Positions 1 to 64,000 of a stretch of 64,000 bases of DNA are shown in pieces. Position 1 is the stretch's first letter, and each line of letters begins with the position of its first letter. Position numbers and translations under genes: made by a program. The DNA is from Burkholderiales bacterium (GTDB lineage: Bacteria; Pseudomonadota; Gammaproteobacteria; Burkholderiales; SG8-41): contig JALHRQ010000011.1 in assembly GCA_022841375.1 (NCBI GenBank), positions 1 to 64,000 on the forward strand. The letters run 5' to 3'. The notes below the pieces were generated by a model that saw only the letters and a program-made list of their open reading frames with translations, was not told the origin of the DNA and ran no database searches.

Positions 1-181
1 CCCACATTAGCGCTTTCTGGCTCTCCGTGTAATGAATCCGTGGCCTTTGCTTCATATGCAACACTCCTTCTGCTTACGCAGTCTCTAGTGTGTTGCATCC
101 ACCGGTTGAATCCGCAGCCCACAGCGGCCGTTCATGTCCGGCAAAGAAAACCCCCACCGGATCAGGTTTGTGTGAAATCTG
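1..181. other. Left edge, no gene recognised
   Basis: This stretch precedes the 3' end of the first minus-strand gene. A 68-codon plus-strand frame crosses it, but its product shows no domain, it overlaps the lipoprotein gene antisense and it has no clear ribosome-binding site, so it is not called. Confidence 0.4.
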
Positions 182-547
182 CTAACGGCAGAAGTATTTC
201 GTCACCATGGAGTCATTGTTTATCTCGGTTCGCATGTAGCCATTAAAAACGACAAAAGCATCAATACAACCAGAAACTTTGTCGCGAACTCCGAATACCG
301 CAACCATCTCGTTGGTGCGATCTCCCGGAATACGCATGAGTATTGTTGGAGGACCGGCTGCAGCGATCAGACTGCGGTACGGCTGGTTTACCCATTCCAA
401 CTGCAGCAGCCTTTCGCGTTGCGTGCGTGGATACGCCGTAATCATCTCTTCGCGTTGCCCCCGGATCGATGAAGCACACCCCCCCAGCAGCAGTGCAGCC
501 ACGATAAAAAGATGAATTTCGGATCTGGAATTGATAATCGTTCCCAT
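182..547 (-). CDS. Small lipoprotein of unknown function
   Basis: Predicted 121-residue secreted lipoprotein. From the chosen ATG the N terminus has a short polar stretch, a hydrophobic segment (about residues 11-22) and a lipobox LGGC, so Cys24 should be the lipidated first residue of the mature protein. The mature part is polar and has two further cysteines (in SGCIDAF and at the C-terminal FCR) that could form a disulfide. A longer reading from 589 only adds 14 residues ahead of the signal and is less likely. No family is recognised and the function is unknown. It lies alone, convergent with nothing visible upstream in the window, so neighbours do not help. Confidence 0.6.
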   Translation of the reverse strand: MGTIINSRSEIHLFIVAALLLGGCASSIRGQREEMITAYPRTQRERLLQLEWVNQPYRSLIAAAGPPTILMRIPGDRTNEMVAVFGVRDKVSGCIDAFVVFNGYMRTEINNDSMVTKYFCR

Positions 548-683
548 GACACCAGCTTCCGAACAAGGAGATGCGACAGGTAGCTCCATTCAGCGCTTCA
601 TGCGCTTCTCTTATGCTACGACGATGCCGGTTGGTTGAGAAGCGCGCGTGCGAACAGTGCTTGGCCGATAGCGGACGTAATAA

Positions 684-1874
684 TTACCTCGTGCTCGCCG
701 CAACCACCTTGCCTCCGACCAGCTTTTCGACTTCGGCCTCGCCATAGCCGATCGACTTCAAAATCTCGCGCGTGTGTTCGCCCACCTGCGGAATGTCGAT
801 GCGCATACCGAAGCGCCGGCCGTCCATTTCGATCGGCAACACCGGCACCTTGGTTTTGACGCCGTTGTTCAGCGTCACCGGCGTCAGGCCGTGCGAGGCA
901 TTGAGGTGCGGATCCTCGAACAGATCCTCGGGTTTGGCGATCGGCGCGAACGGCAGGCCGAGTTTCTCGCAGCGGTCCATCAGCTCCTGCTTGCCCATCT
1001 TTGAAAAAATTTCGCTGACGATGGGCAGAATGCGCGGCCGCGCCTCGACACGCTGCGGATTGGTTTTCAGCGCGAGATCATTGAACAGTTCGGTCAGGCC
1101 GAAGGATTCGCAGAACACCTTCCACTGCGTATCGGTGACCACGCCGACGAATACCAGCTCACCTTCGCGCGTCTTGAAATTGTCGTATAGCGCCCAGGCA
1201 CGGATACGGTCGGGCATCGGCTTCACCGGCTGGCCCGTGGCAAACCCTTCGAGCATGTGCTGGCCCATCAGGAAGGCATTGTTTTCAAACAGTGCGCTCT
1301 GCACATACTGGCCTTCGCCCGTGGCATGGCGCTGGTTCAATGCGGCGAGTATCGCCACCGCTCCGAATACCCCGCCCATTACGTCGTTCACTGACGCGCC
1401 GGCACGCAAGGGGCCGAATCGGCCACCGGTCATGTAAGCCAGCCCACCCATCATCTGTACCACCTCATCAAGGCCGGTGCGGTGTTCGTACGGCCCGGGC
1501 AGAAAACCTTTCAGCGAGCAGTAAATGATTTTCGGATTCAGCTTCTTCAACGCTTCATAACCGAAACCCAGCTTGTCCATCGCGCCGGTGCGGAAGTTTT
1601 CAGTGAGCACATCGGCGCTGGCGATCAGCTTGAGCACCAGCTCGCGGCCTTGTTCCGACTTCAGATCCACCGCAATGCTTTTTTTATTGCGGTTGTACGT
1701 CGGGAAAAATCCTGCGCCCGAAGCGGTCAGCTTGCGCGTGTGGTCGCCGTCGAGCGGCTCGACCTTGATCACTTCAGCGCCGAGATCGGCCAGCACCAGC
1801 CCGCAGGTCGGGCCCATCACCACATGGCAGAACTCGATGACGCGGATGCCGGTGAGCGGGAGTTTTTTAGTCAT
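684..1874 (-). CDS. CaiB/BaiF family CoA-transferase (class III)
   Basis: Family III CoA-transferase, about 396 residues, the normal family length. These cytoplasmic enzymes move CoA between carboxylic acids. Family signatures visible are the N-terminal GIRVIEFCHVVMGPTCG, the LADLGAEVIKVEP segment, NRNKKSIAVDLK and the ENFRTGAMDKLG block; the family's catalytic Asp would lie in the GLDEVVQMMGG region. The first in-frame start (1937) lies inside a REP-like palindrome, so the ATG at 1874, preceded by GGAACA, is chosen. It lies downstream of an HMG-CoA lyase gene on the same strand, separated by the REP element. The pair suggests activation and cleavage of a branched or hydroxylated dicarboxylic acid as its CoA ester. 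The substrate is not known from sequence. Confidence 0.88.
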   Translation of the reverse strand: MTKKLPLTGIRVIEFCHVVMGPTCGLVLADLGAEVIKVEPLDGDHTRKLTASGAGFFPTYNRNKKSIAVDLKSEQGRELVLKLIASADVLTENFRTGAMDKLGFGYEALKKLNPKIIYCSLKGFLPGPYEHRTGLDEVVQMMGGLAYMTGGRFGPLRAGASVNDVMGGVFGAVAILAALNQRHATGEGQYVQSALFENNAFLMGQHMLEGFATGQPVKPMPDRIRAWALYDNFKTREGELVFVGVVTDTQWKVFCESFGLTELFNDLALKTNPQRVEARPRILPIVSEIFSKMGKQELMDRCEKLGLPFAPIAKPEDLFEDPHLNASHGLTPVTLNNGVKTKVPVLPIEMDGRRFGMRIDIPQVGEHTREILKSIGYGEAEVEKLVGGKVVAASTR

Positions 1875-1908
1875 GATTTGTTCCATTCCAGATTGATAGC
1901 GCCAGGCG

Positions 1909-1950
1909 GCCCCTCTCCCCAACCCTCTCCCCGTCAAACGGGGAGAGGGG
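1909..1950. repeat. REP-like palindrome, copy 1
   Basis: A perfect inverted repeat has 12-base arms CCCTCTCCCCGT and ACGGGGAGAGGG separated by CAA (arms 1923-1934 and 1938-1949). It is flanked at 1911-1922 by a further CCCTCTCCCCAA half unit. The same architecture in the opposite orientation occurs at 30911-30946, so this is a dispersed family member. It sits between the CoA-transferase and HMG-CoA lyase genes and could act as a transcript-stabilising or attenuating hairpin. Confidence 0.8.
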
Positions 1951-1963
1951 GACGAGCGGGCAA

Positions 1964-2905
1964 TTAGTGCGGGCGGGTTGCAGGTACAAAACCTTTGGTG
2001 ATGCCGGCCAGCGGCACATAACCGTACAGCGGCTCGCCGGGAATGCCCTCTTCAAGAATGCCGCGCATCGCCAGCAGCTGGTCCATGTTGATGCCGGTAC
2101 GCAGGCCCATCGATTCGAGCATGAACACCAGATCTTCAGTAACGATGTTGCCCGAAGCGCCCGGCGCGAACGGGCAGCCGCCGAGGCCGCCGAGAGAACT
2201 GTCGAATGTCGTCACACCGACGTCCAGCGCGGCGACCACATTGGCCAGTCCGAGGCCGCGCGTATTGTGCAGATGCGCGCCCGACAGTTTGTCGCCGATG
2301 GCCGCGCGCACTTTCTTGAACACGCGGCGGATCTGTTCCGGGTTGGCGTAACCGGTGGTGTCCGCCAGGCCGACCTCATCGCAACCCGCTTCGACCGAAG
2401 CCACGGCCATGCGCACGACTTCATCCTCGCTGACCGCACCTTCCAGCGTGCAGCCGAACACCGTGGACAGGCCGGATTCGATGATCGGGCGTTTTTCCTT
2501 CGGCAGGCTGTCGCGGAAGGCGCAGATTTTTTTCGCGCTGGCGATGGCCTCATCCGGCGTCATGCGCACATTGGCCAGGCTGTGCGCCTTCGACACCGAG
2601 ATCGTCAGCGTCAGTTTGTGTACGCCAGCCTCCATCGCGCCCTGCGCACCGCGGAAATTCGGCGCGAGCGCCGCAACATTCAATCCCGGGATCGTCAGTG
2701 CATGCGCAACGACTTCAGCGGCATCCGCCATCTGCGGAATCAGCTTCGGCGGCACGAAAGAACACACTTCAATTTCGCGCAAGCCTGCTGCCGCAGACGC
2801 GCTGATCCATTTCTTTTTGTATTCGGTCGTCATGAACACCTTGGTGTTCTGCAGACCGTCGCGCGGCCCTACTTCACTGATCAGAATATCGATGTCGCTG
2901 TTCAT
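1964..2905 (-). CDS. Hydroxymethylglutaryl-CoA lyase family protein
   Basis: A 313-residue DRE-TIM-metallolyase of the HMG-CoA lyase type, which cleaves 3-hydroxy-3-methylglutaryl-CoA or a related CoA ester to acetyl-CoA plus a keto acid. The N-terminal EVGPRDGLQN motif carries the catalytic Arg-Asp pair. AHLHNTRGLGLAN supplies metal-binding histidines, and GGLGGCPFAPGASGN contains the conserved G-C-P-F cysteine loop. The length matches bacterial lyases. The start is supported by AGGAGC about nine bases upstream. It is transcribed toward the CoA-transferase gene, which may form the CoA ester it cleaves. Leucine or methylglutarate-type catabolism fits, but without the rest of the leucine pathway nearby the exact substrate is uncertain. 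Confidence 0.9.
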   Translation of the reverse strand: MNSDIDILISEVGPRDGLQNTKVFMTTEYKKKWISASAAAGLREIEVCSFVPPKLIPQMADAAEVVAHALTIPGLNVAALAPNFRGAQGAMEAGVHKLTLTISVSKAHSLANVRMTPDEAIASAKKICAFRDSLPKEKRPIIESGLSTVFGCTLEGAVSEDEVVRMAVASVEAGCDEVGLADTTGYANPEQIRRVFKKVRAAIGDKLSGAHLHNTRGLGLANVVAALDVGVTTFDSSLGGLGGCPFAPGASGNIVTEDLVFMLESMGLRTGINMDQLLAMRGILEEGIPGEPLYGYVPLAGITKGFVPATRPH

Positions 2906-2969
2906 AACCGCTGCTCCTGGAAAGTCCGCATCGGGACCATCGTATAAATAATTGATTTAATTGACTATT

Positions 2970-4550
2970 TTATGCGAAGCGTTTGAAACCGAAATCCGGA
3001 TCGGTTGCTACGGCATCGAGCAGTTCGACCTCCCACTTCAGATAGTCGAGCATCGCCTGCTCGACATTTTCCTTGCGGTCCAGCGCACGATAGCTCAAAT
3101 CCTCGGCGGCGCCGGTCATGCGTTCATCACCAAGCTCGATCGCGCCGCCCGCAACTTTCCATGCCGCATTGCCACCAGTCAGTACTTTGACCGGCGTCGA
3201 CGTCAGTGCAGCCGCATCCGTCGCCGCCAGCCGCGCCAGCGCTTCTTCGGCACCGGTAAACACCAGCAATGGTGTCGCCGGCACTTTCGGCAACTGCGCC
3301 GCCAGCCGCGAACGGATGGCGTGCCAGGCGCCGGGAATATGGCCTTCGCGATATTGCAGGCTGGTGGCGAAATCAACCACCTGTAACTTGCCGCCGGTCA
3401 GCAAGGTTTTCAACTCCGCAACGGTGACTGAAGCTGAACAAGGCTTGGCACCTTCAAGCAAAATCTGCGGCGACGCACCGCGCTCGTTCTGCCCGTCGCT
3501 GGCATGGACATACACCTCGTCGTGCCCCATTTGTACCAGCCACGCCGCCGTCATCGTCGCGCGAATGCCGTCGTTGTCGCATAACACGATGATCGACGGA
3601 CGCACGGCAATGAAGGTATCCGTCGCCTGCACCAGCTGCCCGCCCGGGGCAGACTGCGCGCCCGGCACATGGCCTTGCTCGAATTCCTCGGGATTGCGCA
3701 CATCCAGCAGATACAAGGTGCGCGTCGCATCGGCGCGCAACTGCTGCAGCCGTGCGGCGTCGATGCGACGAATGCCGAAGCGCTGCGCCACCCGCTGCGC
3801 CGCCTTCTGCGACCACGCCAGCCCGCTTTTTGACGGCAGCGGAACCGCTTCCGTGCGACCGTGATTCAACTGGAACCCGGCCAGCTTCCAGCCCTGGGTG
3901 CCGTCTTTCAGCGCATACACCGGATTCGGAAACCCGGCGTTGATCAGCACCTGCGCGCCGATGATGCTGCGCGTGCGACCGCCGCAGTTGACGACCACGG
4001 TGGTGTCCGGCGAACGCACGAATTCCGGCATGCGGTACGGCAGTTCTGCGCTGGGGCAGTCGTAGGCACCGGGAATGCTGTTGCGATTGAATTCCGCCAG
4101 CGGCCGGCTGTCGACCACCACCATATCCTTGCCGAATTTAATCCACTCATTGAGTTCGCTCGCGGTGACTTCGCGCGGCGCATCTTCATGCTGGATGTAT
4201 TCGCCGAAAGCCTTGCTCGGCAAATAGACACCCGTATACAGACACCCGCCGATCGCTTTCCACGCCGGCGCGCCGCCCTCCAGAACACTGACATCGGTGT
4301 ACCCGCCGGCGTACAACTTGCGCGCCGCCAGTTCAGCCAACCCTTCGCCACCGTCACAGACCACGGTGCGCGTCGCCAGCCGTGGCACCAGCGCACCCAC
4401 GCGCAGTTCCAGCACACTCAGAGGAATGTTCGACACACGCAGCAGATGACCATCGCGCGAATAAACCCCCTCCTCACGCACGTCGATGACGGACAGTTCA
4501 TGGCCATCGTCATAGCGTTGCCGCAATTGCAGGGCATTGATTTTGTTCAT
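2970..4550 (-). CDS. Four-domain rhodanese (sulfurtransferase) protein
   Basis: A 526-residue cytoplasmic protein (no signal peptide) built from four rhodanese homology domains at roughly residues 1-105, 125-228, 260-355 and 375-475, plus a short helical tail. The first three carry a cysteine at the active-site position: Cys65 (VVCDGGEG), Cys189 (VVNCGGRTR) and Cys324 (VLCDNDGIR). In the fourth the equivalent loop reads LLVFTGAEEA and has no cysteine, so that domain is probably structural or regulatory. Only the second loop resembles the canonical CxxGxR. Such proteins transfer sulfane sulfur from thiosulfate or persulfides to thiol acceptors. It lies 55 bases downstream of dinB on the same strand. 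Confidence 0.87.
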   Translation of the reverse strand: MNKINALQLRQRYDDGHELSVIDVREEGVYSRDGHLLRVSNIPLSVLELRVGALVPRLATRTVVCDGGEGLAELAARKLYAGGYTDVSVLEGGAPAWKAIGGCLYTGVYLPSKAFGEYIQHEDAPREVTASELNEWIKFGKDMVVVDSRPLAEFNRNSIPGAYDCPSAELPYRMPEFVRSPDTTVVVNCGGRTRSIIGAQVLINAGFPNPVYALKDGTQGWKLAGFQLNHGRTEAVPLPSKSGLAWSQKAAQRVAQRFGIRRIDAARLQQLRADATRTLYLLDVRNPEEFEQGHVPGAQSAPGGQLVQATDTFIAVRPSIIVLCDNDGIRATMTAAWLVQMGHDEVYVHASDGQNERGASPQILLEGAKPCSASVTVAELKTLLTGGKLQVVDFATSLQYREGHIPGAWHAIRSRLAAQLPKVPATPLLVFTGAEEALARLAATDAAALTSTPVKVLTGGNAAWKVAGGAIELGDERMTGAAEDLSYRALDRKENVEQAMLDYLKWEVELLDAVATDPDFGFKRFA

Positions 4551-4605
4551 GTCTTTTTTGACTCCGGAAAGAATGCCGCAGAATTATCGCCGGTTACGCA
4601 CGTCA

Positions 4606-5793
4606 TCAGTCGAACAGTGACATCCAATGGACTTCTACCCCTGTGCCGGGCTTCGACAACGCACCGACCCGCACGCCCAACAGGCGAATGCGCCGGTCCA
4701 GCGGCACCCGCTTCAGGCATTCGCCCGCCGCACGGCGGATTACTTTTGCATCCTGCGTGGGCGCATCAATGGTCAGATCGCGCGTCACCGTATGAAAATT
4801 GTCGTAACGGATTTTCAGGCCGATGGTCTTGCCGGCGTAACCCTTGCGCTCCAAGTCACCGGCGACGCGCACACAGAGGTCGGTGAATATTTTTGTCAGC
4901 CGCGCTTTGTCGCGCACCGGATGCAGGTCGTCCTCAAACGTGGTCTCGCGGCTGATCGACTTCGGCTCACTCCAGGTCACCACCGGCCGCTCATCGCGTC
5001 CGTGCGCCGCTTCATGCATCCACGCACCATAGCTGCGGCCGAAGTGTTCGATCAGCCAGCCGGCTTCTTTCTGCGCCAGTTCGCCGATGGTTCGGATGCC
5101 CAGTTGCTCCAGCTTGATATTCGCCTTGGGGCCGATGCCGTTGATCTTGCGCACCGCCAGCGGCCACACCACGCTGCGAATATCGTCGGGCCGGACCACG
5201 CTGACACCGCCGGGCTTGTGCAGTTCAGAGGCAATTTTTGACAACAGCTTGTTGGGCGTGATGCCGACCGAACACGACAGACCGGTGACTTCGCGCACCG
5301 AACGCTGGATGTCGGTGGCAATGGCCCGCGCCCTTGCCCACGGATCGGGTGCGCCTTCAGCGGCATGGGCGGCCACCAGTTCAGTCAGATCAATATAGAT
5401 TTCATCAATGCCGCGGTCCTCGACCTGGGGCGCGATCGCCCGCACGGCGTCCTTGAACATCCGCGAATACTTGCGATAGGCATCGAAATCCGCCGGCAGC
5501 AGCACCGCATCCGGTGCCAGCTTCGCCGCCTTCATCAGCCCCATCGCCGAAAAAACGCCCAGCGCGCGGGCTTCGTACGTCGAGGTGGTCACCACGCCAC
5601 GGCCGGTATATCCGCGCAGCGTGGTGAACGCCGCATCCGCCGGGTCATTCTGCGCGATGCGGCGCCGACCGCCCACCACCACCGGCAGGCCGCGCAGTTG
5701 CGGATAACGCAGCAACTCGACTGACGCATAAAACGCGTCCATGTCGAGATGGGCGATATAACGCGATGGGCGGATTTGCGGTGCGGATTCCAT
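4606..5793 (-). CDS. dinB: DNA polymerase IV (Y-family)
   Basis: Translesion DNA polymerase of the Y family, 395 residues, slightly longer than the roughly 350 of E. coli DinB. The N-terminal HLDMDAFYASVE carries the first catalytic aspartates, and RGIDEIYIDLTEL is the second acidic motif (S-x-DEAYLD in most homologues). A helix-hairpin-helix region is visible around KINGIGPKANIKLEQLG, and SVGITPNKLLSKIAS is a family signature. The C-terminal little-finger domain is complete. The first ATG is used; the ribosome-binding site is weak. No LexA box was recognised upstream. It is divergent from the substrate-binding-protein gene at 5889. Confidence 0.92.
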   Translation of the reverse strand: MESAPQIRPSRYIAHLDMDAFYASVELLRYPQLRGLPVVVGGRRRIAQNDPADAAFTTLRGYTGRGVVTTSTYEARALGVFSAMGLMKAAKLAPDAVLLPADFDAYRKYSRMFKDAVRAIAPQVEDRGIDEIYIDLTELVAAHAAEGAPDPWARARAIATDIQRSVREVTGLSCSVGITPNKLLSKIASELHKPGGVSVVRPDDIRSVVWPLAVRKINGIGPKANIKLEQLGIRTIGELAQKEAGWLIEHFGRSYGAWMHEAAHGRDERPVVTWSEPKSISRETTFEDDLHPVRDKARLTKIFTDLCVRVAGDLERKGYAGKTIGLKIRYDNFHTVTRDLTIDAPTQDAKVIRRAAGECLKRVPLDRRIRLLGVRVGALSKPGTGVEVHWMSLFD

Positions 5794-5888
5794 ATTGCAG
5801 TCGCAATGATTCTAACCGCGGATGACAAGCGCATACGGTTCAGTGTCTAATCCTTCGTTCCGCAACCGTCACCGACAGGATTTTCGCC

Positions 5889-6623
5889 ATGACCGAAGTC
5901 ACCGCCGCCCTCCGCTCCGAATTCGCCCCGACCGGCACACTGCGCGTGGGCCTCAATATGAGCAACTTTCTGCTCACCCGCACCGACGCCGCCACCGGCA
6001 AACCGCTGGGTGTCGCGCATGACCTCGGTCAGGAACTGGCGCGCCGTCTCGGCCTGCCGGTGCAGTTCGTGCCGCACCCGAATCCGGGCGCGCTGGCAGA
6101 CGCCGCCAACAAGAACATCTGGGATGTCGGCTTCCTCGGTGCCGAACCGCAACGCGCCAATGAAATCGATTTCACTGCCGCCTATGTCGAAATCGAATCG
6201 ACCTATCTGGTGCCGGCCGGCTCGGCGCTGAAACACGCCGACGAGGTCGACAGCAAGGGGATCCGCATCATCGTGCCGGCAAAAGCCGCTTACGAACTCT
6301 ACCTGTCCCGCACCATCAAGAATGCTGAACTGATCAAGGAAGCTGGCGCCGACGCCTCGTTCAAACGCTTCGTCGATGAAAAATTCGATGCGCTCGCCGG
6401 TCTGAAGCCGCGGTTGATTTCCGATCAGGCCAAACTGCCGGGTTCGGTGATTGTTCAAGGCAGCTTCACCGCCGTGCAGCAGGCTGCCGGTGTGCCCAAG
6501 GGCCGCGCCAATGCCGCAAAATATCTGTCGGCTTTCATCGAAGACGTCAAAGCGTCGGGAGTAGTGGCCAAGGCCATCAAGGACAACAACGTCGTCGGAT
6601 TGACCATCGCGGCGAAAGCCTGA
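5889..6623 (+). CDS. Family 3 solute-binding-like protein without signal peptide
   Basis: A 244-residue protein with the fold pattern of amino-acid-type ABC solute-binding proteins. It has LRVGLNMSNFLL near the start, then GVAHDLGQELARRLGLPVQF, the WDVGFLGAEPQRANEIDFT block typical of the family, and a C-terminal lobe. It starts MTEVTAALRSEF with no hydrophobic signal sequence, and no upstream extension in frame supplies one. No ABC permease or ATPase gene lies nearby. The next gene (34 bases downstream, same strand) is an AraC regulator. It may be a cytosolic ligand-binding protein or sensor rather than a transport component. That role is inference. Confidence 0.75.
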   Translation: MTEVTAALRSEFAPTGTLRVGLNMSNFLLTRTDAATGKPLGVAHDLGQELARRLGLPVQFVPHPNPGALADAANKNIWDVGFLGAEPQRANEIDFTAAYVEIESTYLVPAGSALKHADEVDSKGIRIIVPAKAAYELYLSRTIKNAELIKEAGADASFKRFVDEKFDALAGLKPRLISDQAKLPGSVIVQGSFTAVQQAAGVPKGRANAAKYLSAFIEDVKASGVVAKAIKDNNVVGLTIAAKA

Positions 6624-6657
6624 CGGCCGGGAAGCTGAACCGGGCAGCACACTCAAA

Positions 6658-7560
6658 ATGGCGCGGACGATCAAGACTTATCTGACGGCCGAACGCGCCA
6701 CGCATGGCGACTTCTGGATCCGTAACGAAACCCGCAAGCCGTTCGTCGAACACGCACACCGGCATGAATTCTTTCAGATCCAGTTCAACCTTGAGGGCCG
6801 CACCCGGCACTACATCGGCAGCACGGAACGCTGGCTGAAACCGGGATCGCTAGCGTTTGTGCTGCCCTACCGCGTGCATCTGGGCGGCAAACCCGGGGGC
6901 TCGCATTTCTACGTCATCAACTTCCAGCAGGACTTCCTGTTTTCGGAACTGAAGGTCGACCCGCTGGAGCTGGAAAATGTGCCGATCGCACAGGCACCGA
7001 TGCTGGCACCCTTCCTGTTCCAGGATGCAATGGATTTCGTGCTGCAGGGCGCCGACCTGACGATGGCACAGGACGCCTGCGCCAAGATGATGGGCGAACA
7101 CCACCGGCGCCAGCTTTTTTCCCGGGACATCATCCGCGCCAACCTGATGCTGCTGATCAGCACGGTATGCGAGCGCTACGCCAAACCGCTGGTCCTCGCA
7201 GATGGACATGCCTGGCAACGGCACCACACCCAGACCCTGGCGCGCGTGATGCGTTACGTCCGGGAAAATCTTGCCGGACGCATTACGCTCGCCGAAGCCG
7301 CGTGCGCGGCCAGCCTGTCGCCGAATTACCTGACGAATCTGCTCAAACAGGAAACCGGCAAGACCTTCACCAGCCTGGTGACCTCCCGGCGCATGGAAAA
7401 AGCGCGCGAACTGCTCACTCACACGACGCTGCGGGTATCGGAAATCGCTGATGCGACGGGCTTCGAGGACGAAGCCTATTTCGCGCGCCGGTTTCGCCAA
7501 TATTTCCGCGTCTCACCTCTCGCCTATCGCGGCCAGGAAGCGCCTGCTGCATTGCGATGA
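6658..7560 (+). CDS. AraC family transcriptional regulator
   Basis: A 300-residue regulator with an N-terminal cupin-like ligand domain (histidine-containing EHAHRHEFFQIQFNLEG, about residues 25-45) and a C-terminal pair of helix-turn-helix motifs. The first HTH is around ITLAEAACAASLSPNYLTNL and the second around LRVSEIADATGFEDEAYFA, ending in the family signature ARRFRQYFRVSPLAYR. It follows the signal-less binding protein by 34 bases and probably shares its transcript. Plausible targets are that gene or the sulfur-type operon that starts downstream at 7697, but no operator can be assigned. Confidence 0.9.
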   Translation: MARTIKTYLTAERATHGDFWIRNETRKPFVEHAHRHEFFQIQFNLEGRTRHYIGSTERWLKPGSLAFVLPYRVHLGGKPGGSHFYVINFQQDFLFSELKVDPLELENVPIAQAPMLAPFLFQDAMDFVLQGADLTMAQDACAKMMGEHHRRQLFSRDIIRANLMLLISTVCERYAKPLVLADGHAWQRHHTQTLARVMRYVRENLAGRITLAEAACAASLSPNYLTNLLKQETGKTFTSLVTSRRMEKARELLTHTTLRVSEIADATGFEDEAYFARRFRQYFRVSPLAYRGQEAPAALR

Positions 7561-7696
7561 TGGAATTCTCCAACTAAATCCCGGTTTATTCCTTGCGGCG
7601 TATGGCAGCCGGGCCGTAGCCTCGTCCGGTTCGCCGTTCTGTGACCCGCTCTGTTACCGGGACTTGCGGCGCAAAACTCCGGGAATTCGGCACTTC

Positions 7697-8107
7697 ATGG
7701 CCATCAAGGCAAATATCGTCATGCTGTCCGGCACGCAACTGCTGGGTACCGCACGCAGCCGCACCGTCGTCACCGACCGTCCGCTGGATGAGGGCGGCAC
7801 CGACGCGGGCTTCACTTCGGGTGAAATGCTGCTGCTGGCCATCGGGTCGTGCGCATCGGGCAGCCTGCGCCGGCATTTCACTGAACAGGGCACGCCGTGC
7901 CGCAGCCTCAGCGTCGATGTCCGTTTCGACGCCCCCGTCGCACCGGGTCGGCGCGACCGCATCGTCATCGACGTGACTGTGGACGATAAGCTGTGCGCCA
8001 ACCGTGAGCGCATCAGGAATGCGGCCCTGTCGGGCGGCGTGACCAGCCGCATCGCGGCGGGATCGGACCTGGACATCAGAATCAACGGCGAACCATGCGC
8101 CGGATAG
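7697..8107 (+). CDS. OsmC family protein
   Basis: A 136-residue protein resembling OsmC/Ohr-type thiol peroxidases, which detoxify organic hydroperoxides. It has the FTSGEMLLLAIGSCASGSL segment with the conserved cysteine at the start of the central helix. A second cysteine lies at the far C terminus (GEPCAG), unlike the usual internal second cysteine, so peroxidase activity is uncertain. A longer frame begins at 7451 inside the AraC gene, but the ATG at 7697 gives the expected length. It is the first gene of a likely operon with a Bug-type binding protein, a cupin and a rhodanese, which points to organosulfur or thiol chemistry. Confidence 0.7.
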   Translation: MAIKANIVMLSGTQLLGTARSRTVVTDRPLDEGGTDAGFTSGEMLLLAIGSCASGSLRRHFTEQGTPCRSLSVDVRFDAPVAPGRRDRIVIDVTVDDKLCANRERIRNAALSGGVTSRIAAGSDLDIRINGEPCAG

Positions 8108-8147
8108 TGTGTGACGACATAAAAACAAACATCCACTGGAGGAGCAC

Positions 8148-9131
8148 ATGAGCGCAGTCCGGAACAAAGCAATACTCGGGGTATTCATTGCGCTGGCGGC
8201 AGCGCCGGCATGGTCACAGAGCAGCACGGCCGCGGCTTTTCCCACGAAACCCATCCGCTTGGTTGTGCCGACGGCACCGGGCGGCGGCGTGGACACCATG
8301 GCGCGACTGGTCGGACAAGCCCTCACCACGGCCTGGGGTCAACAAGTCATTGTCGACAACCGCGGCGGCGCATCCGGCATCATCGGCGCCGAAATCGTCG
8401 CCCGCGCGCCGGCGGATGGACACACTCTGCTGGTCACACCGACCACCTTCAGCAGCAACGTCAGCCTGTTCAAAAAGCTGCCCTATGATTCGCGCCGCGA
8501 TTTCATTCCTGTGACCCTGATCTCGAAGGAACCGAACATCATGACGGTGCATCCTTCACTGCCGGCCAAAACCGTCAGTGAGTTCGTCACCCTTGCCAAG
8601 CACAAGCCTGGAGAAATCGCCTTCGGCTTCGGCGGAGTCGGTAGCACAGCAAGCCTCACTGGAGAATTGTTCCGGATGAGAACCGGCATCACGCTAACCG
8701 GCGTTTCCTTCAAGGGAAACGGACCGGCAGTCACGGCACTGAGCGGCGGCGAAGTGCAGTTGATGTTCGTCGGCCTGCCGCCGACGCTGCCAATGATCAA
8801 GGCCGGCCGTCTGAAGCCGCTGGCCGTCACTTCGCAGGAACGCTCGCCGATACTGCCGCAAGTTCCGACCATGGCTGAAGCAGGCGTTGCCGATTTTGAT
8901 GTCACCAACTGGGTTGGCGTGATGTCACCGGCCGGCACACCGGGATCCGTAGTGCAGAAAATCAACACCGAACTGGCTAAAATCCTGGCCAGCCCGGCCA
9001 TGAAAGAGCGCTTCCAGTTTCACGGGATTACGCCCAACGGCAGCACGCCGGAAGAATTCAGGAAATTCCTGGATGCCGAAATCGAACGCTGGGGCCAGGT
9101 CGTCAAGGCCGCCGGACTGCAGGCTAATTAA
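8148..9131 (+). CDS. Bug/TctC-type TTT solute-binding protein 1
   Basis: A 327-residue periplasmic solute-binding protein of the Bug family (TctC of the tripartite tricarboxylate transporter). A signal peptide occupies about residues 1-26 with the cleavage-like APAWSQ. The mature protein begins with the family motif [19 protein letters not shown], followed by [18 protein letters not shown] and [10 protein letters not shown], the two loops that bind the carboxylate. The ATG is set by a strong GGAGGA. No TctA or TctB gene lies in the window, so it is an orphan. Its operon partners (OsmC-like, thiol-dioxygenase-like, rhodanese) suggest a sulfur-containing carboxylate as ligand, which is inference. 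Confidence 0.93.
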
Positions 9132-9151
9132 CCGACAAGCGAGACACGCAC

Positions 9152-9673
9152 ATGGCGTACACCCTGGAAGCATTCTGCAACGATGCGCGCAGCCTCCTGC
9201 AAGCCGATTCCGGCGCTGCAGGCGTGGAGCATGTTCGCAAAAAAATGGAAATCCTGGCCCGCGATCCCGGGTTCGTGGCGGAACATTTCAACAACGGCGT
9301 CAAATACGGCCCGCGCCGCCTGTTCGTCGATCCCGTGCTCGGCTTCGAAATACTGGGCTACCGCGCAGAAAAAGCCCGCCACTCTCCGGCGCATGATCAC
9401 GGCGATTCCTGGGCACTCTATGCGCAGGTGCACGGTTACACCGAGATGACCGAATACAACCGCCTCGACGATGGCAAGGATCCTGACCATGCGAAGCTCG
9501 GCATCAAGGCCCAATACAAGCTTGAGCAGGGCCAGGTCGGCACTTACTGGGGCAGCCAGCTGCACTCGACCTATACACCGGTCGATTGCTGTTATCTGCG
9601 CGTCACCGGCACCGATCTGGAAAAACGGCCGCGCGTACGCATCGACCAGAACACCGGAAAGATCATGAAATGA
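9152..9673 (+). CDS. Cupin-fold enzyme, possible thiol dioxygenase
   Basis: A 173-residue protein with a metal-binding cupin pattern: AHDHGDSWALYAQVHG, in which the HxH could ligate iron as in cysteine dioxygenase and 3-mercaptopropionate dioxygenase, and a later H (QLHST) that may be the third ligand. The length fits the compact bacterial thiol-dioxygenase-like proteins. The gene starts 20 bases after the Bug gene and its stop overlaps the start of the rhodanese gene (ATGA), so it is translationally coupled to it. Oxidation of a thiol to a sulfinate followed by sulfur transfer would make sense of the pair. The precise substrate is not visible, and a non-enzymatic cupin cannot be excluded. 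Confidence 0.65.
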   Translation: MAYTLEAFCNDARSLLQADSGAAGVEHVRKKMEILARDPGFVAEHFNNGVKYGPRRLFVDPVLGFEILGYRAEKARHSPAHDHGDSWALYAQVHGYTEMTEYNRLDDGKDPDHAKLGIKAQYKLEQGQVGTYWGSQLHSTYTPVDCCYLRVTGTDLEKRPRVRIDQNTGKIMK

Positions 9674-10530
9674 GCGGCATCGTCAATCAGAAAACGGGGC
9701 CATTGGTCGATCCGGCGTGGGTCGCCGCCCACAAGGACGACCCCGATGTCTGCCTGATAGACATCGCCGGCCTGGGACAGGACGAACTGCAGGCCTACAA
9801 GGCCGGCCACGTGCCTGGCGCCCATGCCTGGAAGTGGAAAGACAGGCTGTGGGAGGCGCCGATCCGCGACTTTCCGTCGCCGCAGGAATTCGCCCGCCGC
9901 CTTGGCGCTGCCGGCATCGACAACAACACGACCGTGGTGTTCTACGGCGAAGGCGTGCAGTTCGGCATCTACGCCTGGTGGGTGTTCCGCTACTGCGGGC
10001 ACGAGAAGGTGCGCATCCTCGACGGCGCGCGTTACCGCTGGGCTGAAGAAGGACGGCCGCTGGTCACCGACGTGCCGCCGCCGCGCGCACTGAGAACCTA
10101 TGCGCCAACGCAGCGCGTAGAGGCGATGCGCATCCGGCGCGATGACGTGCTGAAATCCCTGCATCAACCGGGCATCGTGCTGCTCGACGGGCGTTCGCCC
10201 GAGGAATACCGCGGCGAGCGGGTCGGCGCACCCGGCACTCCGGACTCCGGCGCCATGTGTTACGGCCGGATTCCCGGTGCCCGCCACGTCTTTTTCGAGA
10301 ACCTGCTCAATGCCGACAAGAGCCTGAAATCCCGCGAGGAACTGCAGGCGGTATTCGACGCGAGCGGCGCAGACCCTGACAAGGACATCATCGCCTACTG
10401 CCGGCTCAGCCATCGCGCAACGGTGTTGTACTTCGCCCTCACCGAAATCATCGGGCTCAAACGGGTCAGGGTCTACGATGGTTCGTGGACCGAGTGGGGC
10501 AACGTCGTGGGTCTTCCGGTTGAACGCTGA
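9670..10530 (+). CDS. Two-domain rhodanese sulfurtransferase
   Basis: A 286-residue thiosulfate/3-mercaptopyruvate-type sulfurtransferase with two rhodanese domains. The inactive N-terminal domain carries DVCLIDIAGLG and GHVPGAHAWKW; the catalytic C-terminal domain carries LLDGRSPEEYRGE and the active-site loop IIAYCRLSHRAT with Cys244. The loop differs from the canonical CRxGxxS/T, which may alter the donor specificity. The start codon overlaps the stop of the cupin gene. This is the last gene of the 7697-10530 operon. A family role is transfer of sulfane sulfur to cyanide, thiols or sulfite; the neighbouring cupin suggests action on an organic thiol. Confidence 0.9.
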   Translation: MSGIVNQKTGPLVDPAWVAAHKDDPDVCLIDIAGLGQDELQAYKAGHVPGAHAWKWKDRLWEAPIRDFPSPQEFARRLGAAGIDNNTTVVFYGEGVQFGIYAWWVFRYCGHEKVRILDGARYRWAEEGRPLVTDVPPPRALRTYAPTQRVEAMRIRRDDVLKSLHQPGIVLLDGRSPEEYRGERVGAPGTPDSGAMCYGRIPGARHVFFENLLNADKSLKSREELQAVFDASGADPDKDIIAYCRLSHRATVLYFALTEIIGLKRVRVYDGSWTEWGNVVGLPVER

Positions 10531-10588
10531 TTCCGCACTGCACGAACGCACCACGGGCGGGGTCAAGCGGTAATCAACGGAGAGGGAA

Positions 10589-10688
10589 ACTGCGGGGGTC
10601 AAATATTATGACGCCCGCAGTGTAACACCCTACTTGCGGAAGCGGCGGCGGAGGGCGTAAAAAGCTCTTTACGCCGCAACCTGCGGGC
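10589..10688 (+). promoter_or_regulatory. Leader with competing hairpins upstream of VOC gene
   Basis: Between the rhodanese and VOC genes the sequence can form mutually exclusive stems. Arm A (10589-10601) pairs with arm B (10609-10621) over 13 positions with one mismatch around a seven-base loop. Arm B (GCCCGCAG, 10613-10620) can instead pair with arm C (CTGCGGGC, 10681-10688), enclosing a separate 8-bp hairpin GGCGTAAA/TTTACGCC (10654-10661 and 10668-10675). Arm C lies just upstream of the GGAG at 10696-10699. This arrangement resembles a switchable 5' leader. No named riboswitch class was recognised. Confidence 0.4.
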
Positions 10689-10705
10689 ACTCACCGGAGA
10701 ACACC

Positions 10706-11107
10706 ATGAACCGCATCGTCCACCTCGCCCTCAAGGTCGAAGACCTCGAAAAAACCACCAAGTTCTACGAAGAAGTATTCGGCTTCTGGGAGGCCGAAAC
10801 CCGCAAGACCCGCGACCATCTGTCGCGCCACCTGACCGACGGCGAAATGGACTTCACGCTGATCAAGTATGACGCCGGCACCCAGTCCGCCGAATCCAAG
10901 GCCGCCGGCGAAGGCCCGTGCATCCACCACTTCGCGATTGAAGTCGAGGACATGGAAAAAGCCACCGCACAGATCAAAAGCCACGGCTGCGAACTCATCA
11001 GCGATCCCGGCGTCATACCGGTGAAGTTCCGCGCGCCCGGCGGCACTGTTGCCGAGCTGGTGCCCGTCGGCCGTTACAAAAAGACGGCACGTCCGAACAA
11101 GGGGTAA
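10706..11107 (+). CDS. VOC (glyoxalase/bleomycin-resistance fold) family protein
   Basis: A 133-residue vicinal-oxygen-chelate protein. The first beta-alpha-beta-beta-beta unit begins MNRIVHLALKVEDLEKTTKFYEE with a metal-type His at position 6. The second begins CIHHFAIEVEDMEKATAQI, with another His pair, and ends PGGTVAELVP with the usual glutamate. These residues fit a metal-dependent lyase, isomerase or dioxygenase such as glyoxalase I or methylmalonyl-CoA epimerase, and the substrate cannot be read from sequence. A GGAG lies seven bases upstream of the ATG. The gene stands alone between a structured leader and a strong intrinsic terminator. Confidence 0.85.
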   Translation: MNRIVHLALKVEDLEKTTKFYEEVFGFWEAETRKTRDHLSRHLTDGEMDFTLIKYDAGTQSAESKAAGEGPCIHHFAIEVEDMEKATAQIKSHGCELISDPGVIPVKFRAPGGTVAELVPVGRYKKTARPNKG

Positions 11108-11141
11108 CCCCCCCGGGGCTGCTGCAGCCACGCGGTTCGCA

Positions 11142-11172
11142 AAAAAGGCGTGATTGTTATCACGCCTTTTTC
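11142..11172 (+). terminator. Rho-independent terminator after VOC gene
   Basis: Perfect 8-bp stem GGCGTGAT/ATCACGCC around TGTT, preceded by six A and followed by five T. The flanking A and T runs would let it work in both directions. Confidence 0.9.
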
Positions 11173-11291
11173 TTTGTTGTGCCGTAAACCTATGTATCGT
11201 AACAACAAGATCGGGCACTGATCACTGGCGGCGACCTCCAGTGTCAACGCTGGCGTACACGCCAACGTTAAATGCGCAGGAGGTCGCCGCA

Positions 11292-11474
11292 ATGAAGCAA
11301 CTCGCTTTGCCGCTGCAGCTTGACCCGAGCACCGATCCGGCGCTGCGCCGGGCCTGGATTGCCAGCCGCGTGCGCATGCCGTTTCACGTGGCCCTGAGCA
11401 CGCCCGCCATCGCGATCTGCCTGCGTCACATGGCGGCTGCAGAGCGCCGCGGTGACTGTCATCCGACGCGCTGA
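11292..11474 (+). CDS. Small hypothetical protein (60 aa)
   Basis: A 60-residue frame starts MKQLALPLQLDP and is preceded by an unusually good ribosome-binding site (AGGAGGTC at 11278-11285, about six bases before the ATG). The product is basic with a mid-protein segment VALSTPAIAICLRHMAA and no recognised domain. The stop lies 25 bases before the convergent end of the next gene. The strong Shine-Dalgarno sequence is the main evidence that it is real; no homology is claimed. Confidence 0.5.
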   Translation: MKQLALPLQLDPSTDPALRRAWIASRVRMPFHVALSTPAIAICLRHMAAAERRGDCHPTR

Positions 11475-11498
11475 ACGCGTTGATGGCCTTTTGTTCGT

Positions 11499-12446
11499 TT
11501 ATTCCCTGATGCCGGCATCACGAATCAGCCTGCCCCACTTCGCCATATCCGCCTGAATGATCGCAGCGAATTCTTCCGGTGAAGTCGACATCGCATCGGT
11601 GCCCGCCGCCACCAGTTTTTCCCTGATATCGGCGCGGGTCATCACCTTCGCCACTTCGGCGTTGATCTGACGAATAATGTTGTCCGGCGTGCGCGCGGGC
11701 GCCAGCATGCCGTTGAGCGACACCGATTCGTAACCGGGCAGCGCATCGGCCAGCAACGGCAATCCCGGCGCCAGTGCAGTGGGTTTCAGGCTGGTCACCG
11801 CCAGCGCACGCAGCTTGCCGGCCTTGATGTATGGCGTCACTGAACCGGCGGTCGGGAACATCAATTCCACTTCGCCGCTGAGGATGCCGATCAGTGAACC
11901 GCCGGTGCCCTTGTAGGCCACGCGCACGATGTTGAGCTTGCCCATGGACTTGAACAGTTCCGCGGCGAGATGCGGCGCTGCGCCGAGCGAACCTGCGGCG
12001 TAATTGATTTCGCCGGGCCGCGATCGGGCCAGCGTGATCAATTCACGCGCCGATTTCACCGGCAGCGACGGATGCACCACCATGACATTGGGCGAACTGG
12101 CGACCAGCGTGATCGGCGCAAAGTCTTTGACCGGATCGTAAGGCGTGCTCGCTCGGATGAACGGCGACAGCCACACCGCGCTGCCGTAAAGCAGCAGCGT
12201 ATAACCGTCGGCCGGCGCACGTGCCACCAGTTCTGCAGCAACGGTGCCACGATTGTCGATCACTACCGGATGTCCGAGCGCGGGACGAATTTCCTGCGCG
12301 ATCAAGCGCGCGACGATGTCGTTGGCGCTGCCCGGCGCCACAGTAACAATGCGTACCGGTTTGACCGGATACGACTGGGCGCAGGCCATCCCTGAACTGA
12401 GCAAGCTGAGCAGTACTGCCGGCAGCCATTGTTGCCATCGGTTCAT
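11499..12446 (-). CDS. Bug/TctC-type TTT solute-binding protein 2
   Basis: A 315-residue periplasmic binding protein. The signal peptide spans about residues 1-24 (MNRWQQWLPAVLLSLLSSG then ACAQ). The mature start SYPVKPVRIVTVAPGSANDI has the family's first ligand loop in variant form (APGSAND in place of PPGGxxD), and HPVVIDNRG and RAPADGYTLL follow. The chosen ATG has GGAGGAG just upstream; an alternative start ten codons earlier lacks this. It lies 88 bases downstream of an aldehyde dehydrogenase gene on the same strand and may share its transcript. No TctA/TctB partner is present. Confidence 0.92.
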   Translation of the reverse strand: MNRWQQWLPAVLLSLLSSGMACAQSYPVKPVRIVTVAPGSANDIVARLIAQEIRPALGHPVVIDNRGTVAAELVARAPADGYTLLLYGSAVWLSPFIRASTPYDPVKDFAPITLVASSPNVMVVHPSLPVKSARELITLARSRPGEINYAAGSLGAAPHLAAELFKSMGKLNIVRVAYKGTGGSLIGILSGEVELMFPTAGSVTPYIKAGKLRALAVTSLKPTALAPGLPLLADALPGYESVSLNGMLAPARTPDNIIRQINAEVAKVMTRADIREKLVAAGTDAMSTSPEEFAAIIQADMAKWGRLIRDAGIRE

Positions 12447-12534
12447 CGCAGCTCCTCCACCACGCACCAGACGCAAACGCCGCCGTGCTACGCCCGGCGG
12501 ATATTTTCTAACTAATTGTTTTTATTATTACTTT

Positions 12535-13968
12535 TTACAAGCCCGCCTGGGTCACAAACTTCGACACCAGATACGGCTCGATCGCTTCGCTGCCGCCTTC
12601 CGAGCCGTAGCCCGAATCCTTGACGCCGCCGAACGGCACTTCGGGCAAAGCAAAGCCGAGATGATTGATGGTCATCATGCCGGTCTCGACCTGCGCCGCA
12701 ATCGCGTTCGCGGTTTTTGCGGACTTGGTCCACGCGTACGCCGCGAGGCCATACGGCAGACGGTTCGCCTCCGCCACTGCATCCTCAAAGGTCTTGAATG
12801 GATTGATGATCGCCATCGGGCCGAATGGTTCGGTGTTCATCGCCATTGCGCTGGTCGAAAGTTCGGTGATCACCGTCGGCTCAAAAAAGTTGCCTTTCTC
12901 GCCGATCGGATAGCCGCCGGTCTGTACCTTGCCGCCGTGTTTTTTCGCGTCTTCGACGTTCGCCACCATCGCGCTCTGCCGGCGCGGATTGGCCAGCGTC
13001 GCCATCCTGGTGTCCTTGTCGAAACCGTCGCCGACCTTGATCGCTTTCGCGCCTTCGGTGAATTTCTCGACGAATTGTTTATACACACCCTCCTGCACCA
13101 GGAAGCGCGTCGGTGAAACGCAGACCTGACCGGCGTTGCGGTACTTCATGAAGGTCATGGTTTTCGCGGCAAGTTCGATGTCGGCATCATCAAAAATGAT
13201 CACCGGCGCGTGACCGCCCAGTTCCATGGTGACGCGCTTCATGTGCTGACCGGCCAGCGCAGCCAGTTGTTTGCCCACCGGCGTTGAACCGGTGAAAGTA
13301 ATCTTGCGGATCACCGGGTGCGGAATCAGGTAGCTCGAGATTTCCGCCGGGTTGCCGTACACCAGATTGATCACGCCGGCGGGCACGCCGGCATCAACGA
13401 ATGCGCGCACCAGTTCCGCGGGGGATGCCGGGGTTTCTTCCGGTGCCTTGAGGATCACCGAGCAGCCGGTGGCGAGTGCTGCCGACAGTTTGCGCACCGC
13501 CTGGTTGATCGGGAAATTCCACGGCGTGAAGGCCGCGACCGGACCGACCGGCTCTTTGACCACCAGTTGATAAATACCTTCAGCGCGCGCCGGAATCACC
13601 CGGCCATAGGCGCGGCGACCTTCTTCGGCAAACCAGTCGATCAGATCGGCGCCGGCCAACGCTTCGAGTTTGGCCTCACCGACAGGTTTGCCCTGTTCGA
13701 AGGTCATGTACGTCGCAACCGTATCCGCGCGCTCGCGGAACAGGTCCGCGGCCTTACGCATGATCTTGCAGCGGTCGAACGCCGACACCTTGCGCCACGC
13801 CTTGTAACCCTGCTCCGCGGATTCGAGCGCGCGGTCGAGGTCGGCCTTCTCGGCGTAGGCGACAGTGCCGATCTGCTGGTGGTTGGCAGGATTGACGACG
13901 GGCAGTGTGCGGCCGGAGGCAGCAGCGCACCATTGGCCATGGATATGAAGCAGGGTATTGGGATACAT
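12535..13968 (-). CDS. NAD(P)-dependent aldehyde dehydrogenase, succinate-semialdehyde type
   Basis: A 477-residue ALDH-superfamily enzyme that oxidises an aldehyde to the acid. Visible features are [12 protein letters not shown] (cofactor and oxyanion region, about 149-160), the [11 protein letters not shown] nucleotide-binding loop, general base Glu249 in MELGGHAP and nucleophile Cys283 in [11 protein letters not shown]. The overall pattern is closest to succinate-semialdehyde or 2-oxoglutarate-semialdehyde dehydrogenases. An upstream 39-codon extension looks non-coding, so the ATG at 13968 is used. It precedes a Bug binding protein on the same strand, and the pair may serve uptake and oxidation of one carbon source. 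Specificity is not certain. Confidence 0.9.
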
Positions 13969-14047
13969 GATGTGGAACCTGTCGCGGGTTGAACGGAAGG
14001 CGAAGAATAAACGACTTTGCCACCGCTCGCCCACCGCCGGCGCCGGA

Positions 14048-14083
14048 CAAAATAATGGGGTGACGGCTTGTCGCCGCCACCCC
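14048..14083 (-). terminator. Rho-independent terminator after TerC gene
   Basis: On the minus strand, an 11-bp GC-rich stem (GGGGTGGCGGC with GCCGTCACCCC, one G-U pair, loop GACAA) is followed by ATTATTTTG. It lies about 35 bases after the TerC stop. A second perfect 8-bp inverted repeat (TAGTCAGA/TCTGACTA, 14092-14113) sits between the stop and this hairpin. Confidence 0.82.
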
Positions 14084-14117
14084 ACTCAGGCTAGTCAGAG
14101 GGGAGTCTGACTATGGA

Positions 14118-14990
14118 TCAATGCTTTTTCGGGCTGGGCCGCAGGCGCGAGCTGATCGGCTCCAGGTGACGGAAGGCCAGCTTGCCGTAATAAGCGGCGT
14201 AATCCCGGGTGCCGTCCGGCAGGCGCCGCCACATGCGGTGAACCCAGTGATATCCGGGAGGCGCCGGCTCTTCATCTTGCGACAGCGTGACCTGCCCCGC
14301 GGGCAACTGGTTCAGCTTCTGCAGTTTGGAGGCGGCAATCGATTTGCCGATGGCCACAACCAGCAGGGCGCCGATCGCGGGTGCAAACGTATGCAGCCAG
14401 TGCATCTGGCTGTTGATCCAGCCGCTGATTGAAGGATCGGTCACCAGCATCTCGCCGGCAACCCAGCCGAGAACCGCGCCGCCCACCGTAATGATGACCG
14501 GAAAGCGGTTCATCAGCTTGAGGATGAACGTGCTGCCGTAGATGATCAGCGGGATGCTGACGCCGAGGCCGATGACCAGCAGCGCAACGTTGCCCTTGGC
14601 GGCCGCCGCTACACCCAGCACATTGTCCAGGCTCATGATCAGGTCGGCGATGATGATGGTTTTGATGGCCGACCACATGTGCGCATGACCGTCGATCTCG
14701 TCTTCAGCCTCTTCCGGCACCAGCATTTGTATGCCGATGTAACCCAGGAGAATGGAGCCGATCAGTTTGAGGAAGGGCAGGTCCAGCAGCATCACCGCAA
14801 AAAACGTCAGTACGATGCGCAGGAAAATCGCGCCGAAGCTGCCGAAAAGGATGGCCTGCTTCTGTTGTCGCGGCGGCAATGAACGGCTCGCCATTGCGAT
14901 GACCACGGCATTGTCGCCGCTGAGCACGATGTTGATCATCATGATCTGCCCCAGCGTGACCCAGAAAAAAGAAGTGTTCAGCATTTCCAT
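14118..14990 (-). CDS. TerC family integral membrane protein
   Basis: A 290-residue TerC/YjbE-type membrane protein with about seven transmembrane segments in the first 215 residues and a polar cytoplasmic tail of about 75 residues. The two inverted-repeat signatures are clear: NIVLSGDNAVVIAMA in the first half and ADLIMSLDNVLGVAAAAKG in the second, each with the Asp-Asn pair thought to contact metal. TerC relatives are linked to Mn or Ca export and tellurite resistance. The ATG follows GGAGGA. No manganese riboswitch (yybP-ykoY) consensus was recognised upstream. It lies 144 bases downstream of the histidine kinase gene, so co-regulation by that system is possible but unproven. Confidence 0.92.
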   Translation of the reverse strand: MEMLNTSFFWVTLGQIMMINIVLSGDNAVVIAMASRSLPPRQQKQAILFGSFGAIFLRIVLTFFAVMLLDLPFLKLIGSILLGYIGIQMLVPEEAEDEIDGHAHMWSAIKTIIIADLIMSLDNVLGVAAAAKGNVALLVIGLGVSIPLIIYGSTFILKLMNRFPVIITVGGAVLGWVAGEMLVTDPSISGWINSQMHWLHTFAPAIGALLVVAIGKSIAASKLQKLNQLPAGQVTLSQDEEPAPPGYHWVHRMWRRLPDGTRDYAAYYGKLAFRHLEPISSRLRPSPKKH

Positions 14991-15134
14991 CGGATATTCC
15001 TCCAGTCAGAACCGCCGCCGTCCTGTTGCACAGACGGGCGATTGATAACAGGCAAGAATACGGATTCATGCTTACAGCCGACCCCAAGCCAGATGACCAA
15101 AAGGTTACAGCAACCTTAACGGATGCTTACAGAC

Positions 15135-16523
15135 TCAGGCGGGCGGCAATACCACGCTGAAAGTATTGCCAATTCCGTCAGTTGCATCCTCGCGCAGCGT
15201 GATTTCACCACGGTGCAGGCCAGCAATCTCCTGCGCAATGGCCAGCCCCAGCCCGCTGCCATCCTGGGTGTGCCCCAGCAGGCGGTGAAAGCGCTCAAAC
15301 ACCCGCTCACGCTCTTCCGGCGGAATGCTCGGGCCATCATCGTTGACATCGACGGTCGGCGGCGCCGCACTGACGCGCACGGTGACGCGGCCACCTTTGC
15401 GGCTGTAACGCACCGCGTTGTCGAGCAGATTGTCGAGCAGTTCGCGCAGCCGCACCGCATCGCCCGAGACCATCACCGGCGCGCCGGCATCCTCAAATCC
15501 GAGGTCGATGCTTTTCTGCAACGCCTCCGGCACCCAGCCGGTGGCCACATCCAGCGCCAGCGCGTTCAGATCGAGCGGGGTCAGTTTGACCGTGCTGATC
15601 GCTTCCGGCTCGTGACGCGCCAGCGACAGCAATTGCGAGACCAGCCGTGACAGACGATCAAGCCGCGGCTGGATCTTCTCCAGCCCGTCGCGCAGTCGCT
15701 GCGGATCGGTTTCACGCGCCGCCACTTCGAACTGCGCCTTCAGCGCCGCCACTGGTGTTTTCAGCTGATGCGCGGCATCCGCCACGAAACGGCTCTGCAG
15801 CGTCAGCACGCGATCAAGCCGCGCCAACAGCCCGTTGATCGCTTTCAACAACGGCTGCAGTTCGCTCGGCACGCCATCCACCGGCATCGGACTGCGGTCA
15901 CGGCCGGAACGCGCCGCTGCCGCTTCCTGCAAATGCGCCAGCGGCGCCAGTCCGCGCACCACGCCAATCCACACCACCAGACCGGCGATCAGGATCAGCA
16001 GCAACTGCGGCAGCACCACACTTAAAAGGATTTCGCGGGCAAGTTCGTTGCGCTTGATCATTGTTTCGGCAACCCGCACGGTCGCGCCGTCACGACCGCC
16101 GGCCAGATCGGGATCAACGCGCAATTCAACGATACGCACCGGCGTGCCGGCCATGACGCCATCGTAGAACGTCTCGCCGCGGCGTTGCTGGGCTGCAGTG
16201 CCTGCAGCCGGCGCGATCGGTTCGCCGTCGAGACGGCGTCCGTCGCTGGTGGTCACTTCAAAATAAAAGCGGTCCACCGGGTCTTCGAGCAGTACTCGGC
16301 GCGCCTCGCGCGACATATCGAGCACCAGGACGCCGTTGGCGCCACGCAGATGCAGCGCCACCTCGCGGGCCACTTCAACCAGCGTGCGGTCATGCGCATT
16401 CTGGGAAAAACCCAGTGCCACCCGGTAGCTGATGAACGTGTCGGCGGACAACAGCACAATCAGCGGCACCAGCAGCCAGGTCAGCAGCTGGGTGCGCAGA
16501 CGCGGATGGCTAGCCGCCGGCAT
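15135..16523 (-). CDS. TctE-like sensor histidine kinase
   Basis: A 462-residue membrane histidine kinase. Transmembrane segments lie at about residues 10-35 and 165-190 and flank a periplasmic sensor domain of about 130 residues. Next come a HAMP-like linker, the H-box FVADAAHQLKTPVAALKAQ, the N-box ELLDNLLDNAVRYSRKGGRV and the G-box GSGLGLAIAQEIAGLHRG. The start overlaps the response-regulator gene by 14 bases, as expected for a coupled pair; the longer frame to 16670 runs inside the regulator and is discarded. The domain plan matches TctE/QseC-like kinases, several of which control tricarboxylate uptake. That would suit the many TctC-like proteins here, although none is adjacent. Confidence 0.9.
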   Translation of the reverse strand: MPAASHPRLRTQLLTWLLVPLIVLLSADTFISYRVALGFSQNAHDRTLVEVAREVALHLRGANGVLVLDMSREARRVLLEDPVDRFYFEVTTSDGRRLDGEPIAPAAGTAAQQRRGETFYDGVMAGTPVRIVELRVDPDLAGGRDGATVRVAETMIKRNELAREILLSVVLPQLLLILIAGLVVWIGVVRGLAPLAHLQEAAAARSGRDRSPMPVDGVPSELQPLLKAINGLLARLDRVLTLQSRFVADAAHQLKTPVAALKAQFEVAARETDPQRLRDGLEKIQPRLDRLSRLVSQLLSLARHEPEAISTVKLTPLDLNALALDVATGWVPEALQKSIDLGFEDAGAPVMVSGDAVRLRELLDNLLDNAVRYSRKGGRVTVRVSAAPPTVDVNDDGPSIPPEERERVFERFHRLLGHTQDGSGLGLAIAQEIAGLHRGEITLREDATDGIGNTFSVVLPPA

Positions 16524-17190
16524 CGCGCGATTTCTCGACGAGATAACCCATGCCGCGCACGGTGGTGATATTGAGGCCGGAATTCTCCAGTTTGCGACGC
16601 AGGCGGTGGATGAACACCTCCACCGCATTGCTGGTGGAAACGTCTTCCCAGCCGTAGAGATGATCGACAATCTGCTGTTTGGTGACGACCTTGCCCTCGC
16701 GCAGCAACAACAGTTCTATTACCGCCAGTTCACGCACCGACAGTTCAACCGACTGCTCGTCGAGAAAAAGCCGCCGTCCCGCCATATCCAGACGCAGCCG
16801 GCCATGCACCAGATCCGAGCTGGCCGTGGCATGCGAACGGCGGATCAGCGCGCGCACCCGCGCCTCCAGCTCCGACAAACGGAACGGTTTGGTCAGATAG
16901 TCGTCAGCACCGAGATCGAGACCGGTGACCAGGTCTTCAGGGGTGTCGTTAACGGTCAGCATCAGCACCGGCACGGTCGAACGCCGCGCCCGCAACCGGC
17001 GCAATACCTCGAAACCATTGATCTGCGGCAAACCGACATCCAGCAGCACCAGATCATAGTCGCCGGACATCAGCGCCTGATCAGCCTCGTTGCCGGTGCG
17101 CGCCATATCAACGGCGTGCGCCGACTGGGTCAAGGCGCGCATCACCGTCTCGGCGAGCATCACATCATCTTCAACCAGCAATATGCGCAC
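16510..17190 (-). CDS. TctD-like OmpR-family response regulator
   Basis: A 226-residue two-component regulator. The receiver domain (about 1-120) has the acidic pair in LLVEDDVML, phosphoacceptor Asp in DLVLLDVGLP and the conserved Lys in DYLTKPFRL. The C-terminal winged helix (about 130-220) ends with NAVEVFIHRLRRKLENSGLNITTVRGMGYLVE, the OmpR/PhoB DNA-binding pattern. The start codon is GTG at 17190 with GGAAA eight bases upstream. It is the first gene of the pair with the kinase at 15135. Confidence 0.93.
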   Translation of the reverse strand: MRILLVEDDVMLAETVMRALTQSAHAVDMARTGNEADQALMSGDYDLVLLDVGLPQINGFEVLRRLRARRSTVPVLMLTVNDTPEDLVTGLDLGADDYLTKPFRLSELEARVRALIRRSHATASSDLVHGRLRLDMAGRRLFLDEQSVELSVRELAVIELLLLREGKVVTKQQIVDHLYGWEDVSTSNAVEVFIHRLRRKLENSGLNITTVRGMGYLVEKSRDAGG

Positions 17191-17296
17191 GGCGTTTCCG
17201 CAAAAAAGGCGCCGGCCGTGAAGCGCGCGGCGGACGCAATCAGTAGACCTCTATTGTTACACAGCAGCCGGCGCGCACGAGGCGCGGCCGTTGTGA

Positions 17297-18148
17297 TCAG
17301 CGCGGCACTTCGCCGCGGATCTGCACGCGATGGATCAGCCAGTCCGGCCCCGCGCCGCCCATGTCCTGGCGGTGGAGCAGACAGCGGTTGTCCCAGATCA
17401 GCGTGTCGCCGTGCTGCCAATGATGCGTCCACACCAGTTCCGGCTGTGTCGCTTGTGCCCACAACGCGTCGAGCAGCGCTTCACTCTCCTCCAGCGGCAG
17501 GCCGATGATCCAGGCATTGCGCCGACGGCCCAGATACAGCGACTTGCGCCGCGTCTGCGGATGAGTTCGCACGATGCGGTGCTGGGCACCGGTCGCTTCG
17601 CGCGGGTCCATTACTTCGGCATGGCCTTTGCGCAAGCTGCCGTCATTCAGGCGGCTTTCGTCATGCAGCAGCATGCGGCCTTCGATTCCAGCCTTGAGGT
17701 CTTTCGGCAGGCGCTCATACGCGAGATATTGATTGGCAAATGCGATCTCGCCGCCTGCCGCCGATACCTCCAACGCGTGCAGCAGCGCAATGGAACAGGG
17801 ACGCATGCGGTACGACAGCTCGGTCAGCCACACAGCCTCGCCTTTGCCCGTGGTGCCGGTCGGTCGCACCATCTGCATGCGGTTCGACACCACCAAATAC
17901 TCTTGCCTGACCTCATCTTCCTGCTGATTGAGCACGCTGACGCCCTGCATCTCCGGAGTACCAAAGAAGGCAGCCAGCGCCAGCAGTGATTCGTCTGTCA
18001 ATGGCATTCCGCGCACCACCACCGCCAGATGTTCACGCAGCGCCTCGCGCAGCGCTTCCGCGGTCAGCGGCCCCGGCGCGCTCAGATCAACGCCGACAAC
18101 CTCGGCGCCGCAGGCATGACTGGAGGGAACAATCTGCGGAGTCTGCAT
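17297..18148 (-). CDS. TauD/TfdA-like dioxygenase-fold protein lacking the HxD motif
   Basis: A 283-residue member of the TauD/TfdA Fe(II)/2-oxoglutarate dioxygenase fold. Downstream family features are present: GGEIAFANQYLAYERL, then HGDTLIWDNRCLLHR with the distal iron-ligand-type His259, and HRVQIRG with the Arg expected to bind 2-oxoglutarate. The usual iron motif WHxD, however, reads WLTE at residues 107-110, so the first His is Leu and the Asp is Glu. Classical iron binding is therefore doubtful. The start at 18148 puts it 16 bases after the RraA-like gene; the upstream frame extension overlaps that gene. It is the last gene of the 20859-17297 operon. Confidence 0.82.
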   Translation of the reverse strand: MQTPQIVPSSHACGAEVVGVDLSAPGPLTAEALREALREHLAVVVRGMPLTDESLLALAAFFGTPEMQGVSVLNQQEDEVRQEYLVVSNRMQMVRPTGTTGKGEAVWLTELSYRMRPCSIALLHALEVSAAGGEIAFANQYLAYERLPKDLKAGIEGRMLLHDESRLNDGSLRKGHAEVMDPREATGAQHRIVRTHPQTRRKSLYLGRRRNAWIIGLPLEESEALLDALWAQATQPELVWTHHWQHGDTLIWDNRCLLHRQDMGGAGPDWLIHRVQIRGEVPR

Positions 18149-18164
18149 GAGGAATGCGCTGAAC

Positions 18165-18911
18165 TTAACCGCTGATTTTCTTGAAGTAGGCCTTGTTGGC
18201 GACATCGACCACGCTCATGCCGGCGGCGACATCGCGATTGCGTTCTTCCTCACCGGCCGACAGCGCCTGTGCGCGCGTCAATACTTCAGCGATCCGCGCG
18301 CGTGGAATAAAACACACGCCGTTGTCATCCGCGACCACCAGATCGCCGGCGTTCACCGGCACGCCGCAGATTTGCACCGGTCCGTTGATCGCCACCGTCT
18401 CCACCCGCCACTTGCCAGTCATCAGACTGACACCGCGTGCCCAGATCGGATAACCGATGCTGCGCGCCGTCGCCACATCGCGCGTCGCGCCATCGACAAT
18501 CGCGCCGGCTTCGCCCTGGCGTTTGCCAACGTTGGCCGAATTGCCGCCGAGGCTGGATATATGTTCAACGCCTTCGATCACCAGCACGTCCCCGGGTTTG
18601 GCGAGGTTGTGCGCTTCAATGTCGGCCTGTCCCGACTTGCGCGCCATCGCGCCCAGCGTCGGCGGCACCGACTGCATGATGTTGCGCACCGTCATCACCG
18701 GACCGACCATGCGTGCGCCGGGCAGCATCGGCTGCAATTTCGCCGCAGGAATCGCACCGTGAATACCCAGTTCGTCCATGGCATCCGACACCGTGCCGGC
18801 GATGTCGGTCAGCGCCAGATAAGCCTCAATCACTGTTTTGCCCGGCCGCGGAATGTCGAGCATGACAATGCGTTCGCGGGCGATTTTTCCAGTGAGTTTC
18901 GGTTCAGTCAT
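18165..18911 (-). CDS. RraA-like / 4-hydroxy-4-methyl-2-oxoglutarate (CHA) aldolase family protein
   Basis: A 248-residue member of the RraA/class II pyruvate aldolase family, a little longer than RraA (about 160) and close to the LigK/ProA aldolases (about 228). Family features are the DAMDELG segment near the start, GVEHISSLGGNSANVGKR (the G-rich loop) and GAIVDGATRDVATARSIGYPIWARG with the Arg-Asp pair that binds pyruvate and metal. Aldolases of this group cleave 4-carboxy-4-hydroxy-2-oxoadipate or related acids to pyruvate. GGGAG precedes the ATG at 18911. It lies in one operon with an amidohydrolase resembling LigI and a Bug protein, which favours an aldolase in an aromatic ring-cleavage-type pathway over RNase E inhibition. 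Confidence 0.83.
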   Translation of the reverse strand: MTEPKLTGKIARERIVMLDIPRPGKTVIEAYLALTDIAGTVSDAMDELGIHGAIPAAKLQPMLPGARMVGPVMTVRNIMQSVPPTLGAMARKSGQADIEAHNLAKPGDVLVIEGVEHISSLGGNSANVGKRQGEAGAIVDGATRDVATARSIGYPIWARGVSLMTGKWRVETVAINGPVQICGVPVNAGDLVVADDNGVCFIPRARIAEVLTRAQALSAGEEERNRDVAAGMSVVDVANKAYFKKISG

Positions 18912-18924
18912 GACAACAACTCCC

Positions 18925-19902
18925 TTATTCGGCTTTGGCGCCGGAAGCTTTGACCACCTTGGCCCATTTCTGGATTTCTTCGCGTACGAAACGGCCGAAT
19001 TCCTCCGGTGAATTCGGCGCGACGTCAGCACCCAGTGCGACCAGGCGTTTGTTGACCTCGGGCATCCGCAGTACGGTCCCGATCTCGGCATTCAGCCGTG
19101 AAATGATTGCGGCGGGCGTGCGCGACGGCGCAAAGAAGCCGTACCAGGAAGTCACCTCGTAGCCGGGAACACCGGATTCGGCGACCGTCGGCAAATCGGG
19201 CAGTTGCGCGGAACGCTTCAAGCCGGTCTGGGCGATGGCCCGCAGGCGACCCGCTTGCACCATCGGCAAGGCCGGCGGCAATCCCAGGGAAGCCAACTCG
19301 ATATGCCCTGCCATGACGTCGGTCACCACCGGGCCCGCACCCTTATACGGCACATGCACGATCTTCAAATTGTTATTGACGTTGAGCAATTCGATCGCCA
19401 GATGATTCGGCGAACCGGTATTGGCACCGAAATTGAGCTTCCCGGGCCGGGACTTGGCCAGGGCGATCAGGTCTTTCATCGATTTCACCGGCAGCGACGG
19501 ATGAACCACGATGACACTGGGCCCGGTGATGCCCTGCGTAATCGCCACCAGGTCGCGGGCCATGTCGTACTGCAGATCCTTGTAGAGGCTCATGCCGATG
19601 GCCTGCGGAATGCCGGCTGACAACAGGGTGTAGCCGTCGGCCGGCGACTTGGCGACAAATTCAGAGCCGATGTGCCCGCCACCGCCGGTGCGATTCTCAA
19701 CCAGCACCGCCCTGCCCAGCTTGGCTGCCAGATCGTTGCTGACGAAGCGCGCAAGGATGTCGGCGGTGCCGCCGGTCGCCAGAGGCACGACGATTTTCAC
19801 CGGGCGGTTCGGATAATCCTGCGCTATAGCGCTTTGAGCGCCGGCTATTGCCACCACCGCCACGACGGCTGCAGTGCATTGTTTGACCAGGTGTTTGACC
19901 AT
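18925..19902 (-). CDS. Bug/TctC-type TTT solute-binding protein 3
   Basis: A 325-residue periplasmic binding protein. The signal peptide (about residues 1-28) ends near QSAIAQ. The mature N terminus DYPNRPVKIVVPLATGGTADI carries the first ligand loop, and GRAVLVENRTGGGGHIGSE and KSPADGYTLL follow. The ATG at 19902 is chosen because GGAGAAG lies six bases upstream; a TTG seven codons earlier has no such site. It is flanked by the amidohydrolase (upstream) and RraA-like aldolase (13 bases downstream), so the ligand may be a polycarboxylate or aromatic acid fed into that pathway. Confidence 0.92.
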   Translation of the reverse strand: MVKHLVKQCTAAVVAVVAIAGAQSAIAQDYPNRPVKIVVPLATGGTADILARFVSNDLAAKLGRAVLVENRTGGGGHIGSEFVAKSPADGYTLLSAGIPQAIGMSLYKDLQYDMARDLVAITQGITGPSVIVVHPSLPVKSMKDLIALAKSRPGKLNFGANTGSPNHLAIELLNVNNNLKIVHVPYKGAGPVVTDVMAGHIELASLGLPPALPMVQAGRLRAIAQTGLKRSAQLPDLPTVAESGVPGYEVTSWYGFFAPSRTPAAIISRLNAEIGTVLRMPEVNKRLVALGADVAPNSPEEFGRFVREEIQKWAKVVKASGAKAE

Positions 19903-19947
19903 GCTCTTCTCCAGAATCTTCAAGTTAAGGTCACGGGGGCAATCGAA

Positions 19948-20859
19948 TCAGAAATCGTAAAGCCGCTGCGGGTTATCCGCGAGAATTTTCTGTTGCACGG
20001 CCGGATCCGCCGTCCACAGCGACAGGATATCCAGCAGATCACCGTCATTCGGCATCACGAAATTCGCCGGCATATGCCCCGGTACCGCGGGATGGGGCCA
20101 GTCGCTGCCCCACACCAGGCGATCCGGTGCTGCAGCAATTAACGCCTGCGCAAACGGCGTCACGTCATGCCACGGATAGGGTAGCTCCGACAGCCGGTAC
20201 GGCGCCGACAGCTTGGCCCAGAAACGGCCTTCCTTCATCAACCCAAGCATCGCCTGGAAACCCGGATCAGCAACGCCGGCGGCCGCAGGCACATGCCCCA
20301 TATGGTCAAACACCACGTCGACCGGCAACTTGCGCAGGCGCGGCACCAGTTCGGCGAGATTGCGCGCATCGGCATGCAACTGCACATGCCACTTCAACCC
20401 GGCAATGCGCGCTGCAGTGGCTTCAAGATCCTCCAGCATCAGCCCGCTTTTCGCGAAAAGATTGACGCGCACGCCGCGGAATCCCGCCTTGTGCAGACGC
20501 TCCAGTTCCTTGTCCGCCACATCGGTTGGCACGACTGCAACACCCCGCCACTGGCCGTTCATTTCGTTCAGGGTGTCGAGCTGCCGTTCATTGTCCATGC
20601 CATACACGCTGGGGGTTACCAGCACCGCGCGCTCAATCCCCAGCAGGGCCAGAAGCGCCTTGTACTGCGCAACAGACACATCGGGCGGTGTAAACAGCCG
20701 TTTCGGCGAAAACGGATACTTCGCCACCGGCCCGAAAATATGCGCGTGGCAATCAATGGATCCCGGTGGTGCCTTCAACCCGGGCTTGCGCGGCGTCAGG
20801 TCAGGTCCGTCGCAAATGGGGATGCCATCGCGATCCACTCGTTGTGCAGTGTTGCCCAT
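19948..20859 (-). CDS. Amidohydrolase family protein, 2-pyrone-4,6-dicarboxylate hydrolase-like
   Basis: A 303-residue metal-dependent hydrolase of the amidohydrolase-2 group. SIDCHAHIFGP near the N terminus is the HxH metal motif, VQLHADARNL and VVFDHMGHVP supply later histidines, and LVWGSDWPHPAVPG carries the catalytic Asp. This pattern and length match LigI-type 2-pyrone-4,6-dicarboxylate lactonases and related lactone hydrolases. GGAGGAG precedes the ATG. It is the first gene of the operon with a Bug protein, an RraA/LigK-like aldolase and a TauD-like protein. The lactonase-aldolase combination resembles part of the protocatechuate 4,5-cleavage route; a hydratase is missing locally. Confidence 0.87.
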   Translation of the reverse strand: MGNTAQRVDRDGIPICDGPDLTPRKPGLKAPPGSIDCHAHIFGPVAKYPFSPKRLFTPPDVSVAQYKALLALLGIERAVLVTPSVYGMDNERQLDTLNEMNGQWRGVAVVPTDVADKELERLHKAGFRGVRVNLFAKSGLMLEDLEATAARIAGLKWHVQLHADARNLAELVPRLRKLPVDVVFDHMGHVPAAAGVADPGFQAMLGLMKEGRFWAKLSAPYRLSELPYPWHDVTPFAQALIAAAPDRLVWGSDWPHPAVPGHMPANFVMPNDGDLLDILSLWTADPAVQQKILADNPQRLYDF

Positions 20860-21089
20860 CAACTTCTCCTCCGGCTTTTGTCAATAATGTGCGGATGATT
20901 CTAGAGGAACCGCTGCAGCTGACCAATGTGTAGTCCACACCTCGTTTGCCGTTCGCAGCCAATCACGCCCTCCCCTGCCTCCATCGCAGATGCTGACTGA
21001 CCAGCCAACACGGGTATCCGCCCGCAGGATGCTTTGTAAACGACCGCCGGGCGTGTAATCTCCACGCTTCCCTGCCGTCATCCCGTTTC

Positions 21090-22850
21090 ATGGCCGCCCG
21101 ACGACAAATCAAGTTCACCATCCACCGCGCACCCAAGGCACCGGCGATCGACGTGCCGGCGGCATTGCGCGAAGGACTGGCATTGCTGCAAGCGGGCAAA
21201 CTTGCGAAAGCAAAAAATTGTTTTCGCAGCGTGCTCGAAGCCGAACCCCGCCAGTTCGATGCGCTGCACCTGCTCGGGGTGATTGCCACGCGCTCCGGAC
21301 ATCCGGCCGAAGCGGACAAACTGATCAGCCAGGCCATCGCCATCAAACCGGCGGAGGCCGCGGCGTACGCCAATCGCGGACTGTCACGGCATGCGGCCAA
21401 ACAATACGAAGGTGCGCTGGCCGACTTTGATCGCGCCATCGCCCTCAAACCAGCCGAGGCCGAAAGCCATTATTGCCAGGGCAACGTGCTGTTTGACCTG
21501 AAACGTTACAGCCGCGCGCTGGCCAGTTACGACCGTGCCCTCGCGTTGCAGCCCGGCCACGCGGCAGCACACTGCAATCACGGCAGCGCCTTAAAAATGC
21601 TCAAGCGCCACCAGGCGGCACTGGCCAGCTTCGACCGTGCGCTCGCCCTCCGCCCTGACTTTGCCGATGCCCGCGGCAATCGCGCCAACGTGCTGCTGAG
21701 CCTGGGCCGTCCACACGAAGCCATCGCCGAATACGATCGCGCCATCGCCATCAATCCCCGGCACGCCGAATCACACAGCAACCGCGGCAACGCGCTGCAG
21801 CAGCTCGGCCGTTACGACGAAGCGCTCGCCAGCTACAACCATGCGTTGGCCATCCGCCCCGCGTACACACTCGCCCGCGCCAACCGCAGCAATCTGTTCC
21901 TGCTCACCGGCCGCTTCGCACAGGGCTGGCAGGATTTCGAGGCGCGCTGGGACAAATGGAGCCGCGCCCCGGCACAGCAGTCACTGCTGCCCGCCCGTTT
22001 CACCAAGCCGCAATGGGATGGCCGCCCCGGCACCGCCACGCTGCTGGTCTGGCCGGAACAGGGCATTGGCGACCAGATCCTTTATGCCTCGATGTTCAAC
22101 GAAGCGCGCGCACGCGCCGGACGGCTGATTCTCGCCGCCGATAAACGCCTGCAACCGCTGCTCGCACGATCGTTTCCGGACTGCGAAGTCACCACCATCG
22201 CGACCGCGCTGCGCCAGAACCGCTATGACGTACAGCTGCCGATGGGCAGCCTCGGTCAGCATTTCCGCGCCAGCGCCGACGATTTTCCGCGTCCGCCCAA
22301 AGCCTTTCTGCTGGCCGACACCCAACGCAGCGCCGCGCTGCGCAAAACCATCACCCCGGCACGCAAACGCATCTGCGGCCTGTCGTGGCGCAGCACCAAT
22401 GCGGAATTCGGTGAACACAAAAGCATGGCGCTGCCCGCCCTGCACCCCTTGCTGCAGCTGCCCGGTCTGCGTTTCGTCGATCTGCAGTACGGCGACACCG
22501 CCGCCGATCGTGCTGCTGCCGCCAGTGCTGGCACTGAAATCCTTCACCTTGATGCCGTCGACACCACCGAGGATATCGACAGCCTCGCCGCACTGATCAA
22601 CGCCTGCGATGTCATCGTCACCATCAGCAACACCACCGCACATCTGGCCGGTGCGCTGGGGAAGAAGGTATTCCTGATGCTGCCCCATGCCGCCGGACGG
22701 CTGTGGTACTGGCAGACCGACCGCGACGACACGCTGTGGTACCCGGGCGTGCGCGTCTTTCGCCAGCGCCGGCCCGGTGACTGGGCTGAAGTGGTTGAAC
22801 GGGTGTGTGCCGCAATCGCCCAGCCCTCACCAAGTCGGCGGCGCCGCTGA
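21090..22850 (+). CDS. TPR protein with GT9-like glycosyltransferase domain 1
   Basis: A 586-residue cytoplasmic protein with no signal peptide. A short basic N terminus (MAARRQIKFTIHRAPK) is followed by about seven tetratricopeptide repeats at residues 25-270 and a C-terminal domain (about 300-580) resembling the family-9 heptosyltransferase fold. The latter has TLLVWPEQGIGDQILYAS, FVDLQYGDT and VIVTISNTTAHLAGALG, where GT9 enzymes usually read SVDTxxxHLAG. TPR-GT9 proteins are thought to glycosylate protein or cell-envelope acceptors, but the acceptor and donor are unknown. It is the first of three adjacent paralogues, 25 bases before the next. The ribosome-binding site is weak. Confidence 0.83.
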   Translation: MAARRQIKFTIHRAPKAPAIDVPAALREGLALLQAGKLAKAKNCFRSVLEAEPRQFDALHLLGVIATRSGHPAEADKLISQAIAIKPAEAAAYANRGLSRHAAKQYEGALADFDRAIALKPAEAESHYCQGNVLFDLKRYSRALASYDRALALQPGHAAAHCNHGSALKMLKRHQAALASFDRALALRPDFADARGNRANVLLSLGRPHEAIAEYDRAIAINPRHAESHSNRGNALQQLGRYDEALASYNHALAIRPAYTLARANRSNLFLLTGRFAQGWQDFEARWDKWSRAPAQQSLLPARFTKPQWDGRPGTATLLVWPEQGIGDQILYASMFNEARARAGRLILAADKRLQPLLARSFPDCEVTTIATALRQNRYDVQLPMGSLGQHFRASADDFPRPPKAFLLADTQRSAALRKTITPARKRICGLSWRSTNAEFGEHKSMALPALHPLLQLPGLRFVDLQYGDTAADRAAAASAGTEILHLDAVDTTEDIDSLAALINACDVIVTISNTTAHLAGALGKKVFLMLPHAAGRLWYWQTDRDDTLWYPGVRVFRQRRPGDWAEVVERVCAAIAQPSPSRRRR

Positions 22851-22875
22851 TTGCCGCAAGGCGGCACAAAAAATC

Positions 22876-25800
22876 ATGGCAGTACGAAAAAAAATCAACT
22901 ATGCCGTCTCCCGCAAAGCCAAGCCGGGTCGCACCGTCGTCACCGGCAATGTCAGCGCCGATGCGCCGCCACCCACACACCCTGATGTTGATTTCCGTCG
23001 CGGCAATGAACGGTTCGACCGCCGCCAATACCCGGAAGCCCTGGCCTGTTACGACCGTGTAATCGCATTGGTGCCCGGCCACTTCCCCGCGATCATCAAC
23101 CGCGGCGCCACTTACGCGCAGTCCGGGGAGTACCGCACCGCGCTGGCCGATTTCGATCGCGCCCTGACGCTGCAGCCGGACAACGCCGACATTCATTGCA
23201 TGCGCGCCGGCGCGCTGCGCGCGCTGAATCAATACGAAGCCATGATCGCCGCCTACGACGACGCGGTCCGCCTGCGCCCGGATTTCGCCCACGCGCGTTT
23301 CCGCCGCGGCGTATGCAAACTGCTGATCGGCCGCTACACCGAAGGCTGGAAGGACTACGCCGCCCGTTGGGATGAATGGGCTCAGTTCAAAACTCCGCCC
23401 GGGCAGGCGCAGACGCGGCTGGGTCTCAACAGTTTCAGCAAACCACTGTGGAATGGATCCCACACGCAGGACACCGTGCTGATCTGGGCGGAACAGGGGC
23501 CGGGCGACCAGATCCTGTTTGCCTCGATGCTGAACGAAGCCGCTGCGCGGTCCGGTGGCATCATCCTTGCGCTGGAAAAGCGCCTGCACCCGCTGTTCGC
23601 GCGATCATTCCCGAATGTGGCCATCACCACGATCTCGCGGGCCGCAAAACAAGGTGGTTACCAGCAGCAGATGCCGATGGGCGATCTCGGCGCGCTGTTC
23701 CGCAACAGCGCCGATGATTTCCTCAGTCAGCGCAAGCCTTATCTGCTTGCGGAAGCCAGCAGCAGCGCCGCACTGCGCAAAACCATTGCTCCGGCGGGCC
23801 AACGCATCATCGGCCTGTCCTGGCTCAGTACCAACAAGGAATCCGGCGCGCTGAAAAGCATGCCGCTTGCAGCGCTGAAGCCGCTGCTGGAAACGCCCGG
23901 GCTGCAATTTGTCGACCTGCAGTATGGCGACACCAGCGCCGAACGCGCCGCGCTGCGCAACATTACCGGCATCGAGCTTGTGCATCTCGATGAAATCGAC
24001 AATCAAAATGACATCGACGGCCTCGCCGCGCTGATCAGCGCCTGCGATGTCATCGTCACCATCAGCAACACCACGGCGCATCTGGCCGGCGCACTGGGCA
24101 AGGAAGTGCTGCTGGTGCTGCCCCATGCCGCCGGCCATTTCTGGTACTGGCAAATCGACCGCGACGACACCTTGTGGTACGACAAGGTCCGCGTCTTCCG
24201 CCAGCCCCGTGCCGGCGACTGGCCGGCAGTCATCCAGCGCGTGAAAGCTGCACTGGGCTCAGCCGGGCCGCAACCAAAATTACGCACCGGCGCGACCGGC
24301 ACACGCGTCATCTCACACACCATCACGCACAAACCCAAGACGCCTGCCGCAAGCACTGCCAAAGTCGCGATCGACAATAGTGTGACCTTGCTGCAACAAG
24401 GTGCAATCGAACCGGCGCGTCAGCAGCTTGAGGATCTGATCCAGGCCAAACCGCAAAACGCGGAAGCGCTGCAGCTGCTGGGCAGCATCATGCTGATCGA
24501 AGGCAGGCCCGCGGAAGCAGCCGTGTTTCTGCAAAGCCGGCTTGCCGTCACCCCCGCCGTCGCCGAGGCCAGCCTCGGCCTGGTGCTGCACCGGCTGAAA
24601 CGCGACCGTGAAGCGCTGGTGCAATTCGAAAAAGCAGCCGCGATCGATCCCGATTACGCCGAGGCGCATTCCAATTGCGGCGTGATCCTCAACGAAATGG
24701 GGCGTTTTGCCGAGGCAGTTGCCGCCTATGACCGCGCCATTGCCATCAAACCCGGTTTCGCCGACGCGCACTGCAACCGCGGTGTCGCGCTGAACAACCT
24801 CAACCGCCATGCCGATGCCGTCATCAGTTATGACCGCGCCATCGCAATCAAGCCCGGCTACGCCGCGGCCCACTGGAACCGCAGCCTCGCGCTGCTGACC
24901 AGCGGCGAATTCGGCCGCGGCTGGGAACAATATGGATGGCGCTGGAAAAAACGCGAGATCACTTCCGACGATCTGAGCAAGCGGCCATTCTGGTACGGCA
25001 CCCGGCAGCGCCGCGGCAAACATGACCTGCCGCACGGCGTGCCCTGCGCCTTTGATCCGCCGTTCTGGGACGGCACGCCGAACAAGGATTCGCTGCTGGT
25101 CTGGCCTGAACAGGGTGTGGGTGAACAGGTGCTCTACAGCTCGATGCTCAACGAGGCACGCGCGCGCGTCAGCAAACTGACACTGATCCTCCAGCAAAAA
25201 CTGCACCCGCTGTTCCAGCGCGCCTTTCCTGAGTGCCGCATCGTCACCTATGAAACTGCGGTCGCCGAAAACCATTTCGACTGGCAGATTCCGCTGGGAG
25301 AACTCGGACGGTTTTTCCGGCCGTCCATTGACGACTTCCTGCGCCATCGCAAGCCGTACCTGAAAGCCGACCGCGCGCGCAGCGCAGCCCTGCGCCAGGA
25401 GATCGCGCCGAAGCGCCAGCGCATCGTCGGCCTGTCGTGGTACAGCCGCAACGCCGAATTCGGCGCCCGGAAAACGCTGTCACTCGATCAGCTCGCGCCG
25501 CTGCTGACCTTGCCCGATCTGCGTTTTGTCGATCTGCAATACGGCGACACCGCCACGGCGCGCACCGCCATCCGCCGCAACACCGGCGTTGAAATCACCC
25601 GCGTGGCATCGGTCGATAACTGGGAAGACGTTGACGGCTTTGCCGCGCTGGTCAACGCCTGCGACCTGATCGTCACCATCAGCAACACCACGGCGCACAT
25701 TGCCGGCGCCCTCGGCAAGGATGTGCTGCTGATGCTGCCGCACTCGCAGGGCCGCTTCTGGTACTGGCAGGCCGATCGTGACGACTCGCTGTTTTATCCC

Positions 25801-25902
25801 GGCATGCAGCTCTACCGCCAACACGCCAGCGGCGACTGGTCACAGGTCATCAATGATGTATGTACTGCCGTCGCACAAAAGTTAAAATCGGGCAAACCCT
25901 GA
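22876..25902 (+). CDS. Double-module TPR/GT9-like glycosyltransferase protein
   Basis: A 1008-residue protein made of two complete copies of the TPR plus GT9-like module found singly in both neighbours. Module 1 has TPRs at about 35-165 and a transferase domain at 175-458; module 2 has TPRs at about 495-690 and a transferase domain at 728-1005. Each transferase half keeps the WPEQG, VDLQYGDT and TISNTTAH signatures. Module 2 has an extra segment (about 690-725, around DDLSKRPFWYGT) before its first transferase strand. The N terminus MAVRKKINYAVSRKAK again matches the short basic tag of its paralogues. A longer frame starting at 22687 overlaps the previous gene and is not used. No signal peptide is present. 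Confidence 0.83.
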   Translation: MAVRKKINYAVSRKAKPGRTVVTGNVSADAPPPTHPDVDFRRGNERFDRRQYPEALACYDRVIALVPGHFPAIINRGATYAQSGEYRTALADFDRALTLQPDNADIHCMRAGALRALNQYEAMIAAYDDAVRLRPDFAHARFRRGVCKLLIGRYTEGWKDYAARWDEWAQFKTPPGQAQTRLGLNSFSKPLWNGSHTQDTVLIWAEQGPGDQILFASMLNEAAARSGGIILALEKRLHPLFARSFPNVAITTISRAAKQGGYQQQMPMGDLGALFRNSADDFLSQRKPYLLAEASSSAALRKTIAPAGQRIIGLSWLSTNKESGALKSMPLAALKPLLETPGLQFVDLQYGDTSAERAALRNITGIELVHLDEIDNQNDIDGLAALISACDVIVTISNTTAHLAGALGKEVLLVLPHAAGHFWYWQIDRDDTLWYDKVRVFRQPRAGDWPAVIQRVKAALGSAGPQPKLRTGATGTRVISHTITHKPKTPAASTAKVAIDNSVTLLQQGAIEPARQQLEDLIQAKPQNAEALQLLGSIMLIEGRPAEAAVFLQSRLAVTPAVAEASLGLVLHRLKRDREALVQFEKAAAIDPDYAEAHSNCGVILNEMGRFAEAVAAYDRAIAIKPGFADAHCNRGVALNNLNRHADAVISYDRAIAIKPGYAAAHWNRSLALLTSGEFGRGWEQYGWRWKKREITSDDLSKRPFWYGTRQRRGKHDLPHGVPCAFDPPFWDGTPNKDSLLVWPEQGVGEQVLYSSMLNEARARVSKLTLILQQKLHPLFQRAFPECRIVTYETAVAENHFDWQIPLGELGRFFRPSIDDFLRHRKPYLKADRARSAALRQEIAPKRQRIVGLSWYSRNAEFGARKTLSLDQLAPLLTLPDLRFVDLQYGDTATARTAIRRNTGVEITRVASVDNWEDVDGFAALVNACDLIVTISNTTAHIAGALGKDVLLMLPHSQGRFWYWQADRDDSLFYPGMQLYRQHASGDWSQVINDVCTAVAQKLKSGKP

Positions 25903-25919
25903 GTCCGCCACAACCACCC

Positions 25920-27641
25920 ATGCCCGCCAAACGAACCATCACATTCAACATCACCCGCAATCCCAAGGTCACCACCAAGGCCAACACCCAGACCGCATTG
26001 CGCAAGGCCGCCGGCCATCTGCAGCGCGGTGAACATGAAGCGGCGCGACAGATCGCATTGAATGTGGTCCATGCCCATCCCCAGCATTTCGATGCCCTGC
26101 ACATGCTCGGGGTCATCGCCGGACAAAACCAGCAGCCGGCCGAAGCCATTGCACTGATCGGCAAGGCCCTCGCACTCAGACCTGACGCCCAGGCCTATTG
26201 CAACCGCGCCGCCGCGCGACTGGTGCTGCAACACCACGCCAAAGCCGTCGCCGACTGCGAACTGGCGATTGCACTCAAACCCGAATTGGCGGTGGCGCAT
26301 TGCGTGCGCGGTCACGCGCTGGCCGCGCTGAAACGCCATCAGGAAGCGTTCGCCAGTTACGACCGTGCCGTCGAACTCAACCCGGAATACGCCGAAGCCT
26401 GGCATCACCGCGGCCACGCCTGCCTCAATCTCGGCCTGGTGCAAAACGCCGTCGCCAGCTACGACCGCGCGCTGGCGATCAATCCCGACAATCAGGGCGG
26501 TCTCGCCAACCAGAGCCTGTGTCTTCTGCTGACCGGCAACTTCAAACGCGGCTGGGCCACTTACGGCGCACGCTGGAAGGCGCGGGTGCAAGGCTTCGTG
26601 CCGCTGCCGGGCTCCGGCGCGGAACTGTGGACACCGGAGAATTTCGGCAAACCGCTGTGGGATGGCCAGCCGACTCCGGGCACGCTGCTGATCTGGCCCG
26701 AACAGGGCATCGGTGACCAGATCCTGTTCGCCTCATTGCTGCCGCAAGTGCAGCCGCTGGCGGGCAAAGTCATCCTCGCACTGGAAGAACGCCTGCACCC
26801 GCTGTTCGCTCGCTCGTTCCCGTGGTGCGAAATCACCACGCTCAAAGCCGCCCGCGAGGCGGGACACTACGACGTGCAGATTCCACTCGGCGACCTCGGT
26901 GGTCTGTTCCGCAACACCGTCACCGACTTCCTGCAACACCGCAATGCTTATCTCAAATCGGACCCTGCGCGCCGTGCCCGTCTGCGCCGCGACATTGCAC
27001 CCGCTGCCGGCCAGAGCGTATGCGGCGTTTCCTGGCACAGCATTCATCCCGAATTTGGTGCGGACAAAAGCATGCACCTCGCGGAACTGCCGCCGCTGTT
27101 CGAAACCCCGGGCTGGCGATTTGTCGATCTGCAATACGGCGACACTGCCGCCGAACGCGCTGCCCTTAAAACCGAAACCGGCCTCGACATCGTTCATCTC
27201 GACGCCATCGACATGGTTCAGGACATCGACGGCCTCGCCGCGCTGATCGACGCCTGCGACGTCATCGTCACCATCAGCAACACCACCGCGCATATTGCCG
27301 GCGCGCTGGGCAAGAAAGTGTGGCTGATGCTGCCGCTCAACGCAGCACGCTTCTGGTACTGGCAGACCGAACGTGAAGATTCGTTGTGGTATCCGCACAT
27401 GCACATTGTCCGCCAGCACAGCGCCGGCGACTGGTACGACGTCATCAATCAAGTCCGCAAAGCGCTGACCGCGCCGGTAATGGAAATGGCCGCCGAAAAG
27501 GTGCCGGCCCAAAAAACCGCAGTCCGGAAAACCTCTGCCCCCAAAAAAACGCCGGCGGCGAAGACCAAAGCGGCACCGAAAAAAACACCGGCTGCAAAAA
27601 AACCGCCCGCTGCGAAGAAAAAGAAGGCTGCCGCCAAATAA
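25920..27641 (+). CDS. TPR protein with GT9-like domain and Lys/Ala/Pro-rich tail
   Basis: A 573-residue paralogue of the two preceding proteins. It has the basic N-terminal tag (MPAKRTITFNITRNPK), TPRs at about 25-205, a GT9-like transferase domain at about 243-517 with WPEQGIGDQILFAS and TISNTTAHIAGALG, and a C-terminal tail of about 55 residues made almost wholly of Lys, Ala, Pro and Thr. That tail resembles histone-H1-like bacterial tails and could bind nucleic acid, membrane or acidic glycans; its role is unknown. The gene begins 17 bases after the double-module gene and is followed by a clear terminator, which closes the three-gene operon. Confidence 0.83.
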   Translation: MPAKRTITFNITRNPKVTTKANTQTALRKAAGHLQRGEHEAARQIALNVVHAHPQHFDALHMLGVIAGQNQQPAEAIALIGKALALRPDAQAYCNRAAARLVLQHHAKAVADCELAIALKPELAVAHCVRGHALAALKRHQEAFASYDRAVELNPEYAEAWHHRGHACLNLGLVQNAVASYDRALAINPDNQGGLANQSLCLLLTGNFKRGWATYGARWKARVQGFVPLPGSGAELWTPENFGKPLWDGQPTPGTLLIWPEQGIGDQILFASLLPQVQPLAGKVILALEERLHPLFARSFPWCEITTLKAAREAGHYDVQIPLGDLGGLFRNTVTDFLQHRNAYLKSDPARRARLRRDIAPAAGQSVCGVSWHSIHPEFGADKSMHLAELPPLFETPGWRFVDLQYGDTAAERAALKTETGLDIVHLDAIDMVQDIDGLAALIDACDVIVTISNTTAHIAGALGKKVWLMLPLNAARFWYWQTEREDSLWYPHMHIVRQHSAGDWYDVINQVRKALTAPVMEMAAEKVPAQKTAVRKTSAPKKTPAAKTKAAPKKTPAAKKPPAAKKKKAAAK

Positions 27642-27665
27642 AAGCAGCCCACGCTGCAAGCATCG

Positions 27666-27688
27666 AGCGGACTGCGGTCCGCTTTTTT
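27666..27688 (+). terminator. Rho-independent terminator of the TPR operon
   Basis: Stem AGCGGAC/GTCCGCT with loop TGCG is followed by six T. It lies 25 bases after the last TPR gene and 13 bases before the convergent end of the selenoprotein gene. Confidence 0.85.
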
Positions 27689-27700
27689 CCGGCTGGCCGT

Positions 27701-28231
27701 TCAGCCCGGGCGCTTAATCAGCAGCGGCACGATGGCATCGACCGCGATACGCGCCTTTTCACGCAGCACCGCGTCGTCGTTGTTGGCGATGGGATGTGCG
27801 ATCACCGCGAAGGGGTAGTCCTTCAGGCCGTTGACAGCCGCCACTGCCTTTGCGGTAACCACGAAGCGGTCGGTCATGATCGCCACCGCCGGTATGCCCA
27901 GCCGTTCCGCTTCTATCGCGTCGTGCAGACTGCACGACGAGCAACTCCCTCAGTCGCCGGTGGCAGCGAGGATCGCGTCCGCGCCGCTCATCTCCATCAG
28001 CATCGGCTGCGGAACCGGCCGTGAAGCGTCGGGCTTGCGGCGGCGGATGCACTCGCGCACGCGATATTCCTTTTTGAGGATTTCCTCAATGAAGTCGAAC
28101 AATCTTGCGGTGCCGATCTTGGCGTTGTCGATCATGCCGACCACCGCGCCATCGAGCGAGGCCAGCGGCGGCGCAAGGCGCAGTGCTTCACCGTGCGCAG
28201 TTTGGGTGGGGTCGAGGACTCTGATTGTCAT
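27701..28231 (-). CDS. UGSC-family selenoprotein with in-frame UGA (Sec94)
   Basis: A 176-residue protein read as one frame through a TGA at 27950-27952. The frame begins MTIRVLDPTQTAHGEA at 28231 with AAGGA eight bases upstream. It runs to SGADAILAATGD, meets TGA, and continues without interruption as GSCSSCSLHDAIEAERLG to a TAA-type end at 27701. The resulting motif U-G-S-C (Sec94 to Cys97) is the hallmark of the UGSC family of selenoproteins and Cys homologues, presumed redox enzymes. A hairpin with bacterial SECIS geometry follows the UGA. Conventional gene finding would split this into two short ORFs. It is cytoplasmic (no signal peptide). It lies 25 bases downstream of a conserved unknown gene in a likely operon. 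The exact reaction is unknown. Confidence 0.88.
27919..27939 (-). promoter_or_regulatory. Bacterial SECIS hairpin of the UGSC selenoprotein
   Basis: On the minus strand, ten bases after the UGA, a perfect 9-bp stem (CGTCGTGCA with TGCACGACG) closes a GTC loop. The loop G lies about 20 bases from the UGA, within the 16-37 base window described for bacterial SECIS elements, and it is the first loop base as the SelB-binding rule requires. The hairpin is inside the coding sequence, as in other bacterial selenoprotein genes. Confidence 0.82.
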
Positions 28232-28256
28232 GGAATTTTCCTTCTGATGAACCACA

Positions 28257-29300
28257 TCATGTGTCGACCGGCATGGTGACCGCCAGTGATTTTTTGCCAT
28301 ACCACGGCGGCAATATCGCACCAAAGCCGCCGGCCGGCCCGCCTGCGGCCACCACCAGCAGGTCATCGGGTGAGCGCAGCGCGCAATACACCTTGTCTTC
28401 GTCCTTGCGTCCCGCTACTGCCGCTTTGCCGACAGTACGCCATTCGCCGCGCTTCACCCGCGCCTTGTCGAACACATACTCCCGGATGTTCTGCTTGCTC
28501 CAGCCCGCGGCGGCGAAAATCTCGCGGTGCTGTTTGGCGATCACCACCGCGTAATTGCCCTCCCAGATCGAGTAGAGCAACATATTGCTGCGCATCGCGG
28601 CGGCATAGGTGTCGCAGATTTCGCGCGGATCGTGCGTCCATTCGTTCATGATCTGCTGCGGCGATTCCACCTGCAGCGCGGTCACCGCCGACACGCCGGC
28701 GGGCACGCCGCGCTCCACCGACAGCGGCAGCCACGGCGAATCTTCCTCGTCCTCGGCTACGCAGAAGGTGAACTTGCCGGGATGACCCAGCGTCGAGCGG
28801 TCGAGCTGCCCCGGAATGCCGCCGAGCACGTTGAGCAGGATCAGGCGGATGCTGCGGCCGATGGTGGCGTTGGCACGGCTGGCATTGGCCAGCACATTGT
28901 GGGTTGCGTTCATGCCGATCGCCAGCCGCACCGGTCCGTTGACCACGATAAAGGGCGCGCTGCCACCGGTGCTTGCGGTGCTGCCGTGCAAGGCGTATTC
29001 CGGCTGACACATCGCCTTCACCACGGCCACTACCACCGACAGGTATTCGGGCATGCAGCCGGCCATCACCGCGGCAATCGCCACCTTCTCGGCGGTGAGG
29101 CTGCGCCGGCGCACCGGCTCGACACCGATCACGGTCGCCGCATCAAGCCGGACCGCAGCAAGAAAACGCGCCACCGCCTCTTCGGTCGGCGGCACCACGG
29201 GCAGGCCGTCAGTCCAGCCGTTGCGCTGGAACAGTTCATTGGCCGCCGCTGCATCAGCAACCTCATGCACAGCGCTGGAGAATTTCGGGATGTCGTTCAT
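28257..29300 (-). CDS. Conserved protein of unknown function, UGSC-cluster partner
   Basis: A protein of about 347 residues with no signal peptide. The motif NGWTDGLPVVPPTEEAV occurs near the N terminus, GSTASTGGSAPFIVVNGP in the first half and LLVVAAGGPAGGFGAILPPW near the C terminus. Several small-residue-rich segments suggest an alpha/beta fold. I do not recognise a characterised family. It lies 25 bases upstream of the UGSC selenoprotein and 30 bases downstream of the CinA-like gene, all on one strand, so it probably works with the selenoprotein, perhaps as a larger subunit. The ATG at 29300 is used; a TTG six codons earlier is an alternative. Confidence 0.72.
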   Translation of the reverse strand: MNDIPKFSSAVHEVADAAAANELFQRNGWTDGLPVVPPTEEAVARFLAAVRLDAATVIGVEPVRRRSLTAEKVAIAAVMAGCMPEYLSVVVAVVKAMCQPEYALHGSTASTGGSAPFIVVNGPVRLAIGMNATHNVLANASRANATIGRSIRLILLNVLGGIPGQLDRSTLGHPGKFTFCVAEDEEDSPWLPLSVERGVPAGVSAVTALQVESPQQIMNEWTHDPREICDTYAAAMRSNMLLYSIWEGNYAVVIAKQHREIFAAAGWSKQNIREYVFDKARVKRGEWRTVGKAAVAGRKDEDKVYCALRSPDDLLVVAAGGPAGGFGAILPPWYGKKSLAVTMPVDT

Positions 29301-29330
29301 CAACGGATTATCGCGCAAAGCCGCCGGGCA

Positions 29331-29825
29331 TCAGGCCGCGGTCGCGCCGACTGCTTCGATCAGCTGTTCCAACGCCGCCGCGGCAAAGGCGTACATATTG
29401 GTCACGCGATCCGCATTGCCGGTCTCCAGCGTTTTCGAACGCTCGGAACCCGGCCCTACCACCGCAAAACACGCATGACCCGGCGGATACCCGTAACGGC
29501 TGCCGGTCGGACCCGTCGCACCGGTCTCGCTCAAGGACCAGTCCGTCTGCATGCGTTCGCGGATCCGCCTTGCCTTGAGCCGTGCATAGGCTTCGGTCGA
29601 CGGTGTGATGCCGCGCATCTCCTCATCGCTGATGCCGAGAATGGTGCGGCGCATGTCGTAGGTGTAAATCACCACGCCGCCGCGCACGCAGGCCGATGCG
29701 CCGGGCACCGCGAGCAGCGCCGCGGTAATCAGACCGCCCGCCGAGGATTCGGCGACGACGATGGTCTGTTTGCGCGCGGTCAGCAGCTTCACAGCGTGTT
29801 CGGCTTGCGGCAGAAGTTGTTTCAT
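29331..29825 (-). CDS. CinA C-terminal-domain / PncC-like amidohydrolase
   Basis: A 164-residue single-domain CinA family protein. KQTIVVAESSAGGLITAALLAVPGAS contains the conserved E-S-x-x-G-G segment with the nucleophilic serine, and GATGPTGSRYGYPPGHACFAVVGP is the second conserved block (GxxGP). PncC enzymes deamidate nicotinamide mononucleotide to nicotinate mononucleotide in NAD recycling. Here it sits between a D-2-hydroxyacid dehydrogenase and the UGSC partner gene, so it may have been recruited to another amide or pyridine-nucleotide step. AAGGA precedes the ATG. Confidence 0.82.
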   Translation of the reverse strand: MKQLLPQAEHAVKLLTARKQTIVVAESSAGGLITAALLAVPGASACVRGGVVIYTYDMRRTILGISDEEMRGITPSTEAYARLKARRIRERMQTDWSLSETGATGPTGSRYGYPPGHACFAVVGPGSERSKTLETGNADRVTNMYAFAAAALEQLIEAVGATAA

Positions 29826-29860
29826 GGTGCAGGTCCTTGAATTAAAACGATGCGCCGGGA

Positions 29861-30814
29861 TTAATACCCGCGCGCCCGATCAACACCGGTGGCAAAGGGT
29901 TCGCCGGCGAGGAAACGGCGCGCGTTATCGGCAAAAATCTCGGCCACAATGGCGCCGCGCCCGGCAGAGCCGCCGCCGATATGCGGCAGCACGAGAATGT
30001 TTTCCGTGGTCCAGAACGGATCGGTCGCTGGCAGCGGTTCTTCGCGGAACACGTCAAGCACGGCGCCGGCGATGGTTTTGTTTTTCACCGCCGCAATCAG
30101 GTCGGCATCGACGATCAGCGGGCCGCGGCCGAAATTGAGCAGCCAGGCCGTCGGTTTCATCGCCTTCAGTCGCGCGGCGTTGATGAAGTTTTCGGTGTCC
30201 GGCGTCACCGGCATCAGCAGCACGACAAAGTCCGACTGGCGCAACACGTCATCGGCCTCATCACCGGCATACACTTCCTCCACCCCCTCCACCGGCTCGG
30301 GTTCGCGTTTGGTGCCGATCACACGCATGCCCAGCGCCGATGCCTTGAGCGCGAGTTCCTGGCCGATCGCGCCGAGTCCGAGAATGCCCAGCGTCTGCCC
30401 GGCAAGCAATTTCGACATGCGGCGATTCCACTGACTCTGTTTCTGGTCGAGTGCCGCCACCATATACGGCTTGGTCAGATGGAACAGCGCGGCGAGAATG
30501 TTTTCCGACATCGTGTGGCGGTGTGACCCGCGCGCGCAGCACAGCGCCACGTCATCACGCAATCCGGGCGCACCCAGCCATGCTTCAACACCGGCAGTCA
30601 TTGCCTGAATCCAGCGCAGCTTCGGCATGCGCGCGAGCAGCTTGCCGTGTTTCCACCCGGCCAGAATTTCCACCCGCGGAATCAGATCATCGGGCGGCGT
30701 GTCCTCCCGTTTGACGTGATGCAATTCAAAGCGATCGGCCAACCCCGCGTCGGCGAGCGCGGTTTTGTACGCCTCAAAATCATCCAGCCACAACAGACAG
30801 ACAGGCTTGCTCAT
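29861..30814 (-). CDS. D-2-hydroxyacid dehydrogenase (NAD-binding)
   Basis: A 317-residue D-isomer-specific 2-hydroxyacid dehydrogenase, close to the hydroxypyruvate/glyoxylate reductase subgroup. The Rossmann motif LGILGLGAIGQELALKASALG is central. The catalytic Arg is in WLLNFGRGPLIVD, the Glu in DVFREEPLP and the His in NILVLPHIGGGSAG. The enzyme interconverts a 2-oxoacid and a D-2-hydroxyacid with NAD(P)H. GAGGA precedes the ATG. It is the first gene of the strand run that leads to CinA-like, the unknown partner and the UGSC selenoprotein. Confidence 0.9.
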   Translation of the reverse strand: MSKPVCLLWLDDFEAYKTALADAGLADRFELHHVKREDTPPDDLIPRVEILAGWKHGKLLARMPKLRWIQAMTAGVEAWLGAPGLRDDVALCCARGSHRHTMSENILAALFHLTKPYMVAALDQKQSQWNRRMSKLLAGQTLGILGLGAIGQELALKASALGMRVIGTKREPEPVEGVEEVYAGDEADDVLRQSDFVVLLMPVTPDTENFINAARLKAMKPTAWLLNFGRGPLIVDADLIAAVKNKTIAGAVLDVFREEPLPATDPFWTTENILVLPHIGGGSAGRGAIVAEIFADNARRFLAGEPFATGVDRARGY

Positions 30815-30910
30815 CAGAAGGGTTCCTCATCCAGATTTTTCGGTCAGCTATAAGCTGCCGGCATATTTTTATCAATAAAAACAAATGCCTATAAAACACC
30901 CTGAGTTATC

Positions 30911-30946
30911 CCCTCTCCCGCTTGCGGGAGAGGGTTAGGGAGAGGG
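30911..30946. repeat. REP-like palindrome, copy 2
   Basis: An 11-base inverted repeat CCCTCTCCCGC/GCGGGAGAGGG with TT between (30911-30921 and 30924-30934) is followed by a third unit TTAGGGAGAGGG. The reverse complement of the element at 1909-1950 has the same order and spacing, so the two are copies of one family in opposite orientation. It lies upstream of the D-2-hydroxyacid dehydrogenase and downstream of the FAH-family gene. Confidence 0.8.
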
Positions 30947-31026
30947 CAAAGGGCACACTTGAAGCGAAGCAATGTTAGAGACAAGGGAACACTTGAAACG
31001 GAGTAGAGAGTTAAGGCCGGAGCAAC

Positions 31027-31815
31027 CTAAGCCGAAGCCCGAACCACCGGACTGCGCAAAATGCCAATGTCCTTCTGCACAATCTCGCACACATCCCCGT
31101 GCTTCAGGTTCGGCTCGGTCGCATCGTCAGTGCCCAGCCAGATCACATCACCCGGATGCAGCGTCATGTACCTGGTGATCTCGGCGATGTAACGCTGCGC
31201 CGAGAACAACATCTTGCTGGTGTTGTAACCGGCCACGCGCTGGCCGTTCATGTGGATCTCGATATCGAGGTTCATCGGATCGAGGCCCGTAGTGATGAAG
31301 GGGCCCATCGGTTTCCACGTGTCGCAGTTTTTCGCGCGCCACAACGTGCGGTCGGATTTCTGCCAGTTGCGTTCACTGACGTCATTGCCCAGCGTGTAAC
31401 CGATGATGCACGACAGCGCATTGGCTTCGGTGAGGTTCTTCGCCGCCTTGCCCACCACCGCCACCAGCTCGCCCTCGAACTGCACCATGTCGGAGGCATC
31501 GGCGGGAATGATCAGCGTTTCATCGGTCGCGCACAGCGCGTTGAAGGAGCGGTAACCGACGTCGGCCTTTTCCGGATACTTGGGCGCAATGCCCTTGCGT
31601 TTGGCGCCCCACTCGATATGCGCGGCATAGTTCAGCCCGGCGCAGTAGAAGTTGCGCGGCTCGCAGGGGATCAGGGTTTTGAGAGCGGACAGCGCATGAA
31701 TGGTGCTGGTGGGGTTATAACTCATGAACGGTGAACCTTCGATCTCAACGACCTGCTTGCCGTCGACAATGCCGAAGAAGGTGCGGGATTGGAGTTGGAA
31801 TCGGCCGAATTTCAT
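31027..31815 (-). CDS. Fumarylacetoacetate hydrolase (FAH) family protein
   Basis: A 262-residue FAH-fold enzyme, a family that includes fumarylpyruvate and acylpyruvate hydrolases, oxaloacetate decarboxylases and ring-cleavage hydratases. The metal-binding core is visible as MVQFEGELVAVVGKAAKNL (Glu-x-Glu), followed by IIGYTLGNDVSERNWQ with the conserved Asp and by KPMGPFITTG. The C terminus has GDVIWLGTDDATEPNLKHGD in place of the common GTPxGVG motif. AAGGA supports the ATG at 31815; the upstream extension to 31872 is less likely. A decayed paralogue lies at about 35228-35384. The substrate is unknown. Confidence 0.88.
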   Translation of the reverse strand: MKFGRFQLQSRTFFGIVDGKQVVEIEGSPFMSYNPTSTIHALSALKTLIPCEPRNFYCAGLNYAAHIEWGAKRKGIAPKYPEKADVGYRSFNALCATDETLIIPADASDMVQFEGELVAVVGKAAKNLTEANALSCIIGYTLGNDVSERNWQKSDRTLWRAKNCDTWKPMGPFITTGLDPMNLDIEIHMNGQRVAGYNTSKMLFSAQRYIAEITRYMTLHPGDVIWLGTDDATEPNLKHGDVCEIVQKDIGILRSPVVRASA

Positions 31816-31936
31816 GGATCCATCCTTTGTCTGGTCAACGCTGCGGATGCTATGGTTCCTCAAAGGTCGCAAGGGGCATGGACCTGTTCTTGGAAGCGAT
31901 TGCTGTTCCGAATCATAGCGCCGAACCGCAACAGAG

Positions 31937-32710
31937 CTAAACTTTTGCAGCGTCGAGGAAGGCTTCGATCAGTGGCGCGCAGTCGAGAAGCTCTTCTTCC
32001 GGACGATTGTGAAACTCGGGATGCCATTGCACGCCGCACACAAAACCAGGCCCCTTCCAGCTGATCGCCTCGATAACACCGTCCTCGGACACAGCCTCCA
32101 CCCGCACATCCTTGCCCGGACGGTTGACGCTCTGGTGATGAATAGACACCACACGCCCTCCGGCACCCCCACAGAACCAGCCGCTAAAGAGACCATCCGG
32201 TGTAAAGGCCACGTTATGGATGTTGCGGTCATAGATATCACTCTCATGCGCTACGACCCCGGGCCGCTGGCTGGGCAAATCCTGATACAGCGAGCCGCCG
32301 AGCGCGACATTGATCAGCTGCATGCCACGGCAAATGCCGAGCACCGGCTTGCGGGCCTCCATGAACTCGTGCAGCAGCTCTAGCTCATAGGCATCGCGCA
32401 CCGGGTCGCCCGCCCACTCCGGGCGCAAGGCCGTCTCGTTGTAGGCCTGCGGACTCACATCGGCGCCGCCCTGCAGGATCAGCCCGTCCAGGTATTCCGC
32501 GTAATCCCGCAGGCGGATATCGCTGCGCATCAGCGATCCGTCGCTGGTGATCGAGGGAATCATCAGCACCAGCACATCCCTTGCCATCACCCAGTGCGCA
32601 ACTGATTGCTCCAGCACCTGCAGCGTCTTGGTCTTGATGCCGCGGCTGCCCTGCTCCGGGTGAAACAGCCGGGCAGACAGGCCGATATGCACGGGACGGC
32701 GCCGGATCAT
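31937..32710 (-). CDS. Class I glutamine amidotransferase-like peptidase C26 (gamma-glutamyl hydrolase type)
   Basis: A 257-residue class I glutamine amidotransferase-fold protein of the PuuD type. The nucleophile is Cys127 in [17 protein letters not shown], and the His-Glu pair is His230/Glu232 in GVQWHPEF. The pattern fits hydrolysis of gamma-glutamyl amides such as gamma-glutamyl-GABA. The start overlaps the stop of the upstream GCS2-like ligase gene by four bases (ATGA), so translation is coupled. A ligase that makes a gamma-glutamyl bond next to a hydrolase that cuts one suggests a gamma-glutamylation cycle, which is inference. Confidence 0.88.
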
Positions 32711-33837
32711 GACGGCCGGTCGCCGCGAAACAGCCGCACCGCGGCATCCACCATGCCTTCAACACCACCCTCTCGCGCAAACAGCCGGCGCAGCAAGCCG
32801 GCATGATTGCCCTCGTAAGCCACTGCCCGATGCAGTTCACTCAGCGCGGGCACGCTGTTTAATGCCGCGGCATGGGGCTCCAGTTCTCGCAATGTCGCCA
32901 GAATGTCATCACGGAGGCCGATGCTTTCGTTGGTCCTGGGATGAACGATGAGACCGTCGAAGCCGAAACGGCAGGCCTGGAAGCGGTTGTAGTTGTAGAC
33001 CAGATAGTCATCCTCCACCGGCGGTGGCGCCCTGCGTTCAAGGAGCATCCGGCACAGCGCCTGCAGATAGGCCGCCAGTGCCGCCGCGCGCTCGATGGTC
33101 AGCGGCGTATCGCAGACGCGCAGCTCGATGGTACCGAATTCGGGCTTGGGTCGGATGTCCCAGTAGAAATCCTTCATGCTTTTTACAACGCCGGTATTTT
33201 CCATCTTGGCAAAATAACCATGCTCGAACTCGGACCAGTCCAGCAGAAAAGGCGCGCGCCCGCTCAGCGGAAACGCATACACCGAATTCAGCCGCGAGGA
33301 ATCAAACAGCGTATCCACGCCCTGCAGAAACGGCGATGAAGCCGACAACGCGATGAAATGCGGCACATACCGGTTCAATGCGTGCAGCAGATACAGCGCT
33401 TCATCGGCACTGGCACAGCCGATGTGCACATGCTGGCCGAACACCGTGAACTGCTTGGCAAGGTAACCGTAGAGCAGGGACAGCTGCTCAAAACGCGGCT
33501 TGGCAAAAATGTGCTGTTCCACCCAGTGCTGGAAGGGATGGGTCCCACCGCCGCAGAGCGCAATGTTGAGCCGGTCACCGGCAACAACCATCACATCACG
33601 GATGTCGCTCAACTGCGCCAGCAGCTCATCGTGCCGGGCATGCACGCCGGTCGACACCTCGATCATGCTTTCCGTCATTTCGGGCTTCACGTCGCCGGGA
33701 AAATTGCGCAACGACAACAGGTGCAGCAGATCGGGGGCCAAAGCCGTCAGGTCAAAATCCGTCAGGTTGACCAGTTGGAGTTCCAGCTCGACCCCCATGG
33801 TCAGGGAGCGGCTGGCCTTGAAGGGTTCAAGTGGCAT
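32707..33837 (-). CDS. GCS2-type carboxylate-amine ligase (YbdK-like)
   Basis: A 376-residue protein of glutamate-cysteine ligase family 2, which includes E. coli YbdK. The N-terminal [14 protein letters not shown] carries acidic Mg/ATP ligands (the family's G-x-E-x-E), and [28 protein letters not shown] and [14 protein letters not shown] are conserved blocks. Such enzymes join glutamate or another carboxylate to an amine, and YbdK itself has weak gamma-glutamylcysteine synthetase activity. It lies 12 bases downstream of an antiporter gene and overlaps the C26 hydrolase gene. The true amine and acid are unknown. Confidence 0.87.
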
Positions 33838-33849
33838 TGTCCATTCTCA

Positions 33850-35028
33850 TCATCGGCGGGCCTCTCCTGCCCAGACCAGCGCGCGCCGGGTCAGTATCGG
33901 TCCGGCCACTTCCAGAATGATCACAATGGCAGCAATGCCGGCCACCTGCTCGAAGGAACCGAGGTCGAGATGGCGGGAATGTTCCAGCAGCAGGATCACA
34001 AACACCGACATCGGCGTCATCGCCAGTCCAGTCAGCGCACCCTTGCGCCAGGTGATTCCGCTGAGCCGCGCGAACAGCGTCGTGCTTAGTGTCTTCACCA
34101 CAAGGCGAACGCCGAGCACTGCCAGCGCAAGTTCGGCGCCATCCACCACCTGCTTCCATTCAACCGAAGCCGCCACAAATACAAACAGCAGCACCGACAG
34201 CAAATCGCCGAGGGCGCCAAAATTATTCTGGGCCTGCGAAAAAATAACCCTGCGATGCCGGGCAACCAGCCCGAAGACCAGTGCTGCCAGCAAGGGGGAA
34301 AAATTGAGCACCAGCGTCAGCGCCGTCAGCAGCAGCGCCGCAATGGCGAAGGCCACCGTCGCATTCCTTCCGACCGCGCCGATGCTACGCAGCAGCACGG
34401 GCACTGCCACGCCGAACAACACGCCAATGCCGGCAGACACCGCAACAACCATGAGGCTGTTCCATGCCGCATGGAACAGGCTACCCGCGCTGGCCAGTAT
34501 CCAGTAACCGAGAACCATCTTGAATACCACCACAGCCAGCACGCAGTTAAAGGCTGTCAGGTGCAGCAGACGTTCCGTGACCTGTCCGGAACTCTTTAGC
34601 TCATTCACCACGCGCACCACTGCCGCCGGCGATGTCGACATCGACAGCGCCGCAAGTAGAAGCGCAGACATCATCGGCACCGCAAAAAACTGCGCGAGCA
34701 AAAACACTGCCGAAAAAGTGGCCGCCGCCTCGACCACGCTGGTGACGCCTAGCCAGGGATCGGCACGCAGCCAGCGCAGATTGATGCGGAACCCGAGTTC
34801 GAACAGCATCAGGGAGAACGCGAAATCCGCGAGCAAGGGGATTGTGCTGCCGGACGGCACCATCAAAAAACCGCCCTGACTCTCCGCCATGAAAAAGCCG
34901 GCAATACCATAACTACTGACGCGTGGCAGCGACAGCCAGCGATGGCCAAGCTCGCCCGCCAGCCATGCGACCGCAATCGCCAGTGGCCACGCGAGGGGTG
35001 CAGCGATCGTCGACAAGGATTCCGACAT
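33850..35028 (-). CDS. CPA2-type cation:proton antiporter
   Basis: A 392-residue integral membrane protein with about 12 predicted hydrophobic segments and no cytoplasmic TrkA-N domain. The AALSMSTSPAAVVRVVNELKSSG segment matches the CPA2 (KefB/NapA-like) core, though the exact double-Asp motif of electrogenic exchangers is not obvious. It likely exchanges Na or K for protons across the inner membrane. The ATG at 35028 begins MSESLSTIAAP; the in-frame extension to 35118 crosses a hairpin and is rejected. It is the first gene of the operon with the GCS2-like ligase and the C26 hydrolase, so the trio may relate to osmotic or gamma-glutamyl metabolism. Confidence 0.82.
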   Translation of the reverse strand: MSESLSTIAAPLAWPLAIAVAWLAGELGHRWLSLPRVSSYGIAGFFMAESQGGFLMVPSGSTIPLLADFAFSLMLFELGFRINLRWLRADPWLGVTSVVEAAATFSAVFLLAQFFAVPMMSALLLAALSMSTSPAAVVRVVNELKSSGQVTERLLHLTAFNCVLAVVVFKMVLGYWILASAGSLFHAAWNSLMVVAVSAGIGVLFGVAVPVLLRSIGAVGRNATVAFAIAALLLTALTLVLNFSPLLAALVFGLVARHRRVIFSQAQNNFGALGDLLSVLLFVFVAASVEWKQVVDGAELALAVLGVRLVVKTLSTTLFARLSGITWRKGALTGLAMTPMSVFVILLLEHSRHLDLGSFEQVAGIAAIVIILEVAGPILTRRALVWAGEARR

Positions 35029-35227
35029 GTGTTGTCCGCTTGTGAGGCAGGGATTGGGACAGACACCCCACCGGGTTGGCCGGATGGAAGATTTCCATGA
35101 AGGAAATCTTCCGCACATTTCTTGAAGTTTAACGCCTGCTCACCCAGGCGTATACGAAGGACCACGAATGTCCGGAAAAATTCCGTGGTTCAGGATAATA
35201 AACAGCCTGCAGCGTAATACCTGCTGG
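35029..35227. other. Intergenic leader with perfect 11-bp inverted repeat
   Basis: There is no gene here. A perfect inverted repeat GGAAGATTTCC/GGAAATCTTCC with a five-base spacer lies at 35086-35112, 58 bases before the antiporter start, without a T run. It could be an operator for a dimeric regulator or a leader hairpin. The rest shows nothing recognisable. Confidence 0.5.
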
Positions 35228-35384
35228 TCAGCCCGGCTTGCAGGAGATAGGGTTTTCAGCGCGGACAGCGCTTTCCGTAGGTCTTGTACTAATCAAACAC
35301 TGAACCGTCGAGTTCAGCGACCTGGTCGCCTTCGACGAGACCGAAAAAGGTGCGGGATTGGAGTTGGAAGCGGCCGAATTTCAT
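35228..35384 (-). pseudogene. Remnant of an FAH-family gene
   Basis: Minus strand. From an ATG at 35384 the frame reads MKFGRFQLQSRTFFGLVEGD and stops at 35289, about 31 codons. The first 15 residues are identical to the start of the intact FAH-family gene at 31815. Further along, 35228-35275 still resembles the nucleotides of that gene around 31650-31697 (shared GGACAGCGC and AGGGTTTT blocks), but the coding DNA between has been deleted. This is a decayed second copy, probably a local duplication. It is unlikely to make a functional protein. Confidence 0.72.
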
Positions 35385-35580
35385 AGGTAACCTCGAACAA
35401 TCAAACACGTATATTGGAATGACGGCATTACACGTTGCACTATACCTAATTAATCCGCAACTCAGACCCTGATGATTCTCTGACCACCAAGCCGCAGTGG
35501 TGGCGAAATGATTTGTGCACGGCGCGAATTTAACAGCGAAGTTGCGGTACCATTTACTTCATCTCTCCACCCCGCCCTCC
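35385..35580. other. Intergenic, nothing recognised
   Basis: About 200 bases lie between the FAH remnant and the His-rich protein gene. It should contain the promoter of the plus-strand operon at 35581, but no convincing -35/-10 pair was identified. Confidence 0.4.
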
Positions 35581-36003
35581 ATGCGCAACGCATCCACTTC
35601 AAAACCACCGCGCCAGTCCCGGCCGTCCGCCTTGCGGTATTTCGTCGTACTCGTCGCATTGCTCTACGGGTGGATGGCGCATTCGAGCCTGGTTTCAAAC
35701 GCCCACGACCCGGCAAACTGGGCCGGCCATGAGCGTGCGGCAATCCTTGCGGCGCAATCCGGCGACAACGGACACCGCCATGGACATGATCACGATGATC
35801 CTGCGGCCGACGGCCACGATCCGGCAAGTTCACATGGCCAGCACACCGCAGACCACAGCCACGACAAGCCCAACCTGAAGCGCCCCCATCATCAGGCGGT
35901 GGTGAAGCCCCCGAGCATCTGGGCACGCATCCCGCATTGCCCGAACTACGCTGAACCTTGCTACGCCTTCGAGCGCCCGCCAAAACACCAGCAGCAGGCG
36001 TGA
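35581..36003 (+). CDS. His-rich membrane-anchored protein of unknown function
   Basis: A 140-residue protein. A hydrophobic segment at about residues 18-36 (ALRYFVVLVALLYGWMA) looks like a signal anchor or signal peptide. It is followed by a His/Asp-rich stretch (around GHRHGHDHDDPAADGHD and HADHSHDK-like repeats, residues 65-105) typical of Ni, Co, Zn or Cu handling, and a C-terminal segment with two cysteines (HCPNYAEPCYAF). It lies 59 bases before a HupE/UreJ-type gene on the same strand. That supports a periplasmic metal-binding or chaperone role, which is inference. The ribosome-binding site is weak. Confidence 0.65.
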   Translation: MRNASTSKPPRQSRPSALRYFVVLVALLYGWMAHSSLVSNAHDPANWAGHERAAILAAQSGDNGHRHGHDHDDPAADGHDPASSHGQHTADHSHDKPNLKRPHHQAVVKPPSIWARIPHCPNYAEPCYAFERPPKHQQQA

Positions 36004-36062
36004 AGCAGCGAGCCGTCCGTTGCGGCGGTCGCGGATCATTTTCTTTATTCAGGAAGCAATCA

Positions 36063-36807
36063 TGAATCTACCGCTCCCGGTGCGGGTGGCTCGTTCGCGA
36101 CCACCCTGCACTCCTCTGATACGGCACGCCATCGTCGGCCTGCTGCTGATCCTGCCGCTGTTCCTGCTGCTGCAGGCAACCGCATATGCGCATGGCGTAG
36201 CGGAAGGCGACAAGGGCTACATCCAGGAAATATCGGGCATCCATTTGTTGCCCTTCACCTACCTCGGCGCGAAACACATGGTCACCGGCTACGACCATCT
36301 GCTGTTTCTTGCCGGCGTCATCTTTTTTCTTTACCGGCTCAAGGACATCGCCCTCTACGTCAGCCTGTTCGCCATTGGCCACTCGGTCACGATGTTTATG
36401 GCGTTTATGCGGGCGTGAACGTCAACGCCTACCTGATCGACGCCATCATCGGCCTCTCGGTCGTCTACAAGGCGCTCGATAACCTGGGCGCCTTCCAGCG
36501 CTGGTTCGGCATCCAACCCGACACCAAAGCGGCGACGCTCATCTTCGGTCTTGTCCACGGCTTCGGCCTCGCTGCGAAAATACAGGAATACGAAATCGCG
36601 CGCGAAGGCCTGCTGCCCAATCTTCTGGCCTTCAATGCGGGCGTGGAGATCGGGCAATTGCTGGCCCTGTGCATCATCCTCATCGCGATGGGCTACTGGC
36701 GACGGACCGCGGGCTTCCTCAAGCATGCCTATACCGCCAATGTGGCGATGATGTCTGCCGGATTCATGCTGATCGGTTATCAGCTCACCGGCTTTTTCAT
36801 ATCCTGA
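36063..36807 (+). pseudogene. HupE/UreJ-family membrane protein, frameshifted
   Basis: Two adjacent frames together make one HupE/UreJ-2 protein of about 245 residues. The first (36063-36418) has a signal-type N terminus, an AYAHG mature start, GYDHLLFLAGVIFFLYRLKD and GHSVTMF, then ends in MAFMRA. The second (GTG at 36415 to 36807) begins NVNAYLIDAIIGLSVVYKA and continues through LIFGLVHGFGLAAKI to the last helix. Reading the junction in the second frame gives GVYAGVNVNAYLID, the expected continuation, so one base appears to be missing near 36395-36400. HupE/UreJ proteins are thought to take up nickel or cobalt. The damage may be a real mutation or an assembly error. AGGAAG precedes the first ATG. 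Confidence 0.75.
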
Positions 36808-36823
36808 GTCAGGAGCATTCAAC

Positions 36824-37483
36824 ATGTACAACACCGACATTCCGACCCGCGCCGAATTGCCGAGCACGGCCCGGCTGCTGCGCTCCACCGTGATCGCCAT
36901 CCTCGTTGCCGCTGTATTGCTGGTGACCACGATCCTTCCCGCTGAATACGGCATCGACCCGACCGGCATCGGCGGCGCGCTGGGCCTGACCGAAATGGGC
37001 GAGATCAAACAATCACTCGCTGCAGACGCCGCCGCGGAAAAAGCCGCGCCCCCCGCAGCCAAAGTCCAGGCTGCGGCACCGCCTGCAACATCCACGGAAA
37101 AACCGGCTGCGACGCCTGCGCCCGCAGACGAAGCCACGGCCAAGAAAGCAGCGCCCGGCCAGCAACACACGATGACGGTCAGGCTCAAGCCCGGCCAGGG
37201 AGCCGAAATCAAACTCACCATGCGCAAAGATGCGGCTGTGCGTTATGAATGGTCGACTGAAGGCGGCGCGGTCAACTACGACACACACGGTGATCCGGTC
37301 AACGCGCCCAAAAATTTCTATCACGGTTACGGCAAGGGCCGTAACACCGCCAGCGACAGCGGCACCCTGAAGGCCGCCTTCGACGGCACGCATGGCTGGT
37401 TCTGGCGCAACCGCAGCAACACTGAAGTCACGGTCACGCTAAAGACCAGCGGCGACTACCAGCAGATCAAACGGGTGCTCTGA
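36824..37483 (+). CDS. Transmembrane anchor protein associated with HupE/UreJ
   Basis: A 219-residue protein with a short cytoplasmic start, one transmembrane helix at about residues 24-44 (VIAILVAAVLLVTTILPAEY), an Ala/Pro/Lys-rich linker (about 68-112) and a C-terminal globular domain with aromatic and histidine residues (YHGYGKGRN, GTHGWFWRN). Proteins of this build are commonly found beside HupE/UreJ genes, and the gene starts 17 bases after the frameshifted HupE/UreJ gene with AGGAG before the ATG. It is probably periplasm-facing and accessory to that transporter. Function unknown. Confidence 0.75.
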   Translation: MYNTDIPTRAELPSTARLLRSTVIAILVAAVLLVTTILPAEYGIDPTGIGGALGLTEMGEIKQSLAADAAAEKAAPPAAKVQAAAPPATSTEKPAATPAPADEATAKKAAPGQQHTMTVRLKPGQGAEIKLTMRKDAAVRYEWSTEGGAVNYDTHGDPVNAPKNFYHGYGKGRNTASDSGTLKAAFDGTHGWFWRNRSNTEVTVTLKTSGDYQQIKRVL

Positions 37484-37490
37484 TCTACCA

Positions 37491-37511
37491 CCCCCGGCAG
37501 CCATCCGGGGG
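37491..37511 (+). terminator. Possible terminator hairpin without T run
   Basis: Stem CCCCCGG/CCGGGGG with loop CAGCCAT lies eight bases after the anchor-protein stop. No T tract follows, so it may be Rho-dependent or only a transcript-end hairpin shared with the convergent Fic gene. Confidence 0.4.
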
Positions 37512-37540
37512 CTGGAGGCACCCTCAATACAATGTCCGCT

Positions 37541-38146
37541 TCAATTTCGGCAATGAATACTAACTGCGCACGAAACCGAGGAGCAGCCCGTAATCACCGG
37601 CATCCGCCGCACGCAATGCCGTGAGGTAGCGATCACGGGCATCGCCCGCAGCTTCGAGATTGCGCTACCCCAGCCGAAAACCGCGGCACCATTCCGCAGC
37701 AACAGCACATCCGTCATCAACCGCGCATGACGGCCATTGCCGTTGGGAAACGGATGAATCACCACCAGCCGGTGATGAAAGCGCGACGCGATTTCATCCA
37801 GCGGAAAAGTCCGGTGCTCAATCCAGTAGCGGGTGTTCTCCAGCAGTTCGCGCAACTGTATCGACACCTGCGCAGCATCCACACCAATATTCTTGCCGGT
37901 GGTGCGGAACGTTCCCGCCCAGCGCCAGGTGTTGCCAAACATGCGCCGGTGCAATTCACGCACAAAACCCTCGCTGAGAAAATCACGCCCCCGGAAACGC
38001 AGCGCCCACGTGCTGCCCTCCATCACGTTGGCCTGTTCCCACTGGTTCAGCTCCGCCTGATGACGAATGTCGCCGGGGATCAACCCGTGCACCTCGTCGG
38101 GATCGAGCGGCGTCGCGCCCGGCGCGTGCGCGTCGCCTATTCCCAC
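37541..38146 (-). CDS. Mobile mystery protein B (Fic domain), C terminus frameshifted
   Basis: A Fic-domain protein of the 'mobile mystery protein B' type, the usual partner of protein A encoded upstream. The 201-residue frame has MEGSTWALRFRGRDFLSEGF, MFGNTWRWAGTFRTTGKNIG and the Fic motif HPFPNGNGR at 131-139 (His131 catalytic; Asn where many Fic enzymes have Asp/Glu). After FGWG (about 160) the frame drifts into unrelated sequence. The neighbouring frame there reads RNLEAAGDARDRYLTALR to FVRS and stops at 37560-37562, the expected ending, so one base is missing near 37668. Fic enzymes AMPylate targets and can be toxins. The start is GTG, overlapping the A gene by ten bases. Confidence 0.75.
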   Translation of the reverse strand: MGIGDAHAPGATPLDPDEVHGLIPGDIRHQAELNQWEQANVMEGSTWALRFRGRDFLSEGFVRELHRRMFGNTWRWAGTFRTTGKNIGVDAAQVSIQLRELLENTRYWIEHRTFPLDEIASRFHHRLVVIHPFPNGNGRHARLMTDVLLLRNGAAVFGWGSAISKLRAMPVIATSRHCVRRMPVITGCSSVSCAVSIHCRN

Positions 38147-38589
38147 AGCCTCGACCGCCGGCCGCGCAGCAGGTCCTGCTTGCGTTGCTCGACCTGCGTA
38201 CGCGTGTATTGATCATCGGCACGCTGCTGCTCCAGCGCCATGGAATGCGCGACGGCGTTCACTTCGGCTCGCGCGAGTGTCTCGGCACGCGCTTCAACCT
38301 TGTCGCGTAACGGCCTATCGGGCACCAGCGCATGCACCAGACGGCAATCGAGCGCGGCGCCGAGCCGCCGCAACTGGCCGAGCGAAATCGTGCCGGCCGC
38401 CTCGCGCTGCTCGGCATCCACCCAGGTGGATTGCGACACGCCCGCACGCTGCGCAGCCTGACGCGTGCTGATGCCCAGCGCGCTGCGGATGGCCTGCAGC
38501 CAGCCGCTGGCCGGCGGGGACTCCGTCCTCTCGCGCCACGGTGCGAGGGCCTGATCCAGCTGGATGAGATGAAGATCGCGGATATTCAT
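38137..38589 (-). CDS. Mobile mystery protein A (XRE-type HTH)
   Basis: A 150-residue protein matching the 'mobile mystery protein A' pattern. It has an N-terminal helical region, SGWLQAIRSALGISTRQAA as the start of an XRE-like helix-turn-helix (about 28-75), then ISLGQLRRLGAALDCRLVHALVP and a charged C-terminal helix (about 95-150). It is always reported upstream of protein B, a Fic-domain protein, as here, and acts plausibly as the antitoxin and autorepressor. The stop overlaps the GTG of protein B. AT-rich DNA lies immediately upstream. Confidence 0.83.
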   Translation of the reverse strand: MNIRDLHLIQLDQALAPWRERTESPPASGWLQAIRSALGISTRQAAQRAGVSQSTWVDAEQREAAGTISLGQLRRLGAALDCRLVHALVPDRPLRDKVEARAETLARAEVNAVAHSMALEQQRADDQYTRTQVEQRKQDLLRGRRSRLWE

Positions 38590-38726
38590 GATCGACCATA
38601 AGCTTTCATTAATAGCTTAAATGATAGCTCATAGTCGATCAAAAATAAAATGATTGAACGACTTTAGTCACTCACTATGATGTCGCAGCCCACCAAATAT
38701 ATAAATTATTTATTATAATCAAGTAT
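38590..38726. other. AT-rich intergenic segment
   Basis: This stretch is markedly AT-rich (many TAAAT, TATAAT and TTATTATA tracts), in contrast to the GC-rich flanks. It probably holds the promoter of the A/B pair and marks an island boundary. No repeat ends or gene were recognised. Confidence 0.5.
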
Positions 38727-38914
38727 TTACTGAGATACATAACCTTTTCCGTCTTCAACAACCCGCACCCGGCCGACGGCGATCAGCGTGTCGATGATCT
38801 GCGGCAGGCGTTTTTCCAGGGTCCGCGGCCCTGGAAGCGCGCGGCGAGGGCGTCTTCAGTCAGCGGCGCGCGCCTATCGGCCAGCGACTGCGCCACCAGC
38901 CGTTGAATAAATGT
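38727..38914 (-). pseudogene. 3' remnant of a class I DNA methyltransferase gene
   Basis: Minus strand. An open stretch of about 61 codons with no start reads QRLVAQSLADRRAPLTEDAL, then AARFQGRGPWKKRLPQIIDT and LIAVGRVRVVEDGKGYVSQ, and ends at TAA 38727-38729. This closely resembles the extreme C terminus of large class I SAM-dependent DNA methyltransferases of type IIG restriction-like systems, where a 'RF.GA....V...L..L...G..R' segment precedes a final 'Y'. The upstream part of the gene is absent: an in-frame TAA lies at 38915-38917. It adjoins the mobile A/B pair, consistent with a decayed island. Confidence 0.6.
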
Positions 38915-39042
38915 TTATTGATATTATTTTCCATCGGCACGGCCGTTTGCGGGTCCCGCTGGACAACCGCCTTCAGAACAGGCGGACCGCCACGCAACAA
39001 GCACCTCTCGCGCAACCTGATTTAGGTGGTATGCGTCGCCGC
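38915..39042. other. Intergenic, nothing recognised
   Basis: The DNA between the methyltransferase remnant and the protease gene end shows no ORF, repeat or terminator that I can support. Confidence 0.4.
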
Positions 39043-40395
39043 CTATTTGCAGGCGCCGGTGGCCACGTCGCAGTACCAGGCAAGAAATTTCTGCCGGTTG
39101 AGCCGCGTGATGAACTGCTGGCCGTAGTAGCAGATCGTCGTGCTGCCGTCGTACCTGCCGGCCGCGCCGCTGACAATGCCGACAAGCGTATGCGACTGGC
39201 CGGGATCACCGCTCAATTCACCTTCGAAAACCGGCCCACCGGAATCGAAGGGGCAGACCCGCGCATCATTCTTGCCCGGCGCGTCGCTTGCCACAGTACT
39301 GAAAAAGTAATCGCCCGAATGCAACTGCGTTTTCCGCACCGCGACTTCCATCACAGAGTTACCCACCCGCGTGGCATTGGTCAGCCCGTAGCCCACCACG
39401 GTGACGGGCGGAGCCACGGCTGTTTTTTTCGGCAATTCGACAGCTTTGGGATACGCCGGTTGACGAATTGAGCTCTTGGCCACCCGCAGCAGGGCGACGT
39501 CGTTGCCGTTGTCGATTTCGGCGAGCAGCGCGTCCATGTTCGAAGGCAATTGCGTCTTGTTGTCGACCTCGCCCAGCCAGCGGACCAGGTCAAGCCGTAT
39601 CTCGGCCATGTTGGCGCTCGGCTCGTCCTCCTGCGAGAACAGCGTGATGCCATCTTTCTGGAACGGCAGGTACGCCGAAAATGTCCCGATGTCGCGCAGC
39701 GATGCGCTGTTCATGTCGAACAGGCAATGCGTTGCCGTGACGATCCATTCGGGAGCGACCAGGGTTCCAGCGCAGAATATCCTGCGCCGGGTTCCCGAGG
39801 AGGGCGCCAAGGCAACCACGTGGGAGAACCCGGTGCGCCATACCTGGCTGGTGCGGCGCCGGGTCGCCGGGTCGTATCCGGGCGTAGATGGATTGGCATT
39901 CCCCGGCAGCGCTCCGGGCTTCAGCGAATCAGAAAAAGGGGTCTCGGGGTTAATGCTCATCATCGAATGCTTTCGGAGTACTTCAAAAGCATTGATCAGG
40001 GATCGGGCCAAACCCTGATCGAGGTTCCTTGCCGTCGACAGCTGACGAATGGATACGGCGGTCAGTCCCGGGACTATGTCCTGCAGGGCGTCGTCGGACA
40101 CGACTCCTTGCCCCAACTGGTGCAACAGGAGCCGGTCTTTCACCGAGGCTTCGGCAAAAGCCCTTTTGGCATCGCCCGTGGGTTTTGATTCCGCCTGGAG
40201 GATGTCTTCGAAGATAGCAGCTTTCAGCTTCGGATCCTTTTTCCCGGAAATTTCGCTCTTGACCGAATCGGACAACAAATTCGTCGACCGAAGTTCTTTT
40301 TCGATGGTGCGCATCGCGTCCGGCTTGGCGGAACCCTGCGCACTGGCCCCGCCTGCAACCAGGGCGAGTGCCATGCTGACAATAACTGCACGCAT
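39043..40395 (-). CDS. Secreted trypsin-like serine protease
   Basis: A 450-residue exported protein. A signal peptide is followed by cleavage near GGASAQG (about residue 20). A helical N-terminal region of about 150 residues precedes a chymotrypsin-fold protease domain (about 185-450). The triad is visible: His223 in VTATHCLFD, Asp299 in NGNDVALLRV and Ser385 in CPFDSGGPVFEG (Phe where most have Gly). Several cysteines could form disulfides. GGGGGA precedes the ATG. It lies 12 bases downstream of a large lipoprotein gene on the same strand, so the two probably act together in the periplasm or at the surface. The N-terminal region may be a propeptide. Substrate unknown. Confidence 0.87.
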   Translation of the reverse strand: MRAVIVSMALALVAGGASAQGSAKPDAMRTIEKELRSTNLLSDSVKSEISGKKDPKLKAAIFEDILQAESKPTGDAKRAFAEASVKDRLLLHQLGQGVVSDDALQDIVPGLTAVSIRQLSTARNLDQGLARSLINAFEVLRKHSMMSINPETPFSDSLKPGALPGNANPSTPGYDPATRRRTSQVWRTGFSHVVALAPSSGTRRRIFCAGTLVAPEWIVTATHCLFDMNSASLRDIGTFSAYLPFQKDGITLFSQEDEPSANMAEIRLDLVRWLGEVDNKTQLPSNMDALLAEIDNGNDVALLRVAKSSIRQPAYPKAVELPKKTAVAPPVTVVGYGLTNATRVGNSVMEVAVRKTQLHSGDYFFSTVASDAPGKNDARVCPFDSGGPVFEGELSGDPGQSHTLVGIVSGAAGRYDGSTTICYYGQQFITRLNRQKFLAWYCDVATGACK

Positions 40396-40407
40396 GATCG
40401 TGTCCCC

Positions 40408-41991
40408 CTATTGGTTTCTCTGAGCTTCCCGTTCGCGTTTTGCCTTGTCGAGCTTGATCTGTTCCTCGACGAGTTCACGCTGCTTGGTGGTCACGCTTTT
40501 CTGAAGATCGAGTCGGTCCGGCAATCCTGATCGCGCCACTTCAAGATCCTGCAGCTTCTTGATTTCAGCGATTTTCGCGTCGATATCCGCGATGTTGCGC
40601 GCACGCTCGCGCGCGGTGGCCGCATCAGTATCCTGCTCCAGCTTGAGCTTGGACTGCTGCAGGCTGGTCAGGTAGTCGCCATAGAGCTTGGTCAGCTCCT
40701 GTAAGCTGGCGGCAGCGCGCTCCATTTTGGATTCGGTGATGAAGTCAAGCGTGGACAACGCCCCGTCTTCCTGGAAACTCGCCTTCAGCTGGTTCTTGTC
40801 GAACATGGTGTTGCGGAGCGGCAGCACGGCCTTCGCGCCGAACTGCGGCAGGCTGAGGATGTTTTCCGAGTAGCTGATTGGGTTCGAGTCGCGGGGGCCG
40901 CCGCTTTTCTGCTTGCGGATTTCGATCAGGCCCGTCGCCGGGATGCGGTACACCAGTCCGATCGGCCGGGGATCTGCACTGGTCGATACCAGTTTCTCGA
41001 AACGATCTTCAACGCAGAATGAAGCGCGCAAGGCGCTTTTGGCATTTACGTTGTCGACGAAGGATTGCAGGTCTTTTTCCGACACCTCCCCCGGATCGAA
41101 AAGCCCGCGCGCCGCATCCTGCGCATTGACCGAAAGCGTCGTGCAGAATTTCTGGTCTTTGCCGGGGATCCAGAACCCTCTGCTGTCGGCGGTGAGTTGC
41201 CGGGTCACTTTCTGGAGTATTTTTTGTGCTTCTGCCGCCTGCGGTTCCTTGCCTTTCAGTTCTGCAGTGAGGCGTTCTACCGCTTTTTTGGCTGCGGCAG
41301 CGGCAGCCTTCAGCTTGGCAAGCTCGGCTGCGGACGATTCTTTCGGGGCTGCAGCCAATGTCGCATCAGCTTGCTCGGCAAGCGCTTTGGCTTTGACTAG
41401 CGCTTGCTGTTTGGAATCGAGTTCCTTATCGGCATCCGTGGCCTTGCGCAATTCAGCGGTCAGGATGTCGAAGCTGGCGATTTTTTTGTTGACGATGGCC
41501 GGGCAGCCGCCGGCTTCGGGCGCCGAAAACGGTATAAATCCGCCCACCCCCACCGCCTTGGCCAAGTTGACGGCAGCGCCGCCGATGGATGCCAGGACCT
41601 GTGATGTGCGATCGTCGATCTGGGCATTCAATGATTTGAGCATGCCGTTGGGATACAGAGTGAAGTTGGCCGTCGTGGTCTTCATCGCGTCATTGAGCTG
41701 CTGGTAGTCGATGACGTAGGTTTCGCCGGGATCTGAAATGAAGCGCTGAACGAGGTCTGGCGTGAGCACGTCATAATCCAGCTCGTAGATCCCGCCCTTG
41801 CTGACGCAGGATGTAATGCGGAACTTCGCGGAGACTTCGAATCCGGTTACCGGCAGCGAATAGATGACGCCCGGCAGAATGGCTTGGCTACCTTGCGAAC
41901 TGGTAACAACGGGATTGGAAACAAGCGTGGTGGTGCAACCTGAAGCTATGAGGCACAGCGCGACAAACGACATCTTGTTGATGTTTTTCAT
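40408..41991 (-). CDS. Large coiled-coil lipoprotein of unknown function
   Basis: A 527-residue lipoprotein. The signal MKNINKMSFVALCLIASGC gives Cys19 as the lipidated residue. The mature part begins with a beta-rich region (about 30-120). Next is an Ala/Lys/Glu-rich coiled coil (about 190-280, around KAKALAEQADATLAAAPKE), then a central globular region with DSRGFWIPGKDQKFCTTLSV. A second long coiled coil runs at the C terminus (about 440-527, ending in Lys/Arg/Glu-rich sequence). An AGGGGGG tract sits six bases before the chosen ATG; the 44-codon upstream extension is not supported. It is co-transcribed with the serine protease gene. No family is recognised. Confidence 0.72.
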   Translation of the reverse strand: MKNINKMSFVALCLIASGCTTTLVSNPVVTSSQGSQAILPGVIYSLPVTGFEVSAKFRITSCVSKGGIYELDYDVLTPDLVQRFISDPGETYVIDYQQLNDAMKTTTANFTLYPNGMLKSLNAQIDDRTSQVLASIGGAAVNLAKAVGVGGFIPFSAPEAGGCPAIVNKKIASFDILTAELRKATDADKELDSKQQALVKAKALAEQADATLAAAPKESSAAELAKLKAAAAAAKKAVERLTAELKGKEPQAAEAQKILQKVTRQLTADSRGFWIPGKDQKFCTTLSVNAQDAARGLFDPGEVSEKDLQSFVDNVNAKSALRASFCVEDRFEKLVSTSADPRPIGLVYRIPATGLIEIRKQKSGGPRDSNPISYSENILSLPQFGAKAVLPLRNTMFDKNQLKASFQEDGALSTLDFITESKMERAAASLQELTKLYGDYLTSLQQSKLKLEQDTDAATARERARNIADIDAKIAEIKKLQDLEVARSGLPDRLDLQKSVTTKQRELVEEQIKLDKAKREREAQRNQ

Positions 41992-42246
41992 GACACCCCC
42001 CTGTCCTGACACTCTGATTGATTCGTCTGGTAACTCCTGTTTCGCACTTGGTGAATTCGTGAACTTTGTCCTCTTTTTTTGCGGGCGCGACAAACTTAAC
42101 AAAATGGGAAGTTTGCAATGCATATTAGAATGCGCTGATTGATGGCGTGTTGAGAAACGATAAGCCGGGCGCGCAGCCTCAATCCAGTTTTACTCCGAAG
42201 CCATTCAACACCCGCCCGCACCTCATTGATTTTCAAGAACTCCCGG
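41992..42246. promoter_or_regulatory. Divergent intergenic region
   Basis: These 255 bases lie between the minus-strand lipoprotein operon and the plus-strand methyltransferase gene. The segment 42050-42130 is AT-richer (TTTTTTTGCG, AACAAAATGGG) and probably carries one of the two promoters. No specific operator or promoter is assigned. Confidence 0.35.
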
Positions 42247-43065
42247 ATGCCCGCCCTGCTTCTCACCCTTGCCGTCCATGACGCACTATTCGCCGCATCC
42301 CGTAACGGTATTGCTGAAGCCAATTGCTCATTCGACCTCGGTCGCAGCCAAACCACGGTGGCGGTAGGGCCAAATGGCTGGTCCTGGCAGGGTCAAAATT
42401 ATTCCTTCATCCAGCACTGCCGCGATCGCACCATTTATTACTGGACCGGCGATGCCTTTGAGCCGGTGCAGCGTTTCAACCAGTCATTGATCAAGCTGGT
42501 GCCCACCGAATGGGGTGCACCGACTTTCGAGATCGACGGCATCAAGATGCTGCCCACGGCGCAGGTCTCACCCTATGCCGACGCCGAACGCAAAGTCGGC
42601 CTCATCGAGCCGCGCGGCAAAACCATACTCGACTGCTGCGGCGGGCTCGGCTACTTCGCAGCGTGGTGCCTGAAGGGCAAAGCGAAACACGTGCAGTCCT
42701 TTGAAAAAAATCCCGACGTGATCTGGCTGCGCAGTCTGAATCCTTGGTCGCCGCAAACCGGCGAAGGTCTGACACTGACGAATGGCGACATTGCCATTGA
42801 AATTGCACAAATGCCCGATGCGTCGTTCGATGCCGTGCTGCACGACCCGCCGCGATTCGGCATTGCCGGTGAACTGTATTCACAGGTGTTTTACGATCAT
42901 CTCGCGCGTGTGTTGAAACGCCGCGGCCGGCTGTTCCATTACACCGGCACCCCCAACAAGCTGACTTCCGGGCGGGATGTGCCGCAGGAAGTCAGCAAAC
43001 GGCTGGAGCGTGCCGGGTTCAGCGTGAAGCTGAACGGGGATGGCTTGCTGGCGGTAAAGAAATAA
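42247..43065 (+). CDS. SAM-dependent methyltransferase-like protein
   Basis: A 272-residue protein with a Rossmann-type methyltransferase core. The SAM-binding motif I is KTILDCCGGLGYFAAWCLKG (about 125-144), an acidic end of strand 2 lies in VQSFEKNPDVIWL, and the catalytic-region motif is DAVLHDPPRFGIAG (DPP, motif IV). The DPP motif and the overall order resemble predicted rRNA/tRNA- or spermidine-synthase-like methyltransferases. The N-terminal about 100 residues form a beta-rich lead domain. The ATG at 42247 is used; an in-frame TTG at 42226 is possible. No strong ribosome-binding site is seen. The methyl acceptor is unknown. Confidence 0.75.
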   Translation: MPALLLTLAVHDALFAASRNGIAEANCSFDLGRSQTTVAVGPNGWSWQGQNYSFIQHCRDRTIYYWTGDAFEPVQRFNQSLIKLVPTEWGAPTFEIDGIKMLPTAQVSPYADAERKVGLIEPRGKTILDCCGGLGYFAAWCLKGKAKHVQSFEKNPDVIWLRSLNPWSPQTGEGLTLTNGDIAIEIAQMPDASFDAVLHDPPRFGIAGELYSQVFYDHLARVLKRRGRLFHYTGTPNKLTSGRDVPQEVSKRLERAGFSVKLNGDGLLAVKK

Positions 43066-43242
43066 CCTTGCTCAGTACGGGGCGCGGCATGCTTGACGGG
43101 TTCCGGGGCCGGGCATAGGCTCTGCTGCCGGCCCGCCTTGCACTGGAAGCGGTTCTCGCAAGACGTCACACCGCAACACTGCCACACAACAACACCGCAA
43201 CAACAATATCGCCCGAGGCGAAACCCTGAGGAGGTCCACCCC

Positions 43243-44256
43243 ATGCACGCCAGTCCTTGTTCATCCCCTGTTCCGTCGCAACGCAGCCTGTCCGCATTCC
43301 GCAACACCGCCGTGCTGCTGGCGGGCGGGCTGGTGTTTGCGACAACGCCGGCTTTCGCGCAGCAATGGCCGGTCAAACCGGTGCGCATGATCGTGCCGTT
43401 CGCGGTCGGCGGCGGCACCGACATCCAGGCGCGGCTGTTTTCGACCAAGCTGCAGCCGGCACTCGGCCAGCAGGTGATCGTCGATAACCGCACCGGCGCC
43501 GGCGGCAACATCGGCGCGGAGCTGGTCGCAAAAGCGCCGCCCGATGGGTACACGGTGCTGTTCCAGTCGGCTTCGCTGGCGGTGAACGCCTCGCTCTACC
43601 GCAAGCTCAACTACAACGCGACGCGCGATTTCTCGCCGGTGATGCTGGTGTCGTCGACGCCGCTGATCCTCGTCACCCATCCTTCCGTGCCGGCGAAAAA
43701 CGTCAAGGAACTGGTGGCACTCGCCAAATCCAAACCGGGCGTGTTCAATTTCGGTTCCAACAGCACCGGCACCACCAGCCACCTCGCGGCCGAACTGATG
43801 AAAACGATGACCGGCACGACAATGACCCACATCCCGTACAAGGGCGCCGGCCAGGCGGTGATCGCGCTGGTCGGCGGCGAAATCGACATGTTGTTCACGA
43901 CCATCATCGCCGCGGTGCCGCACATCGAGTCAGGCCGCATGCGCGCGCTGGCGGTGACCACGCTCAAACGCGCGCCGTCACTGCCGAACGTGCCGACGGT
44001 GGACGAAACGCTGAAGGGTTTCGAGAGCGACAACTGGTACGGCATGTTTTTCCCGGCAAAAACGCCGGCCGCCATCATTTCGCGCTTCCACGCTGAAATG
44101 ACCAAGGTGCTGACCGATCCCGATGTGAAAAAACTGATGGAAAGCCAGGGCGCCGTGCCGCTGGGTACCACACCCGAAGAACTGTCCCGCTATCTGCTAA
44201 GCGAAATCGACAAATACGCGAAAGTCATCAAGGCTTCGGGCGCTCAGGCCGACTGA
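43243..44256 (+). CDS. Bug/TctC-type TTT solute-binding protein 4
   Basis: A 337-residue periplasmic binding protein. The signal region is long (about residues 1-42) with a hydrophobic core TAVLLAGGLVFATTPAF ending AFAQQ. The mature start QWPVKPVRMIVPFAVGGGTDI, then [18 protein letters not shown] and KAPPDGYTVL, are the family ligand loops. GAGGAGGT six bases before the ATG fixes the start; the longer in-frame reading from 43093 has no such signal. It stands alone, convergent with a LysE-type exporter gene ten bases downstream, with no TctA/TctB. Confidence 0.93.
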   Translation: MHASPCSSPVPSQRSLSAFRNTAVLLAGGLVFATTPAFAQQWPVKPVRMIVPFAVGGGTDIQARLFSTKLQPALGQQVIVDNRTGAGGNIGAELVAKAPPDGYTVLFQSASLAVNASLYRKLNYNATRDFSPVMLVSSTPLILVTHPSVPAKNVKELVALAKSKPGVFNFGSNSTGTTSHLAAELMKTMTGTTMTHIPYKGAGQAVIALVGGEIDMLFTTIIAAVPHIESGRMRALAVTTLKRAPSLPNVPTVDETLKGFESDNWYGMFFPAKTPAAIISRFHAEMTKVLTDPDVKKLMESQGAVPLGTTPEELSRYLLSEIDKYAKVIKASGAQAD

Positions 44257-44265
44257 CGCCCGCCA

Positions 44266-44901
44266 TCACGAACGCAGGAAGGCGCGGATCACCACCATCG
44301 CGCCGACGGCAATCATCACGCCGCCGGCAAAGCTGTTGATGTTCCGCTGCACCGGTTCACCGAGCCGCGCACGGGCCTGGTCCGCCAGCCGGGCGTAGGC
44401 CAGTTTCACCGCGCCCACCGCGAGTGTGGCCGCAATCAGCACCAGCACGGTATCGGTGATGGTGATCGCCTTGAGATTGATGAACGCCGGGAAAAACCCC
44501 AGGTAAAACAGGATCGCTTTCTGATCGGCAAAGGTGATCGACAAACCGGTCAGGTAACTGGCGCGCAATGAATCCCCGTTGACCGGTGCCGCCTGCCGCG
44601 CCGGCAGTGCCGCCAGCAGCAGCATCAGGCCGGAACCGATCAGGTATGCGCCACCCAGCAGTTTCACCACCACGAACCACACACCGATATTGGCCGCCAG
44701 CGCGGCCAGCCCGTAAATGGCCGACAGGATGAACACAACATCGGCCGTGAGGATGCCCAGTGTGGTCATCACGCCGTGGCGGAAGCCGAAAGCCGCGGCG
44801 CGCGCCGCCACCGTCAGCGAACTGACGCTGGGCACTGCGGCGAGGATCACCAGCGCGAGAAACAGCGAGATCAGAGTGCCGATGGTCAGGGTGGTGTCCA
44901 T
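44266..44901 (-). CDS. LysE/RhtB family amino-acid exporter
   Basis: A 211-residue inner-membrane protein with about six transmembrane segments. LVILAAVPSVSSLTVAARAAAFGFRHGV near the N terminus is a variant of the LysE/RhtB signature (usually P-G-P in the first helix, here AVPSVSS). GGAYLIGSGLMLLL and GLSITFADQKAILFYLGFFPAFIN are the conserved central helices. It probably exports an amino acid or similar metabolite by proton exchange. The ATG at 44901 gives a good first helix; a GTG seven codons earlier is an alternative. Confidence 0.87.
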   Translation of the reverse strand: MDTTLTIGTLISLFLALVILAAVPSVSSLTVAARAAAFGFRHGVMTTLGILTADVVFILSAIYGLAALAANIGVWFVVVKLLGGAYLIGSGLMLLLAALPARQAAPVNGDSLRASYLTGLSITFADQKAILFYLGFFPAFINLKAITITDTVLVLIAATLAVGAVKLAYARLADQARARLGEPVQRNINSFAGGVMIAVGAMVVIRAFLRS

Positions 44902-44983
44902 GGCATGATTTTCACATATCACGCCAATGCATCAGCGCCTCATTCGGTGCCCGGTCGCATCTAACAGCAAAAAGCGGATACGT

Positions 44984-46345
44984 TCAGGAGGCTGCACTCA
45001 CCATTACGGCATCAAAGGCCGGCTTGACGGTTTTGGCCTGCTCGATGTTCTGCCATTGCTTAAGCGCGCTTGCCGCACCGCTTTTGCCCAGTCTGGGCTC
45101 GCACAGGCGCAGGAATTTGGTAGCGAGATCAGCGGCAGATACCGGGTTGTCTTCATGTCCCAGCGGGTTGACGACATAGACCTGGTGTTTTTTCCCGGCC
45201 AGATCGGTGGCCGTCATGCGCATGTGCACTTTGCGCGGGAAATCTTTCTCGAACTCGTCATCAATGCGCACCTTGACCTTGTTCATCAACGGCCGGATTG
45301 TCGGATCGAGATAGGATTCCGGCACAAAGGCGTGATGATCGATAAGTCCGTGGCGAAGCGTCCACGCGAGGATATAAGGCAGGCTGTGATCGGCGGTTTC
45401 GCGCGTGGTTGGATCCCACTTAGCCGGTTCGCTGCCGCTTTCATGCCAGGCCGACCAGTAGGTTTCGACATCGATGTCGGTGATCTGATCGACCGGAACT
45501 TTCTTTCGCAACTCAATGGCAGCCCAAACCAATGCCTGCATGTTGTAGACCACCGGCCAGTATTTGATTTTTGCCCGGGGAATGAAGAACTGTTCGGGTT
45601 TTTTGCCGAACGGCGGCAATTCGATCGGTCCCGAAATCAGGTCGGTCAGCCCGTGCCGCCCGCTGAACGGCGCCTCCGGTCCGGTCATGCCTGCCGCGGC
45701 GAGTTGCACGCCGAATACGGCGTTGCGCACGGCATAGGCGGTTGCCGCGCCTTTCCACATCGAAAGCTGGCCCGCGCGGCTAGCGCGCATCGGCATGTTA
45801 GCCACTGCGGTAATCGCGATCGCATGCATAGCCACATCACGGCTGAGCCCCATCATGTTGGCCAAGCCGGCCGCAGCACCCACACTGATGCCGAAACCCT
45901 GGTCCCAGCCCTTTTCGCGCAACTGCGCCTTCATCTGCAGGCGGATGAATATTTCGTAGGACACGACGACGGCAGTGATCAGCTGCTCGCCCGTGACACC
46001 CAGCTGAGGGGCTACGGCAAACAGTCCGCCCATGCTGTCGCTGGGATGACCACCGGGATAGGTGTCGTTGAAATCAAGATCGCGGATCATGCAGGAATTG
46101 ACGAATGCAGCGGCATCGGCCGCGCGAAGTTCATTGGTGCCCAGGATGCGTCCTGCGAGCGCTTTGCTGGCCGGCGGTGGCGCCAGCGAGAGGCCGACTT
46201 TTGCCGTATCGCAGTCGTAAGCCCCCAGCGCGCAGCCGATGGTATCAAGCAGGCGTTCCTTGCTGGCGGCAACAGCGTTGGCCGGCAGATCGCGATAGCT
46301 CAGGCTGCTGGCAAAATCGGCAAAGCTGTTCAGAATCGGGTCCAA
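44984..46345 (-). CDS. MmgE/PrpD family protein 1
   Basis: A 453-residue MmgE/PrpD-fold protein, a family that includes 2-methylcitrate dehydratase, cis-aconitate decarboxylase and iminodisuccinate epimerase. The N-terminal helical domain has SYRDLPANAVAASKERLLDTIGCALG, and DLDFNDTYPGGHPSDSMGG is the family's active-site-type loop. The start codon is TTG at 46345 with AGGAG seven bases upstream. It is the last gene of a minus-strand run: TcuA-like dehydrogenase, Bug protein, LeuC-like, LeuD-like, Bug protein, then this gene. That context suggests dehydration or isomerisation of a tricarboxylic acid. The exact reaction is inference. Confidence 0.9.
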   Translation of the reverse strand: MDPILNSFADFASSLSYRDLPANAVAASKERLLDTIGCALGAYDCDTAKVGLSLAPPPASKALAGRILGTNELRAADAAAFVNSCMIRDLDFNDTYPGGHPSDSMGGLFAVAPQLGVTGEQLITAVVVSYEIFIRLQMKAQLREKGWDQGFGISVGAAAGLANMMGLSRDVAMHAIAITAVANMPMRASRAGQLSMWKGAATAYAVRNAVFGVQLAAAGMTGPEAPFSGRHGLTDLISGPIELPPFGKKPEQFFIPRAKIKYWPVVYNMQALVWAAIELRKKVPVDQITDIDVETYWSAWHESGSEPAKWDPTTRETADHSLPYILAWTLRHGLIDHHAFVPESYLDPTIRPLMNKVKVRIDDEFEKDFPRKVHMRMTATDLAGKKHQVYVVNPLGHEDNPVSAADLATKFLRLCEPRLGKSGAASALKQWQNIEQAKTVKPAFDAVMVSAAS

Positions 46346-46375
46346 CGCGAATCTCCTAGTTCACGGATGAGGGAA

Positions 46376-47380
46376 TTACCGGGATATTTTTTCGGTCTTT
46401 AGACCGATTTCCTTGACGAGCTTCTGGAAGCGGCCAACTTCGTAGGCGAGGTATTTGCTGTATTCATCCGGTGTCTTGCCGACAGGCTCAGCCCCGTCTG
46501 CAAGAAACTTTTCGGTCACGTCAGGCAATCGCACGATTTCATTGATCGCACCATTGAGCTTGTTGACGATGCCTCGGGGTGTTCCGGCAGGTGCCAGCAG
46601 GCCGTACCAGGTCATCACTTCGTAGCCGGGCACGCCGGCCTCGGCAATGGTCGGAACTTCAGGCGCAGCCAACGAACGCTTATTGCTAGTTACTCCCAGC
46701 GCACGAACTCGGTTGTTCCGCCACTGCTGCAGCCCGGCAACAATCGCCGAGAACGTGAATTGCACCTGACCCGCTACGACGCCAGTCAGTGCTGGCGCAC
46801 CGCCGCGAAAAGGCACGTGTGACACATCGATCTGAGTCATCGTTTTGAACATTTCACCGGCCAGATGGCCGGAACCGCCGTGGCCGCCCGATGAAAAATT
46901 CAGCACACCCGGCTTGGATTTCGCCAGAGCCACCAGATCCTTGACCGTCGCGGTGCCCAGCCCGGGATGCACCACCAGCAAAAACGGCGCTTGTGCAAAC
47001 TGCGCCACCCCCGTGAAATCCTTCACCGAGTCGAACTGCAGATCGTAGAGGCTTGGATTGATTGCGAAACTGCTTGAAACAGCAAGCATGGTGTAGCCGT
47101 CGGCGGCTGCGCGGGCGGTGATCGCACCCGCAATCGAGCCCGCCGCTCCGGCGCGGTTGTCGATGATCACGGACTGGCCCAGCGGTTGTGCAAGTTTCTG
47201 GCCGATGAGCCGGGCCATGATGTCGGTGGCGCCACCGGCGGCAAGGCCCACAACAAAGCGCAGCGGCTTGTTCGGGTAATCCGCCGGAACGCCGGCGGCT
47301 TTTGCGGGTACTTGCGCGCCCGCTGCCAGCGACATTGCCAGTCCGGTTGCTGCTGCAATCCCTTTGACTGTTGTGTTCAT
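46376..47380 (-). CDS. Bug/TctC-type TTT solute-binding protein 5
   Basis: A 334-residue periplasmic binding protein with a signal peptide of about 22 residues (ATGLAMSLAAGAQ). The mature protein carries DYPNKPLRFVVGLAAGGATDI, QSVIIDNRAGAAGSIAGA and RAAADGYTML. GAGGAG seven bases before the ATG fixes the start. It lies between the LeuD-like subunit (upstream, 23 bases) and MmgE/PrpD (downstream, 30 bases), inside the tricarboxylate-type cluster, so a tricarboxylate ligand is a reasonable guess. Confidence 0.93.
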   Translation of the reverse strand: MNTTVKGIAAATGLAMSLAAGAQVPAKAAGVPADYPNKPLRFVVGLAAGGATDIMARLIGQKLAQPLGQSVIIDNRAGAAGSIAGAITARAAADGYTMLAVSSSFAINPSLYDLQFDSVKDFTGVAQFAQAPFLLVVHPGLGTATVKDLVALAKSKPGVLNFSSGGHGGSGHLAGEMFKTMTQIDVSHVPFRGGAPALTGVVAGQVQFTFSAIVAGLQQWRNNRVRALGVTSNKRSLAAPEVPTIAEAGVPGYEVMTWYGLLAPAGTPRGIVNKLNGAINEIVRLPDVTEKFLADGAEPVGKTPDEYSKYLAYEVGRFQKLVKEIGLKTEKISR

Positions 47381-47403
47381 GCGCTCCTCGCTTTTTTCGG
47401 GAT

Positions 47404-47916
47404 TTATCGTGCGGTTTCCGCCAAGTATCGCTTGCGGGCGAAAGCGGGCATGCCGCCGCTCTCGAATATGGCTTCGATCGTCGGCGGATATTTGCGCAAG
47501 GCCGCCGTTGCGCCCGTGGTGACGTTGCGCACCTGCGTGTTGCGGTAATCGACTTCGAGAATTTCGGCGTCATTGACGATCTTGCCAATATCAGGCGCGA
47601 TGAAAATCGGCATCGGCAGCGCGATGCTGTTGCGCAGGAACAGCCGGGAGGCCGATTCCACGACGATGGCGGCGATTCCGATTTCCTTGAGCACCAGCCC
47701 CGGCCGATGGGAACCACAGCCGAAGTTCCGGCCGGCGACAATCATGTCCCCCGGTTTCACTTCCTTCGGAAACTCAGGGCGGAACGATTCCAGTGTATGT
47801 CTCTTCAGATCTTCCATCGCCGGGTACAGGTAATAGGGATTAATCGAATCTGTGTCCACGGAGTCCCCAAATTTCCAGACTCGTCCCTTGATGATGCGAT
47901 TCAGATCAAAGCTCAT
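47404..47916 (-). CDS. 3-isopropylmalate dehydratase small subunit (LeuD)-like hydro-lyase
   Basis: A 170-residue aconitase-superfamily swivel-domain subunit. It begins RIIKGRVWKFGDSVDTDSINPYYLY (the D-T-D-x-I motif) and has GDMIVAGRNFGCGSHRPG, the conserved substrate-binding loop GxNFGCGSS in variant form. It is slightly shorter than leucine-pathway LeuD (about 200), closer to the archaeal-type and DmdB subunits. The start overlaps the LeuC-like gene end by 11 bases. With the large subunit it should isomerise or hydrate a 2- or 3-hydroxy di- or tricarboxylate. No leuB or leuA is nearby, so leucine synthesis is unlikely. Confidence 0.88.
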   Translation of the reverse strand: MSFDLNRIIKGRVWKFGDSVDTDSINPYYLYPAMEDLKRHTLESFRPEFPKEVKPGDMIVAGRNFGCGSHRPGLVLKEIGIAAIVVESASRLFLRNSIALPMPIFIAPDIGKIVNDAEILEVDYRNTQVRNVTTGATAALRKYPPTIEAIFESGGMPAFARKRYLAETAR

Positions 47917-49183
47917 GGAATACGTCCTTAGGATTAACGATTTCGCCGGCGACTGCAGCGGCCACTACGGTCAACGGCCCTCCCAGATAGATGCTGGCGT
48001 CGAGGCTGCCTTTGCGGCCCTTGAAATTGCGCGTAGTGGCGGTGATGCACACCTCGCCCGCCGACATGAAGCCGACTTTGGGCTGGCACACACCGCAGCC
48101 CGGCGTCACCACCTGCGCGCCGGATTCGATCAGTTGTTCAATGAGCCCGTCTTTCAGGCAGCGCAGATAGACCTGTTGTGAAGCCGGCGACAGGATGAAA
48201 CGCACGCCTTTGGCGACCTTGCGGCCTTTGAGCATGCGGGCGGCAATTTCGATGTCTTCGTACCGGCCGTTGGCGCAAGAGCCGATCTGCGCCTGGTGTA
48301 TGCGCACGCCCTTGACGTCGTCGACCGGCGTCACATTGCCGAACTGGTGGGGCTTGGCGACGACAAAGGGCATGTCATCGACGTTAAGGACGATTTCCTT
48401 TTCGTACACGGCATCCGCATCCGGCGCCAGCGTTTCGTAAGGCTTATCAGTGCGCGATTTCACAAAGGCATGGGTCTGGTCATCGGCCTCAAACAGGGCG
48501 AACTTGGCGGCGACTTCGACGCCGTGCGTGGACAGGCAGCCGCGGCTGTCGATGCTCAGCTGCGGTACCAGAGAGCCGGAAAACTCGATCGACATGTTTT
48601 GCGCAAAGTCGTCGCCGTATTCCCCGGCTAGATGCAGCATGATGTCCTTGGCAATCGGGTAACCAGGCTGGGTGCCGTTGAGCACGACTTTCACCGATTG
48701 CGGCACCTGGAACCACAACTCGCCGAAAATCATCGCGTACATCAGGTCGGAGCGACTGATGCCGGTGGCGCCTACATTGATTGCGCCGTAGCCGATGGTG
48801 TGCGAATCCATGCCGACCACCAGTTCGCCCGGCCGGACCAGTCCGTAGTCGATGATCATCTGGTGGGCGATGCCGGGCTCTGCGTCATGGAATATGCTCG
48901 CGCCGAGCCGGGCCACTTCCTTGCGAATCAGCGCATTGTCGTCAGCAATGCTCTGACTGAGCGCGGGCTGATGATGATCGACCAGGAAATACACCTTGTC
49001 CTTGTCCCACAGGCGCGGAATGCCTTCGGTAAATCCCGCCTGTACAGCCAGCTTATGCACATCCATGAAATGGTAGTGGCACATCGCGCCGTCAATACGC
49101 GCGTCGATCAGTTCGCCAGCCTTGACGGACTCCTGCGCGAGGTTATGACGCGACAGCAGCTTTTCTGCCATGGTCTGGCCCAT
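47906..49183 (-). CDS. 3-isopropylmalate dehydratase large subunit (LeuC)-like [4Fe-4S] hydro-lyase
   Basis: A 425-residue aconitase-superfamily subunit of the short (about 420) LeuC2/homoaconitase type. It shows GELVVGMDSHTIGYGAINVGATGISRSD. The 4Fe-4S cysteines are seen in IGSCANGRYEDIEIAA and VTPGCGVCQPKVG, and DGAMCHYHFMDVHK sits near the N terminus. GGGAGGT precedes the ATG. It pairs with the adjacent LeuD-like subunit. Its neighbours (TcuA-like flavoprotein, Bug proteins, MmgE/PrpD) suggest it handles cis-aconitate or a related tricarboxylate rather than isopropylmalate. Confidence 0.9.
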   Translation of the reverse strand: MGQTMAEKLLSRHNLAQESVKAGELIDARIDGAMCHYHFMDVHKLAVQAGFTEGIPRLWDKDKVYFLVDHHQPALSQSIADDNALIRKEVARLGASIFHDAEPGIAHQMIIDYGLVRPGELVVGMDSHTIGYGAINVGATGISRSDLMYAMIFGELWFQVPQSVKVVLNGTQPGYPIAKDIMLHLAGEYGDDFAQNMSIEFSGSLVPQLSIDSRGCLSTHGVEVAAKFALFEADDQTHAFVKSRTDKPYETLAPDADAVYEKEIVLNVDDMPFVVAKPHQFGNVTPVDDVKGVRIHQAQIGSCANGRYEDIEIAARMLKGRKVAKGVRFILSPASQQVYLRCLKDGLIEQLIESGAQVVTPGCGVCQPKVGFMSAGEVCITATTRNFKGRKGSLDASIYLGGPLTVVAAAVAGEIVNPKDVFHEL

Positions 49184-49216
49184 CTGACCTCCCGCTTGGT
49201 TACTTATTGGCGTACA

Positions 49217-50212
49217 TCAGTCGATGCGCGCACCGGACGTCTTTACAACGGCCGCCCACTTGCTGATTTCGCTCTGCAGGAACACCCGCATTTCCTCGGG
49301 CGTGCCGATCATCTGGTTGGCGCCGCTGCTTTCGTATTGGGCGCGGATATCCGGCAGCGCCGCAGCCTGCCTGATGCTTGCGTTGAGCTTGCGGATCACG
49401 TCATCGGGCGTGCGCGTCGGCGTCACCAGACCGAACCAGTTGATGGCTTCATATCCCGGATATCCCGATTCGGCGAGGGTAGGCACCTCGGGCAACGAAC
49501 GCACCCGTTCCCGCGACGTGACGGCCAACGCACGCAAACGTCCACTCTGGATATGCGGCCGCAAGGGCGTCACGTTGGCGAACAGGACCGGCACCAGGCC
49601 GCTGATGGCGTCGGGAATCGCAAAAGCACTGCCCTTGTAGGGCACGTGCACCATGTCGACACCAGCCCGGGTCTTGAACAACTCAGTCGCCAGATGGTTC
49701 ACGGCCCCGTTGCCGGTCGAACCGTAACTCACTTGCCCCGGACGTTTCTTCAGGAATGCAACGAACTCGCTCACTGATTTTGCCGGTAGTGACGGATGGA
49801 TTGTGGCGCACAGTGCTTCGGATGCAATCAGCGTAATCGGGGCAAAATCCGCAGCAAGATCATAGCCCAGCTTGCGATAAAGACTGGGCGCGACCGCATG
49901 CGGTGCAGAAACCATGAACAGGCTGTAACCGTCCGCAGACGCTTTCGCGGCAATTTCAGCACCTATGTTGCCGCCGGCGCCGGGGCGGTTTTCAATCAGG
50001 AACTGCTGACCGACACTGTCGGTCAGCTTTTGCGCTAGCGCACGGATCAACTGGTCACTGGCCCCGCCGGGAGCCTGCGCAACGATGATGCGCACAGGCC
50101 TGGACGGATAAACCTGGGCAAACGACTGGGCGGTAACCAGCAGCAATGCCAGTGCCATCCCGATGTTCTTCAAACGGCATATCGGCATGCAACCATCGGT
50201 CAACGGCTTCAT
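49217..50212 (-). CDS. Bug/TctC-type TTT solute-binding protein 6
   Basis: A 331-residue periplasmic binding protein. The ATG overlaps the stop of the TcuA-like gene (ATGA), so translation is coupled. The signal peptide runs to about residue 33 (IGMALALLLVTAQSFAQ). The mature protein carries YPSRPVRIIVAQAPGGASDQL, QQFLIENRPGAGGNIGAE and KASADGYSLF. It is likely the uptake receptor for the substrate of the adjacent flavoprotein dehydrogenase. As with the other copies, no TctA/TctB gene is present. Confidence 0.93.
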   Translation of the reverse strand: MKPLTDGCMPICRLKNIGMALALLLVTAQSFAQVYPSRPVRIIVAQAPGGASDQLIRALAQKLTDSVGQQFLIENRPGAGGNIGAEIAAKASADGYSLFMVSAPHAVAPSLYRKLGYDLAADFAPITLIASEALCATIHPSLPAKSVSEFVAFLKKRPGQVSYGSTGNGAVNHLATELFKTRAGVDMVHVPYKGSAFAIPDAISGLVPVLFANVTPLRPHIQSGRLRALAVTSRERVRSLPEVPTLAESGYPGYEAINWFGLVTPTRTPDDVIRKLNASIRQAAALPDIRAQYESSGANQMIGTPEEMRVFLQSEISKWAAVVKTSGARID

Positions 50213-51732
50213 GCTCGCACCCCCGCCTTGGCAGTCCCTCGATTACGACCCTCTAAAGCATGGCTGGCCGCCTGCGATCCGGCAATGCGTCCGAACACGG
50301 CGCCCGATACGAGACCGGTGCCGCTGGGGTAATTGAAATAGAACAACCCGCCGACCATCTCGCCCGCCGCATACAACCCCGGAATGTCCCGCTCCGCCAC
50401 GCTTTGCACCGCTGCGTCGGTCGACACGCGGATACCGCCGAAGGTAAATGTGATACCGCAGCTCACTGCATAGGCGTGGAACGGCGGCGTATCCAGCACG
50501 TTGGCCCAGTTGGATTTCGGGACTGCGAGGCCTTTTGTGCCGCGTCCATCGAGAATGACCGGATTGAACTCCACATCCTGACGAACGGCAGCGTTGTAAT
50601 CCTTGATCGTTTTCATGCAGCGCTCGGCATTCACGCCTTCCAGCCTGGACACCAATTCTTCGAGGGTTGGCGCCTCTGCCTTGGTGATCTTGCGGATGCG
50701 GTATTCGTCGCGCAAAAGATGATTGACCTTGGAGTCAAAGATCTGCCATGCAAACATGCCGGGCTGCTTGAGAATTTCGTGACCGTATTTTGCGTAAGTG
50801 AAATTCCGGAAATCGGCGCCTTCGTCGACAAAACGTTCGCCGTTGGCATTCACCATGATTCCGAACAGGTAGCTGTGTTTCTGGAACAGGTCGCCGATTT
50901 CCCGTTCGCCAAATGGTGGCGCATTCATGTCCCAGCCGACGGCATGCGCACCGGACCAGTGACCGAATGGCATCGCGCCGACATCCATGGCCATCCGGAT
51001 GCCGTCCCCCATATTGAAACGGGTTCCTCGAACCTTCGCCAGATCCCAGTTGGGGCCAAGATAACGGGCGCGCATCTCGGCATTGGATTCAAAACCGCCG
51101 CAGGCCAGCACGACAGCTCCGGCGCGCAGTTCAAAAGTCTCGCCGTTTGCTTCGGCGATCACGCCGGAAATCCTGCCGTTTTCACGGATCAGCTCGGTAG
51201 CCGCTGTTTCGTAGCGCACGGTGATGCCGAGCTTTTTGGCAATCTTGTGCAGACTTTCAACCAAACCCTGTCCGGCGCCCCAAGTGGCGCAGATCAGTCC
51301 GGCATAGAACTTCACCCGGCCATTCACCTTTTGTGACTGGCGCGCCCACATCGCGTCGAAACGCACGCCCTTCGACTTCATCCATGCCAAAGTCTGCCGG
51401 CTGTTGCGTACGAAAAGTTCGGTGAGATCAGGATCACAGCGATACTGGGTCATGCGACCCATATCCTCGAGAAACTCTTCTTCGGTATAGGTTCCGAAGT
51501 CGGTGTTGGCAACTTCTTCTTCTGTGAGAGTAAGCACCTCCCTCACTTCGTCGATGTTTTTGAAGGCAAACCGGGTCGCGCCGCCGGTAAACGCGCTGTT
51601 GCCGCCGCATTCCGCTTCAGGCGCGCGCTCCAGAACGATGACCTTCGCACCGGCTTCATGGGCCGCAAAAGCCGCGCACATCGCCGCATTGCCAGCGCCA
51701 ACGACAACCACATCCCAATCTTTCTGTATCAA
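50209..51732 (-). CDS. tcuA: FAD-dependent tricarballylate dehydrogenase-like flavoprotein
   Basis: A 507-residue flavoprotein of the succinate dehydrogenase/fumarate reductase family. The N-terminal dinucleotide motif is VVVVGAGNAAMCAAFAAHEAG, AECGGNSAFTGGATRF follows, and a C-terminal FAD segment is GGIRVSTDAAVQ with the GLYAAGEMVGGLFYFNYPSG signature. The length and domain order match TcuA, which oxidises tricarballylate to cis-aconitate, although 3-ketosteroid dehydrogenase or urocanate reductase relatives share the fold. The best start is TTG at 51732, six bases after GGAGGAG; a GTG at 51780 lies upstream of that site. It heads the minus-strand cluster and is divergent from a LysR regulator. 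No tcuB is present. Confidence 0.83.
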   Translation of the reverse strand: MIQKDWDVVVVGAGNAAMCAAFAAHEAGAKVIVLERAPEAECGGNSAFTGGATRFAFKNIDEVREVLTLTEEEVANTDFGTYTEEEFLEDMGRMTQYRCDPDLTELFVRNSRQTLAWMKSKGVRFDAMWARQSQKVNGRVKFYAGLICATWGAGQGLVESLHKIAKKLGITVRYETAATELIRENGRISGVIAEANGETFELRAGAVVLACGGFESNAEMRARYLGPNWDLAKVRGTRFNMGDGIRMAMDVGAMPFGHWSGAHAVGWDMNAPPFGEREIGDLFQKHSYLFGIMVNANGERFVDEGADFRNFTYAKYGHEILKQPGMFAWQIFDSKVNHLLRDEYRIRKITKAEAPTLEELVSRLEGVNAERCMKTIKDYNAAVRQDVEFNPVILDGRGTKGLAVPKSNWANVLDTPPFHAYAVSCGITFTFGGIRVSTDAAVQSVAERDIPGLYAAGEMVGGLFYFNYPSGTGLVSGAVFGRIAGSQAASHALEGRNRGTAKAGVRA

Positions 51733-51872
51733 CAGAAACTCCTCCGAAATGACGGGCTTTTTTGGGCCCAAGCGCTGCACTGGCGCGTTTTTTATACGTT
51801 ACCAACTGCCCCCCTCTAGATAAAAGAACTTGTGTTGCTCCCAGTATTTCTTATTGTTATCCTGAAATCGCT
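51733..51872. promoter_or_regulatory. Divergent tcuA-like / LysR regulatory region
   Basis: These 140 bases separate the TTG of the TcuA-like gene and the ATG of the LysR gene. It includes TTTTTTATACG near 51790 and an AT-rich stretch (51823-51868) with GATAA and TTATC ends. This is the expected location of LysR binding and of both promoters. I cannot define a T-N11-A site with confidence. Confidence 0.45.
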
Positions 51873-52799
51873 ATGACACTCCAACAATTACGCTTTCTCT
51901 GTGAGATCGTACGGCAGGGCCTCCGCCTGTCACAGGCGGCCACGGTACTGCACACATCCCAGCCAGGAGTCAGTAAACAGATCAAGGCCTTGGAAAAGGA
52001 ACTGGGCATCGTCATCCTGCGACGGCGCAGAAATCGCATCCTTGACCTGACTGACGCCGGCAGGGAAATCGTGCGTTTCGCGGAAGGCGCATTGCAGGAA
52101 GTGCAGAACATTCGTGGGCTCGGCGACGATACGCGTGATGCCGCAACGGGCGCCCTGGTGATCGCCACCACCCACACCCATGCCCGTTACACCCTGCCCC
52201 GCATCATCGATCGCTTTAAAACCGCATTCCCTCTGGTGCGCCTGGAGTTTTTACAGGGCAATCGGGACGAAATCTTCCAATGGGTCGAAAATGGCGATGC
52301 CGATGTCGCCATCGGCACGGATTGTGACGTCAAACTTGAAAACGTGTGCCTGCTTCCATACGGCGAATTTCACCGAGTGGTAGTTACGCGCCCGTTGCAT
52401 CCTCTGCTGAAAGCAAAAAGCCTGACACTGGAACAAATCGCGAAATACCCGCTGATCGCCTACGGATTCCGCAGCAACGAACACTGGAAATTCCGTCACG
52501 TCTTTGAATCACGCAACCTCAAACCGAACATTGTTTTCAGCGCGGCTGACGCCGACGTCAGCAAGGCTTACGTTGAACTTGGAGTCGGAGTCGCCATACT
52601 GCCGCACATCACCTATGACAAAGCGCGTGACAAGGATCTGCGCACCAGGGATGCCCGCCATTTATTCGGCACTGAAATCACCCATGTCGGTCTGAAACGC
52701 AACCGTTTCATGCGCAAATACGTTTACGCTTTTCTGAGCACGCTGAGCCCGACGCTCACACGCAACAACATCCGGCAGGCACTGGAATCAAAGGCCTGA
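51873..52799 (+). CDS. LysR-family (CysB-like) transcriptional regulator
   Basis: A 308-residue LysR-type regulator. The N-terminal winged helix is MTLQQLRFLCEIVRQGL, then LSQAATVLHTSQPGVSKQI, the pattern of the CysB/Cbl branch. It is followed by a linker and an effector domain (about 95-300) with YTLPRIIDRFKTAFP and VRLEFLQGN. It is divergent from the TcuA-like gene and so probably controls the 51732-44984 cluster with a tricarboxylate-type inducer. The ATG at 51873 is the natural start; the in-frame extension to 51762 is non-coding and overlaps the divergent gene. Confidence 0.93.
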   Translation: MTLQQLRFLCEIVRQGLRLSQAATVLHTSQPGVSKQIKALEKELGIVILRRRRNRILDLTDAGREIVRFAEGALQEVQNIRGLGDDTRDAATGALVIATTHTHARYTLPRIIDRFKTAFPLVRLEFLQGNRDEIFQWVENGDADVAIGTDCDVKLENVCLLPYGEFHRVVVTRPLHPLLKAKSLTLEQIAKYPLIAYGFRSNEHWKFRHVFESRNLKPNIVFSAADADVSKAYVELGVGVAILPHITYDKARDKDLRTRDARHLFGTEITHVGLKRNRFMRKYVYAFLSTLSPTLTRNNIRQALESKA

Positions 52800-52801
52800 A
52801 T

Positions 52802-53281
52802 CTAGTAATTACAACCATTCTTGTGTTTGAACACCCACTGCCCCGCTTCGAACAGCGCCTGCAGGTCATCATCGGGATAACTCGCCGCATCACCGGGATT
52901 GCGGTCGCCGATTTCGAGATAGACAACGTCTTCCTGACTGCGATTCACCAAATGATGCGCGTCGCCGGTGGCGGATTTAAAACCCGCGCACATCCCCGGT
53001 GACAGCGCTGTCTCGCCGGCATCGGTGATCAATACCGGCGTGCCCTGCAGGATGTAGATGAATTCGTCTTGCACGGTATGTGCGTGGCGCAGCGCCGAAA
53101 TTGCACCGGGCGCCAGTGTGGTGAGATTGACGCCGAAATTTTTCAGGCCGAACACATCACCCAGCGGTCGCTTGAAACGCCCGGCGACCATCGCCGCAAA
53201 CGGTTCGGGATAGTTGCTTTGTTTCGCTTTCGGCGGCGCGTCTGCCGCGCGAATGGCCGCGGGGGATTTCTGTGTTGTCAT
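52802..53281 (-). CDS. Cupin-domain protein
   Basis: A 159-residue single-cupin protein. Motif 1 is APGAISALRHAHTVQDEFIYILQG (HxH then E) and motif 2 is SPGMCAGFKSATGDAHHLVN with histidines near its end; both metal sites look intact. It may bind Mn, Fe or Zn, but no reaction can be assigned. GGAGCCTGA precedes the ATG. It lies convergent with the LysR gene (two bases apart) and downstream of the alpha/beta hydrolase on the same strand. Confidence 0.82.
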   Translation of the reverse strand: MTTQKSPAAIRAADAPPKAKQSNYPEPFAAMVAGRFKRPLGDVFGLKNFGVNLTTLAPGAISALRHAHTVQDEFIYILQGTPVLITDAGETALSPGMCAGFKSATGDAHHLVNRSQEDVVYLEIGDRNPGDAASYPDDDLQALFEAGQWVFKHKNGCNY

Positions 53282-53334
53282 TCAGGCTCCGGGGAACTCG
53301 GGCGGCAGGCCCGTACTTTAATGTTAACGGTGCG

Positions 53335-54177
53335 TCATCGGGGCGTTCGTATCTGTTTGTTTTTAATGATGTCTTTTGCCGGCGCTGCTTGCATGAACTG
53401 CAGCGTAGCCTGCGCACACGCTTCCGCGTCGCTCGCCGCCACGTGGTAGGACTTGCCGGGCAGCACCAGCAGTTTTGAATCGGGGATTTTTTGCTGCCAC
53501 TCGCGGGTGCGTTCAACCGTGCCGAGGCCGCTTTCTTCAGTGGTGATCACCAGCGTCGGACAGGTGATCTTCGGCAGGTCGGCGCGGATGTCGGCGTAAT
53601 TGACGCCGCGGTTGAAACCGACGAGTGATGACACCGGCGCGCTGCCCATGAACTGCGTCCACCACTCCACACCCTCATCGGGGAAATGTTCACCGAGCCG
53701 GCCGTCCATGGTGCGCCGCGCCCAGTGTTCAGCACCCTTGGTTTCGAATTCCTCGATCAGCGCGGGTATCTGTTCCGCGCCGGGACGCAGCGCCTGCGGT
53801 GTGCCCACCACCGTCAGTGACAACATGCGATCGGGGCGGCGTCCTGCAAATGCGCGCGCGATGGTGCCGCCGATTTTGGCGGCGACGAGATGAAAACGTT
53901 CAATGCCCAGACTGTCCATCAGCCGGCAATAGTCATCGACCAGTTTGTCGAGCGTCCATTCATATTCACGCGGCATCGGGGTGGATTGACCGTAACCGCG
54001 CATGTCGGGCCGCACCACGCGGAAATGCCGCGCCAGCAACGGCACCCACGCGTACCACGACAGGCTGCTCTCGGCGTTGCCGTGGAGCATCAGCACCGTT
54101 TCCGGTTCAGTCCACGGGTCGGTGAATTGATCGACCTGATAAAACAGTTCGCAGTCGGGTAATCGAAAAATCGGCAT
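53335..54177 (-). CDS. Alpha/beta hydrolase
   Basis: A 280-residue alpha/beta-hydrolase-fold protein, cytoplasmic. Early motifs are ETVLMLHGNAESSLSW (the HGN oxyanion region) and VVRPDMRGYGQS. The nucleophile-elbow region reads HLVAAKIGGTIAR, where the usual G-x-S-x-G is A-A-K-I-G-G, so the serine nucleophile seems replaced. The late histidine is in GKSYHVAASD. If the elbow is really without Ser, activity as an ordinary esterase is doubtful. It is eight bases downstream of a MmgE/PrpD gene. Confidence 0.82.
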   Translation of the reverse strand: MPIFRLPDCELFYQVDQFTDPWTEPETVLMLHGNAESSLSWYAWVPLLARHFRVVRPDMRGYGQSTPMPREYEWTLDKLVDDYCRLMDSLGIERFHLVAAKIGGTIARAFAGRRPDRMLSLTVVGTPQALRPGAEQIPALIEEFETKGAEHWARRTMDGRLGEHFPDEGVEWWTQFMGSAPVSSLVGFNRGVNYADIRADLPKITCPTLVITTEESGLGTVERTREWQQKIPDSKLLVLPGKSYHVAASDAEACAQATLQFMQAAPAKDIIKNKQIRTPR

Positions 54178-54184
54178 GGTGACT

Positions 54185-55597
54185 TCAGGTGCGGCTGTTT
54201 AGTAGTTCCAGCAGGCGGTCGGGGTTGCCGGCCTGCGCGAAGCTGCCGATTTCATTGAGCAGCGTCTCCACCTGCGGCAGCGCGTAACGTTTCAGCATTT
54301 CCTGTTTGAAGCGGGCGACATGGTCGTCCATCGTAAACGGCCGCGAAGCGCTGCCCTTGGGCGCTTCGATGAAGCGTTCGACGGTTTTGCCGTTGTTCAG
54401 CACCAGCGTGACTCTGGCGCCCACCGATTGTTCGGTACTGACGCGTTCGGCCTCAGGATCAAGCACGCACTCGACGCGTTTTGAAATCGCCATCACCGAC
54501 GTATCCGCCAGCGCGGCTTCGAAATCATCGATATTCATCGTGAACCCCGGCGGCAGATCGGTGCCGCGGGCGATCACCATAGCCATGCAGAACGGCAGGC
54601 TCATTTGCGCGGCCTGGATGTCTTTGGGTTCATTGACGGTCAGGCGGCCGAGAATGATTTTGGGGATGCCGACGCGAATGGCCTTGATGTCAGCAGCATT
54701 CAACTGGTGTTCACTGCACAGCGCGGCAGTGGCTTCAATGGCCGACAACACGCGCGCGCTACTGGCGTGAGGCTTGATCGCGGTTTCGAGCAGGCGCCAG
54801 GTGCTGCCGATGCCGGCCAGCCCCTTGTCAAAGTCGTGGCCGTCGGCATAGGCACGTGCGAAACCGTCCTGACCTTCGAGAATATCGGTCGGCCCGGTGA
54901 ACCCGGCCTCAGCCAGCAACGCCGCGTGCACGCCTTCACCCGCAGCATGCGCGGCATGAATGCGTTTGACGGTGGAACCCGAGTGATAAAACTGCGTCAG
55001 ACCGCCGCTGAATGACGCCACCAGGCCGATGGTTTCGGCGATGCGCTGCGCACGGTCCTTGCCGCGGAACAGCAGGCTCGCCGCTGCAGTCGCCGCGCCA
55101 AAACCGCCGCAGGTCGCGGTGCTCTGGAAGCCGCGTTTGAAATGCGAAGGCTGGATGGCGAGGCCGATGCGGATCATGTTCTCGTAACCCGCAGCGATCG
55201 CAGCAAGAATGCGCTCGCCGGAAAGTCCGCGCGCTTCACCAATGGCCAGCGCCGCGGAAATGACAATGCAGCCCGGATGCAGCATCGAACCCACGTGCAC
55301 GTCGTCGGCATCAATGCTGCCGGCGTAAGTGCTGTTGACGAAGGTGGCACGCTCAGGATCGGTGCGGTCCTGCGAAAACAGCACCGTTGCATGTGGGCTG
55401 CCGCCCTGCTCGCGCGCGAGGTTGGTGGCCCAAGCGCTCCACGGCATGCGCTGGCCCAAAGAGGCCACGCGCAGGTAGTCGAGCAGGAAAATCGTCAGCG
55501 CTTCACGGACGTTGTCGGGCAGCGCATCGTAGGTCAACGCAGCGGCGAAGTTGGCGAACTGCCGTGTCGCGGCTACCGGCGTGGTCTGGTCGGGCAT
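54185..55597 (-). CDS. MmgE/PrpD family protein 2
   Basis: A 470-residue MmgE/PrpD-fold protein, only distantly like the copy at 44984. ANFAAALTYDALPDNVREALT starts the helical domain, and GSIDADDVHVGSMLHPGCIVI is the active-site-type loop, in place of the more common DD.xxxHPxxxxxxA. The family covers 2-methylcitrate dehydratase, aconitate decarboxylase and epimerases. The ATG at 55597 is used; the in-frame extension to 55660 overlaps the Bug gene. It lies between a Bug protein (upstream, 20 bases) and an alpha/beta hydrolase, forming a second acid-catabolism cluster. The reaction is unknown. Confidence 0.88.
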   Translation of the reverse strand: MPDQTTPVAATRQFANFAAALTYDALPDNVREALTIFLLDYLRVASLGQRMPWSAWATNLAREQGGSPHATVLFSQDRTDPERATFVNSTYAGSIDADDVHVGSMLHPGCIVISAALAIGEARGLSGERILAAIAAGYENMIRIGLAIQPSHFKRGFQSTATCGGFGAATAAASLLFRGKDRAQRIAETIGLVASFSGGLTQFYHSGSTVKRIHAAHAAGEGVHAALLAEAGFTGPTDILEGQDGFARAYADGHDFDKGLAGIGSTWRLLETAIKPHASSARVLSAIEATAALCSEHQLNAADIKAIRVGIPKIILGRLTVNEPKDIQAAQMSLPFCMAMVIARGTDLPPGFTMNIDDFEAALADTSVMAISKRVECVLDPEAERVSTEQSVGARVTLVLNNGKTVERFIEAPKGSASRPFTMDDHVARFKQEMLKRYALPQVETLLNEIGSFAQAGNPDRLLELLNSRT

Positions 55598-55617
55598 GGG
55601 ATATGAACCTGGGTTGT

Positions 55618-56583
55618 TCAGTTGGCTTTGATGTTCGCGGTGGTGATGACCTTGCCCCACTTTTCGTAATCGGCCTTGTGATACGCGGCCAATGCAGCGG
55701 GCGTGCCGCCGGAAGGTTCCGCGCCATCCAGCGCAAGGGCTTTTTTGATGTCATCAGTTACCAGCACCTTGTTGGTCGCGGCGTTCATGCGCTCAACCAT
55801 CGGCGCCGGCAATCCGGCCGGGCCATACAAACCCCACCACTGGCTGGATTCGAACCCTTTCAGCGCCGCCTCATCCACGGTCGGCAGTTCCGGCGCCACC
55901 GCGAGACGTTTACCGCTGGTCACCGCAAGCGCCTTCAGGCGGCCGGCGCGCATCTGCCCCGAAACGGTCGGGAATGCGGCAAACAGCACCGAGACATTGC
56001 CGGCAACGGTATCGATCACTGCGGGCGCACCGCCCTTGTACGGCACGTGGAGCATTTTCACGCCGGCGCGCTGTGAAAACAGTTCACCGGTGAGGTGGCT
56101 CAGCGTACCGGCGCCGTTCGAGGCATAGGCCAGCGCGTCGGGCCTGGCCTTGGCAATGGTGATCAGTTCCCTGACGGTTTTCGCCGGCACCGAGGGGTGC
56201 ACGGTGAGCACGTTCGGCGCATCGCCGATTTTGACGATGGGCGTGAAACTTTTCAGTACGTCATACGGCGCCTTGGCGCCGAGGTGCGGATTGATCGACA
56301 GCACGCTCGACGATGCAAACAGCAGGTTGTAGCCATCGGCCGGCGCACGCGCAGCGATCTCGCCGCCGATGATGCCGCCGGCGCCACCACGGTTGTCGAC
56401 AATGATCTGCTGGCCGATCACCGCAGACAGCCGCGTGGTGACATGGCGCGCCACGATGTCGGCGGCGCCGCCGGGCGGGAACGGCACGATCACGCGCACG
56501 GCTTTGTCGGGGTAGCCCTGGGCCGCGGCAGCGAACGACAGCGTCGCGCCCAGCAGGACCATGAGGGAACGGGATGAAAACAT
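55618..56583 (-). CDS. Bug/TctC-type TTT solute-binding protein 7
   Basis: A 321-residue periplasmic binding protein. The signal peptide is about 22 residues (LMVLLGATLSFAAAAQ). The mature start GYPDKAVRVIVPFPPGGAADI has the classic P-P-G-G loop, and [18 protein letters not shown] and RAPADGYNLL follow. GAGAAAGG precedes the ATG. It heads a minus-strand run with MmgE/PrpD 2, an alpha/beta hydrolase and a cupin. No TctA/TctB gene is present. Confidence 0.94.
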   Translation of the reverse strand: MFSSRSLMVLLGATLSFAAAAQGYPDKAVRVIVPFPPGGAADIVARHVTTRLSAVIGQQIIVDNRGGAGGIIGGEIAARAPADGYNLLFASSSVLSINPHLGAKAPYDVLKSFTPIVKIGDAPNVLTVHPSVPAKTVRELITIAKARPDALAYASNGAGTLSHLTGELFSQRAGVKMLHVPYKGGAPAVIDTVAGNVSVLFAAFPTVSGQMRAGRLKALAVTSGKRLAVAPELPTVDEAALKGFESSQWWGLYGPAGLPAPMVERMNAATNKVLVTDDIKKALALDGAEPSGGTPAALAAYHKADYEKWGKVITTANIKAN

Positions 56584-56618
56584 GGGAAAACCTTTCTCGT
56601 GGTGCCGCGCAAATGAGG

Positions 56619-56641
56619 GCGGGCCGCATCAGGCGGCCCGC
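56619..56641. repeat. GC-rich inverted repeat in leader of Bug protein 7
   Basis: Perfect 9-bp arms GCGGGCCGC/GCGGCCCGC flank ATCAG. It lies 36 bases before the Bug gene start and has no T run. It could be the hairpin of a transcript end for the upstream SRPBCC gene or a leader structure. Confidence 0.5.
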
Positions 56642-56777
56642 GGTTGAAAATTATAGTCCGGTCATGCAACTTCCGGTGCTGACAGTACGTATCGTGGGCA
56701 CGAATCGCTTCAGATCATCAGGAATACGCTTGCGTCGAACAGGCATCGTCTGCCAGAAGGTGTTTCCGGACAAACGA

Positions 56778-57410
56778 TCAACCAGAAACGGATTGCGATT
56801 CAACATGATTTTTCAGCGCATTCAACCGTGCTTCGAATTGCGCCTGATACCGCCCCGCGATGACTCGCAACAGGAAAGTGTGCAGCGCAGTGCAGTCCAT
56901 GGTACTCACCCAGTGGACCCTGCAGCTGTTGATACCGGCCTCAATGGCAAGCCTGTGAATCGTCGGATACGCACCACCAATCGACAGCCGACCGTCGTAC
57001 GATGCAGGGGGCAAAACAAGCTCGCGCACCACCACTGCCGCAGGCTCGGTGGCCTCAATGATCTCCCAGCGGTAAACGAACCCGTTCGTCGGGTCGCGCA
57101 AGATCATCACTGCACCCTTGCCGCTTGCCGGACCCTCGAACTGGAATACCGGTGCGCCCAGAAGCTTGGACGCTGGCGTGCCGGAGGGCATCAATGCGGC
57201 AACGCGCGGCAGCCATTCGCTCCAACTCCGCAGATTGTTGACCACGCTGAAAACCCGCTCGCGCGGCGCATTCAGAACCATGGCGTGTTCAAAAACCGCG
57301 CGGTCACGACGCAAAGCAAAATACCAGATCACGCCAGCCAGCAGCGCCATGACGGCAATAACAAGCAGGGCCTGCTCCAGGAAATCAGCCATCTTGAAAC
57401 TGTATGCCAT
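56778..57410 (-). CDS. SRPBCC-family (polyketide cyclase/START-like) membrane-anchored protein
   Basis: A 210-residue protein. A transmembrane helix at about residues 12-32 (LVIAVMALLAGVIWYFAL) is followed by an SRPBCC lipid-binding-fold domain that starts HAMVLNAPRERVFSVVNNLRSWSEWLPR and includes FEGPASGKGAVMIL. The fold binds hydrophobic ligands, and many such proteins are annotated as polyketide cyclase/dehydrase. It is 12 bases downstream of a zinc alcohol dehydrogenase gene on the same strand. An internal ATG at 57392 is an alternative start. Ligand unknown. Confidence 0.8.
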   Translation of the reverse strand: MAYSFKMADFLEQALLVIAVMALLAGVIWYFALRRDRAVFEHAMVLNAPRERVFSVVNNLRSWSEWLPRVAALMPSGTPASKLLGAPVFQFEGPASGKGAVMILRDPTNGFVYRWEIIEATEPAAVVVRELVLPPASYDGRLSIGGAYPTIHRLAIEAGINSCRVHWVSTMDCTALHTFLLRVIAGRYQAQFEARLNALKNHVESQSVSG

Positions 57411-57422
57411 GAAGATCCCGCA

Positions 57423-58457
57423 CTACGTCATCACCAGCGCCGCGCGACCGGTGATTGTTCCGCTTTCCAGCCGCTGATGGATGGCCTCGGCTTCGGTGTA
57501 ATGAACTTTTTCGGTGACCAGCGGCCACAGGTCGCCGCGGGCGACCAGTTCCAGTGATTCGATGACTTCCTGGCGCGTGGCATAACGGCTGCCCATGACT
57601 TCGATTTCCTTGCGCATGATCGCCGGGCCGTCCGCATCAAAGCGCGCGCTGTTGCCGGCGAGCAGCACCAGCCGTCCGCCGACATTGAGGCCGCCGATCG
57701 CGGATTCGATACTCTGTTTGGTGCAGACATAGTCGAACACCACGTCCACTCCTTTGCCGCCGGTCATTTCGATCAGTTGCTCACTGACTTTGTCGTCGCT
57801 GGCGTCGATGGTCGCATCGGCGCCGCTCTTCACGCAGGACTCGAACTTCGAAGCCCGGGTGTCGACGGCAATCACTTTGCGCGCATGCGCCCAGCGCGAC
57901 ACCATCAGCATGTGCACGCCGAGGCCGCCGCCGGCACCGATGACCGCGACGGTGTCGGTCGGCATCACCCGGGCCTTGCGCGTGACCTTGAGCGGCGTCG
58001 CAATGGCGTCGCAGATCACGCCGATTTCGGCGGCATGCTTTTTGTAATTCATGCCTTCCGGCAGCGGGATGAAGTTTTCCGCGGGCAGCTTGATGTATTC
58101 GGCATAACCGCCGTCGCATTCGCGGCCGACGTAACCGCCGAAGTTCTCGCACAACGTTTCGCGGTTGATGCGGCACCAGTAACAATGGCCGCAGGTCAGG
58201 TAAAAGTAGGCCGTCACCGCATCACCGGCCTTGAGCCGGGTGACGCCGGCGCCGGTGGCGACGATTTCGGCGGTGATTTCGTGGCCGAGGATGCGCGGAT
58301 ACTGCACCGGCACGCGCCCTGCGCGCACGTGGTGGATGGTCAGGCCGGCACCGCAGGACAACACGCGGGCGACCGCTTCGCCCGGGCCCGGGACCGGATC
58401 CGGCACGGTTTCCAGCACCAGCGGCTGGTTTTTTCCCTTCAACAACATGGCTTTCAT
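57423..58457 (-). CDS. Zinc-dependent medium-chain alcohol dehydrogenase
   Basis: A 344-residue MDR-superfamily alcohol dehydrogenase. The catalytic-zinc region is VLSCGAGLTIHHVRAG and LGHEITAEIVATG. The structural-zinc lobe CGHCYWCRINRETLC retains its four cysteines, and the Rossmann motif is VAVIGAGGGLGVHMLMVS. The first catalytic Cys context (SCGAGLT) differs from the usual CGxDxH but keeps the Cys. It oxidises an alcohol or reduces an aldehyde with NAD(P). GGGAGGA precedes the ATG. It is divergent from the carbamate kinase gene and heads a two-gene unit with the SRPBCC gene. Confidence 0.9.
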   Translation of the reverse strand: MKAMLLKGKNQPLVLETVPDPVPGPGEAVARVLSCGAGLTIHHVRAGRVPVQYPRILGHEITAEIVATGAGVTRLKAGDAVTAYFYLTCGHCYWCRINRETLCENFGGYVGRECDGGYAEYIKLPAENFIPLPEGMNYKKHAAEIGVICDAIATPLKVTRKARVMPTDTVAVIGAGGGLGVHMLMVSRWAHARKVIAVDTRASKFESCVKSGADATIDASDDKVSEQLIEMTGGKGVDVVFDYVCTKQSIESAIGGLNVGGRLVLLAGNSARFDADGPAIMRKEIEVMGSRYATRQEVIESLELVARGDLWPLVTEKVHYTEAEAIHQRLESGTITGRAALVMT

Positions 58458-58628
58458 GGTGTTTCCTCCCGGCGGCATCTTAACCCAGCCCTGCGCTGCG
58501 CCGGACGGTGCTGATCGCAGCCAGTACCTTGATTTATGACAAGGCGCCGGGCGAAGGGGTCAGTACCATCAATAGCATCGGGGTAGCCGCAATGCGGCCC
58601 GCCCCCCGGTGTTTATGGAAGAGTGCCG

Positions 58629-59615
58629 ATGAGAGTGGTTGTCGCACTGGGCGGCACCGCGCTGGCAAGGCGCGGTGAGGCACTGGATGCCGAAGTACAG
58701 CGGCGGAATATCGCCCACGCCATAGGCGCGGTTGCCGGCATCGCGCGCACCCATAACGTGATCATCACTCACGGCAATTCGCCGCAAGTTGGCCTGCTGG
58801 CCATGCAGTCGGAGTCGTATTCGAGCCTCAAACCCTACCCGCTGGACATGCTCGGTGCGGAAACCGAGGGCATGATCGGTTATCTGGTTGAGCAGGAACT
58901 GCGAAATCTGCTGCCGGGCAAACATGTGGTCACGGTGCTGACGCAGGTCGAGGTCAATCGCAACGACGCGGCTTTCCGTCACCCGTCAAAGGCTTTCGGT
59001 CCCGCGCTTGACCAGTTGGAAGCGGAGCGCCTCGCCCATGACCATGGCTGGACGGTCGCACAGGACGGCATGAAGTGGCGACGCACGGTGCCTTCCCCGG
59101 AACCGCTGCGCATCCTGGAGTTGCCGTCGATCAAGCTGCTGTCCGATGCCGGGGTGCTGGTGGTGTGCGCAGGCGGCGGCGGTATTCCGGTGGCGACGAC
59201 GCCCAAGGGCGGTATGCGCGGCGTCGAGGCCCTGATCGACAAGGATCTTTCGGCTTCATTGCTGGCGCACCAGTTAAAAGCCGATGCACTGCTGTTCCTG
59301 ACCGATGTTGAAGCGGTGTATGAAAACTGGGGCATGAAAGGCGCCATGCCGGTCGGTGAAACCACCCCGGCCGAACTGCGCAAAGTCACCTTTGCCGCCG
59401 GTTCAATGCGCCCGAAAGTCGAAGCGGCGTGCCGCTTTGTTGAATCCGGCGGCAGCTTCGCCGCCATCGGCATGCTCGAAGACGCCGGGCAAATCCTCCT
59501 CGGCCAGCGCGGCACCATCGTCCGCCACGGTGAAAGCGGATTGGATTTCACCAATAAAATCAGTGCCAGCGGCGATATTGAGTTCGTCCCGGCAAGCGGC
59601 CCGCCGAAGAAGTAA
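58629..59615 (+). CDS. arcC: Carbamate kinase family protein
   Basis: A 328-residue amino-acid-kinase-fold protein of the carbamate kinase family, which converts carbamoyl phosphate and ADP to ATP, CO2 and ammonia. The N-terminal VVVALGGTALARRGEALD is the phosphate-binding loop, HGNSPQVGLLA matches the family's HGNGPQVG, and VVCAGGGGIPV matches VxxGGGGIPV. The C-terminal MRPKVEAACRFVESGG is also conserved. GGAAGAG five bases before the ATG supports the start. No arginine deiminase or ornithine carbamoyltransferase is adjacent, so it may serve another carbamoyl-producing pathway. It lies 180 bases before the uvrA-like gene. Confidence 0.9.
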   Translation: MRVVVALGGTALARRGEALDAEVQRRNIAHAIGAVAGIARTHNVIITHGNSPQVGLLAMQSESYSSLKPYPLDMLGAETEGMIGYLVEQELRNLLPGKHVVTVLTQVEVNRNDAAFRHPSKAFGPALDQLEAERLAHDHGWTVAQDGMKWRRTVPSPEPLRILELPSIKLLSDAGVLVVCAGGGGIPVATTPKGGMRGVEALIDKDLSASLLAHQLKADALLFLTDVEAVYENWGMKGAMPVGETTPAELRKVTFAAGSMRPKVEAACRFVESGGSFAAIGMLEDAGQILLGQRGTIVRHGESGLDFTNKISASGDIEFVPASGPPKK

Positions 59616-59795
59616 GCAGCGAACTTCATCACCGCAACGCTGTCATGGACATGCACCGGCTTGAACGGTGCGTCCGCGCCGAAACCGGTAGAATCAATAA
59701 TCGTTTTGCAGGTCGTGCGCAGCTTCAGCGGCATCCGCGCCTGCACTTCCCCCCTAACTCCCCAGTCGCATCACCCGCGATCACCGATTGCACGC

Positions 59796-62700
59796 ATGGA
59801 TATTCCAGAGCACGAACGTGAACGCATCGTCATCCGCGGCGCACGCCAGAACAACCTGAAGAACCTGTCACTGGATGTGCCGCTCAACGAACTGGTAGTG
59901 GTCACCGGCGTTTCGGGAAGCGGCAAATCGTCTCTGGTGTTCGACACGCTGTACGCCGAAGGCCAGCGTCGTTACGTTGAGACCTTCTCGCCGTACGCAC
60001 GGCAGTTTCTTGACCGCCAGGATCGGCCGCAGGTCGATTCCATAGAGGGCATCCCGCCGGCCATCGCCATCGACCAGGTCAATCCGGTGCGCACCTCGCG
60101 CTCGACCGTGGGCACGATGACCGAACTCAACGATCACCTGAAGCTGCTGTTCGCTCGCGCGGCGCACCTGCACTGCAAGGGCTGCGGCACGCAGGTGTCG
60201 CGCGATACGCCGCAGACCATTTTCGACGCGTTGAAAGCGCGCGCGCAGGCCGCGGGCGATCCGCGGCTGGCAATTGCGTTTCCGGTGCCGGTGCCGGCGA
60301 ATTTCAAAGCCGATGAAGTCAAGACCTTGCTCGGTGTGCAGGGTTACACCCGCTTTTTGAGTGAAGAAAAAACCGGCTTTGAAGTGATTCAGGACCGGTT
60401 GCGCATGGCCAATGCCGAACGCAGCCGGGTAGTCGAAGCGCTGGAAGCCGCATTAAAAGTCGGCCAGGGCCGCATCAATGTGCACGTGCTGGAAGCTGAC
60501 GATGCCAACGCCAGCAGCGGCACGGTATGGAAGTATTCCGCTGATCTGCATTGCGCTGAATGCGACATCCATTACGCCGAACCCAATCCCAGCCTGTTTT
60601 CATTCAATTCGCCGATGGGCGCCTGCGACACCTGCCGCGGTTTTGGCCGGGTGGTCGGCCTCGACTTCGGGCTGGTGGTGCCGGATGAATCGAAATCGCT
60701 GCGTGACGGTGCGGTCAAGCCGTGGCAGACGCCATCAAACAAGGAGTGTCAAGACGACCTGATGAAATACGCGCGGCTGCGCGGCATTCCGGTCGACAAG
60801 CCGTGGCGCGAATTGTCGGTGAAGGAAAAGCGCTGGGTGCTCGACGGCGAACCGGAATGGGAAAACTGGCGCAAATCGTGGCCGGGCATCTGGTATGGCG
60901 TGGCGCGCTTTTTCAAATGGCTGGAAACCAAGTCGTACAAAATGCATGTGCGCGTGCTGCTGTCCAAGTATCGCGCCTATACCGAATGCACCACCTGCGG
61001 CGGCGCGCGCCTTAAAACCGACGCGCTGCTGTGGCGTATCGGCACTGCGGAAAACGCCGAGACCGCGCTGGGTCAGGGCGAGCACCGGCGTACGCGTTAC
61101 ATGCCGCATGGCGTGAAGTTCAGCGATGCACAGCTCAACACGCTGCCCGGCCTGACCGTTCATGACGTAATGTTGCTGCCGCTGGAGCGCACTAAAACAC
61201 TGTTTGATGCACTGACACTGCCGGCGCCGCTGGATGAGGCCACCGACATGCTGCTCGGTGAAATCCGCACGCGGCTCGCCTACCTGAATCAGGTCGGCCT
61301 CGGCTACCTGACGCTGGACCGCCAGTCGCGCACCTTGTCCGGCGGCGAAGTGCAGCGGATCAACCTGACCACCGCCTTGGGCACGTCGCTGGTAAATACG
61401 CTGTTTGTGCTCGACGAACCGTCGATCGGCCTGCATCCGCGTGACATGGGCCGGGTGATCGGCGTCATGCACAAGCTGCGCGACGCCGGCAATTCGCTGG
61501 TGGTGGTCGAACATGATCCGCAGATAATGCTCGCCGCCGACCGGCTGCTCGATATCGGCCCGGGGCCGGGCTCGAAAGGCGGCGAAATCGTCGCCTTCGA
61601 TACCCCGGCACAGCTGATGAAGTCCAGGAATTCTGTTACCGGCCGTTATCTCGCCGGTGAACTGAGCGCATCGGAAGCGCGCATGGTCAAGGCGCCAGCG
61701 ACCAAGTCGCCGCATATCCGCATCCGCGGCGCGACCGAACACAATCTGAAAAACGTCGATGCCGATTTTCCGCTGGAGCGGCTGGTGTGTATCACCGGCG
61801 TCTCCGGGTCGGGCAAATCAACGCTGGTGCAGGATGTGTTGTACGCGGCACTGCGCAAGGCGCTGGGCCAGCCGACCGAAGCGCCGGGCAAACACGACAG
61901 CCTCTACGGCGTCGACCAGATCAGCGACGTGGTAATGGTCGATCAGTCATCGATCGGCCGCACCACACGCTCGAACCCGGCGAGTTATGTCGGCGCCTTC
62001 GACACCATCCGCAGCCGTTTTTCGTCCGCACCGCTGGCGCAGTCGCGTGGTTACACCGCGGGCACCTTCAGTTTCAATTCCGGCACCGGCCGCTGCCCGA
62101 CCTGCAGCGGCAACGGTTTCGAACACGTGGAAATGCAGTTCCTCTCCGATGTCTATCTGCGCTGCCCGGATTGCGACGGCCGGCGTTACCGCGCCGAGGT
62201 GCTGGAAATCACCATCGCCGGCAAATCAATCGCCGACGTGCTGGAACTGACCGTGGCCGATGCGCTGGCCTTTTTCAACCACGCCGCCGATATCGCGCGT
62301 GCGCTGCAACCGCTGGTGGATGTCGGTCTCGATTACCTGAAGCTGGGCCAGCCGGTGCCGACGCTGTCGGGCGGCGAAGCGCAGCGGCTCAAACTCGCGG
62401 GCTTTCTCGCCGAGGCCACGAGTGGCGGCCGCAATGCGCTGGGCGGCAAGGGCAAACTGTTCCTGTTCGACGAACCGACCACGGGGCTGCATTTCGACGA
62501 CGTGCGCAAACTGCTCGGCGCCTTCCACAAGCTGCTGCTCGCCGGGCATTCGATCATTGTCATCGAACACAACCTGGATGTGATCCGCGCTTCGGACTGG
62601 ATCATTGATCTCGGCCCCGAGGGCGGCGACGCCGGCGGCATGATCGTCTGCACCGGAACGCCGGATGTCGTGTCTGAACACGCCACTTCGCACACCGCCA

Positions 62701-64000
62701 AGGCGCTGCGCGATTACGCCGCATCACTGGGCGCGCCGCCGGGGATACCCACAACGCAGCGCGCCGCAGCGCGGCACGGCAACTCAATCAGCGTCAGCCA
62801 TGCCCGCGAACACAACCTCAAAAACATCAGCGTCGATATTCCGCGCGGCAAATTCACCGTCGTCACCGGCGTATCGGGCAGCGGCAAATCGACGCTGGCC
62901 TTCGACATTGTGTTTGCGGAAGGCCAGCGGCGTTATCTCGAATCGCTGAACGCCTATGCACGCCAGTTCGTACAGTCGGCGGCGCGGCCCGAAGTCGATG
63001 CGATCTACGGCATCCCGCCAACCGTGGCGATTGAGCAGCGCACCAGCCGCGGCGGCCGCCGCAGCACGGTGGCGACACTGACCGAGATTTATCATTTCCT
63101 GCGCCTGCTGTATGTGAAGCTGGGCACGCAGTACTGCCCGGACTGCGATGTCGCTATCGAGCCACAGAGCATCGACCAGATCACCGCGCGCATCATGAAA
63201 GAGTGCCGCAACGACCGTATCGGGCTGCTCGCGCCGCTAGTGGTCAATCGCAAGGGTTATTACACCGACCTCGCCAAGTGGGCCGCGGGCAAGGGCCACA
63301 CCCATCTCCGGGTCGACGGCGAATTCATTCCGACCTCACCGTGGCCGCGGCTGGCGCGATTCCAGGAACACAGCATCGAATTGCCGGTTGCCGACATTCG
63401 CGTCAAACCGGAAAACGAAGCAGCACTGCGCGCGGGCCTCGCCGCAGCTCTGGAACACGGCAAGGGCGTGGTGCATGTGCTGGGCGGCCTTGATACGCTG
63501 GCTGATGCGATGGCGAAAAAGGATGCACGTCGCATCAAGCTCAGCGAAACCGTTTATTCGGTGAAGCGCGCCTGTCCGTCGTGCAACAAAAGTTTTCCGG
63601 AACTCGATCCTCGGTTGTTTTCATACAACTCCAAACACGGCTGGTGCGCGACCTGTTTCGGCACCGGGCTGTCGCTGGAAAAAGTGGATTGGGACGAAGA
63701 ACGCGAAAAAACCGGCACCGAAGAGCATGTGCTGGATTCGTGGCTGAACTGGCTGGAAGTCGACGAGCCCTGCCCGACCTGCAGCGGCAAACGACTGAAC
63801 CCGACCGCGCTGGCGGTGCGTTACCGCAAACGTTCAATCGCCGAACTGGCGGCGCTGCCGGTGGCAAAACTGGCGCGCGAATTCACTGATGTGTCGTTCA
63901 GCGGTCGTGAAGCGGCGATTGCGCGCGACATCGTCAGCGAAATCCGCAGCCGGCTGAGCTTTCTCGATGAAGTCGGTCTTGGTTATCTGGCACTCGACCG
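59796..64000 (+). CDS. uvrA: Double-length excinuclease ABC subunit A (UvrA), 5' part
   Basis: The first 1401 codons of a tandem UvrA; the frame is open to the window edge. UvrA recognises bulky DNA lesions with UvrB. Unit 1 runs to about residue 980, with Walker A GVSGSGKS at 38-45 and again near 668-675, zinc-type cysteines ([23 protein letters not shown]) and signature loops [11 protein letters not shown] and [14 protein letters not shown] third Walker A near residue 1025 begins unit 2 ([18 protein letters not shown]) with its own cysteine clusters. Normal UvrA is about 940 residues, so this is a fused double gene of the kind seen in some betaproteobacteria. Unit 2 is incomplete here. No SOS box was recognised. 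Confidence 0.9.

Follow-up and report, generated by a model that had tools for sequence, protein, structure and literature searches.

An amplified UGSC selenoprotein family with a linked partner protein and a possible relation to glycine and D-proline reductases

Results

The UGSC gene and its in-frame TGA

The window, which is the whole 64,000-nucleotide stretch of Burkholderiales DNA analysed here, carries on its minus strand a gene of the UGSC family together with a conserved partner gene and three further open reading frames (Table 1). One TGA is the sole interruption of the UGSC frame, and reading through it yields a protein with selenocysteine (Sec) at position 94 and 82 residues beyond it. 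The surrounding residues read ATGD-U-G-S-C-S-S-C-S, with the U/C-G-S-C motif occupying positions 94–97. PF24696 matches residues 4–171 (E=2.4e-48, 165 bits; curated cut-off 25 bits), while NF041046 matches residues 28–171 with 126.6 bits, barely over its cut-off of 125. At the base composition of the window (61% G+C), 82 open codons past the TGA would arise by chance with P of about 0.08. Openness of the frame alone is therefore not beyond chance, and we regard the readthrough as real because the homology spans both sides of the TGA.

Table 1. Features of the UGSC locus in the window.
Feature	Position	Strand	Basis
UGSC-family selenoprotein gene, 176 residues, Sec94	27701..28231	-	translation with TGA=U; PF24696 and NF041046
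In-frame TGA read as selenocysteine	27950..27952	-	recurrence in paralogues, Cys in homologues
Bacterial SECIS-like hairpin, 8-bp stem, 3-nt G-U-C loop	27920..27938	-	loop starts 19 nt past TGA
Conserved partner protein, 353 aa	28257..29318	-	TTG start at 29318; linkage to UGSC
CinA C-terminal / PncC-like protein	29331..29825	-	PF02464 E=5.2e-39
D-2-hydroxyacid dehydrogenase-like protein	29861..30814	-	PF02826 E=4.8e-53
Fumarylacetoacetate-hydrolase-family protein	31027..31872	-	PF01557 E=2.9e-49

The original prediction had claimed a UGSC selenoprotein with UGA read as Sec and a frame uninterrupted across the TGA over 176 codons. Translation bears out the frame, and both profiles, the recurrence of the TGA and the Cys homologues bear out the family and the decoding. 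Judged from its sequence, the gene almost certainly encodes a selenocysteine protein of the UGSC family. A second C-x-x-C-like pair, also claimed, is present in the window copy (C97-x-x-C100) but does not hold for the family, as position 100 is Cys in only 3 of the 11 paralogues of the source genome and W, G or A in the other eight. Among UGSC hits of three genomes the motif reads U-G-[SGAT]-C at its core; a lone Sec copy departs from it with UGSS. Homologues with Cys in place of Sec, the comparison that the prediction had called for, were found at 24 of 24 loci with a search pattern that required CGSC and thus selected for Cys forms. These loci include haloarchaea, actinobacteria and Sphingomonadales. 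A natural Cys copy in a relative from the same GTDB family (G034:C18) has CGTS, and in one divergent branch of fused proteins Met or Ala replaces Sec. The partner gene, ten further UGSC copies and the thioredoxin reductase link described below all lie outside the interval of the original prediction.

The selenocysteine genes and an adjoining TrxB-like gene

The expectation that selA, selB, selC and selD would be found elsewhere in the genome was confirmed by profile searches of the source assembly (4.08 Mb, 66 contigs, 99% complete). These recovered selA (577 bits, cut-off 268), selB (421.5 bits, cut-off 242), tRNA-Sec (75.9 bits, gathering score 47) and selD (419 bits, cut-off 125), the last with an in-frame TGA of its own as the Sec codon in the motif GGGUGCK. 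Contig C3 holds, in this order, selA, selB, a 302-aa gene similar to thioredoxin reductase (TrxB-like), a 182-aa ORF that we take to resemble YaeQ, and tRNA-Sec. The gene past selB has a CxxC motif (CADC) and scores 223.9 bits against TIGR01292. Since this is under the equivalog cut-off of 343, we call it TrxB-like rather than TrxB. The order selA–selB–TrxB-like is the same in 20 of 20 other genomes fetched from the same GTDB family, which were chosen from complete selB matches and in one of which the TrxB-like gene ends at the contig edge. tRNA-Sec was found in all six of these relatives in which it was sought. Across the source GTDB family, selB is over its cut-off in 66 of 74 genomes.

A SECIS-like hairpin recurs in the Sec copies

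The hairpin behind the TGA has a spacing of 19 nt, a 3-nt loop and a stem that fall within the constraints for bacterial SECIS elements quoted in a passage of PMC13188914. We compared 83 Sec copies from three genomes, ungapped from the TGA. The stem 15–22/26–33 forms at least 7 of 8 pairs in 49 of them, 48 of these with a G23-U24 loop. Shifted by one, the stem forms at least 5 of 6 pairs in 24 further copies, 22 of which have G-U at 22–23. One or the other register thus accounts for 73 of the 83 copies, and ten fit neither. Two-sided pair changes are found in the first class at 15/33 (G-C to A-T), 16/32 (T-A to A-T) and 21/27 (G-C to C-G), and in the second, shifted class at 19/28 (G-C to T-A).

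In the Sec copies, codon choice is specific to the loop. Serine at positions 22–24 is encoded by AGT in 45 of 45 Sec copies, as against 147 of 1475 serine codons in partner genes. At the loop codon the 24 Cys homologues have AGC (13), TGC (9) or TCG (2), and the loop G-U occurs in none of them. Fold energies relative to synonymous shuffles gave a mean z of -1.25 for the 83 Sec copies versus 0.04 for the 24 Cys copies (p=2.6e-5, with related sequences in the sets). Taken alone, the window copy has a z of -0.83, and its hairpin is not unusual for its protein sequence. The copy at contig C1 has no hairpin (z +2.41), and RNAalifold returned no structure when run on all 83 Sec copies.

UGSC genes are amplified in the source GTDB family

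The source genome contains 11 PF24696 matches including the window copy, all with U-G-S-C and each with exactly one in-frame TGA (11/11). UGSC matches occur in 74 of 74 genomes of the source GTDB family, ranging from 1 to at least 40 per genome (two at 40 or more) with a median of 11 and a total of at least 1081. Among the best-scoring rows of this survey, every row listed has one TGA. Full scoring gave 11 matches in the source genome (G000), 58 in G049, 35 in G060 and 21 in G034. A single TGA is the only stop in 11, 51, 30 and 19 of these, respectively, or 111 of 125 when counted by eye. The other 14 comprise six contig-end fragments or split-hit halves, three matches that score under the cut-off, three rows to which a TAG or TAA is added, and two long rows free of stops. 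The latter are G034:C18, the Cys copy with CGTS, and G049:C76, from the branch that has neither Sec nor Cys. A few single-TGA rows are partial and the genomes are drafts with 2–3% estimated contamination, which makes the copy numbers approximate. In the wider class 3 of 229 genomes are UGSC-positive, the source included, and neither of two genomes from another family of the same order has a match. The amplification is thus typical of the source GTDB family.

Seen in one sequence only, a lone in-frame stop could not be told from a sequencing error or from a nonsense mutation in a decaying gene, and the three rows with an additional TAG or TAA, all in G049, would suit such decay. Against this stand the recurrence of exactly one TGA in the matches of the source genome and of the four genomes together, the presence of the Sec machinery in the source genome and the loop-specific codon choice in the hairpin, which together make error or decay scarcely credible.

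Passages of PMC13188914 give the largest bacterial selenoproteomes as 63 genes in a Methylomirabilota MAG and 57 in Olavius algarvensis Delta 1; the passage does not state the family make-up of the 63. A very large selenoproteome is common to these cases and ours, and in G049, 51 matches come from one family. A 2016 table in the section seen of PMC5029168 lists 26 and 33 for the UGSC family, which we read as organisms and genes, whereas the source genome has 11 matches and G049 has 51 with a single TGA.

A partner protein accompanies nearly every UGSC copy

The partner gene of the window ends 25 nt upstream of the UGSC start. Its own start is uncertain, with an ATG six codons inside the TTG. 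In fused UGSC copies the C-terminal domain is a homologue of this protein, which has no clear match in structure comparison. In the source genome there are 13 partner matches, and each of the 11 UGSC copies adjoins one or, in two cases, is fused to it. Of the two extra partners, one on contig C21 is some 1.4 kb away from a UGSC gene already paired with a partner of its own, and the other (C3:156290-157222) has no UGSC match within flanks of 1.5 kb.

Linkage extends well beyond this genome. Of 90 UGSC hits in stretches from three genomes, fragments among them, 89 have a partner fused or within 1.5 kb, the sole exception being G049:C45, which has an extra TAA. The partner is also present at 24 of 24 Cys loci, and the 24 plasmid records with a partner include all 12 records with UGSC. 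Copy numbers of UGSC and partner correlate with r=0.98 over 63 genomes, the 11 genomes with at least 28 partner matches being left out. A fusion of UGSC with a domain named Unknown_1 was described in 2008 (PMC2398784, in the passage seen), and Unknown_1 is likely the same domain as the window partner.

Thioredoxin genes and plasmid carriage

Genes of the thioredoxin system lie next to the pair in several distant hosts. The order is trxB-trxA-partner-UGSC on the Arthrobacter ERGS1:01 plasmid and in a Nocardioidaceae MAG, and partner-UGSC-trxB on the Roseovarius THAF8 plasmid, while on the Variovorax SRS16 plasmid a thioredoxin reductase is two genes from the pair. A tblastn with the Arthrobacter query detects trxB (at least 41% identity) no more than about 2 kb away from the pair in 6 of 32 stretches taken from outside the family, and trxA in three. 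The 32 stretches are the 24 Cys loci plus 8 plasmid stretches, with one place in both sets and the query's own stretch counted. Weaker trxB matches are those of Paracoccus versutus plasmid pBEN (L167, 37%), where the gene is of the sel type, and of L152 in genome G034 (34%).

The plasmid pBEN, conjugative by typing, packs selA, selB and tRNA-Sec into 17 kb together with a Sec-type UGSC gene, the partner and a TrxB-like gene. A search of 72,556 plasmid records with the TrxB-like protein of pBEN gave matches in seven (E<=1e-40), and all seven also carry the partner, 0.4 to 15 kb away. Four of these records are from Neorhizobium. In one that we inspected, the UGSC-like gene is without the Sec/Cys motif and the partner is in pieces; the link between TrxB and partner thus persists there without Sec. 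A second plasmid typed as conjugative, the IncP plasmid p2-T1 of Acidovorax sp. T1, carries a Sec-type UGSC gene (L164 8640-8930) annotated as a short hypothetical protein that ends at the TGA; IS91-like and IS1071-family transposase genes lie at a distance of 3 to 6 kb.

Similarity to GrdB and PrdB

Profile searches show a weak but recurring similarity to the Sec-containing subunits of glycine and D-proline reductase, which may reflect a distant relation. At E<=1, gly_red_sel_B was hit by 11 of 25 members and PrdB by 8 of 25, while any family outside this group was hit by at most 2 of 25. For the window protein the similarity reaches E=6e-4 with one profile; PF07355 gave no match at E<=0.001, and GRDB had no match in the source genome. 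Aligned by hhalign, the families score 32.1, compared with a maximum of 22.1 in 100 column shuffles, and Sec is aligned on Cys. With 109 sequences the hhalign E-value is 3e-4 and the probability 39%, falling to 11% with 25 sequences and 8% with 11. The similarity is confined to about 65–70 residues around the Cys/Sec.

As in GrdB and PrdB, Sec is accompanied by a Cys three residues on and stands 82–90 residues before the C-terminus: 90 residues follow it in PrdB and 86 in GrdB, as given in a passage of PMC3091704, versus 82 here. The conserved UxxCxxC of GrdB/PrdB is present in the window copy, but its third Cys is the residue kept in so few paralogues. Unlike GrdB, UGSC proteins are shorter and lack the N-terminal part, and unlike GrdE and PrdA, the partner is no recognisable pyruvoyl proprotein and matches nothing in Pfam or NCBIfam. 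The predicted UGSC model (pLDDT 90.7) has Rossmann-, flavodoxin- and response-regulator-like structural neighbours, and no thioredoxin fold is among the best 50 matches listed in either structure list. Separately, PrdB-like proteins of about 300 aa with C-P-x-C-H (L172-L178) occur in 7 of 398 genomes of the phylum, six of them over the PF07355 cut-off.

Gene neighbourhood

The CinA C-terminal / PncC-like ORF lies 12 nt upstream of the partner ORF. It and the D-2-hydroxyacid dehydrogenase-like gene perhaps share a transcription unit with the UGSC pair, and the fumarylacetoacetate-hydrolase-family (FAA-hydrolase) gene possibly belongs to the same unit. No match to the CinA/PncC-like gene was found near the other UGSC pairs compared. 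Elsewhere, pairs are neighboured by CoA-transferases, ICL/PEP-mutase, ComA, aconitase X, and adenylosuccinate-lyase-like and FAA-hydrolase families. Together with the 2-hydroxyacid dehydrogenase and FAA-hydrolase genes of the window, these neighbours suggest organic acids as substrates, and the many paralogues suggest that such substrates are many. TctC matches make up 11 of 60 neighbour proteins of UGSC genes. Within the window, the starts of the ORFs at 8148-9131, 11499-12476, 18925-19923, 46376-47380, 49217-50212 and 55618-56583 presumably mark TctC/Bug receptors of tripartite tricarboxylate transporters, about one per 10 kb. Three consecutive large plus-strand ORFs of 586, 1071 and 593 aa occupy 21090-27641 and resemble one another over long stretches when compared by eye. 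Pfam assigns tetratricopeptide repeats to the third, which also has a lysine/alanine-rich tail.

Discussion

The window gene is a member of a described family that has been in print since at least 2008, and it shares with the known UGSC proteins the motif, the length, scores over both profile cut-offs and the fusion with a second domain. Passages on UGSC in the literature, as far as they were available to us, mention neither an amplification nor a thioredoxin reductase link nor a relation to GrdB/PrdB.

We propose that UGSC and its partner form a thioredoxin-recycled selenoenzyme, either of two subunits or fused, that works like glycine and D-proline reductase, a reading to which we give slightly less than an even chance. 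From the linkage, UGSC and the protein encoded upstream of it would be the two parts of one enzyme, in which binding and presenting the substrate would be the task of the partner. The selenolate of Sec, placed at the start of a helix, would attack this substrate and the bond would be broken reductively. Cys97 may then resolve the selenium adduct to a selenenylsulfide, and NADPH would regenerate the enzyme through thioredoxin reductase and thioredoxin. The working principle would be that of GrdB and PrdB; glycine reductase itself is reduced via thioredoxin reductase and thioredoxin (PMC3091704, in the passage seen). In the weakest step of the scheme, the paralogues, each with its own partner, might act on different organic acids that the cell imports. 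More broadly, we hold as a tentative view that UGSC and its partner represent a new thioredoxin-driven selenoenzyme class, distantly related to GrdB/PrdB, which the source GTDB family has expanded to tens of paralogues per genome for a multitude of substrates, with a TrxB-like gene in the Sec operon; most of this set is also present on pBEN.

Several observations weigh against this scheme. The resolving Cys is not absolute, as the UGSS Sec copy and the CGTS Cys copy demonstrate, and trxB is near the pair in only those 6 of 32 stretches outside the family. Thioredoxin reductase and thioredoxin genes nearby would recycle a peroxidase or disulfide reductase equally well. On a rival view, UGSC would serve general redox defence as a selenol peroxidase or a disulfide reductase, with the partner as scaffold or target, as implied by a published guess of a thioredoxin-like fold; a title in a reference list reports peroxidase activity of GrdB. 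We consider this rather unlikely. The structural neighbours of the model are Rossmann- and flavodoxin-like rather than thioredoxins among the matches listed, although a thioredoxin fold stays conceivable, and copy numbers from 11 to over 50, counted in full in the source genome and G049 (11 and 58 matches) and with a separate partner for almost every match, suit substrate diversity better than defence.

A non-redox function draws on the fused branch that has Met or Ala for Sec (Sporomusa termitida plasmid L168 8308-10032, Vibrio europaeus plasmid L169 8344-10029, G049:C76 and G049:C80) and must therefore act by other means. It keeps both domains without Sec and Cys, and in Sporomusa termitida and Vibrio europaeus its genes are near aconitase X and DUF126. 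The pair might thus be a lyase, isomerase or hydratase of organic-acid catabolism, in which Sec or Cys serves as nucleophile or base with no net redox change and thioredoxin merely keeps it reduced; the CoA-transferase, ICL/PEP-mutase, adenylosuccinate-lyase-like and FAA-hydrolase neighbours would suit such a role. Nearly all Sec copies, however, keep U-G-x-C including the Cys after Sec, which a non-redox base does not need, and we judge this explanation improbable. Binding of a metal or metalloid by Sec and Cys, for instance in organometal handling, is suggested for other Sec families in a passage of PMC13188914. For UGSC it seems very improbable: the 25 most frequent families listed for two sets of neighbour proteins (60 proteins with 85 families, 127 with 137) include none for metal resistance or transport, which is weak evidence.

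For the thioredoxin-recycled reductase that we favour, the linked partner, the dedicated TrxB-like gene and the possible tie to glycine and proline reductases make the function of UGSC proteins testable. Given the amplification, a single bacterial family may have tens of selenoenzymes working in parallel. Routine gene prediction would truncate such genes at the TGA, which is what the Acidovorax T1 plasmid record shows. In Geodermatophilaceae, a tRNA-Sec with anticodon CUA was reported together with UGSC-motif selenoproteins, i.e. Sec at UAG (PMC5330540, in the passage seen). Two further arrangements were seen: in Conexibacter sp. CPCC 206217 (L063) two adjacent UGSC genes, one with CGAC, are flanked by two partner genes, and in a Myxococcales MAG (L061) a Cys-type UGSC gene and its partner lie a few kb from selB and tRNA-Sec.
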